In this document: positions 1 to 53,968 of the stretch, piece by piece
How positions within the stretch are numbered: position 1 is the first letter of the stretch
How the letters are laid out: the number at the start of each line of letters is the position of its first letter
Assembly: GCA_021793235.1 (NCBI GenBank)
Contig: JAJYTD010000028.1
Location: 1 to 53,968 of the forward strand
DNA: 53,968 bases
Reading direction: 5' to 3'
Source: Actinomycetes bacterium
Lineage (GTDB): Bacteria; Actinomycetota; Actinomycetes; Streptosporangiales; Streptosporangiaceae
Notes under the pieces: generated by a model
Database searches by the model: none
The model's input: the letters and a program-made list of their open reading frames with translations, nothing else
Told to the model about the DNA's origin: nothing
Position numbers and translations under genes: made by a program

Positions 1-168
1 GGGCAGCTCGGCCAGCAGCCCCTCCAGCAGGCCCCGGAACCGCCGCCGTGTCTCCACCCGCTTGAACCTGCAGGCCACCCGGCCCAGCAGCTCCTCCAAC
101 ATCATCTGCCACCGGCCAGGGTCTACGCTGGGGCCAGCGGCCACCACGCGATCTTCGGTTGTCCTCAC
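1..168 (-). mobile_element. 5' part of an IS701-like transposase gene, cut by the window edge
   Basis: Read on the minus strand from a GTG at 166-168, the 56 visible codons run open to the left edge. They contain PGRWQMMLEELLGRV, then RFKRVETRRR and GLLEGLLAELP, which is the N-terminal signature I know from actinobacterial IS701-family DDE transposases (PF13546 type). The catalytic core lies outside the window. The insertion sequence end should fall between 168 and about 232, but I cannot see its terminal repeat. The neighbouring gene stops abruptly at 232, as if this element had cut it. Family assignment comes from recall of the motif, not from a search. Confidence 0.65.
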
Positions 169-231
169 AAACATCCATGATCACGCGGTGGCCGTCTGCA
201 TGCTCCAGCACCCCGCCGTCAAGATCACGAC

Positions 232-684
232 TTACCACTGGAGTACTAGGTGGTCGGTCTGCCATCGCACTCCGTTGACCGGCAGAAAGGCCGACGGAAG
301 CCAGGTGGATTCCACAGCCAGGCGGCCGCGGGCGAACGGGTGAGGTCCGGGGCCGCTTTGTGATCGAACCGGGATGATGCCGAACGCGTGCACGCGGGCG
401 CGGGCTCCTGTGCTGTCGTATGTGTCCTCGATCGTTGCGCGTATCGGGCCGCGTCGGGCGTTCGCGGTCACCCGGAAGGAGCAGCCTGCGTGGATCGTTT
501 CGGTTGCTCGGAACGGCATCCACGGTCCGGTGGGCTTGAGGCGCACCTTGCCGGAGAAGGTGAGCACGGCCGCGCTGGCGATCGGTGTTCCGGGCCGGAT
601 GGCATGCGTGAGGTAACGGAGTCCGCCTGGGGTCAGGTCGTCGGCCAGCGTGTCGGGGTCGAAGAGGGCTACGGCCTTGTCCAT
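232..684 (-). pseudogene. DUF6544-type protein, probably 3'-truncated
   Basis: The start is ATG 682-684, preceded on the minus strand by a strong GGGGGAG ribosome site. The 150-residue product has the pattern RYLTHAIRPGTPIASAA, WMPFRATE, GIIPV and AVESTWLPSAFLP, which I recognise from the DUF6544 (now DUF6920) family of SRPBCC-like proteins of unknown function. Relatives are usually well over 200 residues. This one ends right after the VRWQTD segment, about 65 bp from the transposase gene. The likely cause is an insertion that removed the C-terminal part. It is divergent from the TetR gene, with a perfect palindrome between them, so it is the probable target of that repressor. Whether the shortened product works is unknown. 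Confidence 0.55.
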
Positions 685-716
685 GAAAACGTCTCCCCCG
701 CAAACCAAGTAGTCGT

Positions 717-738
717 TTACCGACTGATCAGTCGGTAA
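717..738. promoter_or_regulatory. 22-bp perfect palindrome, TetR operator
   Basis: TTACCGACTGATCAGTCGGT followed by AA is its own reverse complement over all 22 bases. It sits 15 bp upstream of the TetR start and 32 bp upstream of the divergent DUF6544-type start. This placement and the ACCGAC..GTCGGT arms are typical of TetR operators and would let one dimer pair control both genes. Confidence 0.85.
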
Positions 739-752
739 GATAACATGGGTAC

Positions 753-1373
753 GTGACGATGAGAGGATCCGCACGTGTGACGCTGCGGCAGCGCCAAGCA
801 GTGCAGACCCGGCAGATGCTTCTGGAGGCGGCGGCACGAATCTTCGCGCGGCAGGGCTACAGCGAGGCGACCATCGACGATGTGGCCGCGGAGGCAGGGG
901 CGTCCAAGGGGGCCGTCTATCACCACTTCGCGAGCAAACAGGAGCTCTTCGAGGCATTGCTTGAGCACCGCGCCAGCGGGCTCGACCAGATGCAAGAGTT
1001 GGTCGACACCGTCACATCCCTGGAGGCGCTCGTTGATGGACTCATCGATCTGTGGCTCGACCGGGTCCGCAACCACCCGGAGACGTTCGTGTTGTCCCTG
1101 GAGTCCCGGCTGCAAGCCATCCGCGATCCAGACTCCGCCGAGCTTCTGAACCGGTACTACCGTCGACTACGCGACACCGTCGACGGACTCCTCCGCCACG
1201 CCGCGCACCAATTCGACCGACCAGCGCCCTCAGCACACACCACCTTGATCGTATTCAGTCTGCTCGACAGCATGGGCCAGCACCTGGCCATCGACTCCGA
1301 TTACGTCCAGGCCGACGACCTACGACAAGACCTCGCCCACGCCATCATCAGCACCCTCGAACGTCCTCAGTGA
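753..1373 (+). CDS. TetR/AcrR family transcriptional regulator
   Basis: This is a 206-residue cytoplasmic repressor. The N-terminal helix-turn-helix is complete: RQMLLEAAARIFARQGY, then ATIDDVAAEAGASKGAVYHHF and the following SKQELFEALL helix. The C-terminal ligand domain is of ordinary length and shows no family-specific motif I can name. GTG 753 and ATG 759 are both possible starts. The 22-bp palindrome just upstream argues for autoregulation and control of the divergent gene. The ligand cannot be told from the sequence. Confidence 0.9.
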   Translation: MTMRGSARVTLRQRQAVQTRQMLLEAAARIFARQGYSEATIDDVAAEAGASKGAVYHHFASKQELFEALLEHRASGLDQMQELVDTVTSLEALVDGLIDLWLDRVRNHPETFVLSLESRLQAIRDPDSAELLNRYYRRLRDTVDGLLRHAAHQFDRPAPSAHTTLIVFSLLDSMGQHLAIDSDYVQADDLRQDLAHAIISTLERPQ

Positions 1374-1443
1374 ACGCCAGGCGTTGGCCTGCTCAGTCCC
1401 GGGAACGATCTGCCCAGGGATCGAATCTTGACCTGACGCGGCA

Positions 1444-2730
1444 TTAGCCCTTCCCGGCGTGAGCATGGCCTACATCCGGCGACGGACGCGACCCCGGCCC
1501 GGACGATGCGTCCCGGACGCCGGGTTCACGGTGCGCGGCGGCCAGGGCGGCGAGGGCCGTGGTGAGGGGGACGGCCGCGATGAGACCGAGGGTGCCCGCG
1601 ACGCTGCGGACGATCTCCTGGGCCACGGCGGGGTTGGTGAGCACCTCACCGGAGGACCGGCCGCCGATGTTGAACAGCAGCAGAAGCGGAAGCGACGCCC
1701 CGGCGTAGGCCAGGACGATCGTGTTGATCACCGACGCGATGTGGGAGCGCCCGACACGGGCGGCGGCACGGTACAGCTGCATGAAGGAGTACGAGGGGTT
1801 GGCCCGGGCGAGTTCCTGGACGGTCATGGCCTGCGTCACGGTGACGTCGTCGAGCACCCCCAGTGAGCCGATGATGATGCTGGCCAGCAGCAATCCTTGC
1901 GTGTTGATGCCGTAGTCGATGTCCAGGAACAGCGAGCTGTCATCGATGATGCCGGTGAGCCGGGTCAGGTCGATCGCCACCACGGCCAGCACACCGGTCA
2001 GCGTGAGGCAGCCCAGCGTCCCCATCACCGCGACCGACGTCGCGACGCTGATCCCGTGGGTGAGATAGAGAACCGCCAGCATGATCGCCGCCGCGCAGAC
2101 GATCGCCGCCGGCATCGGCGGGCGTCCATCGATGATCGCCGGGATCAGGAACAGCAGGAGCAGCGCGAAGGTGACGGCCAGCCCGATCAGCGCCGTCAGG
2201 CCGCGCCAGCGTCCGAAGGCGATCACCGCGAGCACGAACGCGGCCGCGACCATCCACAGCGCGTTGGACCGGTCGTGATCGGACAGCTGGTAGGCGGAGC
2301 CCTCTTCGGCGCCGGGAAGGCTGACGAGCACCACGTCGTCCCCCACCTCGAAGACCCGGTTGCCGGGGCCGCTGGGCAACTCCGTCCGGACTGCGCGCCC
2401 GTCCTGCGGTCCCGACGTCAACTCGACGACGGCCTCGCCGCATCTCCTGGGGTCGGCCGGCGCCCGATCCGCCTCGGTCTTCTGGTTCCCCGGCGCCGAC
2501 CCCGGAGTGACCTGCGCAGGGCATGGCTTGAGGTCGATCCGGAGCACCGTGCCGGTCTCCCTGGCCTGCTGCGCAGACGCCGCCTGCGGCACACCGGATC
2601 CACTCGGCCACATCCACGCCAACGCGACGACCGTGACGACCGCGAGCAACGCGATCACGACGAGCATCACCCGGACGGTGCGCTGCGAGGCGGACCCGCC
2701 GCCGGACTCGTGCGAGTGGGAGGCACCCAT
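1444..2730 (-). CDS. YibE/F-family multispanning membrane protein
   Basis: A 428-residue inner-membrane protein. After a His-containing N-terminus, one transmembrane helix (about 20-42) is followed by an extracytoplasmic domain of roughly 100 residues, then seven or so helices. The conserved core DIDYGINTQGLLLASIIIG and GVLDDVTVTQAMTVQEL is diagnostic of YibE/F (PF07907). That family has no proven transport substrate. ATG 2730 follows AGAGGATCC on the minus strand. It stands alone, convergent with the TetR gene. Family certain, function open. Confidence 0.9.
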   Translation of the reverse strand: MGASHSHESGGGSASQRTVRVMLVVIALLAVVTVVALAWMWPSGSGVPQAASAQQARETGTVLRIDLKPCPAQVTPGSAPGNQKTEADRAPADPRRCGEAVVELTSGPQDGRAVRTELPSGPGNRVFEVGDDVVLVSLPGAEEGSAYQLSDHDRSNALWMVAAAFVLAVIAFGRWRGLTALIGLAVTFALLLLFLIPAIIDGRPPMPAAIVCAAAIMLAVLYLTHGISVATSVAVMGTLGCLTLTGVLAVVAIDLTRLTGIIDDSSLFLDIDYGINTQGLLLASIIIGSLGVLDDVTVTQAMTVQELARANPSYSFMQLYRAAARVGRSHIASVINTIVLAYAGASLPLLLLFNIGGRSSGEVLTNPAVAQEIVRSVAGTLGLIAAVPLTTALAALAAAHREPGVRDASSGPGSRPSPDVGHAHAGKG

Positions 2731-3045
2731 GCCAGATCGGATCCTCTTTTAGCGTTGGGGGCTGTACTGGAGCGCCGGGCTTGGCGGAGCTTCCGGAAGA
2801 TTACCGCCGAGAACACCTTCATCCGCCCCGGCTGTGGGGGGCCGTCCGTTACGGCCGACCCACCTGCTACGCGCCGAGGCCCGTAGCGTCCTCGGCCCTT
2901 AGGAACGAACGGGTTCCGATCACAGCAGCGGCCTATCAGCCAGTGCTACAGACGCGGGGGACAGAACTGCACGTTCCGGACTCAGCCACTTGCTGCGATT
3001 TCCTGAAGCGACGTCCACACCGAAGAATCAACTACATTATGTGAC
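2731..3045. other. Intergenic region without a supported gene
   Basis: 315 bp between divergent YibE/F and the DUF6153-like gene. The open frames lack ribosome sites and family features. A weak CTACATTATGTGACG half-palindrome at about 3032-3046 might be a degenerate BlaI/CopY-type box but is not counted with the clear sites. Confidence 0.4.
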
Positions 3046-3495
3046 GTGAGATCGACGCTAAGTGATCCCAGGTATGGAGGTCATGCTGCGGGGCGCGGCC
3101 TGTCCGTCCTGTTGATCGCGGTGTCGTCGCTGTACTTCGTTCTTTGCCTGCCGGGTCTCCACGGCGATGAACATGCGCACCTGAGCGGGCACATCGCTCC
3201 GGCGTCCTCGGTTCACCTCCACGCTCCAGTTGAACATCCACAGGGCGACGCGGCGGTGAATCATCTCCCTCACGCGCCGCATGGCGACTGCGGGGATTCC
3301 GCCGCACTCATGGCCGACGCCTTCCGGTTGGCGCTGTTGCTCTTCGCGACTGTGTCCGTGTTGGAGTCGTGGGCGAGCGTCACCTCCCGGCTCCATCTGC
3401 TCATGGCCCCGTACGCGAGGCGCCGACGACGTGTGCGCTGTCGACCCCTGAGTGGAATCCGGCTCCTCAACGTGCTCTGCGTGGCCCGCCTGTGA
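3046..3495 (+). CDS. DUF6153-like small His-rich membrane protein (copy 1)
   Basis: 149 residues. A signal-anchor helix ([19 protein letters not shown]) leads into a His/Asp-rich extracytoplasmic stretch ([11 protein letters not shown], then [12 protein letters not shown]). A second helix and an Arg-rich tail ending in [10 protein letters not shown] follow. The order helix, His-rich loop, helix, and short hydrophobic C-terminus matches actinobacterial DUF6153 proteins and the two better copies in this window (34934-35434 and 44314-44733). The first copy is the most diverged. No ribosome site supports GTG 3046, so the start is uncertain. Role unknown; the family often travels with copper genes. 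Confidence 0.5.
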
Positions 3496-3646
3496 TCAGT
3501 CCGGTCATGCGTCGGCATTGAGCTGGGGCCCGCAGGGCCTCACGCTCGCGCCTCTCCCTTTCGGCATGTCCGCCGGGAGCCCGCCGACCGTGGCCGTTTC
3601 TCACCATCACCAGTGCCACCGAGTCATGTCTCCAGGGGGAGAAACG

Positions 3647-4783
3647 TTGGACGCCATTGAGCTGCACGATTACGGACGGATACACGCATTCACGAACATG
3701 GCCAGCCGTCTGGTCGGCTGTGACACGTGTCAGTCGCCCGCACGCCTGGTCGGGAACACTCCGGTCCTATGGGTGCCCGACCTGCTCGGGCAGACGCGGA
3801 ACGGCTTCTGGGCCAAGATCGAAGGCGCCAACCCCGGCGGGATCAAGGACCGCCCAGCCCTCCATATGATCATTCGCGCCCGGGAGCGCGGTGAGCTGGC
3901 ACCGGGCAGCCCGATCATCGAGTCCACCAGCGGCACCCTCGGCCTTGGCCTACTGCTCGCGGGCATCTCCTACGGCCATCCGGCGACGCTGGTGACGGAC
4001 CCGGGGCTGGAGCCGCTGATGGCCAACCTGCTGCGCGCGCATGGTGCCCGCGTGGACGTGGTCCCGGCGCCACATCCGGTCGGCGGCTGGCAGGAGGCGC
4101 GGCGGCAGCGGGTCCGCGAGCTGCGCGACCGCCATCCCGGCGCGTACTGCCCGGACCAGTACCACAACCCCGACAACGTAGCGGCCTATGGAGGCCTCGC
4201 ACTCGAACTGGCCGGTCAGCTCGACCGCGTCGACGTGCTGGTCTGCAGCGTCGGCACTGGCGGCCACAGCGCGGGAACCGCCCGCGCCCTGCGGCGGATG
4301 TATCCGGACATGCGCTTGGTCGGCGTCGATGCCGTCGGGTCCACCATCTTCGGGCAGCCGGCGAGACCACGGCTCATGCGGGGGCTGGGCAGCAGCATCT
4401 ACCCCCGCAACGTGGACTACGACGCCTTCGACGAGGTGCACTGGGTGGCACCCGGCGAAGCCGTCTGGGCTTGCCGGACGCTGGCCCGCGCGAGGTACGC
4501 CACCGGTGGGTGGAGCGTCGGAGCCGTCGCGCTGGTCGCGTCCTGGCTCGCCCGGACTGAGCCGGGACATCACCGCATCGCGGCTGTCTTCCCCGACGGG
4601 CCGCAGCGCTATTTCGGGACGGTCTTCGACGACGCGTACTGCTCCCGGCACGACTTGCTGGGGGTTGTTCCGGCCGAGGAGCCCGACGAGATCGCACATC
4701 CGGCCGAGCGCGAAGTCGCCAGGTGGACGCGCTGCGCGGACGTGACCGCCCCCGCCGAAGCCCGGGTCGAGGTAACGCAATGA
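3647..4783 (+). CDS. PLP-dependent cysteine synthase/cystathionine beta-synthase-like enzyme
   Basis: A 378-residue fold-type II pyridoxal-phosphate enzyme. [10 protein letters not shown] carries the Schiff-base lysine, [19 protein letters not shown] is the substrate/asparagine loop, and [13 protein letters not shown] is the phosphate-binding glycine loop. An [14 protein letters not shown] start is typical of cysteine synthases. An unusual CxxC (GCDTCQSP) lies before it. TTG 3647 is chosen because AGGGGGAG stands just before it; ATG 3626 is an alternative. It overlaps the MFS gene by ATGA, so product and exporter are probably functionally coupled. The exact substrate (O-acetylserine, O-phosphoserine or another) is not determined. 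Confidence 0.85.
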
Positions 4784-6063
4784 GGGCGACGATCACCCAG
4801 TTGCGGTCGTTCGACCGCCCGGTGCGGCTGCTGATGGTCAACCAGCTCACCATCAACCTGGGCTTCTACATGCTGATGCCCTACCTGGCCGATCACCTCT
4901 CCACCGATCTGGGCCTGGCCGCCTGGTTGATCGGGCTGACGCTGGGCGTGCGCAATCTCAGCCAGCAGGGCATGTTCCTGGTCGGCGGGAGCCTGGCCGA
5001 CCGGGTCGGCTACAAGCCGATGATCCTGTCGGGCCTCGTGCTCCGCACGGTCGGGTTCGCGCTGCTGGGGGTCGCCGAGGCGCTGCCCGTCCTCATCGTT
5101 GCCTCGGCGCTCACTGGGCTCGCCGGGGCACTGTTCAACCCCGCCGTCCGCGCGTACCTGGCACAGGAGGCCGGCGACCGAAAGGTCGAGGCCTTCGCGG
5201 CCTTCAACGTCTTCTACCAGATGGGGATTCTCGCCGGGCCGCTCATCGGGCTGCTGCTGGGCGGCATCGCGTTCCAGCTCACCTGCCTGGTGGCCTCTGG
5301 CCTGTTCGCGGTGCTGGCCGTCGCCCAGGCCAAGGCCCTGCCCGCCCGGAGGGGCAGCCGAGCGGGCGCCGCCGGATCACTAATCAAGGACTGGCGGACG
5401 GCGCTGTCAAACCGCGCCTTCGTCCTGTTCTCCCTGGCGATGGCCGGCTCCTACGTCCTGAACTTCCAGGTCTATCTCGGGCTGCCCATCGAGGTCCGCC
5501 GCGTCACCGGCGGCGAACTCGGCGTCACGCTGCTCTTCGTCGTTTCCGGAGCCCTCGCCGTGATCGGGCAGGTCCGGATCGCCTCATGGGCCAAGGCGCG
5601 CTGGACACCCGCCCAGGCCCTCGTTCGGGGTCTGGGGTTGATGGGACTCTCGTTCATCCCGATAGGCCTGGACGCCATCGCACCCCAGTCGCCGGCACAC
5701 CCCACCGGGCTTGTCGGGTACGCGGTGGCGATCACACCGATTCTGCTGAGCACCGCGTTGCTTACGCTCGCCACCCTGGTGACCTATCCGTTCGAGATGG
5801 CCACCATCGCGACCCTGGGCGGCGACGAGATGGTCGGCACCTACTACGGCCTCTACAACACCGTGGCCGGAGTCGGCATCGCGGTCGGCAACCTGCTCAC
5901 GGGCGTCGCGCTCGATGCCGGACGGGACGCCGGGATACCCAGCCTGCCGTGGTGGACATTGGCGGCCGTTGGTATCGCCTGCGCCCTGGCGATCCATACG
6001 CTTGCGCGCGCCGGACATCTGAACCCAATGCATGAATGCCCACGCGATCCCGTGCGCGCATAA
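4780..6063 (+). CDS. MFS transporter translationally coupled to the cysteine-synthase-like gene
   Basis: A 427-residue, 12-helix major facilitator protein. The motif-A region [14 protein letters not shown] lies between helices 2 and 3 and the inter-domain loop is short, as in the MdtH-like DHA1 subgroup. The ATG at 4780 overlaps the previous stop (ATGA) with GAGG upstream. Coupling suggests it exports the amino-acid product, or a related thiol, of the enzyme. No substrate is provable from sequence. Confidence 0.88.
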
Positions 6064-6123
6064 CGGGTTGCCGCTTAGTGACGGCAAGCGTGATCTGATC
6101 CCTTTTGCCTTGGGGTCAGGCAG

Positions 6124-6162
6124 GCGGGGTGGGCTGGGCCGCCTGGCCCCGGCCCACCCCGC
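6124..6162. terminator. Bidirectional hairpin between convergent genes
   Basis: GCGGGGTGGGC at 6124-6134 pairs with GCCCACCCCGC at 6152-6162, with more G/C pairing inside. It lies between the convergent MFS and M15 genes. There is no U-run, which is usual in high-GC actinobacteria. Confidence 0.6.
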
Positions 6163-6173
6163 TGGGCGAGTCG

Positions 6174-6839
6174 CTAGTCGCTCTGGCCGGCGTCGAACTC
6201 CCAGTGCCACGGTTCGTACGGGTTGCTGTAGGCCCAGTCCGGGTGGATCCAGCCGTACTTTTCGGAGTTCTTCTCCAGCCACTTGAACTTGGGTGAGTCA
6301 CCGTTCTGGACGCCGTCGCCCAGGTCGAGGGCGAGGCCGTTCCCGTGATTGCTGGTGCCTGGTGGCGCGGCCATGCCCGCAGGCATGCGCTCGTACAGCT
6401 CCGCTTGCTTGTCGCGGTCGCGGTAGGAGCTGTTCACCTGCATCTCCTCGCCGAAGCGCTCCTGGTAGGCCGCGTTGAGCTTGTAGAAGGCCACCGCGGC
6501 ATCAGCCCGCAGGAGCTCTCCCTGCTGTGGCAGCGGGCAGAGCTCATCGACCGGGATGCGGCCGTTGGTGTACTCGCGCTCCTTGGCCTTTGAAGGCTTG
6601 CAGTCAGCCGGCGGCTTGCTCGGCTCGGGTTCGGGTTCGGCTCGGTGGGCGGGGGCCTTTTCGGCACGGTGCACCGGGGCGGGCACGGGGCGGGTCTCGT
6701 CGGGGTTCCCCGAGCCGCCGTCCATCGGCGCCACGGCAAGAGAGCCCGCGAGGGCGCCTGCGAGGACGACGCCCGACATCGGTGCGAGGTACCTGTTCTT
6801 GGAGAGGTGTCGATTCTTGCGGAAGTGCCTACCTGGCAC
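6174..6839 (-). CDS. M15-family D-Ala-D-Ala carboxypeptidase-like protein
   Basis: A 221-residue secreted or anchored zinc peptidase acting on peptidoglycan. An Arg/Lys-rich N-terminus and one hydrophobic segment (MSGVVLAGALAGSLAVAP) precede a Pro-rich linker. The M15B (VanY-type) domain is at about 85-221. SSYRDRDKQAELYERM, TSNHGNGLALDL (zinc His and Asp) and PWHWEF (third His) are all present. The GTG at 6839 is preferred because AAAGGAG lies 8 nt upstream. A c-di-AMP riboswitch lies directly upstream, so expression should respond to c-di-AMP. No BlaI-type box was found here, unlike the other riboswitch genes. Confidence 0.85.
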   Translation of the reverse strand: MPGRHFRKNRHLSKNRYLAPMSGVVLAGALAGSLAVAPMDGGSGNPDETRPVPAPVHRAEKAPAHRAEPEPEPSKPPADCKPSKAKEREYTNGRIPVDELCPLPQQGELLRADAAVAFYKLNAAYQERFGEEMQVNSSYRDRDKQAELYERMPAGMAAPPGTSNHGNGLALDLGDGVQNGDSPKFKWLEKNSEKYGWIHPDWAYSNPYEPWHWEFDAGQSD

Positions 6840-6865
6840 GGCATCTGCTCCTTTCCACACCGCCT

Positions 6866-7020
6866 ACCGGGTTAGCTGACGGATTCGGGCGTGGAAGTCG
6901 CCCTACGACCCTCCTGCTGCATGGCGAGGAGGCATCGATTCACCCCTGCGAGACGGCACGGGCCGATCGGCCCCGACGTGACTCGCGTTGGTTCCCCGGC
7001 TCCGCGCTTCGGCGCGGACT
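6866..7020 (-). ncRNA. c-di-AMP riboswitch (ydaO/yuaA leader) upstream of the M15 gene
   Basis: Read on the minus strand, the segment holds the ordered ydaO/yuaA blocks GAGCCGGGGAACC, GCAGGGGTGAATC, a GTAGGGCGA block, and CCCGAATCCGTCAGCTAAC ending in CCGGTAGGCGG. The ribosome site and start follow immediately. Boundaries are approximate. In actinobacteria this RNA class is known to control cell-wall hydrolases. Confidence 0.88.
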
Positions 7021-7407
7021 CGGCGTCGCCGTCTTCATCTGACGAGCCGGCTGCAGCAGGTTCGGATCGTGCCGCGAGCCGCTGCTCGCTCAGGATGAAG
7101 CGGACACTGATAGATGAAAACGGCACCTGGCAGGTGCCGAATTCCAGCAGACCGTACTCAAAGGGCCAACCGAAGGCAAACAGCATCATCAGGCTGTGTG
7201 ACCAGGCAAGACGGCTGCCCGCCCGAGGCGACGGCGTTCCGGGTGTTGGCTCAGCCAGGTGGTCAAGCTGCGATGGGAAGCGTTCGCTTAACGGCATGAA
7301 GGGCATGTGCGGAGGGCACCAGGCCGCCCTCTCGCCGCCTCTGACGCGGCCTCGTTGAGGGTGACGGGCCCTGGATCGTGATCGGTCGGGGTGGGCTGTA
7401 GCCTCTG
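7021..7407. other. Intergenic region, no gene supported
   Basis: 387 bp between the riboswitch and the ccdA operator. It must contain the minus-strand promoter of the riboswitch transcript. Open frames on both strands lack ribosome sites or recognisable families. Confidence 0.4.
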
Positions 7408-7430
7408 ACTTACTAACTTGCCTAGTAAGT
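7408..7430. promoter_or_regulatory. BlaI-type operator upstream of ccdA
   Basis: ACTTACTA (7408-7415), seven bases, then TAGTAAGT (7423-7430). Arms are perfect over 8 bp, with core TACTA-N7-TAGTA. It lies 14 bp before the ccdA start. Confidence 0.82.
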
Positions 7431-7444
7431 TGGAGGTTTGAGGG

Positions 7445-8233
7445 ATGGGCGGTGGAGTCGGCGAGCTGGTCACCGGGGGGCCGCTTCTGCTTGCCGTGCC
7501 CGTTGCGGCGGCCGCCGGGGCCGTGTCGTTTCTGTCTCCCTGTTGCCTACCGCTCGTTCCCGGGTACCTCTCGTACGTCACCGGAATGGCCGGCGCCGAC
7601 GCACAGGACTCCACGACCTCGACCGGCCGCCGTGTGCGGTTGCCGGGGCGAGTGCGGACCGTGGCAGGCACGGCGCTGTTCGCTCTCGGGTTCTCCGCGG
7701 TATTCGCCGCCTACGGAGCGCTCTTCGGAGGGCTCGGTGCGGCGCTGATCACGTACCAGTCGCTCCTCACCCGGATTCTGGGGGCGCTGGTGATCGTGCT
7801 GGGCCTGGCCTTCATGGGCGTGCTTGACCGGGTTCCGTTGCTGGCCCGGTCGGTGCGCCCGTCCTGGCGGCCGCGAGCGGGGGTCGCCGGCGCCCCGCTG
7901 CTGGGGGTGGTCTTCGGCTTGGGGTGGACACCGTGCATCGGTCCCACCCTGGCCGCCGTGCTGAGTCTGTCAACGGTGACGGGGACCGCGGGTCGTGGCG
8001 CGCTTCTCTCACTGGTGTACGGCCTGGGGTTGGGGGTCCCGTTTCTGCTGGCCGCTCTTGGTGTCAGTTGGGTGATGCGCGCTTATGATGCGGCACGGCG
8101 GCATGCTCGGGCTCTTACCCGCGTGGGTGGGGCCATGCTTGTCCTTGTCGGGGTTCTGCAGGTCACCGGCGCGTGGATGCGTCTCATCACCCTGATGCAG
8201 GGCTGGGTCCAGGGCTACACCGTCCCGCTGTGA
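7445..8233 (+). CDS. ccdA: CcdA-like thiol-disulfide membrane transporter
   Basis: A 262-residue, six-helix DsbD/CcdA-family protein that carries reducing equivalents from cytoplasmic thioredoxin to the cell surface. Both redox cysteine motifs are visible: [20 protein letters not shown] near residue 30 and [14 protein letters not shown] near 160. No cytochrome c maturation partners (ResB, CcsA, thioredoxin) are adjacent, so the electron acceptor is unknown. ATG 7445 follows GGAGG. A BlaI-type operator overlaps the promoter region, and a BlaI/M56 pair follows downstream. That context points to envelope thiol maintenance rather than a heme pathway. Confidence 0.88.
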
Positions 8234-8267
8234 TGATCACGCGCACTGTGCAGCCGTGGCAGCAGAG

Positions 8268-8331
8268 ACTACGAGGACGTAGTAGAAGCCTGCCAAGCTG
8301 CGGCGATATCGTCGGATACGACAGGTGCGTA
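8268..8331. promoter_or_regulatory. Two degenerate BlaI-type palindromes before blaI-1
   Basis: ACTACGAGGACGTAGT (8268-8283, perfect 6-bp arms) and TACG-N7-CGTA (8317-8331) precede the repressor gene. Their spacing differs from the 19-bp consensus used elsewhere. They may be autoregulatory sites of this particular BlaI; this is inference. Confidence 0.5.
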
Positions 8332-8352
8332 GTAGGTCACAAGGGGAGTCCG

Positions 8353-8703
8353 ATGGCGCTCGGCAGTCTGGAGTCCGAGATCATGGACGTTCTCTGGGCC
8401 GCGCGAGAACCGCTGGCCGTCAGGGAGACGCTGGAGAGGCTCAACGTCGGCCGTACTCCGCCGCTGGCCTATACGACCGTGCTCACCGTCATGAGCCGGC
8501 TGGCTGAGAAAGGCGCCCTGACGCGGACCACCCGGGGACGCGGCCACGCCTACGCACCAGCCGCCGACGACGAAGCGGCGCTGGCCGTTCAGGCCGTTTT
8601 GCGCACCTACGGCGATGCGGCGGTCAGCCGCTTCCTCGATCAGGCGGCCACTGACCCGGCCCTTCGAGAGCGGCTGCAAGCGCTACTGGAGAAGGACTCG
8701 TGA
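8353..8703 (+). CDS. BlaI/MecI/CopY-family repressor (pair 1)
   Basis: A 116-residue winged-helix repressor. LGSLESEIMDVLWAAREP begins the DNA-binding domain and LAYTTVLTVMSRLAEKGAL is the recognition helix. The C-terminal dimerisation helices match family length. ATG 8353 follows AAGGGGAG. It overlaps the M56 peptidase gene by GTGA, the classic blaI-blaR1/mecI-mecR1 arrangement, in which the protease inactivates the repressor. Putative own operators lie 25-85 bp upstream. Which of the nearby boxes it binds is not known. Confidence 0.93.
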   Translation: MALGSLESEIMDVLWAAREPLAVRETLERLNVGRTPPLAYTTVLTVMSRLAEKGALTRTTRGRGHAYAPAADDEAALAVQAVLRTYGDAAVSRFLDQAATDPALRERLQALLEKDS

Positions 8704-9587
8704 CGCCCCGGCATATGGACACCGGCAATCGTGCGTTCTGGGTGCTTGTCGGGGCATCGGTGGCCCTGCGCATCGTGCTCGCCTACGGAGTTTGCTGCCT
8801 GGCGATGGTCGTCTGGAGGGTAGTGCGGGACGGCGGTGCCGCCGCGTTGTGGACGTCCCGTCCAGACCTGATCCCAGGCGTGCTGATTCTTGCCCTGACC
8901 AGCGCGGGCCTACTGAAAGGGACCTGGGCACTGGGACGGTCGTTCTACGACCTCCGTTCGTTCGCACGCACGGTCCGGCGGTACCGCAGGCCTGTTCCAC
9001 CGGAACTACGGGCGCTCACCGATCGGCTAGGAATCGGAGCACGGATCCGCGTGATCGCCACGTCCTGCCCCTTCGCCCTCACATATGGGCCTCGCCGGCC
9101 ACATGTCCTGGTGAGCACCGGGCTGCTGGACGTTCTCAGCAACGAGGAGCTTGCCGCCGTCCTCGTGCATGAGCGCGCTCACCTGCGGAGCCGCGACCCG
9201 CTGAAGAACCTCTGCACCCGGGTGATCCTGGCTCGGCATTTCTACCTGCCGGGGGTGGCCTGGTTGCGGCACCGCTTCACCATGGGACGCGAATTGGCCG
9301 CGGACCGGCGCGCCGCTGCTCTGCACGGCACCACGGCCCTTGCGGGCTCACTGCTCAAAGTGTCCGAGGGTCCTGCGTGGACCAAGGCGGTCCCGGCGGC
9401 GGCGATGGCCAGTGATGAACTGCTCGCGGCGCGTATCACCCAGCTTGAGACCGGTACGGAGCCGCCGCTGCGACGTCCCGGCCGCCTGGCCCGCGCGGGT
9501 GCCGCCGTATCGGTGACGGCCTTTGTGGCCGCATGCGTGTGGTCGGCGCAGGTCATCGGCCAGTCGACGCCGGGCTGCATGTTCTAG
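8700..9587 (+). CDS. M56 (BlaR1/MecR1-type) membrane metalloprotease (pair 1)
   Basis: 295 residues with three or four helices around a cytoplasmic zinc-protease domain. LVHERAHLRSRDP is the HExxH site, and GRELAADRRA supplies the third ligand downstream. It lacks the extracellular penicillin-binding domain of true BlaR1, as is usual for actinobacterial M56 proteins, so the signal it senses is unknown. GTG 8700 overlaps the blaI stop. By analogy it relieves repression by the paired BlaI. Confidence 0.9.
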   Translation: MTPRHMDTGNRAFWVLVGASVALRIVLAYGVCCLAMVVWRVVRDGGAAALWTSRPDLIPGVLILALTSAGLLKGTWALGRSFYDLRSFARTVRRYRRPVPPELRALTDRLGIGARIRVIATSCPFALTYGPRRPHVLVSTGLLDVLSNEELAAVLVHERAHLRSRDPLKNLCTRVILARHFYLPGVAWLRHRFTMGRELAADRRAAALHGTTALAGSLLKVSEGPAWTKAVPAAAMASDELLAARITQLETGTEPPLRRPGRLARAGAAVSVTAFVAACVWSAQVIGQSTPGCMF

Positions 9588-9601
9588 CCCGGTGAGCCGG
9601 C

Positions 9602-10138
9602 TCACCCGCGGCGTTGGCGAGATGCCATCGCGCCTGGGTGCCGCCGCAGCACCAGGTAGACGGCCGCGGGGACGAGCCCGAAGAAGACGGGACCCAGGAA
9701 CGACAGCCGGTCGGGGGAGCTGGACAGCAGGTCCGCGTGAAGCTGCTGGTTGATCTCCAGCGCGACGAGCAGTGTCGCGGTGACCCCCCAGAACGCGCGT
9801 CGATCACCGATGCGGACGTTCATCCACCGTCCCGTGGCGAGGCCGACGGCGTGCCGTACCAGCAGACCGATGGCACCAAGGACCAGTGGGAAGGCGATCG
9901 GGTTGTAGCGCCACGCCATGGCGAGGTCGCCGCGCATCAGCGAATGCACGCTGCGGGTTCCGCCGCACAGCGGGTCCATGATCCCCGCGTAGTGCAGGGG
10001 ACCATGGATATCGATCGGCGGCAGGCCGATGAAGGCCATGACGGTTCCGGCCAGGAGTCCGAAGACCGCCAGCCCGGTGAACACTCTGTGGCCGTCCTGC
10101 CCGTCCACGGTGATCCGGAGGGGTTTCCATCGGCCCAT
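9602..10138 (-). CDS. DUF2752 membrane protein
   Basis: 178 residues, three to four helices. The family signature is DPLCGGTRSVHSLMRGDL followed by AMAWRYNPI. DUF2752 proteins are small integral membrane proteins of unknown function. ATG 10138 is chosen for the AGGGGAGCGACG ribosome site; a longer upstream frame has none. A short CCCGGC-N5-GCCGGG hairpin (10155-10171) lies in its leader, and a BlaI-type box (10189-10207) about 50 bp upstream suggests membership of the regulon. It is divergent from the complex-I-like operon. Confidence 0.8.
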   Translation of the reverse strand: MGRWKPLRITVDGQDGHRVFTGLAVFGLLAGTVMAFIGLPPIDIHGPLHYAGIMDPLCGGTRSVHSLMRGDLAMAWRYNPIAFPLVLGAIGLLVRHAVGLATGRWMNVRIGDRRAFWGVTATLLVALEINQQLHADLLSSSPDRLSFLGPVFFGLVPAAVYLVLRRHPGAMASRQRRG

Positions 10139-10188
10139 CGTCGCTCCCCTGATTCCCGGCCGAAAGCCGGGCCGACACGTCGAGTCCT

Positions 10189-10207
10189 CTACTAGCCCCA
10201 ATAGTAA
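10189..10207. promoter_or_regulatory. BlaI-type operator upstream of the DUF2752 gene
   Basis: CTACTAGCCCCAATAGTAA: perfect TACTA-N7-TAGTA. Confidence 0.82.
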
Positions 10208-10269
10208 ACAGGGGACGCGGCGGCCCGGCGTGTGGGTGTTTGGCCATCGGTACCGGGGTAGGACATGAT

Positions 10270-10288
10270 CTCCTACTAGACGTAGGAG
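10270..10288. promoter_or_regulatory. BlaI-type operator (CTCCTAC variant) upstream of the complex-I-like operon
   Basis: CTCCTACTAGACGTAGGAG: perfect 7-bp arms, 23 bp before the nuoA start. It has the same 19-bp frame as the other boxes but with C/G at positions 3 and 17. The same variant precedes both NlpC/P60 genes. Confidence 0.85.
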
Positions 10289-10311
10289 GAAGTCGATCCG
10301 GGGACACTGGG

Positions 10312-10659
10312 ATGCAGCCGTACGTGGCGGTACTCGCCCTTCTGGGGTTGCTGGCGGCCGTGGTCGCGGCCGTCTACGCGTTGTCGTTCACCCTCGCGCC
10401 GCCAGGCGGTAGCGGTACGGGGCCGTTCCTGTCCGGCATGCGTCCCCAAGAGCACGCATTGTCGCGGTACCACGTGCGCTGGTACGTGGTGACGATGGTC
10501 TTCCTGGCCTTCGACATGGAAATGATCTTCATGTACCCGTGGGCAGTGGTGGTCGCCTCGATCGGGACCAAGGCCGTCGTCGAAATGTTCGCGTTCCTGG
10601 CCCTCCTCATGGTCGGCGTCATCTATGCGTGGCGCGAGGGGGCCTTCCGATGGGCCTGA
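10312..10659 (+). CDS. nuoA: NuoA-like complex I subunit
   Basis: 115 residues, three helices. RPQEHALSRYHVRWYVVTMV and FLAFDMEMIFMYPWAVV match NuoA, including the acidic FDxE of helix 2. In complex I this subunit frames the quinone chamber next to NuoH and NuoJ. It is the first gene of an operon with 4-8 bp overlaps, preceded by a perfect BlaI-type operator. The loop between helices 1 and 2 (GTGPFLSGMRPQEH) lacks the usual Cys-containing YECG element, so quinone-linked chemistry at this loop may be lost. Confidence 0.85.
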   Translation: MQPYVAVLALLGLLAAVVAAVYALSFTLAPPGGSGTGPFLSGMRPQEHALSRYHVRWYVVTMVFLAFDMEMIFMYPWAVVVASIGTKAVVEMFAFLALLMVGVIYAWREGAFRWA

Positions 10660-12095
10660 GAGCGCGGCTCTTTCGTTTCGCCGCCGCGCGTCCGCGTCCT
10701 TTCCTCATCACGGCGCCCGGCGGGACACGGACACGGCTGCTCGTTGAAGCCGAGATGCGTCGCCGGGGCGGGCGTCCGGCCCCGGCGCCCGCGGTGGCGA
10801 TGATCCTCATCGTCTGCGGACATCCCGGCGCCGAGCTGGCGGCGGCCGTGGACACGATCTGGGACGACATGCCGGGGCCAAGGTCACTCGTCCGGCTCGG
10901 CGAGGCGGCGTCAGGCGACGAGGTCGCGGCCGCACTGGATCGCGCGGATCGGGAACTGGCCGATGTGGCGGCGCAATGGGCGGATGCCACGGCCCGCCAG
11001 GAGAGCGGACCATGGGCTCCCGGCGGTCAGGAGGACGCTGAGGCAGCCGAGCAGCACGGCGATCACCCGGCCGGTCATGAGGACGATGACACCGCGTCTT
11101 CAGAGTCGGACGGCAGCGACGACCACGGCTCGATGCGGCACGAACACGGAGACGAGCAGAACGAAGGCGGCAAGGAGGAAGGGCACCAGGGCGACGAGCC
11201 GGATAACGGGCATGCCGATCACTCTGATCACGGCGACCACCGTGAGGACTCCCCTGAGGGCGAGGACGAGCACAGCGAGCACTCGGGCCATGGAGGCGGC
11301 GGCCATGAACACCACATGGGAGCCCCGATGGATCTGCCCATGGCCGAGCGGGGAGACGACCGGGACGGCCTGAAGCTCGATGTGCTGCACGTCCCGCTGG
11401 GCCCGGCTCTTCAAGACTGGCCCGCTGGTCTCGTCATTCACCTGACGCTGCAGGGCGATGTCGTCCAGGTCGCGGAAGTCGCCGCGGTGGAGGAAACGGC
11501 GGGCGGATCGTCCTTCTGGGATGAGCCGTGGCTGCGGGCCGCCTCGGGCGAGCGGGTATCGACCGGGGAGGCGGAACGGCGCCGGGCGGCGTGCCATCTC
11601 GACAGCGTGGGACGGTTGCTGGCCGTCGCGGGCTGGGAGAGCGCCGCCGACCAGGCGCGTGCGCTGCGCGATCAGGTCCTGGCCGGCGCGGCCGGGGACG
11701 AGCTGGCGCCCCGGTTCGCCAGGTTCGCACGGCGGACGGGAAGGTCGAGAACACTGCGCTGGATGCTCGGCCGCGTGGGCGTCATCGACCGGGCGACGGC
11801 GGACCGGCATGGCTTGACCGGACCGGCGGCCCGTCATCTCGGCGACGCCTCCGCACGCCTGACGGGCTGGCTGGACGAGATCGGCCGGGCCCTCGCACGG
11901 GCGGACGATCCGGCGCCGCTTGACGGAGCCGACGGCCCGCGCGGTCCGATAGGCCGGTGGCCGAGCGCGGCCGTCCTGGCGGTCCTGCCTGAACTCCTGG
12001 AGGGAGCGGAACTGTCGGAGGCGAGGCTGACCGTCGCCAGCCTGGACCCGGATCTGGAGCAGTTCGCCGTGCTCGCGGGGGTGGCCGGTGAGTGA
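10650..12095 (+). CDS. Fused, degenerate NuoB/NuoD-like protein with a His/Asp-rich linker
   Basis: 481 residues, placed where nuoB/C/D would be. Residues about 10-110 resemble NuoB: ILIVCGHPGAELAAAVDTIW then DDMPGPRSLVRLG parallels the NuoB QMPEPRWVISMG region. The CC pair and other N2 cluster cysteines are absent. Residues 127-232 are a metal-binding-looking linker packed with His, Asp and Glu (HADHSDHGDHRED, HSEHSGHGGGGHEHH). Residues 242-480 resemble a NuoD shell: LHVPLGPALQDWPAGLV, RTLRWMLGRVGVI and HGLTGPAARHLG. It overlaps NuoA by 10 bp and NuoH by 8 bp. Homology is my pattern reading and needs a profile search. If correct, this is a redox-dead connecting module. Confidence 0.6.
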   Translation: MGLRARLFRFAAARPRPFLITAPGGTRTRLLVEAEMRRRGGRPAPAPAVAMILIVCGHPGAELAAAVDTIWDDMPGPRSLVRLGEAASGDEVAAALDRADRELADVAAQWADATARQESGPWAPGGQEDAEAAEQHGDHPAGHEDDDTASSESDGSDDHGSMRHEHGDEQNEGGKEEGHQGDEPDNGHADHSDHGDHREDSPEGEDEHSEHSGHGGGGHEHHMGAPMDLPMAERGDDRDGLKLDVLHVPLGPALQDWPAGLVIHLTLQGDVVQVAEVAAVEETAGGSSFWDEPWLRAASGERVSTGEAERRRAACHLDSVGRLLAVAGWESAADQARALRDQVLAGAAGDELAPRFARFARRTGRSRTLRWMLGRVGVIDRATADRHGLTGPAARHLGDASARLTGWLDEIGRALARADDPAPLDGADGPRGPIGRWPSAAVLAVLPELLEGAELSEARLTVASLDPDLEQFAVLAGVAGE

Positions 12096-12990
12096 GGCGA
12101 TGCCCGCCTGGGCCGTTGTGGCGCTTCCGCTCGTACTGGCCGCACTGACCTACTCGGCCGCGGCGATGGACGCGGTCTTCCGCACCGGCGACGGTCTCGT
12201 CGCCCCGCTCCGGGAGTGCGCCCGGCTCATCGTCCAGCAGCGGCGGCGGACCTATATGCCCGACCTGCTGCTCGTCCGCATCGGCGTGATCAGCCTCCCG
12301 GCCGCGGCTCTGCTGGCGGCGATGGTGATCCCGATCGACGGCAGAGGCGTGTGGGATCTGTCGGTGGGCGTGGTCTGGTTCAACGCGATGGAGGTCGTGG
12401 CCTGGGCTTCGCTCTGGCTGACAGGCTGGGGCGTCAATTCGGTCTTCCCGTTGGTCGGCGGCTACCGGTTCCTGGCGCAGGGGTTGGCGTACGAGTTGCC
12501 GCACATGTTCGCGCTCATCACCGCGGGTCTCGCGGCCGGTTCCCTCGACTTCGGTGAGGTGGCGGCCGCGCAGGACGGGCTGTGGTTCGTCGTCTGGATG
12601 CCGGTCGCGTTCGCCGTCTACCTGCTGTCGGCGCTCGCCATGACCTTCTGGGGGCCGCTGGGGCACCCGGTGGCGGGCGACCTCGCGGGCGGAGTCGCGG
12701 CGGAACTGTCCGGTCCGGACCGGCTGCTGTTCTTCGCCGGACGGTTCGCCCTGCTGACCGTCGCTGCGGCGGCCGCCGTGCCGCTGTTCCTCGGGGGCGG
12801 CGCGGGACCGTGGCTGCCGGGATGGGCGTGGTCGTTGATCAAGACGTATGCGGTGCTGGCCCTGCTGGTCTGGGTCCGGGGACGGTTTCCGGTGATCAGG
12901 ATGGATCGCTTCATGGACGTGGCCTGGATGGTTCTGATCCCGGCCACGCTGCTGCAGGCCCTGGTCGTCGGAATCGTGGTCGTGAGCTGA
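12088..12990 (+). CDS. nuoH: NuoH-like membrane subunit with a diverged quinone-site loop
   Basis: 300 residues, eight helices. NSVFPLVGGYRFLAQGLAYE is the well-kept NuoH helix-4/5 region with its Glu. The acidic loop that forms the quinone site in complex I (typically EAESELVAG) is replaced by GHPVAGDLAGGVAAELSG at about 12650-12710. The C-terminal part (SLIKTYAVLALLVWVRGRFP, IRMDRFMDVAW) is typical. GTG 12088 overlaps the preceding gene. So the membrane fold and proton half-channel are recognisable while the quinone-handling loop is not. Confidence 0.85.
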   Translation: MSEAMPAWAVVALPLVLAALTYSAAAMDAVFRTGDGLVAPLRECARLIVQQRRRTYMPDLLLVRIGVISLPAAALLAAMVIPIDGRGVWDLSVGVVWFNAMEVVAWASLWLTGWGVNSVFPLVGGYRFLAQGLAYELPHMFALITAGLAAGSLDFGEVAAAQDGLWFVVWMPVAFAVYLLSALAMTFWGPLGHPVAGDLAGGVAAELSGPDRLLFFAGRFALLTVAAAAAVPLFLGGGAGPWLPGWAWSLIKTYAVLALLVWVRGRFPVIRMDRFMDVAWMVLIPATLLQALVVGIVVVS

Positions 12991-13000
12991 GGGAGGTGTG

Positions 13001-13528
13001 ATGGAGACTGTCGCGTTCTGGGTCCTGGCGGTGGCGGCCGTGGGTTTCGGTGTCGCGGTGTTCGTCGTGGACTCGATGGCCCGGGCGACGTTCGCCCTGC
13101 TGGCCTCGTTCCTGTGCGTCGGGGTCGAGCTGCTGCTGCTCGACCTCGACTACCTCGGCGTCCTGGTGATCCTGATGATGATCATGGAGATGCTCATCAT
13201 GGCCGTCTTCATGATCATGTACATGATGAATCCCGGCGGGCTGATGCCGATGACGATGGTGCACAACAACCGGGGCGCGCTGGCCATCTCCATCGGGGTC
13301 TTCACTGCGCTGGCGGCCGGGATCTTCCTCACTCCATGGCCGCCGAGGCGTGGGACCGTCCCGGCCGATCCCACGTTCTCCGTAGGCCAGGCGATCATGG
13401 GACCGAAGATGCTGGTGATGATGGTGATCGGCATCGCCATCCTCGCCACGATGATCGCCTCGGTGGTGCTGGCCACCGACCGGGGCCGCTACGACCGGCC
13501 GTCCCACCGCGAGGACGGTGCGAAGTGA
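13001..13528 (+). CDS. nuoJ: NuoJ-like subunit
   Basis: 175 residues, five helices. VDSMARATFALLASFLCVG and LDLDYLGVLVILMMIMEM are the NuoJ core, though Met-rich compared with the usual Y-x-G-A-x-x-V-L-F pattern. ATG 13001 follows GGGAGG; GTG 12998 is possible. It is followed with 4-bp overlap by NuoK, in the standard order. In complex I this subunit links the E-channel to the antiporter arm. Confidence 0.85.
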   Translation: METVAFWVLAVAAVGFGVAVFVVDSMARATFALLASFLCVGVELLLLDLDYLGVLVILMMIMEMLIMAVFMIMYMMNPGGLMPMTMVHNNRGALAISIGVFTALAAGIFLTPWPPRRGTVPADPTFSVGQAIMGPKMLVMMVIGIAILATMIASVVLATDRGRYDRPSHREDGAK

Positions 13529-13830
13529 ACCTCGAGGTGTTCCTCCTGCTCGCCGCGGCGCTGTTCTCGGTGGGCCTGTACGGCGCGCTGTCCCAGCAGT
13601 CGATCGTGATGCTGATGATGGGCCTTGAGCTCATGATCAACGCGCTGCTGGTCGCGGGCGCCGCCTTCTGGTTCTACGTCTCGCCCGGGACCCCGGACGG
13701 GCAGGTGCTGGTGCTCGTCGCCGTGACCGTGATGGCCCTGGAAATGGCGATGGGATTCGCCGTCATCACCGCCCTGTTCCGGACACGGGACGTGGACATG
13801 ACCGACGAGGCCGGACACCTCAAAGGATGA
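13525..13830 (+). CDS. nuoK: NuoK-like subunit
   Basis: 101 residues and three helices, the normal size. MMGLELMINALLVAGAAF carries the conserved helix-2 Glu of NuoK/MrpC. VTVMALEMAMGFAVITALFR carries the helix-3 Glu. Both proton-path acids are therefore kept. It overlaps both neighbours by GTGA/ATGA. Confidence 0.93.
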   Translation: MNLEVFLLLAAALFSVGLYGALSQQSIVMLMMGLELMINALLVAGAAFWFYVSPGTPDGQVLVLVAVTVMALEMAMGFAVITALFRTRDVDMTDEAGHLKG

Positions 13831-15701
13831 GCGCCCTCGCCTGGCTCTTGCCCGCGGTCCCGATCGCGACCGGCGTGCTGCTGCTCACCGGACGCTTCAC
13901 GCTCGGTCGCCGCACGGACAAGGCCGCGCCCGCCATCGCGGTGACGGCCGCGTTCGTCGCGCTGGGCCTCGCGATAGCGGCGGCTGTGGCTCGCCCGGTG
14001 GTGACCTTCCCGCTCTTCGGTCGGCTGCCCGCCGGCTTGGCGGTGGACGGGCTGTCGGCTGCGCTCGTCCTGACGGTCACGTCGGTGAGCCTCGCCATCC
14101 TGGTGTTCTCCGCCGGGGAGTTCTCTCCGGACGAGTCGCGGACGCGTTTCTTCGGGCTGATGCTGGTGTTCACCGGGGCGATGCTGGTGACGGTCACCGC
14201 GACCGACCTGGTCGTCCTGCTGATGGGCTGGGAGGTCATGGGCGCGATGTCGTACGCGCTCATCGGCTTCTGGTGGCGCGACCCCAGGCGGGTCGGCTCC
14301 GGGGACGTCTCCTTCATCACCACGCGCGCCGGTGACCTGGGCCTGTATTTCGCAGCCGGTGCGGCCCTGGCCGGGACGGGCTCACTCGACCTCGGCGGGC
14401 TGGCAGCCGCGGACGGACACTGGCGGAACCTGATCGCGGCCGGTGTCGTCCTGGCCGCGCTGGGCAAGTCGGCGCAGTTGCCGTTCTCGTTCTGGCTGTC
14501 CCGGGCGATGGACGGCCCGAGCCCGGTCTCCGCGCTGCTGCACTCGGCCACCATGGTGGCCGCCGGGGCGTACCTGCTGCTGCGCCTGGAACCGCTGCTG
14601 GCCGCGACCGGATGGGCGGCGACGCTGGTGGCATGGTTGGGCGCCCTGACCGCGCTGCTGCTGGGAGCCGTCGCACTGGCCCAGCGCGATGTGAAACAGC
14701 TGCTGGCCGCGTCGACATGTGCGCAGATCGGGTTCATGGTGCTCGGCGCCGGAGCCGGCTCGGTGGCCGGAGGGATCGCGCAGCTGGTCGCGCACGCCGC
14801 GGTGAAGAGCCTGCTGTTCCTCGGAGCGGGTGCCTGGCTGACGGCCCTCGGAACCAAGGACCTCACCGAACTGCACGGTGCGGCCCGCCGGTACCGGCTG
14901 GTCGGAGTCACCTTCGGCGTGGGGATGCTCGCCCTCGCCGGAGTGCCGCCGCTCTCGCTCTGGGCAACCAAGGACCACGTCCTCAGCGCCGCTCTAGAGG
15001 TGTCCCCCGCGTTGTATGCGGTGGGCCTCGCGGCAGCTCTGCTGTCCGCAGGGTATGCGGCGCGAGCGATCATCGCGGTGACCCGTCCGGTGGACGCGGC
15101 GACGCGTGTCGACACCGAGCAGACCGGAACACGGCATGTCAGCCTGCTGGAACGGGTGCCGTTGCCCGCACTGGCCGCGGGCTCCGCAGTACTCGGCATC
15201 TTCGCCCTGACGCCGGTGTACAAGGCGTGGAAAGACCTCCTCGGCACCGGCCCGGAGCCGAGCCCGGGACCGGCCGAAATGGCGGTCTCCGGCGCCCTGG
15301 CGCTGCTGGTCCTCGCCGCGGCCTGGACCCTCATGCGCCATGGTCGTCGGGTCGGCGCGGCATGGACCGCGCCCGCCCTGCGCTGGTTTTACCTCGAACG
15401 GCTCGCCGAGCTGCTCGTCGCCCGTCCGGTGTTCGCGCTGGCCAAGGCCCTCGCCAGGTTCGATGACCGCGTCATCGACGGCGGGGTGCGTGCGACCGCC
15501 GCCACAGGACAGTCCGCCGCGGCGCTCGCCGGGCGTGGGGTCGAGATCAGGGTGGACGGGCTCGTCAACGCGGTCGGCCGGGGAGCCCGCCGGCTGGCCG
15601 ACCTGGCGCGGCGTCCGCAGACCGGCCAGGTGCACACCTACTACGCGCAAGCCACGGTTTTGTTCGCCGTGCTCATCATCATCGTCCTCCTGGTCAGGTG
15701 A
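13827..15701 (+). CDS. nuoL: NuoL-like proton-translocating antiporter subunit
   Basis: 624 residues with 14-16 helices and a C-terminal amphipathic/anchor extension like NuoL. LMGWEVMGAMSYALIGFWW holds the helix-5 Glu. LGKSAQLPFSFWLSRAMDGP then SPVSALLHSATMVAAGAYLL holds the helix-7 Lys. AQRDVKQLLAASTCAQIGFM and AVKSLLFLGAG hold the second half-channel. All catalytic features of the pump are present, in contrast to the missing redox arm. It overlaps nuoK and nuoM by 4 bp. Confidence 0.95.
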   Translation: MSALAWLLPAVPIATGVLLLTGRFTLGRRTDKAAPAIAVTAAFVALGLAIAAAVARPVVTFPLFGRLPAGLAVDGLSAALVLTVTSVSLAILVFSAGEFSPDESRTRFFGLMLVFTGAMLVTVTATDLVVLLMGWEVMGAMSYALIGFWWRDPRRVGSGDVSFITTRAGDLGLYFAAGAALAGTGSLDLGGLAAADGHWRNLIAAGVVLAALGKSAQLPFSFWLSRAMDGPSPVSALLHSATMVAAGAYLLLRLEPLLAATGWAATLVAWLGALTALLLGAVALAQRDVKQLLAASTCAQIGFMVLGAGAGSVAGGIAQLVAHAAVKSLLFLGAGAWLTALGTKDLTELHGAARRYRLVGVTFGVGMLALAGVPPLSLWATKDHVLSAALEVSPALYAVGLAAALLSAGYAARAIIAVTRPVDAATRVDTEQTGTRHVSLLERVPLPALAAGSAVLGIFALTPVYKAWKDLLGTGPEPSPGPAEMAVSGALALLVLAAAWTLMRHGRRVGAAWTAPALRWFYLERLAELLVARPVFALAKALARFDDRVIDGGVRATAATGQSAAALAGRGVEIRVDGLVNAVGRGARRLADLARRPQTGQVHTYYAQATVLFAVLIIIVLLVR

Positions 15702-17197
15702 ACGTGCTCTCCCTAGTGATCTTCCTTCCGCTCGCCGTCGCGGTCGGGCTCTATGCAGTGCCCAGGCTCAGCGACCGTGTGGTGGCCTGGTCGTGGATCG
15801 TCGCGTGTGCCGTCGATTTCGCTCTCGTCATCGCCATGTGGATCGGGCATGGCACCGGCGACGGGATCTCCTACGAGGCCAACGTGCGGTGGATCCCGTC
15901 CGTCCGCGCCGGCTACCACATCGGAGTCGACGGGCTGTCGCTGCCGCTGCTGGCGCTCACCTCTCTGCTGTTCCTGGCCTGTGCGATCTACTCGCTGCGC
16001 CAGGAACGGCAGGTGCGCGCCTTCGCCGCGCTCTTCCTGTTCCTCCAGACGGTCTCCCTCGGTCTGTTCGCCGCCCTGGACCTGCTGCTGTTCTTCGTGT
16101 TCTTCGACCTGTCCATCGTCGGCATGTACTTCGTCATCGCCGGGTGGGGGCACGGCGACAGGATGCGGTCGGCGCTGAAGTTCTTCCTCTACACCTTCCT
16201 CGGCTCGCTCGTCCTGCTGCTGGGATTCATCGGGCTCTACCTCGGGGCCGAGCCGCACACCTTCGACATGGTCGAACTCACCCGGACGCCGCCGCTGGCC
16301 GGGTCGGCGGGCCTCGGCGGGCTGGTGCTGCTGGCCATCGGCATCGGCCTGGCCATCAAGACGCCGACCGTGCCGTTCCACACCTGGCTTCCCCCGGCGC
16401 ACACCGACGCGCCCGCCGCCGGTTCGGCGATCCTGGCTGGGATCCTGCTGAAGATGGGCACCTACGGCTTCATCCGCATCGCGATGCCGATGCTGCCCGA
16501 CGCCTGGCGACGCTACGCCTGGGTGATCATCATCGTGGGACTCATCAGCGTCCTGTACGGGGCGCTGGTCGCGTTCGCTCAGGAGGACCTCAAGCGGCTG
16601 ATCGCCTACACCTCCGTCAACCACATGGGGTACATCATCGTGGCGCTCGGCGCCGCCGGCGCCGTCGGCGACCAGGCCGCGCGGCAGCTCGCGGTGACCG
16701 GCGCCGTCACCCAGATGGTCAGCCACGGCCTCATCACCGGCGCCCTGTTCCTGCTGGCCGGGATCCTCTACGGCCGGGCCCGCACCTATGACATGGGGCG
16801 TTTCGGCGGTCTGGCCGGGGGCGCCCCCGTCTTCTCCGGCCTCGTCGCAGTCGGCGCGTTCGCCTCTCTCGGGCTGCCCGGCTTCTCAGGCTTCATTGCC
16901 GAGTTCCAGATCTTCACCGGAGTGATCGGCAGTGGAGGCACCGCAATCGTCGTCGTGGGGGCGCTGGCGATCCTGGGGATCCTCATCACCGCCGCGCTGT
17001 TCCTGCGTCTCCTGCACCGCACCGTCCTCGGCCCACCGGGTGAGCTCACCGCACAGGTCACCGACGTGCATCGCAGTGAACTCGGCGCGGTGGCCCCATT
17101 GCTGGTGCTGTCGGTGATCATCGGTGTCGCACCGCGGTTCCTGCTGGACGTCATCGAGCCGTTCTCGGCCGCCGTCGTGTCGCTGGTGGCGCGATGA
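15698..17197 (+). CDS. nuoM: NuoM-like proton-translocating antiporter subunit
   Basis: 499 residues, 14 helices. IKTPTVPFHTWLPPAHTDAP carries the helix-7 Lys and LLKMGTYGFIRIAMPMLP the helix-8 Lys. QEDLKRLIAYTSVNHMGYII is the family signature. The helix-5 acid, normally Glu in FFxFFE, reads FFVFFDLSIVGMYFVIA here, a conservative Asp. GTG start at 15698 within the overlap. Confidence 0.95.
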   Translation: MNVLSLVIFLPLAVAVGLYAVPRLSDRVVAWSWIVACAVDFALVIAMWIGHGTGDGISYEANVRWIPSVRAGYHIGVDGLSLPLLALTSLLFLACAIYSLRQERQVRAFAALFLFLQTVSLGLFAALDLLLFFVFFDLSIVGMYFVIAGWGHGDRMRSALKFFLYTFLGSLVLLLGFIGLYLGAEPHTFDMVELTRTPPLAGSAGLGGLVLLAIGIGLAIKTPTVPFHTWLPPAHTDAPAAGSAILAGILLKMGTYGFIRIAMPMLPDAWRRYAWVIIIVGLISVLYGALVAFAQEDLKRLIAYTSVNHMGYIIVALGAAGAVGDQAARQLAVTGAVTQMVSHGLITGALFLLAGILYGRARTYDMGRFGGLAGGAPVFSGLVAVGAFASLGLPGFSGFIAEFQIFTGVIGSGGTAIVVVGALAILGILITAALFLRLLHRTVLGPPGELTAQVTDVHRSELGAVAPLLVLSVIIGVAPRFLLDVIEPFSAAVVSLVAR

Positions 17198-18579
17198 TGA
17201 GCGAGAACCCGGCGGACCTCCTGCCGGAACTGTGCGTGCTCGGCGCGGCCGTGATCGGGCTGCTGATCGGGGCGTTCCTGCCACGCTCCCGGCAGTGGAT
17301 CGTCGTCGCCCTGTGCGCGAGCGGGCTGGTGGCCGGCCTTGTGGCCGCGGTGTTCGCCGCCCGCCGGGCGGACCTGATGACCTTCGGCGCGTTCATGCTC
17401 GATCCCGTCACCCACGTGACGCGGATCGTCGTCCTGGCGGCGACGTTGCTGGTCGTCCTGCTCGCCATCGGCCCGATGCGCGGTCATCGCCGGGAGAGCG
17501 AATTCTACGTGCTCCTCCTGCTGGCCGCGCTCGGCACGATAACGCTCGGCGCCGCGTCCGATCTTCTGGTGCTGATGGCCGCGTACCTGCTGGCCAGCAT
17601 CCCCGGATACGCGCTCGCTGGCTTCGGGAAGGACGCCCCAGGCACCGAGGCGGCACTCAAGTACTTCCTCATGGGCGCCTTCCTGGGCATCCTCATGCTG
17701 ACCGGCATCACCCTCCTGTACGGGCTCGGCCGCGGCACGTCCTACCAGCCGCTCCCTGCGGAACTCGGGACGGCTCCAGGCGGTGCGGTCATGGTCGGCG
17801 TGGTGCTCCTGCTCGCCGGACTGCTGTTCAAAGCGGGCGCCGCGCCGGCGCACTTCTGGATACCGGACGTCACCGAGGGCGCTCCCCCGGTGGTCGCGAC
17901 GTTCGTCACCACCGTCCCGAAGATCGGAGCCTTCGCCGCCCTCTACCGCTTCGCGACCGAAGCACTGCCGCCCACCACCGGCGACTGGCCGCTCCTCATC
18001 GCGGTCATCGCCGCCGCCACCATGACGCTGGGGAACCTCGCCGCGTTCGCGCAGGACAACGTCCGGCGGTTGCTCGCCTACTCCACCGTCAGTCAGGCGG
18101 GCTATCTGCTGGTCCCGATCGCGATGGCCGGACGCACCGACCTGGCCGAGCCCGCCCTGCTGTTCTACCTGGCCGCTTACGCCGTCACCAACATCGGCGC
18201 CTTCGCCGTGGTCATCGCCGTCGGCCGCGACGAACTGACCGCCTACAGAGCACTGATGCGGCGCTCCCGGTTCCTGGCCCTCTCCCTCGTCATCTGCCTG
18301 CTCGGCCTGGTCGGTACCCCACCCACCGCCGTGTTCGTCGGAAAGCTGCTGATGTTCGGCGCGGCGCTGGACGGTGACTACACGTGGCTGGCGGTGGTCG
18401 CCGCCGTGAACACAGTCGCCAGCGTCTTCTACTACCTGCGCTGGATCATGCCCGCCTTCGCCCGGGACACCGAACCGGTCGGGCCCCTGGACCGCACGGC
18501 CCAATGGACGGCCTACCTGGCAGCCGCCGGATCTCTCGTCCTCGGCATCGGAAGCGGCGTCGCGCTCACCATCGGCTGA
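17194..18579 (+). CDS. nuoN: NuoN-like proton-translocating antiporter subunit
   Basis: 461 residues, 13-14 helices, last gene of the operon. TEAALKYFLMGAFLGILML and FKAGAAPAHFWIPDVTEGAP (Lys kept) identify NuoN. DNVRRLLAYSTVSQAGYLL is the second half-channel. The helix-5 Glu, seen in most NuoN as ELxSLPLY, is not at its expected place (AYLLASIPGYAL). By eye this subunit has therefore lost one key acid. No nuoB, C, D, E, F, G or I follows. Confidence 0.92.
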   Translation: MMSENPADLLPELCVLGAAVIGLLIGAFLPRSRQWIVVALCASGLVAGLVAAVFAARRADLMTFGAFMLDPVTHVTRIVVLAATLLVVLLAIGPMRGHRRESEFYVLLLLAALGTITLGAASDLLVLMAAYLLASIPGYALAGFGKDAPGTEAALKYFLMGAFLGILMLTGITLLYGLGRGTSYQPLPAELGTAPGGAVMVGVVLLLAGLLFKAGAAPAHFWIPDVTEGAPPVVATFVTTVPKIGAFAALYRFATEALPPTTGDWPLLIAVIAAATMTLGNLAAFAQDNVRRLLAYSTVSQAGYLLVPIAMAGRTDLAEPALLFYLAAYAVTNIGAFAVVIAVGRDELTAYRALMRRSRFLALSLVICLLGLVGTPPTAVFVGKLLMFGAALDGDYTWLAVVAAVNTVASVFYYLRWIMPAFARDTEPVGPLDRTAQWTAYLAAAGSLVLGIGSGVALTIG

Positions 18580-18599
18580 CCGGGGCGGAGATTCGCCCG

Positions 18600-20090
18600 C
18601 TACCGGGTGGATCGTGAGCGGTCGCGTCCGAGAAGCCCGGCGATGAGGACGGCACCGAGCACCAGAAGTGCAGCGGCGATGGTGAGCGCGAGAGAGAAGC
18701 CTTCCGTCGCGGCGCGCAGTGGGCCGATCGAGTCGGCCAGGGCGTCGCTGCGGCGTGCCGCCACGGTGACCAGTACCGCCACCCCGACGGCGCCGCCCAC
18801 CTGCTGTACGGAGCTGAAGATGGCCGAGCCGAGGCCGGCGTTCTCCCCCGTGGTACCCGTGACCGCGGCGGCTGTGAGCGCAGGCAGGCTCAGGCCGCAG
18901 CCGAGGCTGGTGACGAGCATGCCCGGCAGCACACCGGCCGCATATCCATCGCCCGGCGCCACTCTCGACAGCAGAAGCAATCCGGCCGCGCTGATCAAGA
19001 ACGAGACGACGAGGGTCGGGCGCATCCCGAGTTTGATCACGGCGCGGGAGGACAGCCACATGCCCGCGAGGATTCCGGCGCCGTAGGGCAGGTAGGCGGC
19101 ACCGGCCGTGAGCGGGTCGTAGCCGAGCGCGGTCTGCAGGTGGATCATCAGCAGGAAGGCCATGGCGTAGAAGGCGGCGGAGAACAGCAGGGTCATTCCG
19201 TTGCCGACGGCGCGGGTCCGGAATGACAGGAACGACAAGGGCACCAGCGGATCGGCAGTGCGCATTTCGACGGCGAGGAACGCGGCCGCCAGGACGACGG
19301 CGATGAGCATCGGCGCGATGACGGCCACGTCGCCCCAACCCGATTCCCCGCCCTGGAGCAAACCGTAGACCAGGGCCAGGACGGCCCCGGTCCCCAGTAC
19401 CGCACCGGGGACGTCAAGACGCGCCGCGCGGGTCGCCCGGCTCTCGGCGACCAGGCGGGGAACAAGCACGCAGGCGACCACGGCCACGGGCAGATTGATC
19501 AGGAAGATCCAGCGCCACGTGGTCAGCCCGGTCAGCACACCGGAGATCACCAGGCCCAGCGTTCCCCCCAGGCCCGCGATGCCGCCCCAGATGCCGAGCG
19601 CCCTGGTGCGCTCCTCGGTCCCGGGAAACAGCAGCGTGATCAAGGACAGCGCGGCCGGGCCGGCCATGGCCGCACCCGCACCTTGGACGAACCGCCCGAC
19701 CACAAGTTGCCAGGGTTCTTGGGCGAGCCCGCAGGCCAGGCTCGCCACGCCGAAGAGCGCCACGCCGCTGAGAAAGACACGACGGCGACCCAGCAGGTCG
19801 GCCATGCGGCCGAACAGCAACAGCAGCCCACCGAAGGCGAGGAAGTATGCGTTGACGACCCAGGCCAGGCCCGCTGCGCCGAAGCCCAGATCGTCCCGGA
19901 TGCTGGGCAGGGCGACGCTCACCACGGTGTCGTCCAGGACGAGCATGAACTGCACGAAGCACAGCACGACCAGCGCCGCGCGACGCCGGCCGCGCTGCGA
20001 GGACGGGGCCGCCGCCGTTTTCACGACGGGCGTCGTGGCAGGCAGATCGGTGCCGGGCCGACGCTCTTGGCGAGGATGATCGATCGGCAT
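18600..20090 (-). CDS. DHA2-type (14-helix) MFS drug exporter
   Basis: 496 residues. VLDDTVVSVALPSIRDDLGF is motif D1 and LLFGRMADLLGRRRVF is motif A. GTLGLVISGVLTGLTTWRWI is the motif-C region of 14-helix proton-drug antiporters (EmrB/QacA group). ATG 20090 has no obvious ribosome site. It is divergent from an AraC-type regulator 85 bp away, its likely controller. Substrate not predictable. Confidence 0.9.
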   Translation of the reverse strand: MPIDHPRQERRPGTDLPATTPVVKTAAAPSSQRGRRRAALVVLCFVQFMLVLDDTVVSVALPSIRDDLGFGAAGLAWVVNAYFLAFGGLLLLFGRMADLLGRRRVFLSGVALFGVASLACGLAQEPWQLVVGRFVQGAGAAMAGPAALSLITLLFPGTEERTRALGIWGGIAGLGGTLGLVISGVLTGLTTWRWIFLINLPVAVVACVLVPRLVAESRATRAARLDVPGAVLGTGAVLALVYGLLQGGESGWGDVAVIAPMLIAVVLAAAFLAVEMRTADPLVPLSFLSFRTRAVGNGMTLLFSAAFYAMAFLLMIHLQTALGYDPLTAGAAYLPYGAGILAGMWLSSRAVIKLGMRPTLVVSFLISAAGLLLLSRVAPGDGYAAGVLPGMLVTSLGCGLSLPALTAAAVTGTTGENAGLGSAIFSSVQQVGGAVGVAVLVTVAARRSDALADSIGPLRAATEGFSLALTIAAALLVLGAVLIAGLLGRDRSRSTR

Positions 20091-20175
20091 GCGGCCACGC
20101 TAGGCAACCGCTACGGCGGCCACGATGCGCGACGAGGCCGCATGTTGTCGCGTTGAGGACATACGGTGGGGACGT

Positions 20176-20955
20176 ATGACCAACGCCGTGGTGCACGCCG
20201 CTCCGACCGGGGTGGGGGCGATCGTCGTCGGCCACTTCCCGTTGCCGTCCGGGCAGTGGTTCGACTCGCACAGCCACCCGCAGCACCAGCTGGCATGGAC
20301 GCGCCAGGGTGTGCTCGGCGTCGCCGTCGACGACGCTTACTGGGTCCTGCCACCAACCCGGGCGCTGTGGCTGCCGGCGGGAGTCATCCACCGGACCGGG
20401 GCGACCCGCGACGCGGTGCTGTGCAGCCTCTACCTCGAACCGGACCGATGCGCCCTGAACTGGACGGAACCGACGCCCGTCCGCGTGGACGGGCTCCTGG
20501 CCCATCTGATCAGCCACCTCGGCCGCCACGACCTCGCCGACGACGTCCGGCTGCGGGCCGAGGCCGTCGTGCTGGACTTGCTGCATCCTCTGCCGTCCAC
20601 CCCCATCGACGTGCCGCGTCCCACTGACGAACGCGTACGCGCCGTGACAGAGGCACTGCTCGACAACCCCGCGGATGCGCGCAGCCTCGAAGCGCACGCA
20701 CGCGCCATCGGGGTGAGCCGGCGCTCCCTGACACGGCTCTTCGTTCAAGACACCGGCATGAGCTTCGATCGCTGGCGCACCCACATGCGGATGCAGGCCG
20801 CACTCGCTCTCCTCGCCGAAGGCCAGCCCGTCTCCCAGGCCGCACACGCCGTGGGGTACGCGACACCGAGCGCGTTCCTCGCCGCCTTCCGCCGCACCGT
20901 CGGCACCTCCCCCGGGCGCTACCTCACCGGCAACGCCGAAAGCGGGGATGACTGA
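20176..20955 (+). CDS. AraC-family regulator with N-terminal cupin domain
   Basis: 259 residues. An N-terminal cupin (HSHPQHQLAWTRQGVLGVAV, ALWLPAGVIHRTGATRD) is followed by the two-helix-turn-helix AraC domain (SLEAHARAIGVSRRSLTRLF, PVSQAAHAVGYATPSAFLAA, FRRTVGTSPGRYL). This layout is that of the NimR-like group, which often governs a divergent exporter, as here. ATG 20176 is preferred over an upstream in-frame ATG because cupin homology begins just after it. Confidence 0.9.
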   Translation: MTNAVVHAAPTGVGAIVVGHFPLPSGQWFDSHSHPQHQLAWTRQGVLGVAVDDAYWVLPPTRALWLPAGVIHRTGATRDAVLCSLYLEPDRCALNWTEPTPVRVDGLLAHLISHLGRHDLADDVRLRAEAVVLDLLHPLPSTPIDVPRPTDERVRAVTEALLDNPADARSLEAHARAIGVSRRSLTRLFVQDTGMSFDRWRTHMRMQAALALLAEGQPVSQAAHAVGYATPSAFLAAFRRTVGTSPGRYLTGNAESGDD

Positions 20956-21049
20956 CGAGCGATGACCGGCCGGTTGAGGTGCTATCGAACCCCGCCCTGT
21001 TGCAAGGCTCAGATCGGGAATGACCCACGCGGCCACCCAAAGCGACTTC

Positions 21050-21068
21050 TTACTATCTGTGATAGTAG
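21050..21068. promoter_or_regulatory. BlaI-type operator upstream of the CPVC membrane protein
   Basis: TTACTATCTGTGATAGTAG: TACTA-N7-TAGTA, with pairing extended to TACTAT/ATAGTA. It lies 25 bp before the start. Confidence 0.85.
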
Positions 21069-21093
21069 ATACAGAGAAGGCGGGAGGTGTTTG

Positions 21094-21558
21094 ATGCGGA
21101 GCTGGACTCGGCGGCAGTGGGGCGTCGCCCTTCTCGGGGCCGCGCTCACGGTCCTGTTGATCGGGATTCCCACCGGGGTCGTCCCGACCGATCTCTATTC
21201 ACGGATGACTCCCGTGCTGTGGTGGAACTACCCCGTGCTGGCGGTGACCGCCGTGCTGGAGGGCCTGCTCCTGGCGACGTATGTGGCGCCGATACGTCCG
21301 GCGGCGAATCAGGGCAGCAAAGCGTTCGCCGGCGGCCTGGTATCCCTGTTCGCGGTCGGATGCCCCGTGTGCAACAAGCTCGTCGTTCTCGCGATCGGGT
21401 TCGGCGGCGCACTCTCCTACTTCGCCCCGGTCCAGCCGCTGCTCGCGGTGGCCTCGCTTCTGCTGCTGGGAGAGGCGCTTCGTCGCCGACTGCGGGCGCT
21501 GCGGGAGTGTCGCCTGCCCTCGCCGCGTACGGACTCCGTTGTTCCGTTGAAGGACTGA
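21094..21558 (+). CDS. Small membrane protein with an intramembrane CPVC motif
   Basis: 154 residues with four predicted helices. The notable feature is SLFAVGCPVCNKLVVLAIGF, a CxxC flanked by hydrophobic residues, as in membrane thiol-disulfide proteins. I do not recognise a named family. ATG 21094 follows GGGAGG. A BlaI-type operator lies 25 bp upstream, so it shares control with CcdA. A role in envelope thiol redox or metal handling is a guess from the CxxC and the regulon. Confidence 0.7.
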   Translation: MRSWTRRQWGVALLGAALTVLLIGIPTGVVPTDLYSRMTPVLWWNYPVLAVTAVLEGLLLATYVAPIRPAANQGSKAFAGGLVSLFAVGCPVCNKLVVLAIGFGGALSYFAPVQPLLAVASLLLLGEALRRRLRALRECRLPSPRTDSVVPLKD

Positions 21559-21599
21559 CCTCGACGGCGACACCTGGCCACGGGAGGGGATGCAATCGG

Positions 21600-22454
21600 T
21601 CAGCGCCGGGCTGTGACCAGCCAGGCGGCGGAGCCGAAGAACACTCCGTCCGGCGCCTGGAACGGCTTGACGGCCTCACTCAGCTCGTCGAGCACCTTCG
21701 CGAGCGTGGCGTCGTCCATGGCGGCGATGCTGGACGCAGCCGCCGGGTGGTCGCGGAAGAAGCGCACGACGTCCGGCACATCCGAGCCGAGCCGGAGTGA
21801 TTCGCGCACCGGCTGGATCTCGATGCCGGTGCAACCGGCCTCGGTGAGCAGGTCGCGGATCCGGGCGGGGTCGGCGAGCGAGAACGGCCCGGGGGCTTCC
21901 GGTCCGCCGATGTCCGGCACGGGGACGTGGGAGGCGAGAACGCTGAACGGGACGATGATGTGCTCGTTCTGCATCACCTCCTGCCAGCAGAGGAAGGCCA
22001 GTCGGCCGCCGGGACGGAGCGATCGCGAGATGTTCTCGAAGGCCTCTTGAGGGCTATCGAAGAACATCACGCCGAGACGGCTCAGCACGACGTCGTAGTG
22101 ACCGTCTGCAAGGCGCGAGCCTCCGGCGTCGGCCTCCTGAAAGCGAAGATTGGTGAGGCCTTCCTCTTCGGCTCGTATGCGGGCCCGGGCGAGCATCGGG
22201 GCCGAGATGTCGATGCCCAGGACCTCACCCTGCTGAGCTTGGCGCGCGGCGATCCGGCTCGTCTCACCGCAGCCGCAGCCGACGTCGAGGATCTTGTCCG
22301 TCGAGGAGATCCCGGCCGCGCTCATGAGCCGGGAGGTCAGTGACGCCAGCATCCGGTCGTGGCGATCCTCGTGCTGGACCCAGTGCCGCCCGGCCGTGCC
22401 ATCCCAGTTGTTCTCATTCTCCATACCGGGCGACCCGGAAGATGCTGCGACCAT
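21600..22454 (-). CDS. Class I SAM-dependent methyltransferase
   Basis: 284 residues. ILDVGCGCGETSRIAARQAQ is motif I of the Rossmann fold. VLGIDISAPMLARAR follows, then DVVLSRLGVMFFDSPQEAF and SLRPGGRLAFLCWQEVM (motif III region). It resembles ubiquinone/menaquinone-type or small-molecule methyltransferases; the substrate is unknown. ATG 22454 follows AAGGAGG. A double BlaI-type operator lies just upstream. Confidence 0.9.
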   Translation of the reverse strand: MVAASSGSPGMENENNWDGTAGRHWVQHEDRHDRMLASLTSRLMSAAGISSTDKILDVGCGCGETSRIAARQAQQGEVLGIDISAPMLARARIRAEEEGLTNLRFQEADAGGSRLADGHYDVVLSRLGVMFFDSPQEAFENISRSLRPGGRLAFLCWQEVMQNEHIIVPFSVLASHVPVPDIGGPEAPGPFSLADPARIRDLLTEAGCTGIEIQPVRESLRLGSDVPDVVRFFRDHPAAASSIAAMDDATLAKVLDELSEAVKPFQAPDGVFFGSAAWLVTARR

Positions 22455-22470
22455 CGTTCCTCCTTCGGGC

Positions 22471-22514
22471 GTATCTACTACAGCTCCATAGTACTACGGG
22501 TGCATAGTAGATAC
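22471..22514. promoter_or_regulatory. Compound BlaI-type operator upstream of a methyltransferase
   Basis: Two TACTA/TAGTA pairs with 8-bp spacers overlap at 22476-22509. The whole block is bounded by perfect 10-bp inverted repeats, GTATCTACTA (22471-22480) and TAGTAGATAC (22505-22514). This would allow two dimers side by side. Confidence 0.75.
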
Positions 22515-22653
22515 TTCTCCCATGAGTGCAGATCACGAACCTCGACGGACCCCCATACGTAGAACTACGAAGCGGGCATGCGGATGAGCGAGGCGATCAC
22601 CTGTGCTCCCACTAGGACTGTCTTGCCTGACCAGGCACGGTAGCGACAATTTT

Positions 22654-22672
22654 CTACTATGGTTCTTAGTAT
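22654..22672. promoter_or_regulatory. BlaI-type operator upstream of the VanW gene
   Basis: CTACTATGGTTCTTAGTAT: TACTA-N7-TAGTA, about 40 bp before the start. Confidence 0.82.
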
Positions 22673-22712
22673 TCAACTCTCCGCGTGAGTCGCACCCAGA
22701 AGAGAGGTGACA

Positions 22713-24461
22713 GTGCAGACCATCCGACCGCCCTCCACGGGCCCGGGGAAGGCGCCCGGTTCCCGGATCGTCTTGGCTGTCCGGAGCCGACCCCGGCGAG
22801 CACTGGTCCTCGCGCTGGTCGCCGCGGTCATGGCCATGACCCTCGGCTATGGCGCTGCCGCAGCATATGTCGGAAGAGAGGTGCCACGGGGGACGCAGGT
22901 TCTGGGAGTCGACATCGGCGGGCTCAGCGAGAGTTCTGCCGTGGAGCGGCTCAACCGGAAACTCGGCCCGCGTGCCTCGCAGCCGCTCCACATCCGAGTG
23001 CGGGGCCATGAGGTGGCGCTCGATCCTGCGGAGGCCGGGCTGTCCCTGGATGCGCGCGCGACCGTCGAGTCGGCCATGCAAGGCCGGTTCGGGCTCACAT
23101 CCGTCCTCTCCGCCGTCTTCGGCGGACGGGAGATCACTCCCCGGATCCGTATGGACGAGTCTCGGTTCAACGCCGCCCTGGGCGAGGTCAACAAGCAGAT
23201 CGGCACGCCGGCGCGTGAGGGCTTGGTGAAGTTCCGCGGCACCACACCCGAGCCCGTTCTTCCGCGAGCCGGTGTCGGGCTGGACGCACGGACCGCCGCA
23301 GCGCCGATCCGAGCCGCCTTCCTGTCCGCGCTGGAGGGCGAGCCGAAGACTCCGGAGTTGCAGACGGGCCCCTTGCGCCCGAAGGCCGATGCCAACGCGA
23401 TCCGGCAGGCCGCTGCGGGACCGGCGCGGGTCGCCGTGTCGGAGCCGATTACCCTCGCCGCCGAGGGCAAACGGATCACGGTGGAGCCACAGGATTTCGC
23501 CCCGTACCTGACCTTCGCACCGGATGACGCAGGTAAGGTGCGGCCGCGAATCGACGGCTCGGAGCTGGCGGACGCACTTTCGTCGCGGTTGGGCACGGTC
23601 GAGCGTCCCGCGCGGGATGCGACGTACAAGGTCAAGTCCGGCAAGCTTCGCCTGGTGCCCTCCGAGGCGGGCAGAGAGGTCGACGTACCAGCGCTCGGCG
23701 ATGCGGTCGCCGGGGCCGTCCTGCGGACGGAGGAGCGTGAGGCGAACGTCCCGATGACCCGCGACAAACCCCGGGTCACCACCGATGAGGCCCGCAAGCT
23801 GGGCATCCGCGAAAAGATCAGTTCCTTCACCACGCGCCACGCCTGCTGCGCCCCGCGGGTCACCAACATCCACACCATCGCCGACATCCTGGACGGCTAC
23901 ATCGTGAAGCCCGGGGAGACCTTCTCCCTCAACGGGGTCGTCGGCAAACGCGACAGGGCACGGGGCTTCGTCCCTGCGCCGATGATCCTCAACGGGCGGT
24001 ACGTGGACAGCGTCGGAGGCGGGATCTCCCAGTTCGCGACCACGATGTTCAACGCCGTCTTTTTCGGGGGCCTGGAGGACGTTCAGCACATGCCCCACTC
24101 GTATTACATCTCGCGCTATCCCGCGGGACGCGAGTCGACGGTGTCCTTCCCGCAGCCCGATTTCCGCTGGCGCAACGACTCCTCCTACGGCGTGCTCGTC
24201 GACACCGCCTACACCGACACGTCCCTCACCGTGAGCTTCTGGAGCACCAAGCGCTACGACATCGAGTCGAAGAGTTCCGAGCGGTACGCGATCAAGGGCT
24301 TCGAGAGCAAGACCGACTCGGGGCCGAAGTGCATCCCGATGCCGGGGGCCGAGGGATTCCAGATCGACGTCTGGCGGATCTTCAAGCAGGACGGGAAGAT
24401 CGTGCGCCGCCAGAAGTTCCATACGACCTACGCCGCCGAGCCACGCATCACATGCCGTTAG
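22713..24461 (+). CDS. VanW-family peptidoglycan-associated protein
   Basis: About 582 residues. One N-terminal helix (LALVAAVMAMTLGYGAAAAY) anchors an extracytoplasmic part with two peptidoglycan-binding-4-like repeats (EVALDPAEAGLSLDARAT near 105; a second near 200-320). The VanW domain lies at about 370-520 (FTTRHACCAPRVTNIHTIAD, PGETFSLNGVVGKRDRARGF, GGGISQFATTMFNAVFFGGL). VanW was named from vancomycin-resistance clusters but has no firm biochemical role. GTG 22713 is spaced well from AGAGAGG; GTG 22707 is an alternative. A BlaI-type operator upstream fits cell-wall stress control. Confidence 0.88.
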   Translation: MQTIRPPSTGPGKAPGSRIVLAVRSRPRRALVLALVAAVMAMTLGYGAAAAYVGREVPRGTQVLGVDIGGLSESSAVERLNRKLGPRASQPLHIRVRGHEVALDPAEAGLSLDARATVESAMQGRFGLTSVLSAVFGGREITPRIRMDESRFNAALGEVNKQIGTPAREGLVKFRGTTPEPVLPRAGVGLDARTAAAPIRAAFLSALEGEPKTPELQTGPLRPKADANAIRQAAAGPARVAVSEPITLAAEGKRITVEPQDFAPYLTFAPDDAGKVRPRIDGSELADALSSRLGTVERPARDATYKVKSGKLRLVPSEAGREVDVPALGDAVAGAVLRTEEREANVPMTRDKPRVTTDEARKLGIREKISSFTTRHACCAPRVTNIHTIADILDGYIVKPGETFSLNGVVGKRDRARGFVPAPMILNGRYVDSVGGGISQFATTMFNAVFFGGLEDVQHMPHSYYISRYPAGRESTVSFPQPDFRWRNDSSYGVLVDTAYTDTSLTVSFWSTKRYDIESKSSERYAIKGFESKTDSGPKCIPMPGAEGFQIDVWRIFKQDGKIVRRQKFHTTYAAEPRITCR

Positions 24462-24604
24462 CGATCATCGCTGATGCACGCCGTTGAGGGGCCGTCGTCG
24501 TCGGCTGGAAGCCGTTCCCAGCCGGGCCGCTGAAGGCCCGGGACGTCCCCGTTCCCACCCACGGCCGACTCTCCGGCAGAATGTGGGCAGGACGGAGGTG
24601 CCGT

Positions 24605-24985
24605 GTGGCCGGATTGAGCGGATCGCTCGAACGTTCCATCATGGACGTGCTCTGGGAGGCCCCCAGCCCGCTACGCGTTCGTGAGCTTCTGGCAAAGCTG
24701 AACGAGAACGCCGACAAGGCGCTGGCCTACAACACCGTCCAGACCGTGGCCGAACGGCTGGCGCAGAAGGGGCTGCTGCAGCGTACGCAGGACGGGCTGG
24801 CCTTCCGCTACGCCCCCACCCGTGCGCGGGAAGAGTATGCGGTCGAGTTGATGCTCGACGCTCTCACCGAGTCTCCCGACCACGGGAGCATCCTCGCGAG
24901 GTTCGCCGAGAGCGTCCCTCCGGAAGACGCCCGCCACCTGCTGGACGCGCTGCGCCGGCGGACGTCCGACGGCCAAGAGGCGTGA
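24605..24985 (+). CDS. BlaI/MecI-family repressor (pair 2)
   Basis: 126 residues. LSGSLERSIMDVLWEAPSPL and LAYNTVQTVAERLAQKGLL are the winged-helix elements. GTG 24605 follows GGAGG. The M56 partner starts 4 bp after its stop. Unlike the other pairs, no TACTA/TAGTA box is visible in its own leader (24462-24604), so it may not repress itself, or may do so through another site. Recognition-helix residues differ from pair 1 (NTVQTVAERL versus TTVLTVMSRL), a possible basis for different operator preference. Confidence 0.93.
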   Translation: MAGLSGSLERSIMDVLWEAPSPLRVRELLAKLNENADKALAYNTVQTVAERLAQKGLLQRTQDGLAFRYAPTRAREEYAVELMLDALTESPDHGSILARFAESVPPEDARHLLDALRRRTSDGQEA

Positions 24986-24989
24986 CGGC

Positions 24990-25925
24990 GTGATCTACCT
25001 GGTGATCGGTCTGATCTGCACGGCGGTCCTGCTGGGCTGCCTGGCGGGGCCCGCCCTCGATCGGCTTCGGCGTCCCGGCGCGCACCCGGGGATCGTCGTC
25101 GCCTGCTGGACCGCGGCCCTCACCGGCACATTCATCGCCGGCGTCGGGATCATCGCGGCGGCGTTGCTGTCGCCCCCGGCGCCCGGACACGGCTTCCTGG
25201 AGTGGCTGCGCGACTGCCTGCCCCATCACGGGGATTCGGCGATCATCATGGCGGCGGCCGCCAGCCTGGTGGTGCTCACGGCCTGCTGTTCGCGGCTCGC
25301 CCGCAGCCTGCCCCGGCTCGGCCGTGCGGTACGTCAACGCCGTCGGCACCGGGAGATGCTGCGGCTCGTCGCCAAGGAGCACGGTCAGCACGAGGACGTC
25401 CTCGTGCTCGACCATCCCGTCCCGGTCGCGTACTCGCTGCCAGCGAGGCGTCGCACGATCGTCGTCAGCACCGGCGCGCAGGACGCTCTCACCCCCGACG
25501 AGTTCGGCGCGGTTCTGGTCCACGAGCGAGCCCACCTGCGCCAGCGGCATCACACACTGCTGCTCATGCTCGACCTGGCCCACGCCCTGCTGCCCTGGCT
25601 GCCCACGGTCCGCCGGGCCAAGCAGAACCTTCCGCTGCTGCTGGAGATGGCCGCCGACGATGCCGCGGCACGGGCATGTGGACGGCGCACGCTCGTCGAT
25701 GCCCTGTGCAGGCTCGCGGCGACGCCGGGCGTGGCGGGCGCCCTCGGCGCCGCCGGATCCTCGACCGGCGCGCTGGCGGAACGGGTCCTGCGGCTCCAGT
25801 CCGCCGAGTCGGCGAAGCCGCGCCGGGCGGTCCGGATGGCGGCCTCCGCCTTCGTGGCCGCCGCCGTCGCCACTCCCCTGATGGTGGTCGCCGCGACCAT
25901 CGTGGAGCTGTCCGACATCTGCTGA
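24990..25925 (+). CDS. M56 (BlaR1/MecR1-type) membrane metalloprotease (pair 2)
   Basis: 311 residues, helices at the N-terminus and C-terminus. VLVHERAHLRQRHH is the HExxH site and LEMAADDAAARACG supplies the third ligand. There is no sensor domain beyond the membrane helices. GTG 24990. Expected to cleave or trigger loss of BlaI-2. Confidence 0.9.
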   Translation: MIYLVIGLICTAVLLGCLAGPALDRLRRPGAHPGIVVACWTAALTGTFIAGVGIIAAALLSPPAPGHGFLEWLRDCLPHHGDSAIIMAAAASLVVLTACCSRLARSLPRLGRAVRQRRRHREMLRLVAKEHGQHEDVLVLDHPVPVAYSLPARRRTIVVSTGAQDALTPDEFGAVLVHERAHLRQRHHTLLLMLDLAHALLPWLPTVRRAKQNLPLLLEMAADDAAARACGRRTLVDALCRLAATPGVAGALGAAGSSTGALAERVLRLQSAESAKPRRAVRMAASAFVAAAVATPLMVVAATIVELSDIC

Positions 25926-25981
25926 GACCGTTGAGGCGGTTTGTCGCAATCGGCCACTTGGGTGGCGAATGAGGCCGCTAT

Positions 25982-26000
25982 CTCCTACGCTCCGTAGGAG
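25982..26000. promoter_or_regulatory. BlaI-type operator (CTCCTAC variant) upstream of a riboswitch-NlpC/P60 unit
   Basis: CTCCTACGCTCCGTAGGAG: perfect 7-bp arms, about 62 bp before the c-di-AMP riboswitch. Confidence 0.85.
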
Positions 26001-26061
26001 CCATTGCGAGGCGTCCCCGCCGGGGACAGCGATGGCCACGCCGAATCCAGCGGACCACGCC

Positions 26062-26163
26062 GTCCGAGGGAGCCGGGGAACCGTTCTCCACTGGGGTGAA
26101 TCCGTTCTCCGCGAGCGGTAGGGCAACTCCGGCCCGAACCCGGCAGCTCACCCGGTAGGCGGC
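26062..26163 (+). ncRNA. c-di-AMP riboswitch upstream of the NlpC/P60 gene
   Basis: Ordered blocks GGGAGCCGGGGAACC, ACTGGGGTGAATCC, GCGGTAGGGCAACTCC, GGCCCGAACCCGGCAGCTCA and CCGGTAGGCGG match the actinobacterial ydaO/yuaA aptamer. The gene starts 17 nt after it. Ends are approximate. Confidence 0.92.
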
Positions 26164-26180
26164 ACAGGAGAGGACACCGC

Positions 26181-27224
26181 ATGCAGCGACGAGCTGCCGG
26201 AGACAGAACGTCGGCCCGCCGCCGGATCGTCACCAGGACGGCATGGACGGCGTCGATCGCTCTTTCCGCGACGCTCGTGGCCCCCGCGCCCGCCTGGTCG
26301 GAGCCTGAGCCCTCCCGCAGGGAGCTGACCGCGCAGCAGAAGAAGCTCGCCGATGAGGCGGAGAAGCTCAGTGAGCAGTACAACGGGCTGCGGGTGCGGC
26401 TGCGGCAGGCCCAACGCGCCGCTAAGGTGGCCGACGGGAACGCCGCACGCCAGAAGAAGGCGCTGGAGGAGACACGGGCCAGGATCGTCAAGCTCGCCGC
26501 GGACAGCTACAAGAACGGCCCGCGGGACCCGGCGGTCGCTTTCGCCTCGTCCGGGGATCCGCAGGCCGTCCTTGACCGGTCGGCCACACTCAACTACTTC
26601 GCCAGCCAGGAAAGCGCTCGCGTCACTCAACTGCTGCAGACCATGCAGGCTGCCGAACGAGCCCGCAAGTCGACCGAAACGCGCGCGAAGCAGGTCCGCG
26701 AACTCACCGCCGAGGCGAAGAAGAAGCGCAAGGAACTCCAGGCAAAGCTGAAGAAGGTCGAGGCCAAGCTGGGTACCGGCTCAGGCGCTCGCACCAACGC
26801 GGGACCCGCTCCCAATGTGGACCCCGGAGGCGCCTCGGCCAAGGCCATGGGCGCGGTCAGAGCGGCCCTGAGCCAGCGCGGCGTCCCGTACTCCTGGGGC
26901 GGCGGCAGCGCATCCGGCCCGACCTACGGCACCGCACAGGGCGCCAACATCAAGGGCTTCGACTGCTCGGGATTGACGATGTACGCCTACGCCCAGGTCG
27001 GCATCAGCCTCCCCCACTACACCGGCAGCCAGTTCACCGCCGGGACCCGCGTCTCCCGAAGCCAACTCGTACCCGGTGATCTGGTCTTCTTCTACAGCGA
27101 TCTGCACCACATGGGCCTGTACATCGGCAACGGGAAGATGGTCCACGCCCCACAGACCGGCGATGTCGTCAAGATCAGCTCGATCTCGGGCCGGCCGTTC
27201 GCCGGCGGCGTCCGCGTCGCCTGA
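26181..27224 (+). CDS. Secreted NlpC/P60 endopeptidase with coiled coil
   Basis: 347 residues. A signal peptide (about 1-35) is followed by a coiled coil at about 40-210, rich in KK/EE heptads (LTAQQKKLADEAEKLSEQYN). The NlpC/P60 domain is at about 230-347, with catalytic Cys in GFDCSGLTMYAY, His in DLHHMGLYIG and a third polar site in MVHAPQTGD. It matches RipA/CwlO-like hydrolases that cut peptidoglycan stem peptides. It sits under both a BlaI-type operator and a c-di-AMP riboswitch. Confidence 0.93.
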   Translation: MQRRAAGDRTSARRRIVTRTAWTASIALSATLVAPAPAWSEPEPSRRELTAQQKKLADEAEKLSEQYNGLRVRLRQAQRAAKVADGNAARQKKALEETRARIVKLAADSYKNGPRDPAVAFASSGDPQAVLDRSATLNYFASQESARVTQLLQTMQAAERARKSTETRAKQVRELTAEAKKKRKELQAKLKKVEAKLGTGSGARTNAGPAPNVDPGGASAKAMGAVRAALSQRGVPYSWGGGSASGPTYGTAQGANIKGFDCSGLTMYAYAQVGISLPHYTGSQFTAGTRVSRSQLVPGDLVFFYSDLHHMGLYIGNGKMVHAPQTGDVVKISSISGRPFAGGVRVA

Positions 27225-27257
27225 GCACGACGCAGGCCGCACCGAACGCCCAGTACC

Positions 27258-27293
27258 ACGTCCCCGTCCCCACCCCCTGGGGGACGGGGACGT
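27258..27293 (+). terminator. Strong hairpin terminator after the NlpC/P60 gene
   Basis: ACGTCCCCGTCCCC (27258-27271) pairs perfectly with GGGGACGGGGACGT (27280-27293) across an 8-nt loop, 34 bp after the stop. Confidence 0.88.
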
Positions 27294-27383
27294 CGCTTTG
27301 TGCAGTTCCTACGGTCCAACTTGGGTTTGCAGGACGGGCCCCGGGAGTGCCGCTCTCACGCACGGATGACGAGGACCAGCGAT

Positions 27384-27402
27384 CTACTATGTAGCCTAGT
27401 AT
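27384..27402. promoter_or_regulatory. BlaI-type operator upstream of a small hypothetical gene
   Basis: CTACTATGTAGCCTAGTAT: TACTA-N7-TAGTA, 27 bp before GTG 27429. Confidence 0.8.
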
Positions 27403-27428
27403 TAAACATAGCGAGGCGTCGGTGAGGC

Positions 27429-27725
27429 GTGATCGCGAGGCTCAGCCTGCGCCGGGGAGGCTCACGATCGCGATGCGGCTACGCAGTGCTCAGGAAGAAC
27501 GAGGACAGAAGCTGGACTGTCCACGTCAGCTACGGGATATCGGACGGGCAACCGGTGGACGTCATCATCACCCACACCAGGTGCCCTGCCGTGTACGTCC
27601 ATCCCGGCGTCGTCCTTCGCCCCACCGGAAGACAGCAATCCTTCACCAAAGAGAACGTCGATGTGACGGTCGACAAGGACGGCGCCGTACACCTTCGCAT
27701 CCCTGGCGGCCCGGTCCGGCTGTGA
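27429..27725 (+). CDS. Hypothetical 98-residue protein in the BlaI-type regulon
   Basis: No family recognised. After a basic N-terminus the sequence alternates beta-like segments (SWTVHVSYGISDGQPVDVII, VDVTVDKDGAVHLRIPG), so a small beta protein is likely. No signal peptide or helix is clear. GTG 27429 has GGTGAGGC just before it. An overlapping frame (27422-27790) is Arg-rich and featureless, so I take it as a shadow. The main support for this gene is the perfect BlaI-type operator placed at promoter distance. Confidence 0.5.
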   Translation: MIARLSLRRGGSRSRCGYAVLRKNEDRSWTVHVSYGISDGQPVDVIITHTRCPAVYVHPGVVLRPTGRQQSFTKENVDVTVDKDGAVHLRIPGGPVRL

Positions 27726-27749
27726 CGGCCGCCCGCACCGGCTGCGCCG

Positions 27750-28700
27750 TCACACGGGGAAGTGGCAATGCCGTTCGAGCAGCGCCGTGATGGCCGGGTT
27801 GGCGGCGAGCGCCAGTGGAAGGGTCACCAGCAGGGCGATGCTCACGCCGCCGGTGAGACGTCCAGTACGCGACAAGGGGTCATGAGGCGCGAGCAGGCGG
27901 CGGACCCGCAGCAAGGCCGTCCCACCACCGGCGCCCATGGCCATGGCCGGCGTCCGGCCGCCCGCGACGGTCACCAGCGCCGCCGCCAGCGTGACGCGGT
28001 CGTGGTTGCGCGCGGCCACGTCATCGGCCAGCAATTCCAGCAATCGAGGGACCTCGGACCTGGCCGCGCGGAGGAGCGGGACCGCGGGGAACGCGCGGCC
28101 GAACGCCACGGCAAGATTGATGGCCAGGTCGTGGCGGCCCTCTAGATGTGCATGTTCATGGGCGAGTACCGCAGAAACCTGGTCGTCGGGGAGTCTTTCG
28201 AGTGCGCCCGTGCTGAGCACGACGCAGCGCCGGCGTCCTGGCAGGCAGTAGGCCAGCGGCTCGTCGTACTCGACGACCAGTGCATCCAGATCCCCGCGAC
28301 GGCGGGCCACCATGGTCAGCGTCCGCACGTGCCGGCGCCGCTGAACCGCGGTCGCGATGAAGGTCGTCAGGACGTGCCCGGCCGTCCAGAGCAGGACGCC
28401 GCCGGCCACGAAGAGCCCGGCGTAGCCCGCGATCGGCTGCGGCGGGACCTCATAGTGCAAGCGCAGCATCAGGCGGCACGCCGCGAGCAGGTCCGCAAGG
28501 CCGTGCGGCGCCTGGACGATCGGCACCACCAGCATCAGTCCCGCCAGGACCACGGCTGCGATGACGGAGGCCCCGGCCGTCTGCCAGACGAGCACGCCGA
28601 GCCGCGGCGCCCGGTCGGCCCAGCCGCGGGCGCGCAGGAGCCGAGGCCCCAGGATCCCCAGCAGCACCGCGTAGCCCAGCAGGGTGGCGACCGCGGTCAC
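27750..28700 (-). CDS. M56 (BlaR1/MecR1-type) membrane metalloprotease (pair 3)
   Basis: 316 residues, four to five helices. VLAHEHAHLEGRHDL is the HExxH site and LLELLADDVAARNHD holds the third ligand. It begins inside the end of its BlaI gene (4-bp overlap). As with the other two, no beta-lactam sensor domain is present. Confidence 0.9.
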   Translation of the reverse strand: MTAVATLLGYAVLLGILGPRLLRARGWADRAPRLGVLVWQTAGASVIAAVVLAGLMLVVPIVQAPHGLADLLAACRLMLRLHYEVPPQPIAGYAGLFVAGGVLLWTAGHVLTTFIATAVQRRRHVRTLTMVARRRGDLDALVVEYDEPLAYCLPGRRRCVVLSTGALERLPDDQVSAVLAHEHAHLEGRHDLAINLAVAFGRAFPAVPLLRAARSEVPRLLELLADDVAARNHDRVTLAAALVTVAGGRTPAMAMGAGGGTALLRVRRLLAPHDPLSRTGRLTGGVSIALLVTLPLALAANPAITALLERHCHFPV

Positions 28701-29071
28701 TTGTCGTCCCGTGGTCGCACGACGTTCAGGGCCGCTTGGAATGCCTCGCTCTCCTCCGGCGACAGATCCGACAGGAAATGCACGAGGGCGGCAGCCTGGT
28801 TGTTACTGGTCGCCAAAGCCTCGCGCATCAGCTTGGCCGTGTAGCCCTCCCGCGAGGCGACCGCCTCGTACTCATATGCACGCCCGACCCGCTTCCTGCG
28901 CAGCCATCCCTTCTTGTGCAGGTTGTCCATCACGGTCATCACCGTGGTGTAGGCGATCGACCGCTCCTGCTGGAGATCTTCCAGGACCTCACGGACGTTC
29001 GCCGGACGGCCGTAGGACCACATCCTGTCCATGATCGCGGCCTCCAGGTCACCGAAGCGCTGCCCGGCCAT
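28697..29071 (-). CDS. BlaI/MecI-family repressor (pair 3)
   Basis: 124 residues. FGDLEAAIMDRMWSYGRPAN then SIAYTTVMTVMDNLHKKGWL form the winged helix, closest of the three to canonical BlaI. The tail (SPEESEAFQAALNVVRPRDDK) is the dimerisation helix. ATG 29071 with GGGAGG on the minus strand. A good TACTA-N7-TAGTA box about 45 bp upstream implies autoregulation and makes this the best candidate master regulator of the TACTA-type sites. Confidence 0.93.
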   Translation of the reverse strand: MAGQRFGDLEAAIMDRMWSYGRPANVREVLEDLQQERSIAYTTVMTVMDNLHKKGWLRRKRVGRAYEYEAVASREGYTAKLMREALATSNNQAAALVHFLSDLSPEESEAFQAALNVVRPRDDK

Positions 29072-29113
29072 GATCCACCGCCTCCCGACATCCCACCTCT
29101 TGACTATCACCGC

Positions 29114-29132
29114 ATACTACCGCCGATAGTAA
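29114..29132. promoter_or_regulatory. BlaI-type operator upstream of blaI-3
   Basis: ATACTACCGCCGATAGTAA: TACTA-N7-TAGTA in the promoter region of the repressor gene. Confidence 0.82.
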
Positions 29133-29259
29133 ATCCCTAGGTGAACTTCGGAGGGGCTACGGATCCCGCACCAATCCGGGCCAGCCACCGGCCGCCGGTG
29201 GCCATGCCCCGGTACCCGGCCTCCCGGAGAACCCGCCCCGGAGACTCTGGGTCCCCGCG

Positions 29260-30045
29260 TCAGCGAAGCTTGGACGGAAGCATTCCGGCGACGTCGTCTC
29301 GAAGGTCCGGCAGCGTGGGGGCGAACTTGTCGCCGCAGCAGTCGGTGTCGTTGAACTTCCTGTGCGGCATGATGGCCTCGTGCGGGTTGAGGTCGTATTG
29401 CTCGCACAGCCAGACGCAGACTTCCACGAGGGATTCGCGTAGACGACGCGGCGGCAGGACGGTGTTGTAGGTTCCTTCGCACTCGATGCCCACCGCGACG
29501 TCGTTGGCCCCTCTCACGTGCGTGCCTACGACCATCTCACCGCGCTCTACGGCGGCGATGCTCCCGGTACGGCCCTCCAGGATGTGGCCGCCGCGGCTGA
29601 TGGTGAGATGCTGCCCGGTGTCTCCCCACCCCTGTTCCTTGTGCACGTTCTGGATCGCGCGCGCGAGCCGCTGCGCCCGCGACAGCGAGTAGTCGTCGAC
29701 GTTGTCGGTAGCGGTGTGGTGGACGATGATGTACTTGGGGGGACGTCGGCGAACGGACGCGTCCCTGTCCGGGGCCTCGGCTCCCCATTGTTCGGTGCGA
29801 TAGATCAGCGGAACCGTGGCCGAAGCCCTCCGTGCGTCCCGCGAGGTGCGGGGTCGCCTGTCCCCGGATCCTTCCTCCTCGGCGCGCGCACCAGGCGGGC
29901 GTACGGTGCGTTGCGGGGGCTGGCCGGTCATCCCTTGGACGCCGAACGCCGCGCCGGCGGCGAGGATTCCGCCCACCAGGAAGGCCCGGCGCGGCACAGC
30001 GCCGTCCATGGATTGGTGCGCGCGGTGCTTTCCGTCATAGTTCAT
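29260..30045 (-). CDS. Tat-exported N-acetylmuramoyl-L-alanine amidase (Amidase_2/PGRP type)
   Basis: 261 residues. A twin-arginine signal (VPRRAFLVGGILAAGAAFG) comes first, then a linker. The amidase domain is at about 90-255. KYIIVHHTATDN holds the first zinc His, GQHLTISRGGHILEGR follows, and GTHVRGANDVAVGIECEGTY and EAIMPHRKFNDTDCCGDKF hold the remaining ligand His and Cys. It cleaves the bond between muramic acid and the stem peptide. ATG 30045 follows CGGAGG. Its leader shows no BlaI-type box, and the riboswitch unit upstream ends in its own terminator. Confidence 0.93.
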   Translation of the reverse strand: MNYDGKHRAHQSMDGAVPRRAFLVGGILAAGAAFGVQGMTGQPPQRTVRPPGARAEEEGSGDRRPRTSRDARRASATVPLIYRTEQWGAEAPDRDASVRRRPPKYIIVHHTATDNVDDYSLSRAQRLARAIQNVHKEQGWGDTGQHLTISRGGHILEGRTGSIAAVERGEMVVGTHVRGANDVAVGIECEGTYNTVLPPRRLRESLVEVCVWLCEQYDLNPHEAIMPHRKFNDTDCCGDKFAPTLPDLRDDVAGMLPSKLR

Positions 30046-30234
30046 CGGGGTGTCCTCCGAGGGGATCGCCCGACGGCTCCGCCAGAGAATAGGAATGGCA
30101 GGCCGAAGGGCAGGCAGAACTCACTGCCTGTGGCCACACAAGAAAGATGCGCGCGAAATAACACATGCGAACCCGCCATGGTGAACATGGCCATGGCGGT
30201 AAATCGCGCAGCGAATCAGTCGTGCGAGTGCACG

Positions 30235-30265
30235 CCATAAAGAAGACGCCGCAAATCAGGCGGCG
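30235..30265 (-). terminator. Intrinsic terminator closing the riboswitch-smORF transcript
   Basis: On the minus strand CGCCGC-CTGATTT-GCGGCG is followed by TCTTCTTTATG, a stem plus U-rich tract that is rare in this high-GC DNA. It separates the riboswitch unit from the amidase gene. Confidence 0.78.
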
Positions 30266-30336
30266 AGGTGGTCCTTAGCTTAGCGCCCGGCCAGATCAAT
30301 GGATGCCGCGGGTCGCTCTGCTGCCTTCCGGGGGCA

Positions 30337-30435
30337 CTAGCCGCCGTGTGAGGTCAGGCACAACGGCGGTCGGACCGCCACTCGTGGACGAGCTGCGTGG
30401 TGGCGGACGGTGGGGGAAGCGTTCTGCTCCTTCAT
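30337..30435 (-). CDS. 32-residue small ORF directly behind a c-di-AMP riboswitch
   Basis: ATG 30433-30435 on the minus strand is preceded by AAGGAGAGGAGAAAGC, a strong ribosome site at the exact position where riboswitch-controlled genes start. It encodes 32 residues, basic and Pro/His-rich (ASPTVRHHAARPRVAVRPPL), ending in TSHGG. It is too short for a cell-wall enzyme. It could be a leader peptide, a small protein, or the remnant of a deleted hydrolase. Confidence 0.45.
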   Translation of the reverse strand: MKEQNASPTVRHHAARPRVAVRPPLCLTSHGG

Positions 30436-30450
30436 GCTTTCTCCTCTCCT

Positions 30451-30560
30451 TGGCTGCCTACCGGGTTAGCTGACGGGTTCGGACCAGGAGCAGCCCTACC
30501 GCGATCTTGATCGCGGATTCACCCCGAAGACGATGGGTCCCCGGCTTCCAGACGTCGGGC
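30451..30560 (-). ncRNA. Stand-alone c-di-AMP riboswitch
   Basis: Minus-strand blocks GAAGCCGGGGACCC, TTCGGGGTGAATCCGC, GCGGTAGGGCTGCTCC, TGGTCCGAACCCGTCAGC and TAACCCGGTAGGC match the ydaO/yuaA aptamer. It is followed by a 32-codon ORF and a terminator rather than a hydrolase gene. Confidence 0.9.
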
Positions 30561-30609
30561 GTCATGGAATTAGGCGTTCGGTCGCCATCTGTCGATAGAG
30601 GCCGACCGA

Positions 30610-30628
30610 GTACTAAGCACGTTAGGAC
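30610..30628. promoter_or_regulatory. BlaI-type operator (one mismatch) upstream of the stand-alone riboswitch
   Basis: GTACTAAGCACGTTAGGAC: TACTA-N7-TAGGA, with a single mismatch in the right arm, about 50 bp upstream of the riboswitch. Confidence 0.6.
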
Positions 30629-30678
30629 ATGAGACACCGAACTGCCAAGTCGGCAAAGGTAAAATCCACCGGTCCGCC

Positions 30679-31368
30679 TCAGTTCGGATCAGCGGTGCCC
30701 CACACCACCCCGATGCCCGGAAGCGGCTGACGGTGCCCCATGGTCTTGAAACCGGCGTCCTCGAAGGCCTCCGCCCAGAAACTCCCGGTCGCCGTTGTCT
30801 CCCGCAAGGCGTGCAGCGTCGAAGGAATGAACCGGCCGGCACTGCGATCGAGGCGCCCCCTGCCGCTGGAGTCCGGTCCGCCGAGACGGAATCCGCGCCG
30901 ACCGGCGGAGCCCTTCCGCTCGGGCATCAGGTCGGCGATCACCAGTCTTCCCCCGGGCCGCAGCCAGCGCAGTGCCCTGGCGACCAAGGCCCGCTTCTCG
31001 GCGTTCTCGCAGTGGTGGAGGGCCAGACCGGAGACGACCAGGTCGCAGCTCTGGCGCGGCATGACCAGCTCGGTGATCGGGACGGTCTCCATCCTGATTT
31101 CCGAGGCCCCATGCTCGCGGGCACGGGCCGCGAGCCGCGCCGCCAAGGCCTTGGACGGCTCTACGGCGACCATTTCGGCGACTTCTCTGGAGAGAGGGAC
31201 GGTGAGCATGCCGACCCCCGCGCCGAGGTCTATGCAGCGGTCCTGTGACCGTGGCGCGGCCCGAAGCCAGACCTCGGCGCTGAGGGCCGCTGAGGCCGAC
31301 GCGCTAAGCAGGTGGTGATGCCACTGCCCCGCCAGGGCGTCCGTCATGGGTTCAGCTCTCATCGTCAT
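30679..31368 (-). CDS. Class I SAM methyltransferase (paralog A)
   Basis: 229 residues. CIDLGAGVGMLTVPLSREVA is motif I, VAVEPSKALAARLAAR follows, and DLVVSGLALHHCENAEKRAL and RWLRPGGRLVIADLMPE are the later motifs. It shares QWHHHLLSASAS, the ALHH motif and a GIGVVWG tail with its neighbour at 31417-32163, so the two are tandem paralogs. ATG 31368 with GGAGG. An imperfect BlaI-type box lies 20 bp upstream. Substrate unknown. Confidence 0.88.
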   Translation of the reverse strand: MTMRAEPMTDALAGQWHHHLLSASASAALSAEVWLRAAPRSQDRCIDLGAGVGMLTVPLSREVAEMVAVEPSKALAARLAARAREHGASEIRMETVPITELVMPRQSCDLVVSGLALHHCENAEKRALVARALRWLRPGGRLVIADLMPERKGSAGRRGFRLGGPDSSGRGRLDRSAGRFIPSTLHALRETTATGSFWAEAFEDAGFKTMGHRQPLPGIGVVWGTADPN

Positions 31369-31387
31369 CGTCCAACCTCCATCGTAC

Positions 31388-31406
31388 CTACTATGTGGCC
31401 TCGTAG
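31388..31406. promoter_or_regulatory. BlaI-type operator (one mismatch) upstream of methyltransferase A
   Basis: CTACTATGTGGCCTCGTAG: TACTA-N7-TCGTA, outer CTAC/GTAG pairing kept. Confidence 0.7.
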
Positions 31407-31416
31407 ACAGTTGGCG

Positions 31417-32163
31417 TCAGTCGTCCGCCGACGTCTGGGATTCCGCGCTGTCACCTACCGTCGGCGGACCGGCGTGGGCATTGCCCCAGACGATTCCCGC
31501 CTCGTTGATGATCTGGATGTGGCCGACGTCGGTGAACCCGGCATCGGTGAAAGCGCGCTGCCAGAAGTCCGGCGGGGCCGGCTGTTCGTCACCGAGCCGC
31601 AGGCCGAGCCGGGTGACGTTCTTGGCGATCCGCCACACGCCGCCAGGGCCTTTGGCGGCCAGCGCCTTGACCTTCGCGCCGAGAACCTTCCGGTCTTCGG
31701 CGCCGAGTCCACGGCCGAACATCATGTCCGCCACGACGAGGCGCCCGCCCGGCTTGAGCCAGCCGTGGACACGCGCCACGAGCTCGCGCTTCTGCGGATG
31801 CGTCACATGATGCAGGGCGTAGTTGGAGACGATCACGTCCAGGGAAGCGGCGGGCATGCGCAGCATGTTCAGGTCACCGGCGATCGACTCGACGTTGTCG
31901 CGTCCGGCCTCCAGAGCCCGCTGCTGGAGGTCCTCCGCCATGGCCGGGGAGATGTCCACGGCCGTGACGTGCTCGGCGCGCTCGGCGAGCGGGAGGGTCA
32001 GGAACCCCGTGCCGGCGCCGAGATCCAGGCATCGGTCGGTGGCTCGTACGTCCGCGAGGCGGAGCACCTCTTCGCGGACCTTCTCGAAGGCGGGCGAGCT
32101 GGTCACGTGGTGGTGCCAGGTGTCGACCCGCTCGTTCCAGGTGTTGCGCAGCCCATCCGGCAT
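31417..32163 (-). CDS. Class I SAM methyltransferase (paralog B)
   Basis: 248 residues. CLDLGAGTGFLTLPLAERAE (motif I), VTAVDISPAMAEDLQQRAL, VSNYALHHVTHPQKRELVAR and WLKPGGRLVVADMMFGRGLG, then FWQRAFTDAGFTDVGHIQI and GIVWGNA. It has an extra insertion (ALAAKGPGGVWRIAKNVTRL) compared with paralog A. ATG 32163. Its promoter region carries a perfect BlaI-type box, and it is divergent from the sialidase-like gene, which has its own box. Confidence 0.9.
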   Translation of the reverse strand: MPDGLRNTWNERVDTWHHHVTSSPAFEKVREEVLRLADVRATDRCLDLGAGTGFLTLPLAERAEHVTAVDISPAMAEDLQQRALEAGRDNVESIAGDLNMLRMPAASLDVIVSNYALHHVTHPQKRELVARVHGWLKPGGRLVVADMMFGRGLGAEDRKVLGAKVKALAAKGPGGVWRIAKNVTRLGLRLGDEQPAPPDFWQRAFTDAGFTDVGHIQIINEAGIVWGNAHAGPPTVGDSAESQTSADD

Positions 32164-32186
32164 GCCGGCCTCCTCCGACTAGTCAC

Positions 32187-32205
32187 CTACTAAGACGGAT
32201 AGTAG
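32187..32205. promoter_or_regulatory. BlaI-type operator upstream of methyltransferase B
   Basis: CTACTAAGACGGATAGTAG: perfect CTACTA-N7-TAGTAG. Confidence 0.85.
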
Positions 32206-32211
32206 CGAGAA

Positions 32212-32230
32212 ATACTAGGCTGCATAGTAG
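32212..32230. promoter_or_regulatory. BlaI-type operator upstream of the sialidase-like gene
   Basis: ATACTAGGCTGCATAGTAG: TACTA-N7-TAGTA, 25 bp after the previous box, as for two promoters facing apart. Confidence 0.85.
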
Positions 32231-32252
32231 ATATTGCTCTAACCGGCCGGAG

Positions 32253-33716
32253 GTGACGACACTGGGAGCCGCGATCACGAGATCCTCATGCCTTCTGGTG
32301 TTCCTGATGTCGCTGGTGTCTCCATCCCCCGGGTTCGCCGCAACGGAGCAGCCGCGGTCGTCGATGCCGCTGACGGCTCCTCCCGGGAGACTGGCCGAAC
32401 CAGTGGTCGCCATCGATCCTCGCGATCCCGCGCGTATCGCCGTCGCGGCCGACCCCTACCTTGAGCCGACACGCATCCGGGTGACCCTGTCGAGCGATGG
32501 CGGGCGGACGTGGTCGAGGCCGCGGACGGTGCGTCCACCCGGCTTCGCGCGCAGCTTCGACCCCGGCCTGGCGTTCGCCGCGGACGGATCACTCCTCATC
32601 TCCGGTGGAGCCGCACGCCGCGGTCCGCCCGGATGCCTGCCCGGCTCGGTGATCTTCCTCGCCCGGCAGGCGGGCGACCGGCTCAGCTACAGCCGGGTGG
32701 CCGGGCCCGAGCGCGACCTCTTCCTGGACCGTCCCGCCATGGCCTATGACGGTGCGACCGGCCTCACGGCCCTGAGCTGGACCCGGTCCCGCGGACCGAA
32801 GGCGCACTGCCTCGCCGAGCCGACCGCGTCCCGGACCGTGGTCGCCTGGCAGCGCGGGAACGGTAGCTTCGAACAGCAGCGCCTGCCGAGCCGGGCCCCG
32901 GCCGTCTTCGGGTCCAGTCTGGCCATCACCACGCGCGGACGGATCATCGCTGCGGTCGCCGGCTGGCGGGCCGGACGCAGGCAGGACGTCATCGTGTACG
33001 AGATCGACCCCGGTGGTCGGACGGCCGCCACCGTCATCAAGGCGGGCAGACGGCCACCGCTCCTTCCACGCCGGGACATGCCCCTGAACCTGTTCGTCCC
33101 CACGCTGACGATCCGCCGCGACGGCGTGCGGACGATCGGCTGGACAGAAGCGACGAACGGCGGGCAACGGGTGCGTATCGCGAGTTCACGCGATGGGCGG
33201 AACTGGACCGCGCGTCCCGGCCCGCCCGCGGACGGGCTGCCCATGGCCCCTACGGCCGCGTATGGGCGGACCGGAGATCTGCTCGTGGTGCAAGGCGTCT
33301 TCGCGCGCGGCCGGGTGGAGTTCAGTCTGTGGCGGCTCGCCGGGCAGGACTGGTCACCGATACGCGAGCTGGGAAGCGCGCCGACCCGAGGGTGGAAGGA
33401 ACTCGGCCAGTCCCTCGGCATAACCGCCCGGCAAGGCGTCTGGGCTGTCGCGGTGCCGACAGGTGACAAGCGCCGGTCACGGCTGTCGGTGTGGGTGAAT
33501 GGGACAACGCCGTCCAGTTCCTCTCCATCGAGCGCCGCAGCGCCGGCAGCCGCTGACCGGACGGGGCGGGACGATGGTAATGAAGCGCTCCCATCGCTCA
33601 CCGACGAGTGGAAAGCACTCGCTGCGGCGGTCTCGACGGCCGTCCTCGGAGCCTTCGCCTTCTGGCGGTTCCGGCGTGCACACCGGCGTGCCCGCCGAAA
33701 TGCCCGCCCCCACTGA
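32253..33716 (+). CDS. Secreted sialidase/BNR-repeat-like protein with C-terminal anchor
   Basis: 487 residues. Signal peptide (SCLLVFLMSLVSPSPGFAAT), then a beta-propeller-like domain with Asp-box motifs (SSDGGRTWSRPRTV near 80; SSRDGRNWTARPGPP near 320). A low-complexity Ser/Ala linker follows, then a C-terminal helix and a basic stop-transfer tail (RRAHRRARRN). The catalytic Arg triad and Tyr of true sialidases cannot be confirmed by eye, so enzyme activity is uncertain. GTG 32253 lies tight against GGAGG; the true start may be slightly downstream. Confidence 0.75.
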   Translation: MTTLGAAITRSSCLLVFLMSLVSPSPGFAATEQPRSSMPLTAPPGRLAEPVVAIDPRDPARIAVAADPYLEPTRIRVTLSSDGGRTWSRPRTVRPPGFARSFDPGLAFAADGSLLISGGAARRGPPGCLPGSVIFLARQAGDRLSYSRVAGPERDLFLDRPAMAYDGATGLTALSWTRSRGPKAHCLAEPTASRTVVAWQRGNGSFEQQRLPSRAPAVFGSSLAITTRGRIIAAVAGWRAGRRQDVIVYEIDPGGRTAATVIKAGRRPPLLPRRDMPLNLFVPTLTIRRDGVRTIGWTEATNGGQRVRIASSRDGRNWTARPGPPADGLPMAPTAAYGRTGDLLVVQGVFARGRVEFSLWRLAGQDWSPIRELGSAPTRGWKELGQSLGITARQGVWAVAVPTGDKRRSRLSVWVNGTTPSSSSPSSAAAPAAADRTGRDDGNEALPSLTDEWKALAAAVSTAVLGAFAFWRFRRAHRRARRNARPH

Positions 33717-33745
33717 GTACCGTGGTGGCGTTTCCGTCAGGGACC

Positions 33746-34735
33746 TCAGAGTACTGAGACATGCGGATGGTCCATGTGATTCTGCGTGATGCCGCCGCGG
33801 TCCTCCATCTGGCGCCACCCGCCGCCGCTCCGCGCGTCCCAGATGCGCTGGCGCCAGATCACGTACTTGATGCCGAGGCGCGCGGCGTTGGCGACCACGT
33901 ATCGGGCCACGGAGTCTCCGTGCGCGGTCGCCGAGGCGGTCGGCATCGTGCCGGCGGTGCTCTCCATGAAGTCGCATGCCCGGCCGGAGCCGTGGTCCTG
34001 CGGATCTCCGGGCCGGTAGCAGCCGATCATGGGGAATGGGCCGAACTTCCGGTCGACCTCCAGCATGACCTCGCGCATGCGGGGCGTCATGTAGTTGCCG
34101 ACCAGCGGGGACTTGGTCTTTCCCGTGACACCGTCGGGCCTGCCACGCCGCGGGTTCTCGGCACGGTACTTGGCGAGCAGCTTGCGAACCTTGCCGCGCT
34201 TGCTCTCCAACTCGGCGATCTCACGACGCACCGCGTCGACCTTCGACTGGGCGGCCCGGCGGGTTCTGTCGGCCTCCAGCGCCAGGCCGGCGACCGTCTG
34301 GACCCGGCGGTCGCCGTTGCGGGCCAGATACTCCAGCATCGTGGCGCCCTTGAGGGACGATCCGTCGGTGCTGAGCAAGACCGGAAGTGAGGTCGGAGCA
34401 CCCTGCATGTAGGAGCTTGCGGCGAGTGCGCGGATCTGGGTGCGGGCGACGGCCAACTCACGATTGCGCTGCTCTGCCCGGCGAGCGGCCCTGGACGCGC
34501 TGATCTTGAGGTCCTCCAGGCTCTCGATCCGGCCCCTGTAGTCCTTCTCCAGACCCTTCTTGCGTTTCTCCAGATCAGCGAGCTGCTCCGCCGGGTCCTT
34601 CTTGGGCTCGGCGAAGGAGGGTTCCGCCGCGGCCGACGGCCCGACCACCACCGCGGCCGAGAACACCAGGACCGCCAGCCACCAGGGTCCCGTCCGTGCA
34701 CGGAACCGCGGCATCGGTGACGTGGACCGCGCCAT
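33746..34735 (-). CDS. Secreted coiled-coil protein with M15/ARB_07466-like C-terminal domain
   Basis: 329 residues. A signal peptide (WWLAVLVFSAAVVVGPSAAA) is followed by a long coiled coil at about 45-200 (EQLADLEKRKKGLEKDYRGR) of the type that docks hydrolases to FtsEX or the wall. The C-terminal domain at 225-329 has GCYRPGDPQDHGSGRACDFM (HxxGxAxD-like) and NHMDHPHVSVL, zinc-ligand patterns of the M15-like ARB_07466 fold. ATG 34735 has CGGAGG upstream. A perfect BlaI-type box lies 25 bp upstream. Probably a peptidoglycan hydrolase; substrate unproven. Confidence 0.78.
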   Translation of the reverse strand: MARSTSPMPRFRARTGPWWLAVLVFSAAVVVGPSAAAEPSFAEPKKDPAEQLADLEKRKKGLEKDYRGRIESLEDLKISASRAARRAEQRNRELAVARTQIRALAASSYMQGAPTSLPVLLSTDGSSLKGATMLEYLARNGDRRVQTVAGLALEADRTRRAAQSKVDAVRREIAELESKRGKVRKLLAKYRAENPRRGRPDGVTGKTKSPLVGNYMTPRMREVMLEVDRKFGPFPMIGCYRPGDPQDHGSGRACDFMESTAGTMPTASATAHGDSVARYVVANAARLGIKYVIWRQRIWDARSGGGWRQMEDRGGITQNHMDHPHVSVL

Positions 34736-34759
34736 GCGAAACCACCTCCGATAGATCAA

Positions 34760-34778
34760 ATACTATGAGACATAGTAG
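34760..34778. promoter_or_regulatory. BlaI-type operator between the coiled-coil gene and DUF6153 copy 2
   Basis: ATACTATGAGACATAGTAG: TACTAT-N5-ATAGTA arms. It could serve both divergent genes. Confidence 0.83.
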
Positions 34779-34933
34779 AATAGCGGCACGGGGAGGAGTC
34801 GCCGGACCGAGGGCCTCGACTGGCCCTCATGAGCGCAGTTCAGGCAGAAAGCTGGACTGCAGCGGCGAGTGCGGCGAGTCCCGAAACGGCGCTTCGGCCA
34901 TCACGGCCCGTCCATGTACTATCCTTCTTCCTG

Positions 34934-35434
34934 ATGTTCGATCATGGGCATGCCGTTTCCTCTCGGACGGTCGGCGGCGTCCGGCCGAGGGGCTTCCGGC
35001 ATGCACTCGCGTGGGCGCTTCTGCTCGGTGCGATGCTCCTCGGCATCGTCACGATGCACACCCTCGGGCACATGACCGGTGACCATCACGGCGCCACTGC
35101 GATGTCGACGAGCCCGACGATGACCGACTATCAGGCGAACACACCGGATGCGCATGCTCACGGAGTGTCTTCTGACAGGAGGCATGCGGCCACAGGCCGG
35201 GATTCTTCTCATCCGAGCCGCCAGGGAGCCGGGATGTTCCTGGATCCCACGGTCGTCTGCCTGGCGGTGCTGGTCGCTGCCGGTCTCTTCGTCGCGCTGC
35301 GCCGATTGACGTGGCGGTTTGAGCCGACTCCGTGCGCTCGGCGTGGCCTGCTTCGCCCCTCCTCCCGGGCGGACCCGCGCGGACCGCCTGGCTTCGGTCT
35401 GCCCATTGTCCGCGTCGCGGTCCTGCGGATCTAG
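34934..35434 (+). CDS. DUF6153-like small His-rich membrane protein (copy 2)
   Basis: About 166 residues. Helix 1 (ALAWALLLGAMLLGIVTMHT) leads into a His/Met-rich loop (HTLGHMTGDHHGATAMSTS, later HAHGVSSDRRHAATG). Helix 2 (PTVVCLAVLVAAGLFVALRR) and a tail ending IVRVAVLRI follow. The VLRI/VLRL ending and the MHTLGHM/MHG motif after helix 1 are DUF6153 hallmarks. No good ribosome site is visible; ATG 34829 in the same frame is another start. It precedes the multicopper oxidase, consistent with copper handling in the envelope. Confidence 0.6.
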   Translation: MFDHGHAVSSRTVGGVRPRGFRHALAWALLLGAMLLGIVTMHTLGHMTGDHHGATAMSTSPTMTDYQANTPDAHAHGVSSDRRHAATGRDSSHPSRQGAGMFLDPTVVCLAVLVAAGLFVALRRLTWRFEPTPCARRGLLRPSSRADPRGPPGFGLPIVRVAVLRI

Positions 35435-35564
35435 AAGGGGCCGGCCGGGTGCTGCCGCTGATCGCCGCGAAGCCGTCCTGATTCGTCCTCGCCGCGTCCG
35501 CTCGCGCCCGGTTTCATGCCCGATCTCCTTCCATCCGCATGACCGAATGCGAGGCATGTCCAGC

Positions 35565-37112
35565 ATGAGTTTGATCGATCGACGCTCCGTCCTGCGAACG
35601 GGGCTTCTGATGGCAGGCGGTGCGACGCTCGCCGCCTGTGGCGGTGGCGGCCGCAAGCCCGCCTTTGTCGCCCCGAACAGCACGGAGGTCCGGAAAGCGG
35701 AGGCCGCCCGCCGCAAAGCCGGTGGGGCCGTTCGCGACTTCCGGCTGACCGCTGCCGAAGGGAAGGTCGACCTGGGAGGACGGACCGTCCGCACCTGGAC
35801 CTACGGCGAACGTCTCCCCGGCTCGCAGATCCGTGTGAAGGCGGGCGAGGTGGTGCGCGCCCGGGTGACGAACCGGCTGCCCACCGGCACGACCGTGCAC
35901 TGGCACGGGCTGGCGCTGCGCAACGACGCGGACGGCGTCCCCGGCGTCACCCAACCCGAGATCAAGACGGGGGCCGAGTTCACGTACGAGTTCGCCGTCC
36001 CGCATCCCGGCACCTACTGGTTCCACCCGCACTCCGGCCCCCAACTCGACCGCGGACTCTACGCGCCACTGATCGTCGAGGATCCCCGGGAGCCGCTGTC
36101 GTACGACGCCGAATGGGTCGTGGTCCTCGACGACTGGCTGGACGGGGTGACCGGCACCCCCGACCAAGTGCTCGCCGAGCTGAGCCGCGGCATGGGCATG
36201 AACGGCGGCGGCCACTCGAACATGCCCGGCATGGACATGGGACACCAGACCGAGACGCCGGCACCCGGACCGTCAGGCATGGGCGGTCACATGCTCATGG
36301 GCGCGGAGAGCGGGCTGCTCGGCGGTGACGCGGGCGACGTCCGCTACCCGCACTTCCTGATCAACGGCCGGCTGGCCGAGGAACCGGAGGTTTTCCGCGC
36401 CAAGCCCGGAGACCGCATCCGGATCAGATTCATCAACGCCGGGGGCGACACCGCGTTCCGGGTGGCCCTGGGCGGACACCGCATGACCGTCACCCACACG
36501 GATGGCTTTCCCGTCCGGCCCGTCGAGACCGACGCACTCCTGATCGGAATGGGAGAGCGCTACGACGCCATCGTGACAGCCGCGTCCGGGGCTTTCCCGC
36601 TGACCGCCCTCGCCGAAGGCAAGAACGCCGTGGCCCGCGCCGTCCTCCGTACCGGCACCGCCGCCGAGGCACCGGCCGCGGACACCCGGCCCGCCGAGCT
36701 GCAGAGGAAGATCGTCGGATACGGCGATCTGCGCCCGTCCGACGCCGTTCAGCTCAAGGACAGGCGCCCGGACCGGACGGTCCGCCTTGAGCTGACCGGC
36801 GGGATGATGAAGTACGACTGGGCCATCAACGGACGCAAGTACGACCCGAAGAATCTGTATCCGGTGCGCTCGGGAGAGCGGGTGCGGCTGTCGTTCGTTA
36901 ACAGGACGACAATGTGGCACCCCATGCACCTGCACGGCCACACCTTCGCCGTGGCACCGACCGGGGTGCGCAAGGACACCGCGATCGTCCTCCCGAACCG
37001 TTCGCTGGACGTCGACTTCGACGCTGACAACCCCGGCAGGTGGATGATCCACTGCCACAACATCTACCACGCCGAGTCCGGGATGATGGCCCTGCTCGGC
37101 TATCAGGCCTGA
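35565..37112 (+). CDS. Periplasm-side multicopper oxidase (CueO-like)
   Basis: 515 residues. Tat-type lipoprotein signal (DRRSVLRTGLLMAGGATLAA, then CGGGG). The four copper-ligand blocks are visible: TVHWHGLALRND near 105, HPGTYWFHPHSGPQ near 150, WHPMHLHGHTFAV near 450, and WMIHCHNIYHAESGMM near 493. A Met/His-rich insert (MGMNGGGHSNMPGMDMGHQ) at about 212-245 is like the Cu(I)-binding segment of CueO. It oxidises Cu(I) or organic substrates with reduction of oxygen to water. ATG 35565 is chosen for spacing from GCGAGG; ATG 35556 and 35547 are in frame. Confidence 0.92.
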   Translation: MSLIDRRSVLRTGLLMAGGATLAACGGGGRKPAFVAPNSTEVRKAEAARRKAGGAVRDFRLTAAEGKVDLGGRTVRTWTYGERLPGSQIRVKAGEVVRARVTNRLPTGTTVHWHGLALRNDADGVPGVTQPEIKTGAEFTYEFAVPHPGTYWFHPHSGPQLDRGLYAPLIVEDPREPLSYDAEWVVVLDDWLDGVTGTPDQVLAELSRGMGMNGGGHSNMPGMDMGHQTETPAPGPSGMGGHMLMGAESGLLGGDAGDVRYPHFLINGRLAEEPEVFRAKPGDRIRIRFINAGGDTAFRVALGGHRMTVTHTDGFPVRPVETDALLIGMGERYDAIVTAASGAFPLTALAEGKNAVARAVLRTGTAAEAPAADTRPAELQRKIVGYGDLRPSDAVQLKDRRPDRTVRLELTGGMMKYDWAINGRKYDPKNLYPVRSGERVRLSFVNRTTMWHPMHLHGHTFAVAPTGVRKDTAIVLPNRSLDVDFDADNPGRWMIHCHNIYHAESGMMALLGYQA

Positions 37113-37125
37113 TGGGAGAGCCGAC

Positions 37126-38019
37126 ATGAACCTGCGCTTCCGGCGCACCCGTGCCGTACGCCCGCTCCATGCGCTGGCCCTGATCGCCGGCGCGATCGTC
37201 CTGGCGGCCTGCGGCGCCGAGGCCGACGACGCCAAGGCCCCCTCTGCCACCCCCCAGGCCGAGATAGGGCACATCCACGGCGTCGCCATGGACCCGGCCG
37301 ACAAATCCGTCTATGTGGCGGCCCATTTCGGCGTGTTCAAGATCGAGTCACCCGACCGGGTCACTCGCGTGGGTGCGAACAGGCAGGACACGATGGGCTT
37401 CGCCATCGTCGGCCCCCGCACGTTCATAGCCAGCGGCCACCCGGCGGCAGCCGATATACAGAAGGACGTTCCACCTCACCTGGGCCTGATCCGGTCCACG
37501 GACGCCGGGCGAACGTGGACCACGCTCTCCGAGGCCGGCAAGGCCGATTTCCACGCGCTCCAGCAGGCGGGACAGATCCTCTATGCCTACGACAGCCAAA
37601 CCCAGAGCGTGCGGCGCAGCAGCGATGGCGGACGCACCTGGACGGCGGGCGCACGCCTCACCGTGAACGATCTCGGCGCGCACAAGGACCGCCCCGACGA
37701 GGTCTATGCGGCCACGCCGGAAGGACTCCAGAAGAGCGACGACTCGGGAGACTCCTTCCAGGTCATGGGTGATGCACCCGTCCTGACCCATGTGGACGCG
37801 GTGAACGACAAAACGCTCCTCGGGGTCGCCCCGGACGGGCAGGTCCAGGTCCGGGCAGGCGATGGCGGCTGGCAACGGCTCGGCCGGCTGCCCGGCGGCC
37901 AGGCCAGTGCGTTCACCGCCATTGACGAGCGGCACCTTCTCGCCGCTGCCGAGGACGGCAGCGTGTACGAATCCCGTGACGGCGGCCGGACCTTCAGCGT
38001 CCTCTACGGCATCCGCTGA
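37126..38019 (+). CDS. F510_1955-type BNR-repeat lipoprotein
   Basis: 297 residues. Lipoprotein signal (LIAGAIVLAACGAE), then a beta-propeller with Asp boxes (STDAGRTWTTL, SSDGGRTWTAG, SRDGGRTFSVL). The first strand GHIHGVAMDPADKSVYVAAH is diagnostic of the F510_1955 glycosylhydrolase-like family, which is often found beside copper resistance genes. It begins 13 bp after the oxidase stop with GGGAGAG, so it is probably co-transcribed. Enzyme activity unproven. Confidence 0.85.
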   Translation: MNLRFRRTRAVRPLHALALIAGAIVLAACGAEADDAKAPSATPQAEIGHIHGVAMDPADKSVYVAAHFGVFKIESPDRVTRVGANRQDTMGFAIVGPRTFIASGHPAAADIQKDVPPHLGLIRSTDAGRTWTTLSEAGKADFHALQQAGQILYAYDSQTQSVRRSSDGGRTWTAGARLTVNDLGAHKDRPDEVYAATPEGLQKSDDSGDSFQVMGDAPVLTHVDAVNDKTLLGVAPDGQVQVRAGDGGWQRLGRLPGGQASAFTAIDERHLLAAAEDGSVYESRDGGRTFSVLYGIR

Positions 38020-38082
38020 ACAACTGTGCCGCGGCGGCACCACGGCCGCCGCGGCACAGCACCCGCCGCCCCGCGAAGTAAT

Positions 38083-38101
38083 CTACTATTACTACTAGTA
38101 G
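38083..38101. promoter_or_regulatory. BlaI-type operator downstream of the F510_1955-type gene
   Basis: CTACTATTACTACTAGTAG: perfect CTACTA-N7-TAGTAG. The nearest gene downstream starts at 38308, with a second box between. Confidence 0.8.
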
Positions 38102-38263
38102 GTACCGCAGTTCACTCGGACCCGGCTGCTTCCGGGCGACCACATCCGGTTCTACTTGGTCCTGGGGATCTTCGCGGCGGTCTCCAGCTTTGATGGTTCG
38201 GCTGGTTCGACCGTCAGGGGTGAGTCGACTCTCCGAACACCCCGTCCCGGACCCGGCACTCAC

Positions 38264-38282
38264 CTACGATCGAGCCTAGTAA
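38264..38282. promoter_or_regulatory. BlaI-type operator (one mismatch) upstream of a small membrane protein
   Basis: CTACGATCGAGCCTAGTAA: TACGA-N7-TAGTA, 26 bp before GTG 38308. Confidence 0.7.
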
Positions 38283-38307
38283 TGACGTTCACAGAGAGGA
38301 CGGAAAG

Positions 38308-38688
38308 GTGCGGATACCCAGGCGTGTCGACGCGTCGCTCGGCTGGCTGGAAAAGCACATCGGCGTTCTGGCCGCCATCGCAGCCATGGTGGCGACGGCC
38401 GCGTCCGCGATTTGGCTGCCATCCTTCGGCGGTTTCGTCCCTGGTCTCGCTATCGGCGGCGTCTTCGTCCAACTGCGGCTCGCGAAGCGTCTTGCGAAGG
38501 CCAGGAGAGACATCGACAACCTGCTTCGGGACAACGGGGCGCTTCGTCACCGCAATACCGTCCTCACCAGTGGAGTCATCGCTCAAGGCACGCAGGTGAC
38601 CCACAAGTTCATGCCCATCGGCGACACCGTGGCCGACGCGGCCGACGCGAACGGCACGCAGCCGCTACCGCCGGAGGAGCGCGAGTAG
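38308..38688 (+). CDS. Hypothetical small membrane protein with coiled coil
   Basis: 126 residues. Two helices (HIGVLAAIAAMVATAASAIW, FVPGLAIGGVFVQLRLA) are followed by a cytoplasmic heptad stretch (AKRLAKARRDIDNLLRDNGA) and an acidic tail. No family recognised. GTG 38308 follows GAGAGGACGGAAAG. One mismatched and one perfect BlaI-type box precede it, placing it in the regulon. Confidence 0.65.
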   Translation: MRIPRRVDASLGWLEKHIGVLAAIAAMVATAASAIWLPSFGGFVPGLAIGGVFVQLRLAKRLAKARRDIDNLLRDNGALRHRNTVLTSGVIAQGTQVTHKFMPIGDTVADAADANGTQPLPPEERE

Positions 38689-38743
38689 CCGGCGACCAGG
38701 CCGGATGGTGGGCCGCGGTTCGTGGCGGTGAGCTTCGGGCCGA

Positions 38744-39337
38744 TCAGGGCCGCCCCGGGTCCCCCGAGCCCTGGGCCGGAGGGGCCAGGAACATCGCAGT
38801 GATCACGGCGACGAGCCGCTCGGTGTCCCGGTCGTCATCGGCGCGTTCGGGCGGACGGGGAACCGCCAGATCCATCAGCGCTCCGGTCTGCTGAAGAGCG
38901 AGGAGACCGACCATCGCGCGGTAGCGGAAGGCCACCTCGCCTTCCGGTAGTTGTGCAAGGGCCTGCGTCAGCGCGACCAGATAGCGGCCTTCCACCGGAT
39001 CGACCTGCTCGGCGAACAGCCGGCGGACCTCTCCCCCGGGCTCCGATGTGACCCTTCCGAGGAAACGCGCCACGTGCGGGCCTCGCTCACCGTGGCGCCG
39101 CACCAGGTCCACGCTGGGAAGCACGAACGCCCGGACGAGTGAGGCGACATCCGCACCATGCCCAGACGCGTGCAGACCTTCCAGCATGTCCAGCCGCGCG
39201 TCGTTGACGGGAGCCATCGCGCGGTCGGCCACCGCGCGCACGAGTCCTTCCTTGGAACCGAAGTGGTAACGGACGATGGCAACGTTCGCGGCCGCGGCGT
39301 CGGTAACCGCCCGAACGGACGTCCCGGCGAAGCGCGC
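38744..39337 (-). pseudogene. TetR-family regulator, 5' end lost
   Basis: TetR homology begins abruptly at FAGTSVRAVTDAAAANVAIV (about 39331) and continues normally through YHFGSKEGLVRAVADRAM and a C-terminal domain of full length. The first helix of the DNA-binding domain (about 15-20 residues, typically RxRILDAALxLFAExG) is missing. The open frame runs on to 39520 only by reading antisense into the MFS gene. The remaining product would lack a complete helix-turn-helix. A deletion that fused this gene head to head with its divergent MFS partner explains the structure. Confidence 0.7.
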
Positions 39338-40875
39338 TCCCCGAACCACTCTTCGGCGGGGCAACCCGCCAGACGCGGCCCGCGACAGGCGGCTCCTGGT
39401 CTTGGCGGTGATGTGCTTGGCGCTCACCGCGGTGGTCGGCATGCTGGTGTCGCTCGCTGTGGCCCTGCCCGGGCTGGCGCACGACCTCGGCGCCACGGAG
39501 GCCCAGCTGCAGTGGGTCATGAACGCCTACGGCGTGGCGTTCTCCGGCCTCCTGCTGCCGGCCGGGGCGGTCGGCGACCGTTATGGCCGAAAAGGCGCCC
39601 TGCTGCTCGGCCTGCTCGTCTTCGCGGGCGCGTCGGTGGCGGTGCTGTGGGTGGACGGCACGGGGACCGTCATCGCCATTCGTGCGGGGGCCGGCATGGC
39701 CGCAGCGCTGATCATGCCGATGACTCTGTCGATCATCACCAACGCCTTCCCGTCCGAGGAGCGCGGGCGGGTCGTCGGCGTCTGGTCCGGCGTGTTCGGC
39801 GGTGCCGGGCTGATCGGCATCCTCATTGCCGGCGGGCTGCTGGAGGCGTTCTCCTGGCGCTCACTGTTCGTTTTCAACGCGGCTCTGGCCGCTCTCGCTC
39901 TGGTGGCCACGGCGCTGCTCGTCCCCACTTCGCGCGACCCGCACGCCACGCCGCTCGACCTGCCCGGAGCGGCGTTCTCGGTCGCCGGAGTGACCGCACT
40001 CGTGTTCGCGATCGTGGAAGGCCCGGAACGCGGTTGGTCCGACCCGCTCGTAGCAGGGGGGTTCGCCGTGGCGGCGCTCGGTGTCGCCCTGTTCGCATGG
40101 TGGGAGCTCCGGGCCCCGCATCCCATGCTGGACCTGCGCATCCCGGCTCCCCGGAGTGTCCGCCGGCTCGCTGGTCATCGTCGTGGAGTCGCTGGCCACC
40201 TTCGGCGTGTTCTTCCTGCTACTGCAGTTCCTCCAGGAGATCCTCCGCTACTCGGCATTTCGGGCCGGTCTCGGCCTGCTCCCATTGGCCGTAGCGATGA
40301 TCATCATCTCCCCCACGGCGCCCAACTTCGGTCACCGTTTCGGCCTCACGCCCGTCATCGGGCTGGGAATGGCGCTCATCGCCGCCGGCCTTGCCGTCCT
40401 CTCCCTGGTCGACGCCGAATCCGGCTTCTGGCCGGTCGCCGTCGGCGGCGCGCTCATCGGCGCGGGGGTCGCCTACGCCGCCACCCCGGCGACCGACGCG
40501 ATCGTGGCCGCATTGCCCACCGCCAAGCAGGGAGTGGCGTTTGCCCTGAACGACGTGACCCGCGAACTCGGCGCCGTGCTCGGCATCGCCCTGCTGGGAA
40601 GCGTCTTCAACAGCCGATACCGCGCCGACGTCGGTAACGGTGCTCCGGATATGCCCCAGCCCATGAGGGACGCAACCCAGGACTCTCTCAGCGGGGCGCT
40701 GGCCGTCGCCGAACGCCTCGGCGGCGAACCCGGCAACCGGCTGGCCGCCGGGGCCCGGGACGCATTCGCCTCCGGAATGAGCGTGGCCTTGCTCACGGGC
40801 ATGGTCATCGTCCTCCTCGGCGCAGCCGCGTCCCTTCTCCTGCTCAGGGGCGGCCGCCACCGTACGGACACCTGA
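39276..40875 (+). pseudogene. DHA2-type MFS exporter, 5'-damaged and frameshifted
   Basis: Frame 1 (39276-40140) gives MFS helices 1-8: ALTAVVGMLVSLAVALPGLA, GATEAQLQWVMNAYGVAFSG, GAVGDRYGRKGALL, as far as PHPMLDLRI. The match then jumps frame between 40141 and 40156, and VSAGSLVIVVESLATFGVFF continues in the other frame to 40875. So one frameshift splits the protein. Its true start is also gone: homology starts about 45 bp from the truncated TetR gene, with no room for a promoter. An EmrB/QacA-like drug exporter that is no longer functional. Confidence 0.8.
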
Positions 40876-40984
40876 CCCGCGGCCGTATGAAGCCCTAAGC
40901 CCCAGCATGGCGCCTGACACGGCGGGTATTTGCAGGTCGCAACGCCATCGCCACCATCTGCACGCCTCGGAAGGGACGAAGGAC

Positions 40985-41377
40985 GTGGACTACGCCCGCA
41001 CCATCACGCTCGACCTGCCCTATGACCAGGCCGTGCCCAGGGTCAAGGACGCCTTCGCCGGGCAGGGCTTCGGCACCCTCACCGAGATCGATGTCCGCGC
41101 CACGCTCAAGGACAAGATCGGCGAGGACATGGAGGACTATCTCATCCTCGGCGCCTGCAATCCCCAGCTCGCCCACCGCGCCCTGGACGTCGAACGCGAG
41201 ATCGGCCTGCTGCTGCCCTGCAATGTCGTCGTCCGCGCTCTCGCTGACGGCAGGACCCTGGTGCAGGCGCTGGACCCGGGCATCATGGTCGCCGTCCCAG
41301 AGCGGCCCGAGTTGCGCCCCGTCGCCGAAGAGGCCGGGCAGCGGATCCAGGCCGCTCTCGACACGCTGACCAGCTAG
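40985..41377 (+). CDS. DUF302 domain protein
   Basis: 130 residues. VDYARTITLDLPYDQAVPRV, KDKIGEDMEDYLILGACNPQ, LAHRALDVEREIGLLLPCNV and AVPERPELRPVAEEA cover the DUF302 fold, which binds small hydrophobic ligands or metals in uncertain ways. GTG 40985 follows GAAGGAC. No regulatory box is visible. It is convergent with the NlpC/P60 gene. Confidence 0.9.
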   Translation: MDYARTITLDLPYDQAVPRVKDAFAGQGFGTLTEIDVRATLKDKIGEDMEDYLILGACNPQLAHRALDVEREIGLLLPCNVVVRALADGRTLVQALDPGIMVAVPERPELRPVAEEAGQRIQAALDTLTS

Positions 41378-41410
41378 GCCAGAGCAGGGCTGAGTTCCGT
41401 TTCGGCTCTG

Positions 41411-42595
41411 TCAGCCCGCCAGCCGGCCCGCGAGACGCGGATTGATGCGGATCGCTCCCTGGAAGTTTCTGAAGTAGACCGGCTGGATGCGTACGACGGT
41501 GCCGCGCCTGGGCGCGGCGAGCATCTTTCCGTCGCCGAGGTAGAGCGCGATATGAGAGATGTATCCGGGGGCGGTCGGGTCGTGAGCCCAGGTGAGCAGG
41601 TCGCCGCGGCGGGCCTGATCGAACGGGATTTTCCAACCGGCCTTCGCCTGGTCGTCGGCGACGCGCGGGAGCCGGACACCGGCCCTGCCGAACGCGTACT
41701 GCAGGATTCCGGAGCAGTCGTAGCCGCCCTCGGCGTCGGATTCGCCGCCCCAGACGTACGGCATTCCCAGCTTGCTCTCGGCCGCCTCGATGGCCGTCCG
41801 GATCTGAAGCGCGGTCAGCACCTGGCCGCGCGCGTCCGGCAACTGGCCACCGGTATCCACAGGAACCCTGATGTCGTTGGTGAGGGGCACGAGCCTGGAC
41901 TCGCCAGGTACTAGCCGGCGCACGCTCCGGGTGAGTTTCCTAAGGTCGCTTTTGCCCGCGCTGATGAGCAGCGCGTTGCCCACGGGCATCCCGAGGGCGC
42001 GTGCTGTCTGCCGCGAGACCACGGCGTCGACCTCGCCCATCCCCATCGTGGCGAGCGCGCCCACCCTGAGACCGGTCTTTCCGGCCGTTCCGTCGAGAGG
42101 CGCGTGTCTGCCGAGCGCCACACCGCCATCGGTGCCCAGCGCGAAGGAGATCGCGATGTCGCCCGCGGCGACGTTACGCCACAGCGCATCCGATTGCGCA
42201 GTGGGTTTCGGCGTGTAGCGCCGGAACGTCGAAGGATCGACACCGAAGACGGTGACCGGCTTGCCCGCCAGGCGACCCCGTGCCGCATCGACCGTCTCGA
42301 CTCCGCGTACGCCTTTCATCCCGGCGACCTTGGCGCTCACCGAGGGCGGAATAGGTCGTGGTGCGGCCACGAGCAGATGCGGTGTGAGCCGCGACTTCAG
42401 CGGAGCGACGGGGACTGCGGAGGCCGGTGCGGAGCGCGGCGAGGCGAGGAAGCGAGCCGATCCGGCCTGCGCCGCGGTGGCCGGAGGCGCCTGCGGCGCC
42501 GAGCGGATGGCGAGGACCGCGACGTCCAAGGCCAGTGTGGTCACCGCCGAAACGCCGATCACCATGGGGACCGTGCGACCGCGCGCCTTGAACAC
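41411..42595 (-). CDS. Secreted NlpC/P60 endopeptidase (second copy)
   Basis: 394 residues. A signal anchor (PMVIGVSAVTTLALDVAVLA) precedes a roughly 220-residue region without a named domain. The NlpC/P60 domain is at about 270-385: KLGMPYVWGGESDAEGG, catalytic Cys in YDCSGILQYAF, His in GYISHIALYLG, then MLAAPRRGTVV. GTG 42595 is chosen for GGGAGGT just upstream. A perfect CTCCTAC-type box lies 30 bp upstream and a TACTA-type box about 120 bp upstream. It has no riboswitch, so BlaI-type control alone is expected. Confidence 0.9.
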   Translation of the reverse strand: MFKARGRTVPMVIGVSAVTTLALDVAVLAIRSAPQAPPATAAQAGSARFLASPRSAPASAVPVAPLKSRLTPHLLVAAPRPIPPSVSAKVAGMKGVRGVETVDAARGRLAGKPVTVFGVDPSTFRRYTPKPTAQSDALWRNVAAGDIAISFALGTDGGVALGRHAPLDGTAGKTGLRVGALATMGMGEVDAVVSRQTARALGMPVGNALLISAGKSDLRKLTRSVRRLVPGESRLVPLTNDIRVPVDTGGQLPDARGQVLTALQIRTAIEAAESKLGMPYVWGGESDAEGGYDCSGILQYAFGRAGVRLPRVADDQAKAGWKIPFDQARRGDLLTWAHDPTAPGYISHIALYLGDGKMLAAPRRGTVVRIQPVYFRNFQGAIRINPRLAGRLAG

Positions 42596-42624
42596 CCGGA
42601 CCTCCCGCGAGGTTCGCGTACAAT

Positions 42625-42643
42625 CTCCTACGATGCGTAGGAG
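42625..42643. promoter_or_regulatory. BlaI-type operator (CTCCTAC variant) upstream of the second NlpC/P60 gene
   Basis: CTCCTACGATGCGTAGGAG: perfect 7-bp arms, 30 bp before the start. Confidence 0.85.
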
Positions 42644-42714
42644 GTTGACGATATCTGCTGTGCCGCATCGACACCAGCGGCCGCACGCCGCCCGCACAGC
42701 TCAAGGACACCCAG

Positions 42715-42733
42715 CTACTATCGTTCCTAGTAG
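42715..42733. promoter_or_regulatory. BlaI-type operator in the 42.6-43.1 kb intergenic region
   Basis: CTACTATCGTTCCTAGTAG: perfect CTACTA-N7-TAGTAG. It lies 120 bp before the minus-strand NlpC/P60 start and about 280 bp before the CHAP riboswitch. No gene starts right after it, so its target is unclear. Confidence 0.75.
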
Positions 42734-42915
42734 AAGACTACGAGGAAATCAGCGGGCCAGCGACCACCGGCGACACCTGCCGGGACACCCGGACTGTGGG
42801 GCTCCAGCCCCCTTGCGAACAGCGTCTTCACGGTCGAGAGTGGCGAGACGGTGCGATGTGCAGGTAGATCGTTGTTGACTCCCCTTGACTCAACGTTGCC
42901 AACTCGGCGAACCTG

Positions 42916-42934
42916 CTACTACATTGCATCGTAA
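42916..42934. promoter_or_regulatory. BlaI-type operator (one mismatch) upstream of the CHAP riboswitch
   Basis: CTACTACATTGCATCGTAA: TACTA-N7-TCGTA, about 57 bp before the riboswitch. Confidence 0.65.
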
Positions 42935-42989
42935 TCGGTTCGTGATCCACTCCCCGTCCGGGGGGCGCGGGCCGACCGCCGAATCTCAA

Positions 42990-43095
42990 GGCGCAGCAGC
43001 GCCACGGGAGCCGGGGACCCACTGTTCCTGGGGTGAATCCGCCACGCGCGGTAGGGCTGCTCCTGGCCCGAACCCGTCAGCTAACCCGGCAGGCG
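42990..43095 (+). ncRNA. c-di-AMP riboswitch upstream of the CHAP gene
   Basis: Blocks GGGAGCCGGGGACCC, TCCTGGGGTGAATCCGCC, GCGGTAGGGCTGCTCC, GGCCCGAACCCGTCAGC and TAACCCGGCAGGCGG match the ydaO/yuaA aptamer. The ribosome site GAGGAG and ATG 43112 follow directly. Confidence 0.92.
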
Positions 43096-43111
43096 GAGTC
43101 GAGGAGAACCA

Positions 43112-44119
43112 ATGGATCCCGTAGGTGGGAAGCTGCTCGAAGTAGCCAAGGAAGAGCTCGGATACCGCGAGAAAGACGGCGGCTACACGAAGTACGGCGA
43201 CTGGTACGGCAAGACCTACGAGGGCGGTGACGACTACTACGCCACCGCCCCGTGGTGCGACATGTTCCTCGCCTGGGCCGCCAAGAAGACCGGCGTGGAG
43301 GACTGGGCGGGCGAGTTCGCCGCCACCATCCAGCACGCCAACTGGTTCAAGAAGAAGGACGCGTGGGGAACCGAGCCCGAGCCGGGCGCGCTGGTGTTCT
43401 TCGCCTGGTCCGGTTCCAAGGACATCGACGCAATCAGCCATGTCGGCCTGGTGGAAAGCGTCAAGGGCTCGACCCTCCGCACGATCGAGGCGAACACCGA
43501 CGGCGTCTACCTCAAACGGAAGACGCGCGACGTCAGTGACGTCGTCGGCTACGGCTATCCCGGCAAGGTCGAGGTGGCGGGCAGGTCGCTGCCGGGGACC
43601 GAAGGGGAGAAGAACTACGTCCCCAAGCACGTGGCCGCCGAGTCCGGGACCATGCCCGCGCAGGCGACGCGACCCGGAAACGCGGTCACGTCTCAGCAGA
43701 CGAGCACGAAGGCGGCTGACGGGCAGCCGCTGGTCGAGCCCGACGCATTGCTGGGAGGGCTGCTGTCCATCGCGGTCTGCGGCACGGTCGCGCTGGCGGC
43801 GGGCAAGTCGATGGCCGCCCGGGTTCCGGCCGAGGCGCCGATCCGCGTCCGCAAGCGCGGCAAGCACCACAAGCGGCCGGTCGAACTGCCCGCGGACATC
43901 ACACCAACCGTCCTGGACGCGTCCGAGGCCGGAACCGCCGTCATGCCGGCGATCTCAGCCGCCATCGCCGCCGAGGCGGAGGACCGCGAGTTCTGGAGCC
44001 GGGTCTCGCCCCTCGAGGACGATGAGGACCTCGCGTTCTGGGACGCTCTCCATGCCGACCTCCCACCGATCCGCTCGAATACCACTGGCCGCGCGGCAGT
44101 CGGCCATTCTCAGGCATGA
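43112..44119 (+). CDS. CHAP-domain amidase/peptidase with C-terminal membrane segment
   Basis: 335 residues. The CHAP domain is at about 1-150: ATAPWCDMFLAWAAKKTG with the catalytic Cys, GALVFFAWSGSKDIDAISHV with the His, and TIEANTDG with the Asn/Glu. There is no N-terminal signal peptide. A single helix lies at about 218-236 (LLGGLLSIAVCGTVALAAGK), followed by a basic stretch and an acidic tail. If the helix is an anchor, export of the CHAP domain needs a non-classical route or an N-out topology. ATG 43112 with GAGGAG. Controlled by a c-di-AMP riboswitch. Confidence 0.85.
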   Translation: MDPVGGKLLEVAKEELGYREKDGGYTKYGDWYGKTYEGGDDYYATAPWCDMFLAWAAKKTGVEDWAGEFAATIQHANWFKKKDAWGTEPEPGALVFFAWSGSKDIDAISHVGLVESVKGSTLRTIEANTDGVYLKRKTRDVSDVVGYGYPGKVEVAGRSLPGTEGEKNYVPKHVAAESGTMPAQATRPGNAVTSQQTSTKAADGQPLVEPDALLGGLLSIAVCGTVALAAGKSMAARVPAEAPIRVRKRGKHHKRPVELPADITPTVLDASEAGTAVMPAISAAIAAEAEDREFWSRVSPLEDDEDLAFWDALHADLPPIRSNTTGRAAVGHSQA

Positions 44120-44313
44120 ACGAGTCATGACCCTCGGCCGAGTCGGAACCGATTGAGCCGGCCCGCGCCGGGAGGCGTATGTCCTCTCAGGGAGACGCCT
44201 TTGGCCGACCACCGGCCATCCCTCACTACCATGGTCGGAGCAGGAAATGTCCATGTTGGAGGGGTGGCCGGCGGCCATCGGGGTGCCGGATCGGCGCCTT
44301 TACGGAACGGCGG

Positions 44314-44733
44314 GTGGGGCAGCTGAATCGGTCACCTGAACGGTACCGGCGACGCATGGAACTGCCGGTCGGACTGTTCCTGCTGCTCGGCGTGCTGGCG
44401 ATGCACGGCTTCCAAGCGTCGCCCAGCCCGAGCCAGATGACCGGTGTCCCGCTGACAACGATGAGCGGCCAACATGCCCCGCCATCAGCGTCGGTCGTCA
44501 TCCAGCACTCCCCCGGCGAGGATCTCCCTGGCGACCAGCACCACGACCACCCGGGTGGTCAGGTCTGCCTGGCGATGCTGACGGCGATCTCCTTCCTCTG
44601 GGCCCTCGTCGCCCTGACAGTGCGCGAGCCGGTGTTCGTGGCCAGACGGCTGCTGATCCGGGTGCGGATCCTGCTCGTCGGCCGGCCTCCGCCGAGGCCG
44701 TCCCTCCACCGGTTGAGCGTGTTGAGGCTGTAG
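44314..44733 (+). CDS. DUF6153 protein (copy 3)
   Basis: About 139 residues from GTG 44314 (125 from ATG 44356; the start is not settled). Helix 1 is VGLFLLLGVLAMHGF. A Ser/His-rich loop with HSPGEDLPGDQHHDHPGG follows, then helix 2 (LAMLTAISFLWALVALTVRE) and the family tail PRPSLHRLSVLRL. This is the clearest of the three DUF6153 copies. It is followed 70 bp later by a DUF305 lipoprotein, a usual actinobacterial pairing associated with copper. Role unproven. Confidence 0.78.
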   Translation: MGQLNRSPERYRRRMELPVGLFLLLGVLAMHGFQASPSPSQMTGVPLTTMSGQHAPPSASVVIQHSPGEDLPGDQHHDHPGGQVCLAMLTAISFLWALVALTVREPVFVARRLLIRVRILLVGRPPPRPSLHRLSVLRL

Positions 44734-44803
44734 CACGTCACCGGCGCCTTCGCGGCGCCGGGCTCCCTGACGTCACAGAACTCGACACGGAAGGTTCACC
44801 AAC

Positions 44804-45424
44804 ATGAAACATGCACTCACATTCGTCGCCGTCCCCGCCCTGGCGATCAGCTTGGCCGCCTGCGGCGACAACGACTCCGGCGATGCCAAGGCTCCGATGC
44901 CCGGTCACTCGATGTCGGCGAGCGCTTCGCCGTCCGACGGCGGCTCGCAGGCTCAGCACAACGAACAGGACGTCATGTTCGCGCAGATGATGATCCCGCA
45001 CCACCGCCAGGCGATCGAGATGGCCGATCTCGCCGCCACCCGCGCCGCGTCCCCCGAGGTGAAGCAGCTCGCCGCGGAGATCAAGAAGGCGCAGGACCCG
45101 GAGATCAAGCAACTGTCCGCGTGGCTGACCACTTGGGGAGCGTCGGTGCCCTCACCCGGGGCGGGCGGCATGGGGCACATGGAGCACGGCGGCATGGGCG
45201 GCATGATGACCGAGGAGGAGATGGAGGAGCTCAAGGGGGCCAAGGGCGCGTCCTTCGACAAGGCGTTCCTGGAGATGATGATCAAGCATCACGAGGGCGC
45301 CGTGGCGATGGCCAAGACCGAGCAGACTTCCGGGCAGTTCCCCGGGGCCAAGAAGATGGCCGGGGACATCGTGGCCTCACAGTCCGCCGAGATCACCAAG
45401 ATGCGAAACCTGCTCAAGCAGTAG
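44804..45424 (+). CDS. DUF305 lipoprotein
   Basis: 206 residues. Lipoprotein signal (VPALAISLAACGDN). The DUF305 domain repeats a His-His four-helix motif: FAQMMIPHHRQAIEMADLA near 65 and FLEMMIKHHEGAVAMAKTEQ near 155. A Met/His-rich hinge (GGMGHMEHGGMGGMM) lies between. The ferritin-like fold and Met/His residues suggest extracytoplasmic metal, probably copper, binding. ATG 44804 has a purine-rich GGAAGG upstream. Confidence 0.92.
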   Translation: MKHALTFVAVPALAISLAACGDNDSGDAKAPMPGHSMSASASPSDGGSQAQHNEQDVMFAQMMIPHHRQAIEMADLAATRAASPEVKQLAAEIKKAQDPEIKQLSAWLTTWGASVPSPGAGGMGHMEHGGMGGMMTEEEMEELKGAKGASFDKAFLEMMIKHHEGAVAMAKTEQTSGQFPGAKKMAGDIVASQSAEITKMRNLLKQ

Positions 45425-45438
45425 GAACTCTGCAGTCA

Positions 45439-45469
45439 CGGCGGGCGGGGCCGCCGGCCCCGCCCGCCG
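45439..45469. terminator. Bidirectional hairpin terminator
   Basis: CGGCGGGCGGGGC (45439-45451) pairs perfectly with GCCCCGCCCGCCG (45457-45469) over a 5-nt loop, between the convergent DUF305 and MFS genes. Confidence 0.85.
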
Positions 45470-45558
45470 GGTCGGCAAGAGCACGTCGTTGCCGGGCGGC
45501 GTCCTTCGCGCAGCAAGCGGGCGCTCGGTCTCCCGGACGCCCGCTTGGCGGGCTGTTC

Positions 45559-46929
45559 TCAGTGGTGGTGGGTCAGCTGGACGGGACGTTCCTCGACCGG
45601 CTGCGGCGCGATGACTTTGTCCATCCAGATCGAGGCGAGAGCCAGGGCGAAGCCCGTGCCTGCGATGATGCCGCCGACCCAGTTGACGGAGGTGACGCCC
45701 AGGCCGCCGTCGATGGCCGCGCCGCCGAGCCAGATCCCGAGGGCGGAACCGAGGGTGAAGGCGGAGATGTTGGCGGCCGAGGCGATGTCGGGGGCGTCGC
45801 CCGCCTTCTGCATCACCCGCAGCTGCAGGGGTGCGACCACGGAGAACGCCGCGATGCCGTAGGCGACGATTCCGATGACCGCGGTGACCGGGTGCTGGAT
45901 GAGCAGGGTCATGGCGAACAGCACCACGGCCAGGGCTCCGACCGAGCCGGCCAAGGCCATGGGCAGGTTGCGGTCGGCCAGCTTGCCGCCGAGCTGGTTG
46001 CCGATGAACAGGCCGACGCCGAACAGCAGGAACAGCGGCGTCACCCACTCACCGGCGACGCCGGTGGCCTGCGTCAGCTGCGGTGCGAGGTACACATAGC
46101 TGGTGAACACGCCACCGTAGCCCAGAAGCGTCGTCAGCAGGCCGATCAGGACCGCGGGTCGGCGTAGTGCGCTGAGCTGTGCCTTCAGGGGGGCGGTACC
46201 GCCTGCCCCCATGTGCATTCTGGCGTGTGCGTCCAGCTCCGCACCGTCGTCGGCCGGGTGCGGGTGATCGGTGCTCACATGGGAGGCGCCGTGATCCGGA
46301 GCCTGTGCGGTGTCGTGGACGTGTGCGCTGGTGTGGTCTTGGTCGGTGGAGATCTGCCGTGCCCTTTCTCGGCCCAGACCGCGCGGGATCAGCAGGAGCA
46401 GGCCCAGCAGGGCGACCGCGCCGAAGATGACGAGGGTGCCGAAGGTGGCCCGCCAGCCGAGTGCCTTGCCGACCGCGGCCCCGATCGGCGCGCCCAAGAT
46501 TGTGGCGGCGGTCGATCCGGCGAAGACGGTGGCGATCGCGCGCCCCTTCATCTTCGCCGCCACCAGTTCCGCGGCGAAGACCGCGGCGATGCCGAAGAAC
46601 GCGCCGTGCGCCAGGGCGGCGACGATGCGGCCGGTCATGATCCAGCCGTAGGTGGGGCCGAACAGGGAGATGGCGTTGCCCGCCAGGAAGATTCCGGCCG
46701 AGCTCAGCAGCATGAATCGGCGTGAGGCCTTGCTGCCGATCGCCGTGAACAACGGGGCGCCGATCGCGACCCCGATCGCGTAGGCGCTTTCGAACAGGCC
46801 CACGGCGCCGATGCTGACGTCGAGCGCGTCGGCGATTTCTTCCACCACGCCGGCGACGACGAACTCGTCGGCGCCCATGGCGAAGGCCGCTATGACCAGG
46901 GCCCAGATGGCCAGGGGCATTTTTCTCAT
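45559..46929 (-). CDS. DHA1-type MFS transporter with a His-rich cytoplasmic loop
   Basis: 456 residues, 12 helices. MGADEFVVAGVVEEIADALD, TAIGSKASRRFMLL and the ALAHGAFFGIAAVFAAELVA region are typical of the AraJ/YdhP-like DHA1 group. The central loop at about 210-265 is unusual for its His content (DQDHTSAHVHDTAQAPDHG, HVSTDHPHPADD) and suggests metal binding. ATG 46929 is preferred over TTG 46938 because AGAGGAG is well spaced from it. Position between the DUF305 gene and the CsoR-box gene suggests metal or metal-complex export. Confidence 0.85.
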   Translation of the reverse strand: MRKMPLAIWALVIAAFAMGADEFVVAGVVEEIADALDVSIGAVGLFESAYAIGVAIGAPLFTAIGSKASRRFMLLSSAGIFLAGNAISLFGPTYGWIMTGRIVAALAHGAFFGIAAVFAAELVAAKMKGRAIATVFAGSTAATILGAPIGAAVGKALGWRATFGTLVIFGAVALLGLLLLIPRGLGRERARQISTDQDHTSAHVHDTAQAPDHGASHVSTDHPHPADDGAELDAHARMHMGAGGTAPLKAQLSALRRPAVLIGLLTTLLGYGGVFTSYVYLAPQLTQATGVAGEWVTPLFLLFGVGLFIGNQLGGKLADRNLPMALAGSVGALAVVLFAMTLLIQHPVTAVIGIVAYGIAAFSVVAPLQLRVMQKAGDAPDIASAANISAFTLGSALGIWLGGAAIDGGLGVTSVNWVGGIIAGTGFALALASIWMDKVIAPQPVEERPVQLTHHH

Positions 46930-47063
46930 CTCGAACAACTCCTCTGAAGAACTAGAAAGGGCGTAAGGGTGGTTTGTCGTGGGCTGTACAGCGACAGCGA
47001 TGCATGTCGTGCCTCCTGGAAGGCGTCTTGGAGCGCCTGGGCTAATGCGGACCGAGCCGGTTA

Positions 47064-47876
47064 TCAGCGGGTCTGCGCCCGCGGTCGGGCATCGACCGTG
47101 AATGCGGCCGTACGGACGGTGCCGCCGTGTTTGAAGTCGAGGAACATCCGGTAGGTGCCCGGGCCGGGGACGGCGGCGTGGAAGGTGATGTCCGGGCCCG
47201 GCTCAGTCACCCCGTCGCCCGGCTCTCCGTCGGGGTGGACGTGGACGTAGGCCAGGTCACCGGCGCGCAGCACCACCAGGTGGCCGTAGGCGGCGAGGTA
47301 GGGCTGTAGATCGGTGACCGGGGATCCGTCCTTGCTCACGGTCAGGGTGAGGTTCCGTCCTTCACCTGGGACGAGGTCGCCGGTCAGCTCGACCTCATAA
47401 CCGTCGATGGCGAATGAACGCTCGGGTTCCGGTGTCGGGCTCGGCTCGTACGGGCCGCGCACGGCCAGGTCGGCGCCGAGAGTGAGCGTACGGCCGAGAG
47501 CTTGCGGCGCGATATCGGTGAAGATGCGGTACGCCCCCGCCTCAGGGAGGTTCAGCCTTACTGACCAGGTGCCTTCAGCGTCTCGTTCCGGGTGGACGTG
47601 CCAGAAGTCCGTCAGCTCCCGCCGCACGACGATCAAGTGGAGTTCACGATCGTGGATCGGGGCATAGGACGTGACCGGCCGCCCGTCCGGCCCCAGGATC
47701 CGGAAGCGGATCTCGATCTGCCCGCGCTCGATGATCGCATTCGCCGGTTCGAGCGTGTAACCGTCCTGGGAGATCTGCAGTCCGCCGGGGACGCCTCCCG
47801 CCTCGTGGCCTCCGTGGTCGCCGTGCCCCTGCGCGGCGTGCGAGTCGTTTCCGCTGTGGGTCGTGACCTCGTTCAT
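47064..47876 (-). CDS. His-rich protein in a CsoR-type regulated unit
   Basis: 270 residues. A His-rich N-terminus (SHAAQGHGDHGGHEAGG) is followed by two beta-sandwich-like repeats (ELHLIVVRRELTDFWHVHPE near 85; HLVVLRAGDLAYVHVHPDGE near 205). The HVHP motif recurs in both. I know such proteins from actinobacterial copper operons but have no firm family name. No signal peptide is visible. ATG 47876 follows CAGGAGG. A perfect CsoR-type operator lies about 45 bp upstream. Whether it co-transcribes with the MFS gene (135 bp gap) is unclear. Confidence 0.72.
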   Translation of the reverse strand: MNEVTTHSGNDSHAAQGHGDHGGHEAGGVPGGLQISQDGYTLEPANAIIERGQIEIRFRILGPDGRPVTSYAPIHDRELHLIVVRRELTDFWHVHPERDAEGTWSVRLNLPEAGAYRIFTDIAPQALGRTLTLGADLAVRGPYEPSPTPEPERSFAIDGYEVELTGDLVPGEGRNLTLTVSKDGSPVTDLQPYLAAYGHLVVLRAGDLAYVHVHPDGEPGDGVTEPGPDITFHAAVPGPGTYRMFLDFKHGGTVRTAAFTVDARPRAQTR

Positions 47877-47922
47877 GTTCGTCGCCTCCTGATACCTAGA
47901 TCGTCTTCTGGACTCAGGCAAC

Positions 47923-47941
47923 TATACCCCTGGGGGGTATA
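47923..47941. promoter_or_regulatory. CsoR-type copper operator
   Basis: TATACCCCTGGGGGGTATA: perfect 8-bp arms TATACCCC/GGGGTATA with a 3-bp spacer. This is the established form of CsoR boxes. No csoR gene is in the window. Confidence 0.85.
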
Positions 47942-48085
47942 TTCCCTCTCGGTCGATTTTTCCGGCGCAGGAATCGCCACCGAACAGCCCTCAGCCACGC
48001 CCCACCTGCCCGCCGCCCCTTGACCGTCTTTGAGAACAGGGTCTCCGGCCAGGAAGGACGCGCGTCGCTTCCCGCCAGTTGGGCG

Positions 48086-48742
48086 TCAGGATGCCGGCTT
48101 GTTGAGGCCGTTCTCGTAGGCGAAGATCACGGCCTGGACGCGGTCGCGAAGGCGGAGCTTCATCAGCACTCGTTTCACGTGGGTCCGGATCGTCGACTCC
48201 TCGACGACGAGCGCTGCGGCGATTTCACGGTTGGTAAGGCCGCGTGCAATGAGCGTGAGGACCTCTCGCTCACGCGGCGTGAGCTCGGCCAGCGCGGCCT
48301 GGTCGTTGAGGTCGGGGGTGGGCTGCTGGGCCATGCGGTCGATGACGCGCCGGGTCACCGACGGTGAGAGCAGGGAATCACCGGAGGCGATCGTGTGCAC
48401 CGCCGCGATCAAGTCCTCGGGGCGTGTGCGTTTGAGCAGGAAGCCGGACGCGCCGGCGCGCAGTGCACTGAAGATGTAGTCGTCTTGTTCGAACGTCGTC
48501 AGGATCAGCACGCGCGATTGTGGGGCCGCTTGGGACAGCGCTCGGGTGGCTGTTATCCCGTCGAGGTCGGGCATGCGAATGTCCATCAGCACGACGTCCG
48601 GTGAGAGCCGGCGCGTGCGATCGACGGCTTCACGCCCGGTGCCGGCCTGGCCGATGATTTCGATCGTGGGGTCGTTGGAGAGCAGTTCGACGAGCCCGGC
48701 GCGCATGAGGTCGTCGTCATCGGCGATCAGCACCCGCGTCAC
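48086..48742 (-). CDS. NarL/FixJ-type response regulator
   Basis: 218 residues. Receiver domain 1-120: VLIADDDDLMRAGL acidic pair, LMDIRMPDLDGITATRAL with the phospho-Asp, and FLLKRTRPEDLI with the conserved Lys. The LuxR-type DNA-binding domain is at 150-212 (LTPREREVLTLIARGLTNRE, IAAALVVEESTIRTHVKRVL). GTG 48742 overlaps the kinase stop by 4 bp. Targets unknown. Confidence 0.95.
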   Translation of the reverse strand: MTRVLIADDDDLMRAGLVELLSNDPTIEIIGQAGTGREAVDRTRRLSPDVVLMDIRMPDLDGITATRALSQAAPQSRVLILTTFEQDDYIFSALRAGASGFLLKRTRPEDLIAAVHTIASGDSLLSPSVTRRVIDRMAQQPTPDLNDQAALAELTPREREVLTLIARGLTNREIAAALVVEESTIRTHVKRVLMKLRLRDRVQAVIFAYENGLNKPAS

Positions 48743-49905
48743 CGGTCGTGACCGCCGTAAGGAATCCTGGCCCGGACGCGAAACGCGCTGTTGATGCGCT
48801 CGGCGTCCAGGTGGCCGCCGAGCGCTGCAGTGCGCTCACGCATTCCGATCAGCCCGTGGCCCCCGCTCGACCGCGGCACGTCCTCGGCGGGCGCCGCGTT
48901 GGTGACGGTCAGTTGAAGCGCCACGTCGCGGAACGCCAGCTCGATCCGGGCGCCGCCCGTCCCGTGGCGCGACGCATTCGTCAGCGCTTCCTGCAGGATC
49001 CGGTAGGCGGCCTGGTCGGCGGCGCCCGCCAGCGGTCGCGGTGTCCCGGAACTGTTGAGCGTGACATCGAGCCCTGCCGCCACGTGGTGTGCGACCAACG
49101 TGTCGAGCGAGGCGAGGCCGGGTGGAGCTTCCACGATCGCGCTCGTTGCGTCGTCCTCACGCAGGGTGGCGACCATGTGGTCGATCTCCTCGACCGTCCG
49201 CCGTGCCAGCTCCTCGATCGCCTCCAACGCGACACGCGAGCGTTCAGGATCCCGATCGTGGCCCAGCCGGGCCGCACCGGCGCGGACGGCTATCACGCTG
49301 ATCGCATGTCCGGCCGAGTCGTGCAGATCGCGGGCGATCCGGGTGCGCTCCTCGGCGGCGGCGAGCAGGCGTTCGCGTTCGGCCTCGCGTTCGGCACGCG
49401 CAGCGCGCTCTCGAAGAGCGGCCACCTGCTCCCGCCGCAGGCGTGTGCGCTCACCGGCGAACCAGGCCACGGCCCATGCGGCAAGGGTGGGCAGGCACTC
49501 AATCCCGGGCGAGGTCCCCCGTACCGCTGCGGTCACACCCAGGTATGCCACAAGGAGCCCGGCCACGGTGACGACGATGCGCCATGTCCGCGGGCTGCGC
49601 CGCCCCCGGCTCGCGGCGAACAGGTAGAGGGCCACCGCGGGGCCGAGCAAAGGCACGAACGAATGATCGAGACCCACCAGCAGCACGCTCACCGCGGTGG
49701 TCACCACGAAAACCCCGAACGGGAACCGCCGCCAAACGAGGAGCGGAGCCGCCGAGCATCCGGCCAGCCCGATCCCGATCACATCGAGGTTCTCCGATCC
49801 CGTGTGCGAGGGACGGATGCCCGGCCCCAGACCCGAAGCTCGTCCGGGACGATGTCCTTCAACAACCGCTTCGCCGTGTGCTCGGCCTCGATTCTCACTC
49901 CCCAC
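48739..49905 (-). CDS. NarL-type sensor histidine kinase, N-terminus possibly frameshifted
   Basis: Up to 388 residues. Membrane helices lie at about 40-145, with a HisKA_3 domain at about 185-255 (RTRIARDLHDSAGHAISVIA, with the phospho-His). The HATPase domain is at about 290-385 (RILQEALTNASRHGTGGARI, GGHGLIGMRERTAALGG). The first 40 residues in this frame are non-membrane and look like out-of-frame reading. Another frame from GTG 49898, with GGAGG in front, gives RIEAEHTAKRLLKDIVPDEL, a more natural kinase start. A frameshift near 49800-49850 is therefore possible. Confidence 0.82.
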   Translation of the reverse strand: MGSENRGRAHGEAVVEGHRPGRASGLGPGIRPSHTGSENLDVIGIGLAGCSAAPLLVWRRFPFGVFVVTTAVSVLLVGLDHSFVPLLGPAVALYLFAASRGRRSPRTWRIVVTVAGLLVAYLGVTAAVRGTSPGIECLPTLAAWAVAWFAGERTRLRREQVAALRERAARAEREAERERLLAAAEERTRIARDLHDSAGHAISVIAVRAGAARLGHDRDPERSRVALEAIEELARRTVEEIDHMVATLREDDATSAIVEAPPGLASLDTLVAHHVAAGLDVTLNSSGTPRPLAGAADQAAYRILQEALTNASRHGTGGARIELAFRDVALQLTVTNAAPAEDVPRSSGGHGLIGMRERTAALGGHLDAERINSAFRVRARIPYGGHDR

Positions 49906-50168
49906 CTCCAGCCACAGAGAGTAGCGATACGGAGCGGGAGAGTTACATGACCTTGCGGGTGAGAGTTTCGCGCCAATGAGCGAAAGTCACCACCGACCAC
50001 GTCATCCACCCTGATCCACTACGCCACAGAGATCCGATGCTCCGAACCACCAGGCGGCGACCTCCCAAAGTTGATCACTTGTCGGCATCGTGGGTTTCGC
50101 TCACCCCGCCGACCTGCGAACTCTCAGTTTCATCGTGGCCAGCCAACAACGACCGACCGGGAGCCAAG
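49906..50168. other. Intergenic region containing a block repeated near 51.97 kb
   Basis: GCCAATGAGCGAAAGTCACC at about 49972-49991 recurs with two changes at about 51968-51987. Each copy is about 198 bp before one of the two paralogous genes. Confidence 0.5.
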
Positions 50169-50921
50169 ATGACGAGCACCTCCGTACCGACCTGCAACCG
50201 CTGCAACCAGATGAACCGCCGCGATGTCACCCAGCGGCGTCTCCCACGAATCAGCACCTCAGGGACTGGAGCCTTCGGATTCCGGTCCTTGCCGAGGAGG
50301 ATCCGAGCCCGCTTGCGCAGCGTCTTCAGGAGCAATCACGACCAGCCTCAGCCTCGTCGGCCGTCCTACGACGCGAACACCGGCCCACGGCCCCTCGCCC
50401 ACGCCTTCGGAGGGCCGGAGGGAGCCGGGCTCATAGGGCCAGGCGCAGACGGTCTCCTCCGGGCCGCATTCACCGAAGCGCTCACCGACGTCACCAGCGC
50501 CACGCAGGTCGTCACGACGAAGGCCGATCTCGACCGCCTATTCGCCGGCGCCTTCGACGAACCCTTGATCGACAGCTTCGCCCCACGCCTGCACGCGGCA
50601 GAGACCCTCGAAGACGCCATCGAGAACATCGAGTTGGAGCACTGCATCTCCACCGCAATCGATACTAACGACGACTCGTCTACCGAGAGCCCGATCTATG
50701 TGTGGTTCGCAACTCCTGGGCCGGACGCCGACGTCGTCCACGAGACCCTGCAGGGCTGGCACGGAACCAACCTCATCGCCATAATGTCGGGCGCATGGCC
50801 CTACGGCCCCACGCACTTCATCGACACTGACGGCCCCCGACGCCTGCCCGACCACAACTTGAACCTGCTCCCCCGCGACCAGGCAATCGCCAAGCTTCGT
50901 GCCCTCGGTTCACAACGGTGA
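50169..50921 (+). CDS. Hypothetical protein, paralog 1 of a tandem pair
   Basis: 250 residues, no family recognised. The N-terminus has CNRCNQMNRRDV (CxxC, possibly a small zinc site) and a basic stretch. The middle region (GADGLLRAAFTEALTDVTSA, DLDRLFAGAFDEP, RLHAAETLEDAIENIELE) matches the product of 52169-52729, whereas the C-terminal 70 residues (FIDTDGPRRLPDHNLN) are unique. No membrane segment. ATG 50169 follows GGGAGCC. Isolated from other intact genes. Confidence 0.55.
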   Translation: MTSTSVPTCNRCNQMNRRDVTQRRLPRISTSGTGAFGFRSLPRRIRARLRSVFRSNHDQPQPRRPSYDANTGPRPLAHAFGGPEGAGLIGPGADGLLRAAFTEALTDVTSATQVVTTKADLDRLFAGAFDEPLIDSFAPRLHAAETLEDAIENIELEHCISTAIDTNDDSSTESPIYVWFATPGPDADVVHETLQGWHGTNLIAIMSGAWPYGPTHFIDTDGPRRLPDHNLNLLPRDQAIAKLRALGSQR

Positions 50922-50993
50922 AGCGCAGCAGGTTCTGTGTCGGCCAGGCTCGTCCGGCCTGGCCGACAGCCTTCTTCGATGAACGTCCGAACG

Positions 50994-51238
50994 CTAGGCG
51001 GTGACGTCGAGGACCACGGCAACAGCGGCGTCGAAACGGGCCGCGGCCTCGCTGAAGGCGTGCGATCGGCGCGGCCGATCAGGTAAGCGCGGCGAACCTC
51101 GTCCCATGCTTCCAGGTCTGCCCGGTCGGCAGTGTTCCGCGCCTGGTCCGCCAGAGCGTCACGAGACAGGGCGAGCGCCCGCCGCATCCCAGCAGTGTCG
51201 GAAGGGACTATGCGGTTGCCGAAATTCGGCAGGATCAC
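50994..51238 (-). pseudogene. Small hypothetical gene with a probable frameshift
   Basis: From GTG 51238 the frame reads coherent helical sequence (LPNFGNRIVPSDTAGMRRAL, LADQARNTADRADLEAWDEV, RRAYLIGRADRT). It then turns Pro/Ser/Arg-rich near 51060. A one-base shift there restores AFSEAAARFDAAVAVVLDVT and a stop at 50994. I read it as an 80-residue gene broken by one indel. Function unknown. Confidence 0.45.
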
Positions 51239-51297
51239 CAGACTCGGTTTTCGTGACCGACGGACGGAGCGAGGCGCGTGAGGGAGGGCGGGCCACG

Positions 51298-51625
51298 GTG
51301 ACGTTGTGGCACCTGGTCGGGCCGCGGAGTTGTCGTTGGTGTGTGCGGCGGGGTGGCGCGTCTGCCCGCCTCGGCTGCCGGATCAGCCGATCTTCTATCC
51401 GGTGTTGAACGAGGCGTACGCGGTGAAGATCGCTCGGGACCGGAACGTACCGGCGCCGGGCGCCGGTTACGTGACGCGTTTAAGGTCGACGCAGACTTCG
51501 CGCGCCGTTATCCGGTGCGCCAGGCGGGCGGACGATCCTGGAGCTGCGGGTTCCGGCCGAGGAGTTGGAGGACTTCAACGCTCATCTGGCCGGTCCGATC
51601 CGCGTTGTCCGCGAGTACCACGCTC
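51298..51625 (+). pseudogene. Remnant of a small 'ADP-ribosylation/crystallin J1'-type protein
   Basis: GTG 51298 with GGGAGGGC begins VTLWHLVGP. The reading then needs three frame changes to stay coherent: AAGWRVCPPRLPDQPIFYPV and NEAYAVKIARDRNVPAPGAG in a second frame, KVDADFARRYPVRQAGG in a third, and LELRVPAEELEDFNAHLAGP with IRVVREYHAPG in the last. The pieces together follow the order of a small actinobacterial protein commonly labelled ADP-ribosylation/crystallin J1. Clearly a decayed gene. Confidence 0.65.
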
Positions 51626-52168
51626 CCGGCTGCCCGCCTACCGCACTCCGACCAGGGAAATGGCGCTGCGACTCGGTCAACTCATCGACACAGCCGAGGT
51701 CCTGATCGGCGCCCAGCACGCCCACCAACTTCGCTGGACTCTCGATATCAACTGAGAGCGCTCCTCCCGCAGCGGCAACGACAGATCACTTCTGGGGGCG
51801 CAGGTCCGCCGTCACGACGCCGAGGCGATCAACGCGAACTGCCCAACGTCCTCACATGCCGCCGGTTGGGCGCTCGACCACGATGTGTTGGGTCAAGCCA
51901 TGCACGGTGAGCCCGCAAGGATGAGGCCTCACCTCCTCACCGACCAAGCCTGCTGGTGAGTGTTCTTGGCCAATGAGCACAAGTCACCAGCGACGACAGC
52001 CGAAGCCGCCTCCCCCTCGGGCGTCGGCGTTGCAGCGTCGTCGGTCCTCTACCGCGACGCCGCGCTGCTGAGCTCTTATCACCATCGCGTGTTTTGCTCA
52101 TGTGTTTGACCTGGGTCGTTCGGGTTTCCTTGTGGCTCGTCAGCCACGAGACCCACCTGGAGGATTGC
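51626..52168. other. Region with fragments only
   Basis: Short coherent pieces (for example HAAGWALDHDVLGQAMHGEP near 51860) end at stops without a start or ribosome site. The block near 51968-51987 repeats one found at 49.97 kb. No intact gene is supported. Confidence 0.4.
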
Positions 52169-52729
52169 ATGAATGCGCCGTTCCGCATCTGTGACCGCAG
52201 CCCCGAGACCACGAGCCATCGCCCCCACGGACGCTCGGCCGGCGACCTCGCCGGCACCCCAATGGACTCCGCCCGATCCCTCGGTAGTCCACCCCACCCC
52301 TGCGACATGAACCGGCAGGGCAACCGTGTGGCCGAACTGCTGGCCATCGTATTTCTGGTCCCGCAGGGCGCCGACTCCCTCTGTCCAGGCGTGCACGAGC
52401 CTCTCCGGTCGGCCTACACCGAGGCACTCACCAACAAGGTCGGCGTGTCCTGGATCCGAGCGGCCAAGCCCGAAAGGGATCAACTGTTCAACAACGCCGT
52501 CGACCACACGCCCGGCGATCGGCCCTCTCCACGCCTGCAGGTAGTGGAGCCCCTAAAGGATGCCGTCGAGCCTCTCGAGTCCGACGCCAGCGATGGCTTG
52601 ACGCCGACCTCCTCACACTTCTCGCTGGCCAGTGGCCCAACGGACCTACCCGCGTCCTCGAAGCCGACGAGATTGGACCACTTCCGTCGCGGTAAGCAAC
52701 CATCCGGTCGCGGACAGTCCGAACCGTAG
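52169..52729 (+). CDS. Hypothetical protein, paralog 2 of a tandem pair
   Basis: 186 residues. Shares QGADSL..., LRSAYTEALTNKVGVSWI, KPERDQLFNNAVD and SPRLQVVEPLKDAVEPLESD in order with the 50169-50921 product, but lacks its C-terminal 70 residues and ends in a basic tail. ATG 52169 follows CTGGAGG, the better ribosome site of the two. It may be a shortened, diverging duplicate. Function unknown. Confidence 0.5.
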   Translation: MNAPFRICDRSPETTSHRPHGRSAGDLAGTPMDSARSLGSPPHPCDMNRQGNRVAELLAIVFLVPQGADSLCPGVHEPLRSAYTEALTNKVGVSWIRAAKPERDQLFNNAVDHTPGDRPSPRLQVVEPLKDAVEPLESDASDGLTPTSSHFSLASGPTDLPASSKPTRLDHFRRGKQPSGRGQSEP

Positions 52730-52754
52730 GCGACGCGCGATGAAGTGAGCAGTA

Positions 52755-52806
52755 CCCCGCTGGATGCCAGCGGGGCCGGCCCGGTTCTCGCCGGTTCGGC
52801 CCCGCT
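52755..52806 (+). terminator. Two overlapping, mutually exclusive hairpins
   Basis: CCCCGCTGG-ATG-CCAGCGGGG (52755-52775) competes with AGCGGGGCCG (52769-52778) pairing to CGGCCCCGCT (52797-52806). They lie 25 bp after paralog 2, most simply a terminator. Confidence 0.5.
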
Positions 52807-53228
52807 GGCCCTCTGGCTTCACAAAGTCTTCGATCCCGTACCGGCGCGGAGGAGTGGACGAGCCGAGGCAGGCACTCCCACCTGGCTGTAACGGACTGCG
52901 GATCACGAAGTGGCTCTTCGATGTACCCGGTAGATCGGGACGTAGCGCGGTTCGGATTCGCCGCCGTCCGTGTAGGCATGAGTGCCTTGCTCCGCACTTG
53001 GCACCCGACGGCCCGACCTCCGCGAGCGCTCACACCCGACTACCACAGGAGCGGGCGAAGGGCGCTGACGGAGGTGTCCACTTTGGGCGGAGTGGGGCGG
53101 TCGTGGGGTCCGGCTGCGTGGCATGGGATGTCACATGATCGTTTCGAGTCTCATTGACATCTGCTTGACATACGATCTTGAAGCAAGATCGCTAGGCGCT
53201 GTGCGAGGTGCTGACCTGGGGAAACTCT
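52807..53228. other. Non-coding stretch before the tRNA fragment
   Basis: No supported gene. It contains TTGACA elements near 53155-53170 and a 19-bp inverted repeat at 53173-53191, so a regulated promoter is possible. Confidence 0.35.
53173..53191. promoter_or_regulatory. Inverted repeat CGATCTT-N5-AAGATCG
   Basis: CGATCTTGAAGCAAGATCG has perfect 7-bp arms just downstream of TTGACA-like sequence. It is operator-like, with no assigned regulator. Confidence 0.45.
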
Positions 53229-53272
53229 GGAGCGGGTGACGGGAATCGAACCCGCGCTGTCAGCTTGGGAAG
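53229..53272 (-). other. 3' half of a tRNA-Gly(CCC) gene, probable att site
   Basis: On the minus strand the segment runs from the anticodon loop CTTCCCAAGC through the variable region, the T-arm GCGGGTTCGATTCCCGT and the acceptor strand CACCCGCTCC. The 5' half (acceptor, D-arm) is absent: the sequence to the right does not pair. An isolated tRNA 3' end starting at the anticodon loop is the usual duplicate left by a tyrosine-recombinase element. By orientation the element would lie to the right (53273 onward) and the window to the left would be the chromosomal flank. Confidence 0.75.
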
Positions 53273-53421
53273 TCACTTCCCTAGATCAACGATCACCAGC
53301 AAGGCCGCTGACCTGCCCTTGCGTGCCCTCAACCCCGCTGACGACCGTTGATGCCCATGATCGCCCGCCCCAACGGGCACGCAACGGGCACGCGGGCTCG
53401 CTATGATGAACCCTGCGATTC

Positions 53422-53445
53422 GCCACGTATGTCACATAACGTGGC
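53422..53445. repeat. Inverted repeat GCCACGT-N10-ACGTGGC
   Basis: Perfect 7-bp arms around ATGTCACATA, in the putative element. Possibly an operator or recombinase arm site. Confidence 0.45.
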
Positions 53446-53504
53446 AGGTGTAACGACTGTCCCAAAGCGCGCCACGCTGACCGGACCTGAGGGCCATAGC
53501 TCTA

Positions 53505-53699
53505 ATGCTCAACGGAGCTCGCTCTCGGCTGCCGGTCGGGAAAGGTGTGCTCGCTGTGGGTCGAGAGCCGTCGCAGCTGCTTCAGATCTTGGATGCTTGC
53601 GTTAGCTTCAGCCGAAAGCTTCGAGAAGAAGCATTCGCTGAGCTCATCCTGTGGGCCTTGGCGATCAACGGTCTCTGGGATCTGATTGCCCGGCTGTAA
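53505..53699 (+). CDS. Doubtful 64-residue ORF in the putative element
   Basis: Helical-looking sequence (SQLLQILDACVSFSRKLREE, FAELILWALAINGLWDLIAR) with no family match known to me and no ribosome site. It may be a gene fragment. Confidence 0.25.
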   Translation: MLNGARSRLPVGKGVLAVGREPSQLLQILDACVSFSRKLREEAFAELILWALAINGLWDLIARL

Positions 53700-53724
53700 C
53701 ACGCGCACGAACACGTAAGTGTCA

Positions 53725-53878
53725 CCTGAGCTTCCCGTCTGCCGTCGTCCCGCGCTCTGCGCTGCCGGGCCAGGGCCAGGGGGCGAAGGTGGAGCGCCCC
53801 GCCGGACGAACGACCTTCGCCCCCTGGCCCTGGTCTGGTAGATCTCCGATCGGGACGGCGGCAGACGGGAAGCTCAGG
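53725..53878. repeat. 154-bp nested palindrome
   Basis: Outer 28-bp arms (53725-53752 and 53851-53878) pair with one mismatch. Inner 21-bp arms (53770-53790 and 53813-53833) pair perfectly. They are separated by unpaired 17-nt segments of equal length on each side, with a 22-nt loop. Could be a bidirectional terminator, a small palindromic repeat element, or a replication/transfer site of the putative integrated element. Confidence 0.8.
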
Positions 53879-53968
53879 CCCTTACCTCAACCCTCGGCGA
53901 CCGACAGGGACACGACCGAGGGGCTTCCCGGAGCCGGAGTGCCCCCCGCCGGAGGCAGAAAAGGACCT

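Follow-up and report, generated by a model that had tools for sequence, protein, structure and literature searches.

The action of actinobacterial c-di-AMP riboswitches is unsettled in the published sections considered here, translation being implicated in C. glutamicum and transcription termination in S. coelicolor (PMC9960051, PMC10117811). The riboswitch of C. glutamicum nlpC appears to act on translation, and blockage of the ribosome-site GGAG by CTCC is called thinkable by its authors in the consulted part of PMC9960051. Upstream of S. coelicolor rpfA, premature transcription termination is described (PMC10117811, in part), which is reported to be Rho-independent (PMC9960051, same part), and a ydaO riboswitch also precedes rpfA in M. 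tuberculosis (PMC6009663, in part). Short upstream ORFs (uORFs) are known from riboswitches for other ligands: according to the sections of PMC12810186 at hand, the Mbox of M. tuberculosis pe20 controls the uORF Rv1805A through a translational platform and Rho termination, and an earlier study quoted there tied most M. tuberculosis riboswitches to Rho-dependent termination and small-peptide translation. The B12 riboswitches of M. tuberculosis metE and ppe2 are likewise translational, with short ORFs modulating the downstream gene (PMC11260477, in part). Our literature search, which covered portions of these sources, retrieved no uORF under a c-di-AMP riboswitch; the M. tuberculosis study cited in PMC12810186 may contain one.

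The DNA analysed here (the window) is a stretch of 53,968 nucleotides from an actinomycete of the Streptosporangiaceae. Four c-di-AMP riboswitches were found in its 4.8-Mb genome, all within 36 kb and followed, in order, by VanY, NlpC/P60, Amidase_2 and CHAP hydrolases. The riboswitch hits listed for single-contig relatives (e.g. G080, G097 and G135) were mostly located far apart, with one close pair in G080. Of the window's four hydrolases preceded by a riboswitch, three have Penicillinase_R (BlaI) or M56/M48 (BlaR1-like) genes in their vicinity.

6846-7035, 26029-26177, 30439-30586 and 42967-43110: c-di-AMP riboswitches of the window
8700-9584, 24581-24982 and 27750-29110: Penicillinase_R (BlaI) or M56/M48 (BlaR1-like) genes
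8267-8334, 22476-22509, 38090 and 40038: matches to the BlaI-type palindrome (at most three mismatches)

The third riboswitch, which precedes the Amidase_2 gene, is the subject of this analysis. Its features, given in the order of the minus strand, are as follows.

30603-30665, minus strand: conserved promoter-like block, from invariant columns of a five-sequence leader alignment
30665-30656, minus strand: ATTTTACCTT, part of this block (invariant columns)
30648-30643, minus strand: -35-like TTGGCA (invariant columns, five leaders)
30624-30619, minus strand: -10-like TAACGT (invariant columns, five leaders)
30617-30606, minus strand: start region CTTAGTACTCGG (invariant columns, five leaders)
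30439-30586, minus strand: aptamer RF00379 including its 3' tail
30486-30490, minus strand: loop CUCCU, which matches AGGAG at 30450-30446 by complementarity; putative anti-Shine-Dalgarno and 5' pseudoknot strand
30441-30450, minus strand: AGGAGAGGAG with two AGGAG copies, read from the sequence and kept in relatives
30337-30435, minus strand: uORF of 32 codons, from ATG at 30435 to TAG, by reading
30239-30265, minus strand: terminator-like hairpin (stem 30265-30247) with T-rich tail, from sequence scan, alignment and folding
30111-30130, minus strand: hairpin CAGGCA...TGCCTG before the amidase, read from the leader alignment
30054-30058, minus strand: Shine-Dalgarno GGAGG of the amidase, by reading
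29260-30045, minus strand: N-acetylmuramoyl-L-alanine amidase gene (Amidase_2, 63.5 bits; orthologs)

The covariance model of the c-di-AMP (ydaO/yuaA) aptamer matched over its full length (model positions 1-134 of 134) with 88.2 bits, for a gathering score of 38, and an E value of 2.5e-19. An aptamer had been placed at 30560-30451 by an earlier note made from the letters alone, and this was borne out; the element would presumably bind c-di-AMP. The block upstream of it was assigned as a promoter on its conservation, since a generic sigma-70 scan of 29900-31000 reported none. Position 30610, located behind the block conserved in the five aligned leaders, is likely the transcription start. The same note had placed a BlaI-like box there. 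A BlaI operator at 30610 was rejected, as the eight palindrome matches with at most three mismatches found in the window (1.6 expected) all lie elsewhere. Paired palindromes with one mismatch, at 8267-8334 and 22476-22509, precede an M56 gene and a VanW-domain gene. In the relative G019 (L006), a BlaI-type palindrome was read upstream of the aptamer, which makes BlaI control of the amidase possible in that genome.

The aptamer runs into AGGAGAGGAG, whose first AGGAG is proposed to form the 3' strand of the pseudoknot and whose second AGGAG is the Shine-Dalgarno of the 32-codon ORF. The strong ribosome site and the start and stop codons of this ORF, as earlier claimed, were confirmed by reading. 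The locus thus displayed the layout of a uORF riboswitch, with a Shine-Dalgarno at the 3' end of the aptamer, a short ORF and the main gene further down.

Loop and tail were complementary in the window (CUCCU with AGGAG) and varied together between loop classes among the 157 RF00379 loci compared here. CTTCC loops were accompanied by a GGAAG tail in 83 of 89 cases; CTCC loops had this tail in one of 65 cases and a GGAG tail in all 65, and three loci displayed loops of other kinds. After reduction of the 157 rows to 138 unique order-level pairs, the complementarity of each loop to its own tail was 5.51, vs 4.91 (sd 0.08) when tails were shuffled. It was 5.88 vs 5.02 (sd 0.15) in 26 loci outside the window's family, a sample omitting L267, which belongs to that family. 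Within the two loop classes the values were 5.90 vs 5.77 (sd 0.07) and 5.05 vs 4.86 (sd 0.09), only about two standard deviations above the shuffles, and the covariation signal is mainly a difference between classes. The ydaO sequence in the consulted part of PMC5393176, where a pseudoknot is mentioned, contains CUCCUUCG and CGAAGGAG; in our own reading these would be its pseudoknot strands. Because the Shine-Dalgarno element doubles as a pseudoknot strand, its conservation proves nothing about translation. No structure common to 18 loci was seen by eye when their start-codon regions were folded singly by minimum free energy.

The amidase was searched in 41 relatives, 200 genomes of the family and 65 genomes of genus g51, and additionally by six peptide patterns in a named genome collection. 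Hits of the family and g51 searches with an E value of 1e-60 or better and the six pattern matches were retained, weaker matches were treated as paralogs and left out, and identical leaders were merged. This yielded ten distinct orthologs: the window locus (W), L110 (=L216), L111 (=L217), L113 (=L218), L115 (=L219), L084, L087 (whose aptamer is also L055), L006 (=L114), L085 and L112 (=L086). An aptamer was present upstream of the amidase in nine of them; a search of L112 by the core motif found none there. The earlier note had described a riboswitch with no enzyme gene, which is refuted by the amidase following the aptamer in all nine aptamer-bearing orthologs; its placement of an amidase beyond the hairpin was correct, and the Amidase_2 domain was recovered.

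The amidase ATG at 30045 is located 291 bases downstream of the uORF stop. Across orthologs this distance was 205-298 bases, L084 being counted at the second of its candidate start codons (145 bases if the first is used). Leader and amidase were together in eight of the nine relatives. The methyltransferase upstream in the window was found in none of the nine and its BlaI gene was clear in only one (L114, 72 %), where it is upstream of the aptamer and not downstream of the amidase; L111 displayed a weak BlaI hit on the other strand. These comparisons covered short flanks for several relatives (about 1.5 kb for L084, L085 and L087). The association of aptamer, uORF and amidase is mostly preserved across these loci. 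No promoter-like conserved block was seen by eye in the leader alignment between the hairpin and the amidase, and the unit is most likely the amidase 5' leader rather than a lone module.

A start codon was found at the matching place, 27-29 bases past the aptamer core and after the same Shine-Dalgarno, in eight of the nine aptamer-bearing orthologs, so that the aptamer-ORF unit for which the earlier note suggested a search is indeed shared by relatives. It was ATG in W, L113, L115 and L084 (ORFs of 32, 25, 26 and 32 codons), GTG in L110, L087 and L006 (25, 40 and 24 codons) and TTG in L111 (32 codons), and the eight loci span four genera (g1, g20, g47 and g51). At 2076 leader positions, the probability of meeting a start codon at any of three adjacent offsets was 0.068; on this per-locus chance, eight of nine corresponds to a P of 4e-9, which is too small a value since relatedness is ignored. 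L085 has aptamer and amidase and no start codon at the uORF position, where a perfect hairpin, CCGGGCC-TTC-GGCCCGG (minus strand), follows the aptamer tail. Because the start codon is kept in eight of nine orthologs, the 32-codon ORF directly under the aptamer is probably translated.

We propose that a single transcript, starting near 30612, would comprise aptamer, uORF, hairpin and amidase. In its pseudoknot, the loop CUCCU would pair with the AGGAG overlapping the uORF's ribosome site, and bound c-di-AMP would keep the ribosome off this ORF. Translation of the uORF would matter and its peptide would not. Polarity would most likely carry the signal over the 291 bases to the amidase: transcription of a leader left untranslated would end prematurely, through Rho or the hairpin, and the amidase would be off at high c-di-AMP. 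Reinitiation from the uORF to the amidase is unlikely because of these 291 bases, and polarity would be the natural link. A surplus of C over G, taken as a rough indicator of Rho sites, did not set uORF leaders clearly apart from the 99 directly controlled genes described below, and the reports of Rho-independent regulation (PMC9960051) and of transcription termination (PMC10117811) at S. coelicolor rpfA also count against this link. We infer c-di-AMP binding, uORF translation, the single transcript, the sign and the relay step, and give an even chance to the whole explanation, namely that the 32-codon uORF is the direct target of c-di-AMP and relays its signal to the amidase.

The hairpin consists of the stem-loop CGCCGC-CTGATTT-GCGGCG at 30265-30247, followed by TCTTCTTTAT. 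The GC stem with U-tract of the earlier note was found as a hairpin with a T-rich tail, but by itself it is about what chance would give (one terminator-like site in 1.1 kb vs a shuffle mean of 0.6, sd 0.8). L110, the nearest relative, harbored a similar hairpin at the aligned position. This region was 77 % identical between W and L110, vs 51-54 % in the flanks on either side, and 37 % identical between W and L111. Terminators were detected in three of eight amidase leaders (W, L110 and L055) vs 1.1 expected from shuffles, a weak signal for the group. No such hairpin was detected in the remaining five (L111, L113, L115, L084 and L006), and a terminator search in ten leaders of other uORF groups returned none. 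The second hairpin, CAGGCA...TGCCTG, was also read in the aligned leaders of L110 and L111, with altered extension pairs.

Under plain transcriptional attenuation, binding of c-di-AMP would stop RNA polymerase in the leader, and the ORF would be incidental to the purine-rich strand of the pseudoknot. S. coelicolor rpfA, which terminates prematurely upon c-di-AMP binding (PMC10117811, in part), offers a precedent, and hairpin and T-rich tail are present with a position kept in L110. We nevertheless regard this explanation as unlikely, though it should be taken seriously. A start codon is kept in eight of nine orthologs with exchange of ATG, GTG and TTG, the hairpin was not detected in the five amidase leaders and ten other leaders just mentioned, and no competing fold able to switch it was found by folding of W. 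The stem probability in W was 0.96-0.98 across all four stretches folded, and the hairpin is thus predicted to be constitutive, with no sign of switching; in L110, the probability varied with the stretch folded (0.91, 0.00, 0.22 and 0.95). Given that the hairpin is retained in position and tail in L110 and folds constitutively in the window, it may set a basal attenuation level in the window's lineage rather than act as a switch.

A relay of opposite sign, where uORF translation would lower the amidase and c-di-AMP, by silencing the uORF, would raise it, is rather improbable. Both signs occur in M. tuberculosis, as the metE uORF suppresses and the ppe2 uORF is required (PMC11260477, in part), and both W and L110 contain, at the uORF stop or immediately past it, a segment with complementarity to the left hairpin arm. 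The values of 0.96-0.98 in W were however obtained with or without this segment, which leaves an antiterminator unsupported there, and a switchable terminator with its antiterminator at the uORF stop was rejected for W. The preferred reading retains the sign in which bound c-di-AMP would turn the amidase off.

The leader was unevenly conserved. W was 95 % identical to L110 and 85 % to L111 in the tail with the Shine-Dalgarno, 71 % identical to both in the first eight uORF codons, 52 % and 36 % in the rest of the uORF, and 51 % and 44 % after the uORF stop, respectively. The eight ortholog peptides displayed no common run of residues, and a run of sensing codons or an arrest motif shared among the eight, as in a leader-peptide attenuator, was sought and not found.

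A comparable situation was encountered in an independent set of leaders from genus g40, where aptamer and a GTG-initiated uORF of 29 codons precede a CHAP hydrolase (52 bits in L041) in 11 of 15 genomes, the uORF being kept in all 11 CHAP orthologs. Relative to the reference, nine of ten uORFs were free of indels and in the remaining one (L230) a single-base insertion and a single-base deletion leave the length unchanged; just past the uORF stop, nine of ten leaders displayed gaps (1 to 51 columns). With L230 set aside, substitutions were evenly distributed over the three codon positions of the 10 remaining sequences (5, 7 and 6 of 30). All 11 also keep a second GTG ORF, of 32 codons, that overlaps the first, and the reading frame can therefore not be told from the lack of indels. 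The pattern is what one would expect of a uORF retained for its translation rather than for its peptide, but also of a stretch retained as RNA. The CHAP gene itself (L041:557-1264, minus strand, and its g40 orthologs) apparently has ATT as its start codon, located six bases past GAGGAG (eight of 11) or TAGGAG (three of 11), and an upstream ATG is disfavoured because upstream indels change the frame.

A functional small protein was rejected in view of the divergent peptides, the background-level identity of the ORF and the even codon-position substitutions of the CHAP group; the conservation of the 32-residue peptide which the earlier note proposed to check was lacking among the eight orthologs, and its small-protein reading is unlikely with an ORF body no more conserved than the surrounding leader. 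An autonomous unit, whose product would be a small protein or else a terminated riboswitch RNA (about 375 bases) with a target elsewhere, would account for a hairpin with T-rich tail ahead of the amidase. It is nonetheless very improbable: the peptides are unalike, the amidase follows in nine of nine loci, and the interval from hairpin to amidase displayed no promoter-like block by eye.

The wider distribution of the arrangement was assessed on 157 RF00379 loci, consisting of 149 mostly best-scoring hits of the order and eight added loci representing the window's unit or its amidase orthologs; L068, which ends in the aptamer, and L077 (=L006), L054 (=L084) and L001 (=W1) were left out. As classed by rule, a gene opened directly behind the aptamer in 99 loci, a direct gene together with a short ORF was present in six, a short ORF only in 27 and neither in 25, the last class including L044 despite an ATG 14 bases past its GGAG. 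Among the 149 loci not added as relatives of the window, 20 were of the uORF kind. In the window's genome, the other three of the four aptamers open directly onto a gene and the unit described here is the exception. Outside the window's family, none of 26 best-scoring loci had only a uORF and all 26 opened a gene-length frame within 60 bases, that of L274 running off the stretch after 85 codons.

The 27 loci with only a short ORF span eight genera (g1, g4, g6, g20, g40, g47, g51 and g54) and fall into three main groups according to the downstream gene: Amidase_2, CHAP and an 'ASYFWDD' family, for which no Pfam match was found and whose N-termini look secreted by eye. The uORFs of g4 (12-26 codons) partly share MxxRVVPP, and some constraint on peptide or RNA may operate there. 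We consider, with a confidence slightly short of even, that in the window's family the c-di-AMP riboswitch was rewired several times to a uORF of free sequence that relays to at least three kinds of gene (Amidase_2, CHAP and the family without Pfam match).

Two further observations emerged from these loci. In 23 of the 25 loci without an ordinary start, an in-frame CTG is located 34-38 bases past the aptamer core and opens frames of 190-231 codons (e.g. L208:679-1290, minus strand, and 22 similar loci; the one tested is NLPC_P60), which suggests a likely conserved CUG start. In L209:3-836 (minus strand), the aptamer is followed by an 11-codon ORF and then by an RNase_T exonuclease instead of a hydrolase, a candidate for the loss of an enzyme envisaged by the earlier note.

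For the window itself, a recent scar left by a deleted hydrolase once directly under the riboswitch is unlikely, and this origin is the least credible of those considered: the gene directly behind the aptamer in 99 of 157 loci suggests that direct control may be ancestral, but the eight orthologs from four genera all keep a short ORF, none has a longer gene there, and in none of the eight is the ORF the N-terminus of one.

The uORF-relay reading shares with C. glutamicum nlpC the aptamer class and a cell-wall hydrolase as target; the site involved there is the enzyme's own ribosome site, whereas in the window it belongs to a 32-codon ORF, 291 bases upstream. Like S. coelicolor rpfA, the locus represents an actinobacterial c-di-AMP switch before a muralytic enzyme, in contrast to which no uORF is mentioned for rpfA in the sections consulted. 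A uORF between switch and enzyme would combine both modes, the ligand acting on translation and lost translation acting on transcription of the leader, and these loci allow the start codon to be changed without touching the aptamer. With the pe20 Mbox, the likeness would lie in termination within the leader (PMC12810186, in part), the ligand being Mg2+ there and c-di-AMP here. Rho dependence was demonstrated for that Mbox (PMC12810186, same part) and is a proposal for the window leader. The Rv1805A peptide is highly conserved, unlike that of the window uORF, which is not a member of the Rv1805A kind and may work alike. Like the metE and ppe2 B12 switches, the locus would be a translational riboswitch whose short ORF modulates the gene behind it; the ppe2 uORF, however, overlaps its gene by AUGA and acts mainly through termination-reinitiation (PMC11260477, in part), in contrast to the 291 bases from stop to start in the window. 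Should the reading hold, this may be the first uORF-relayed riboswitch for a second messenger, and c-di-AMP would join B12 and Mg2+ among the actinobacterial riboswitch classes that use a uORF as expression platform.
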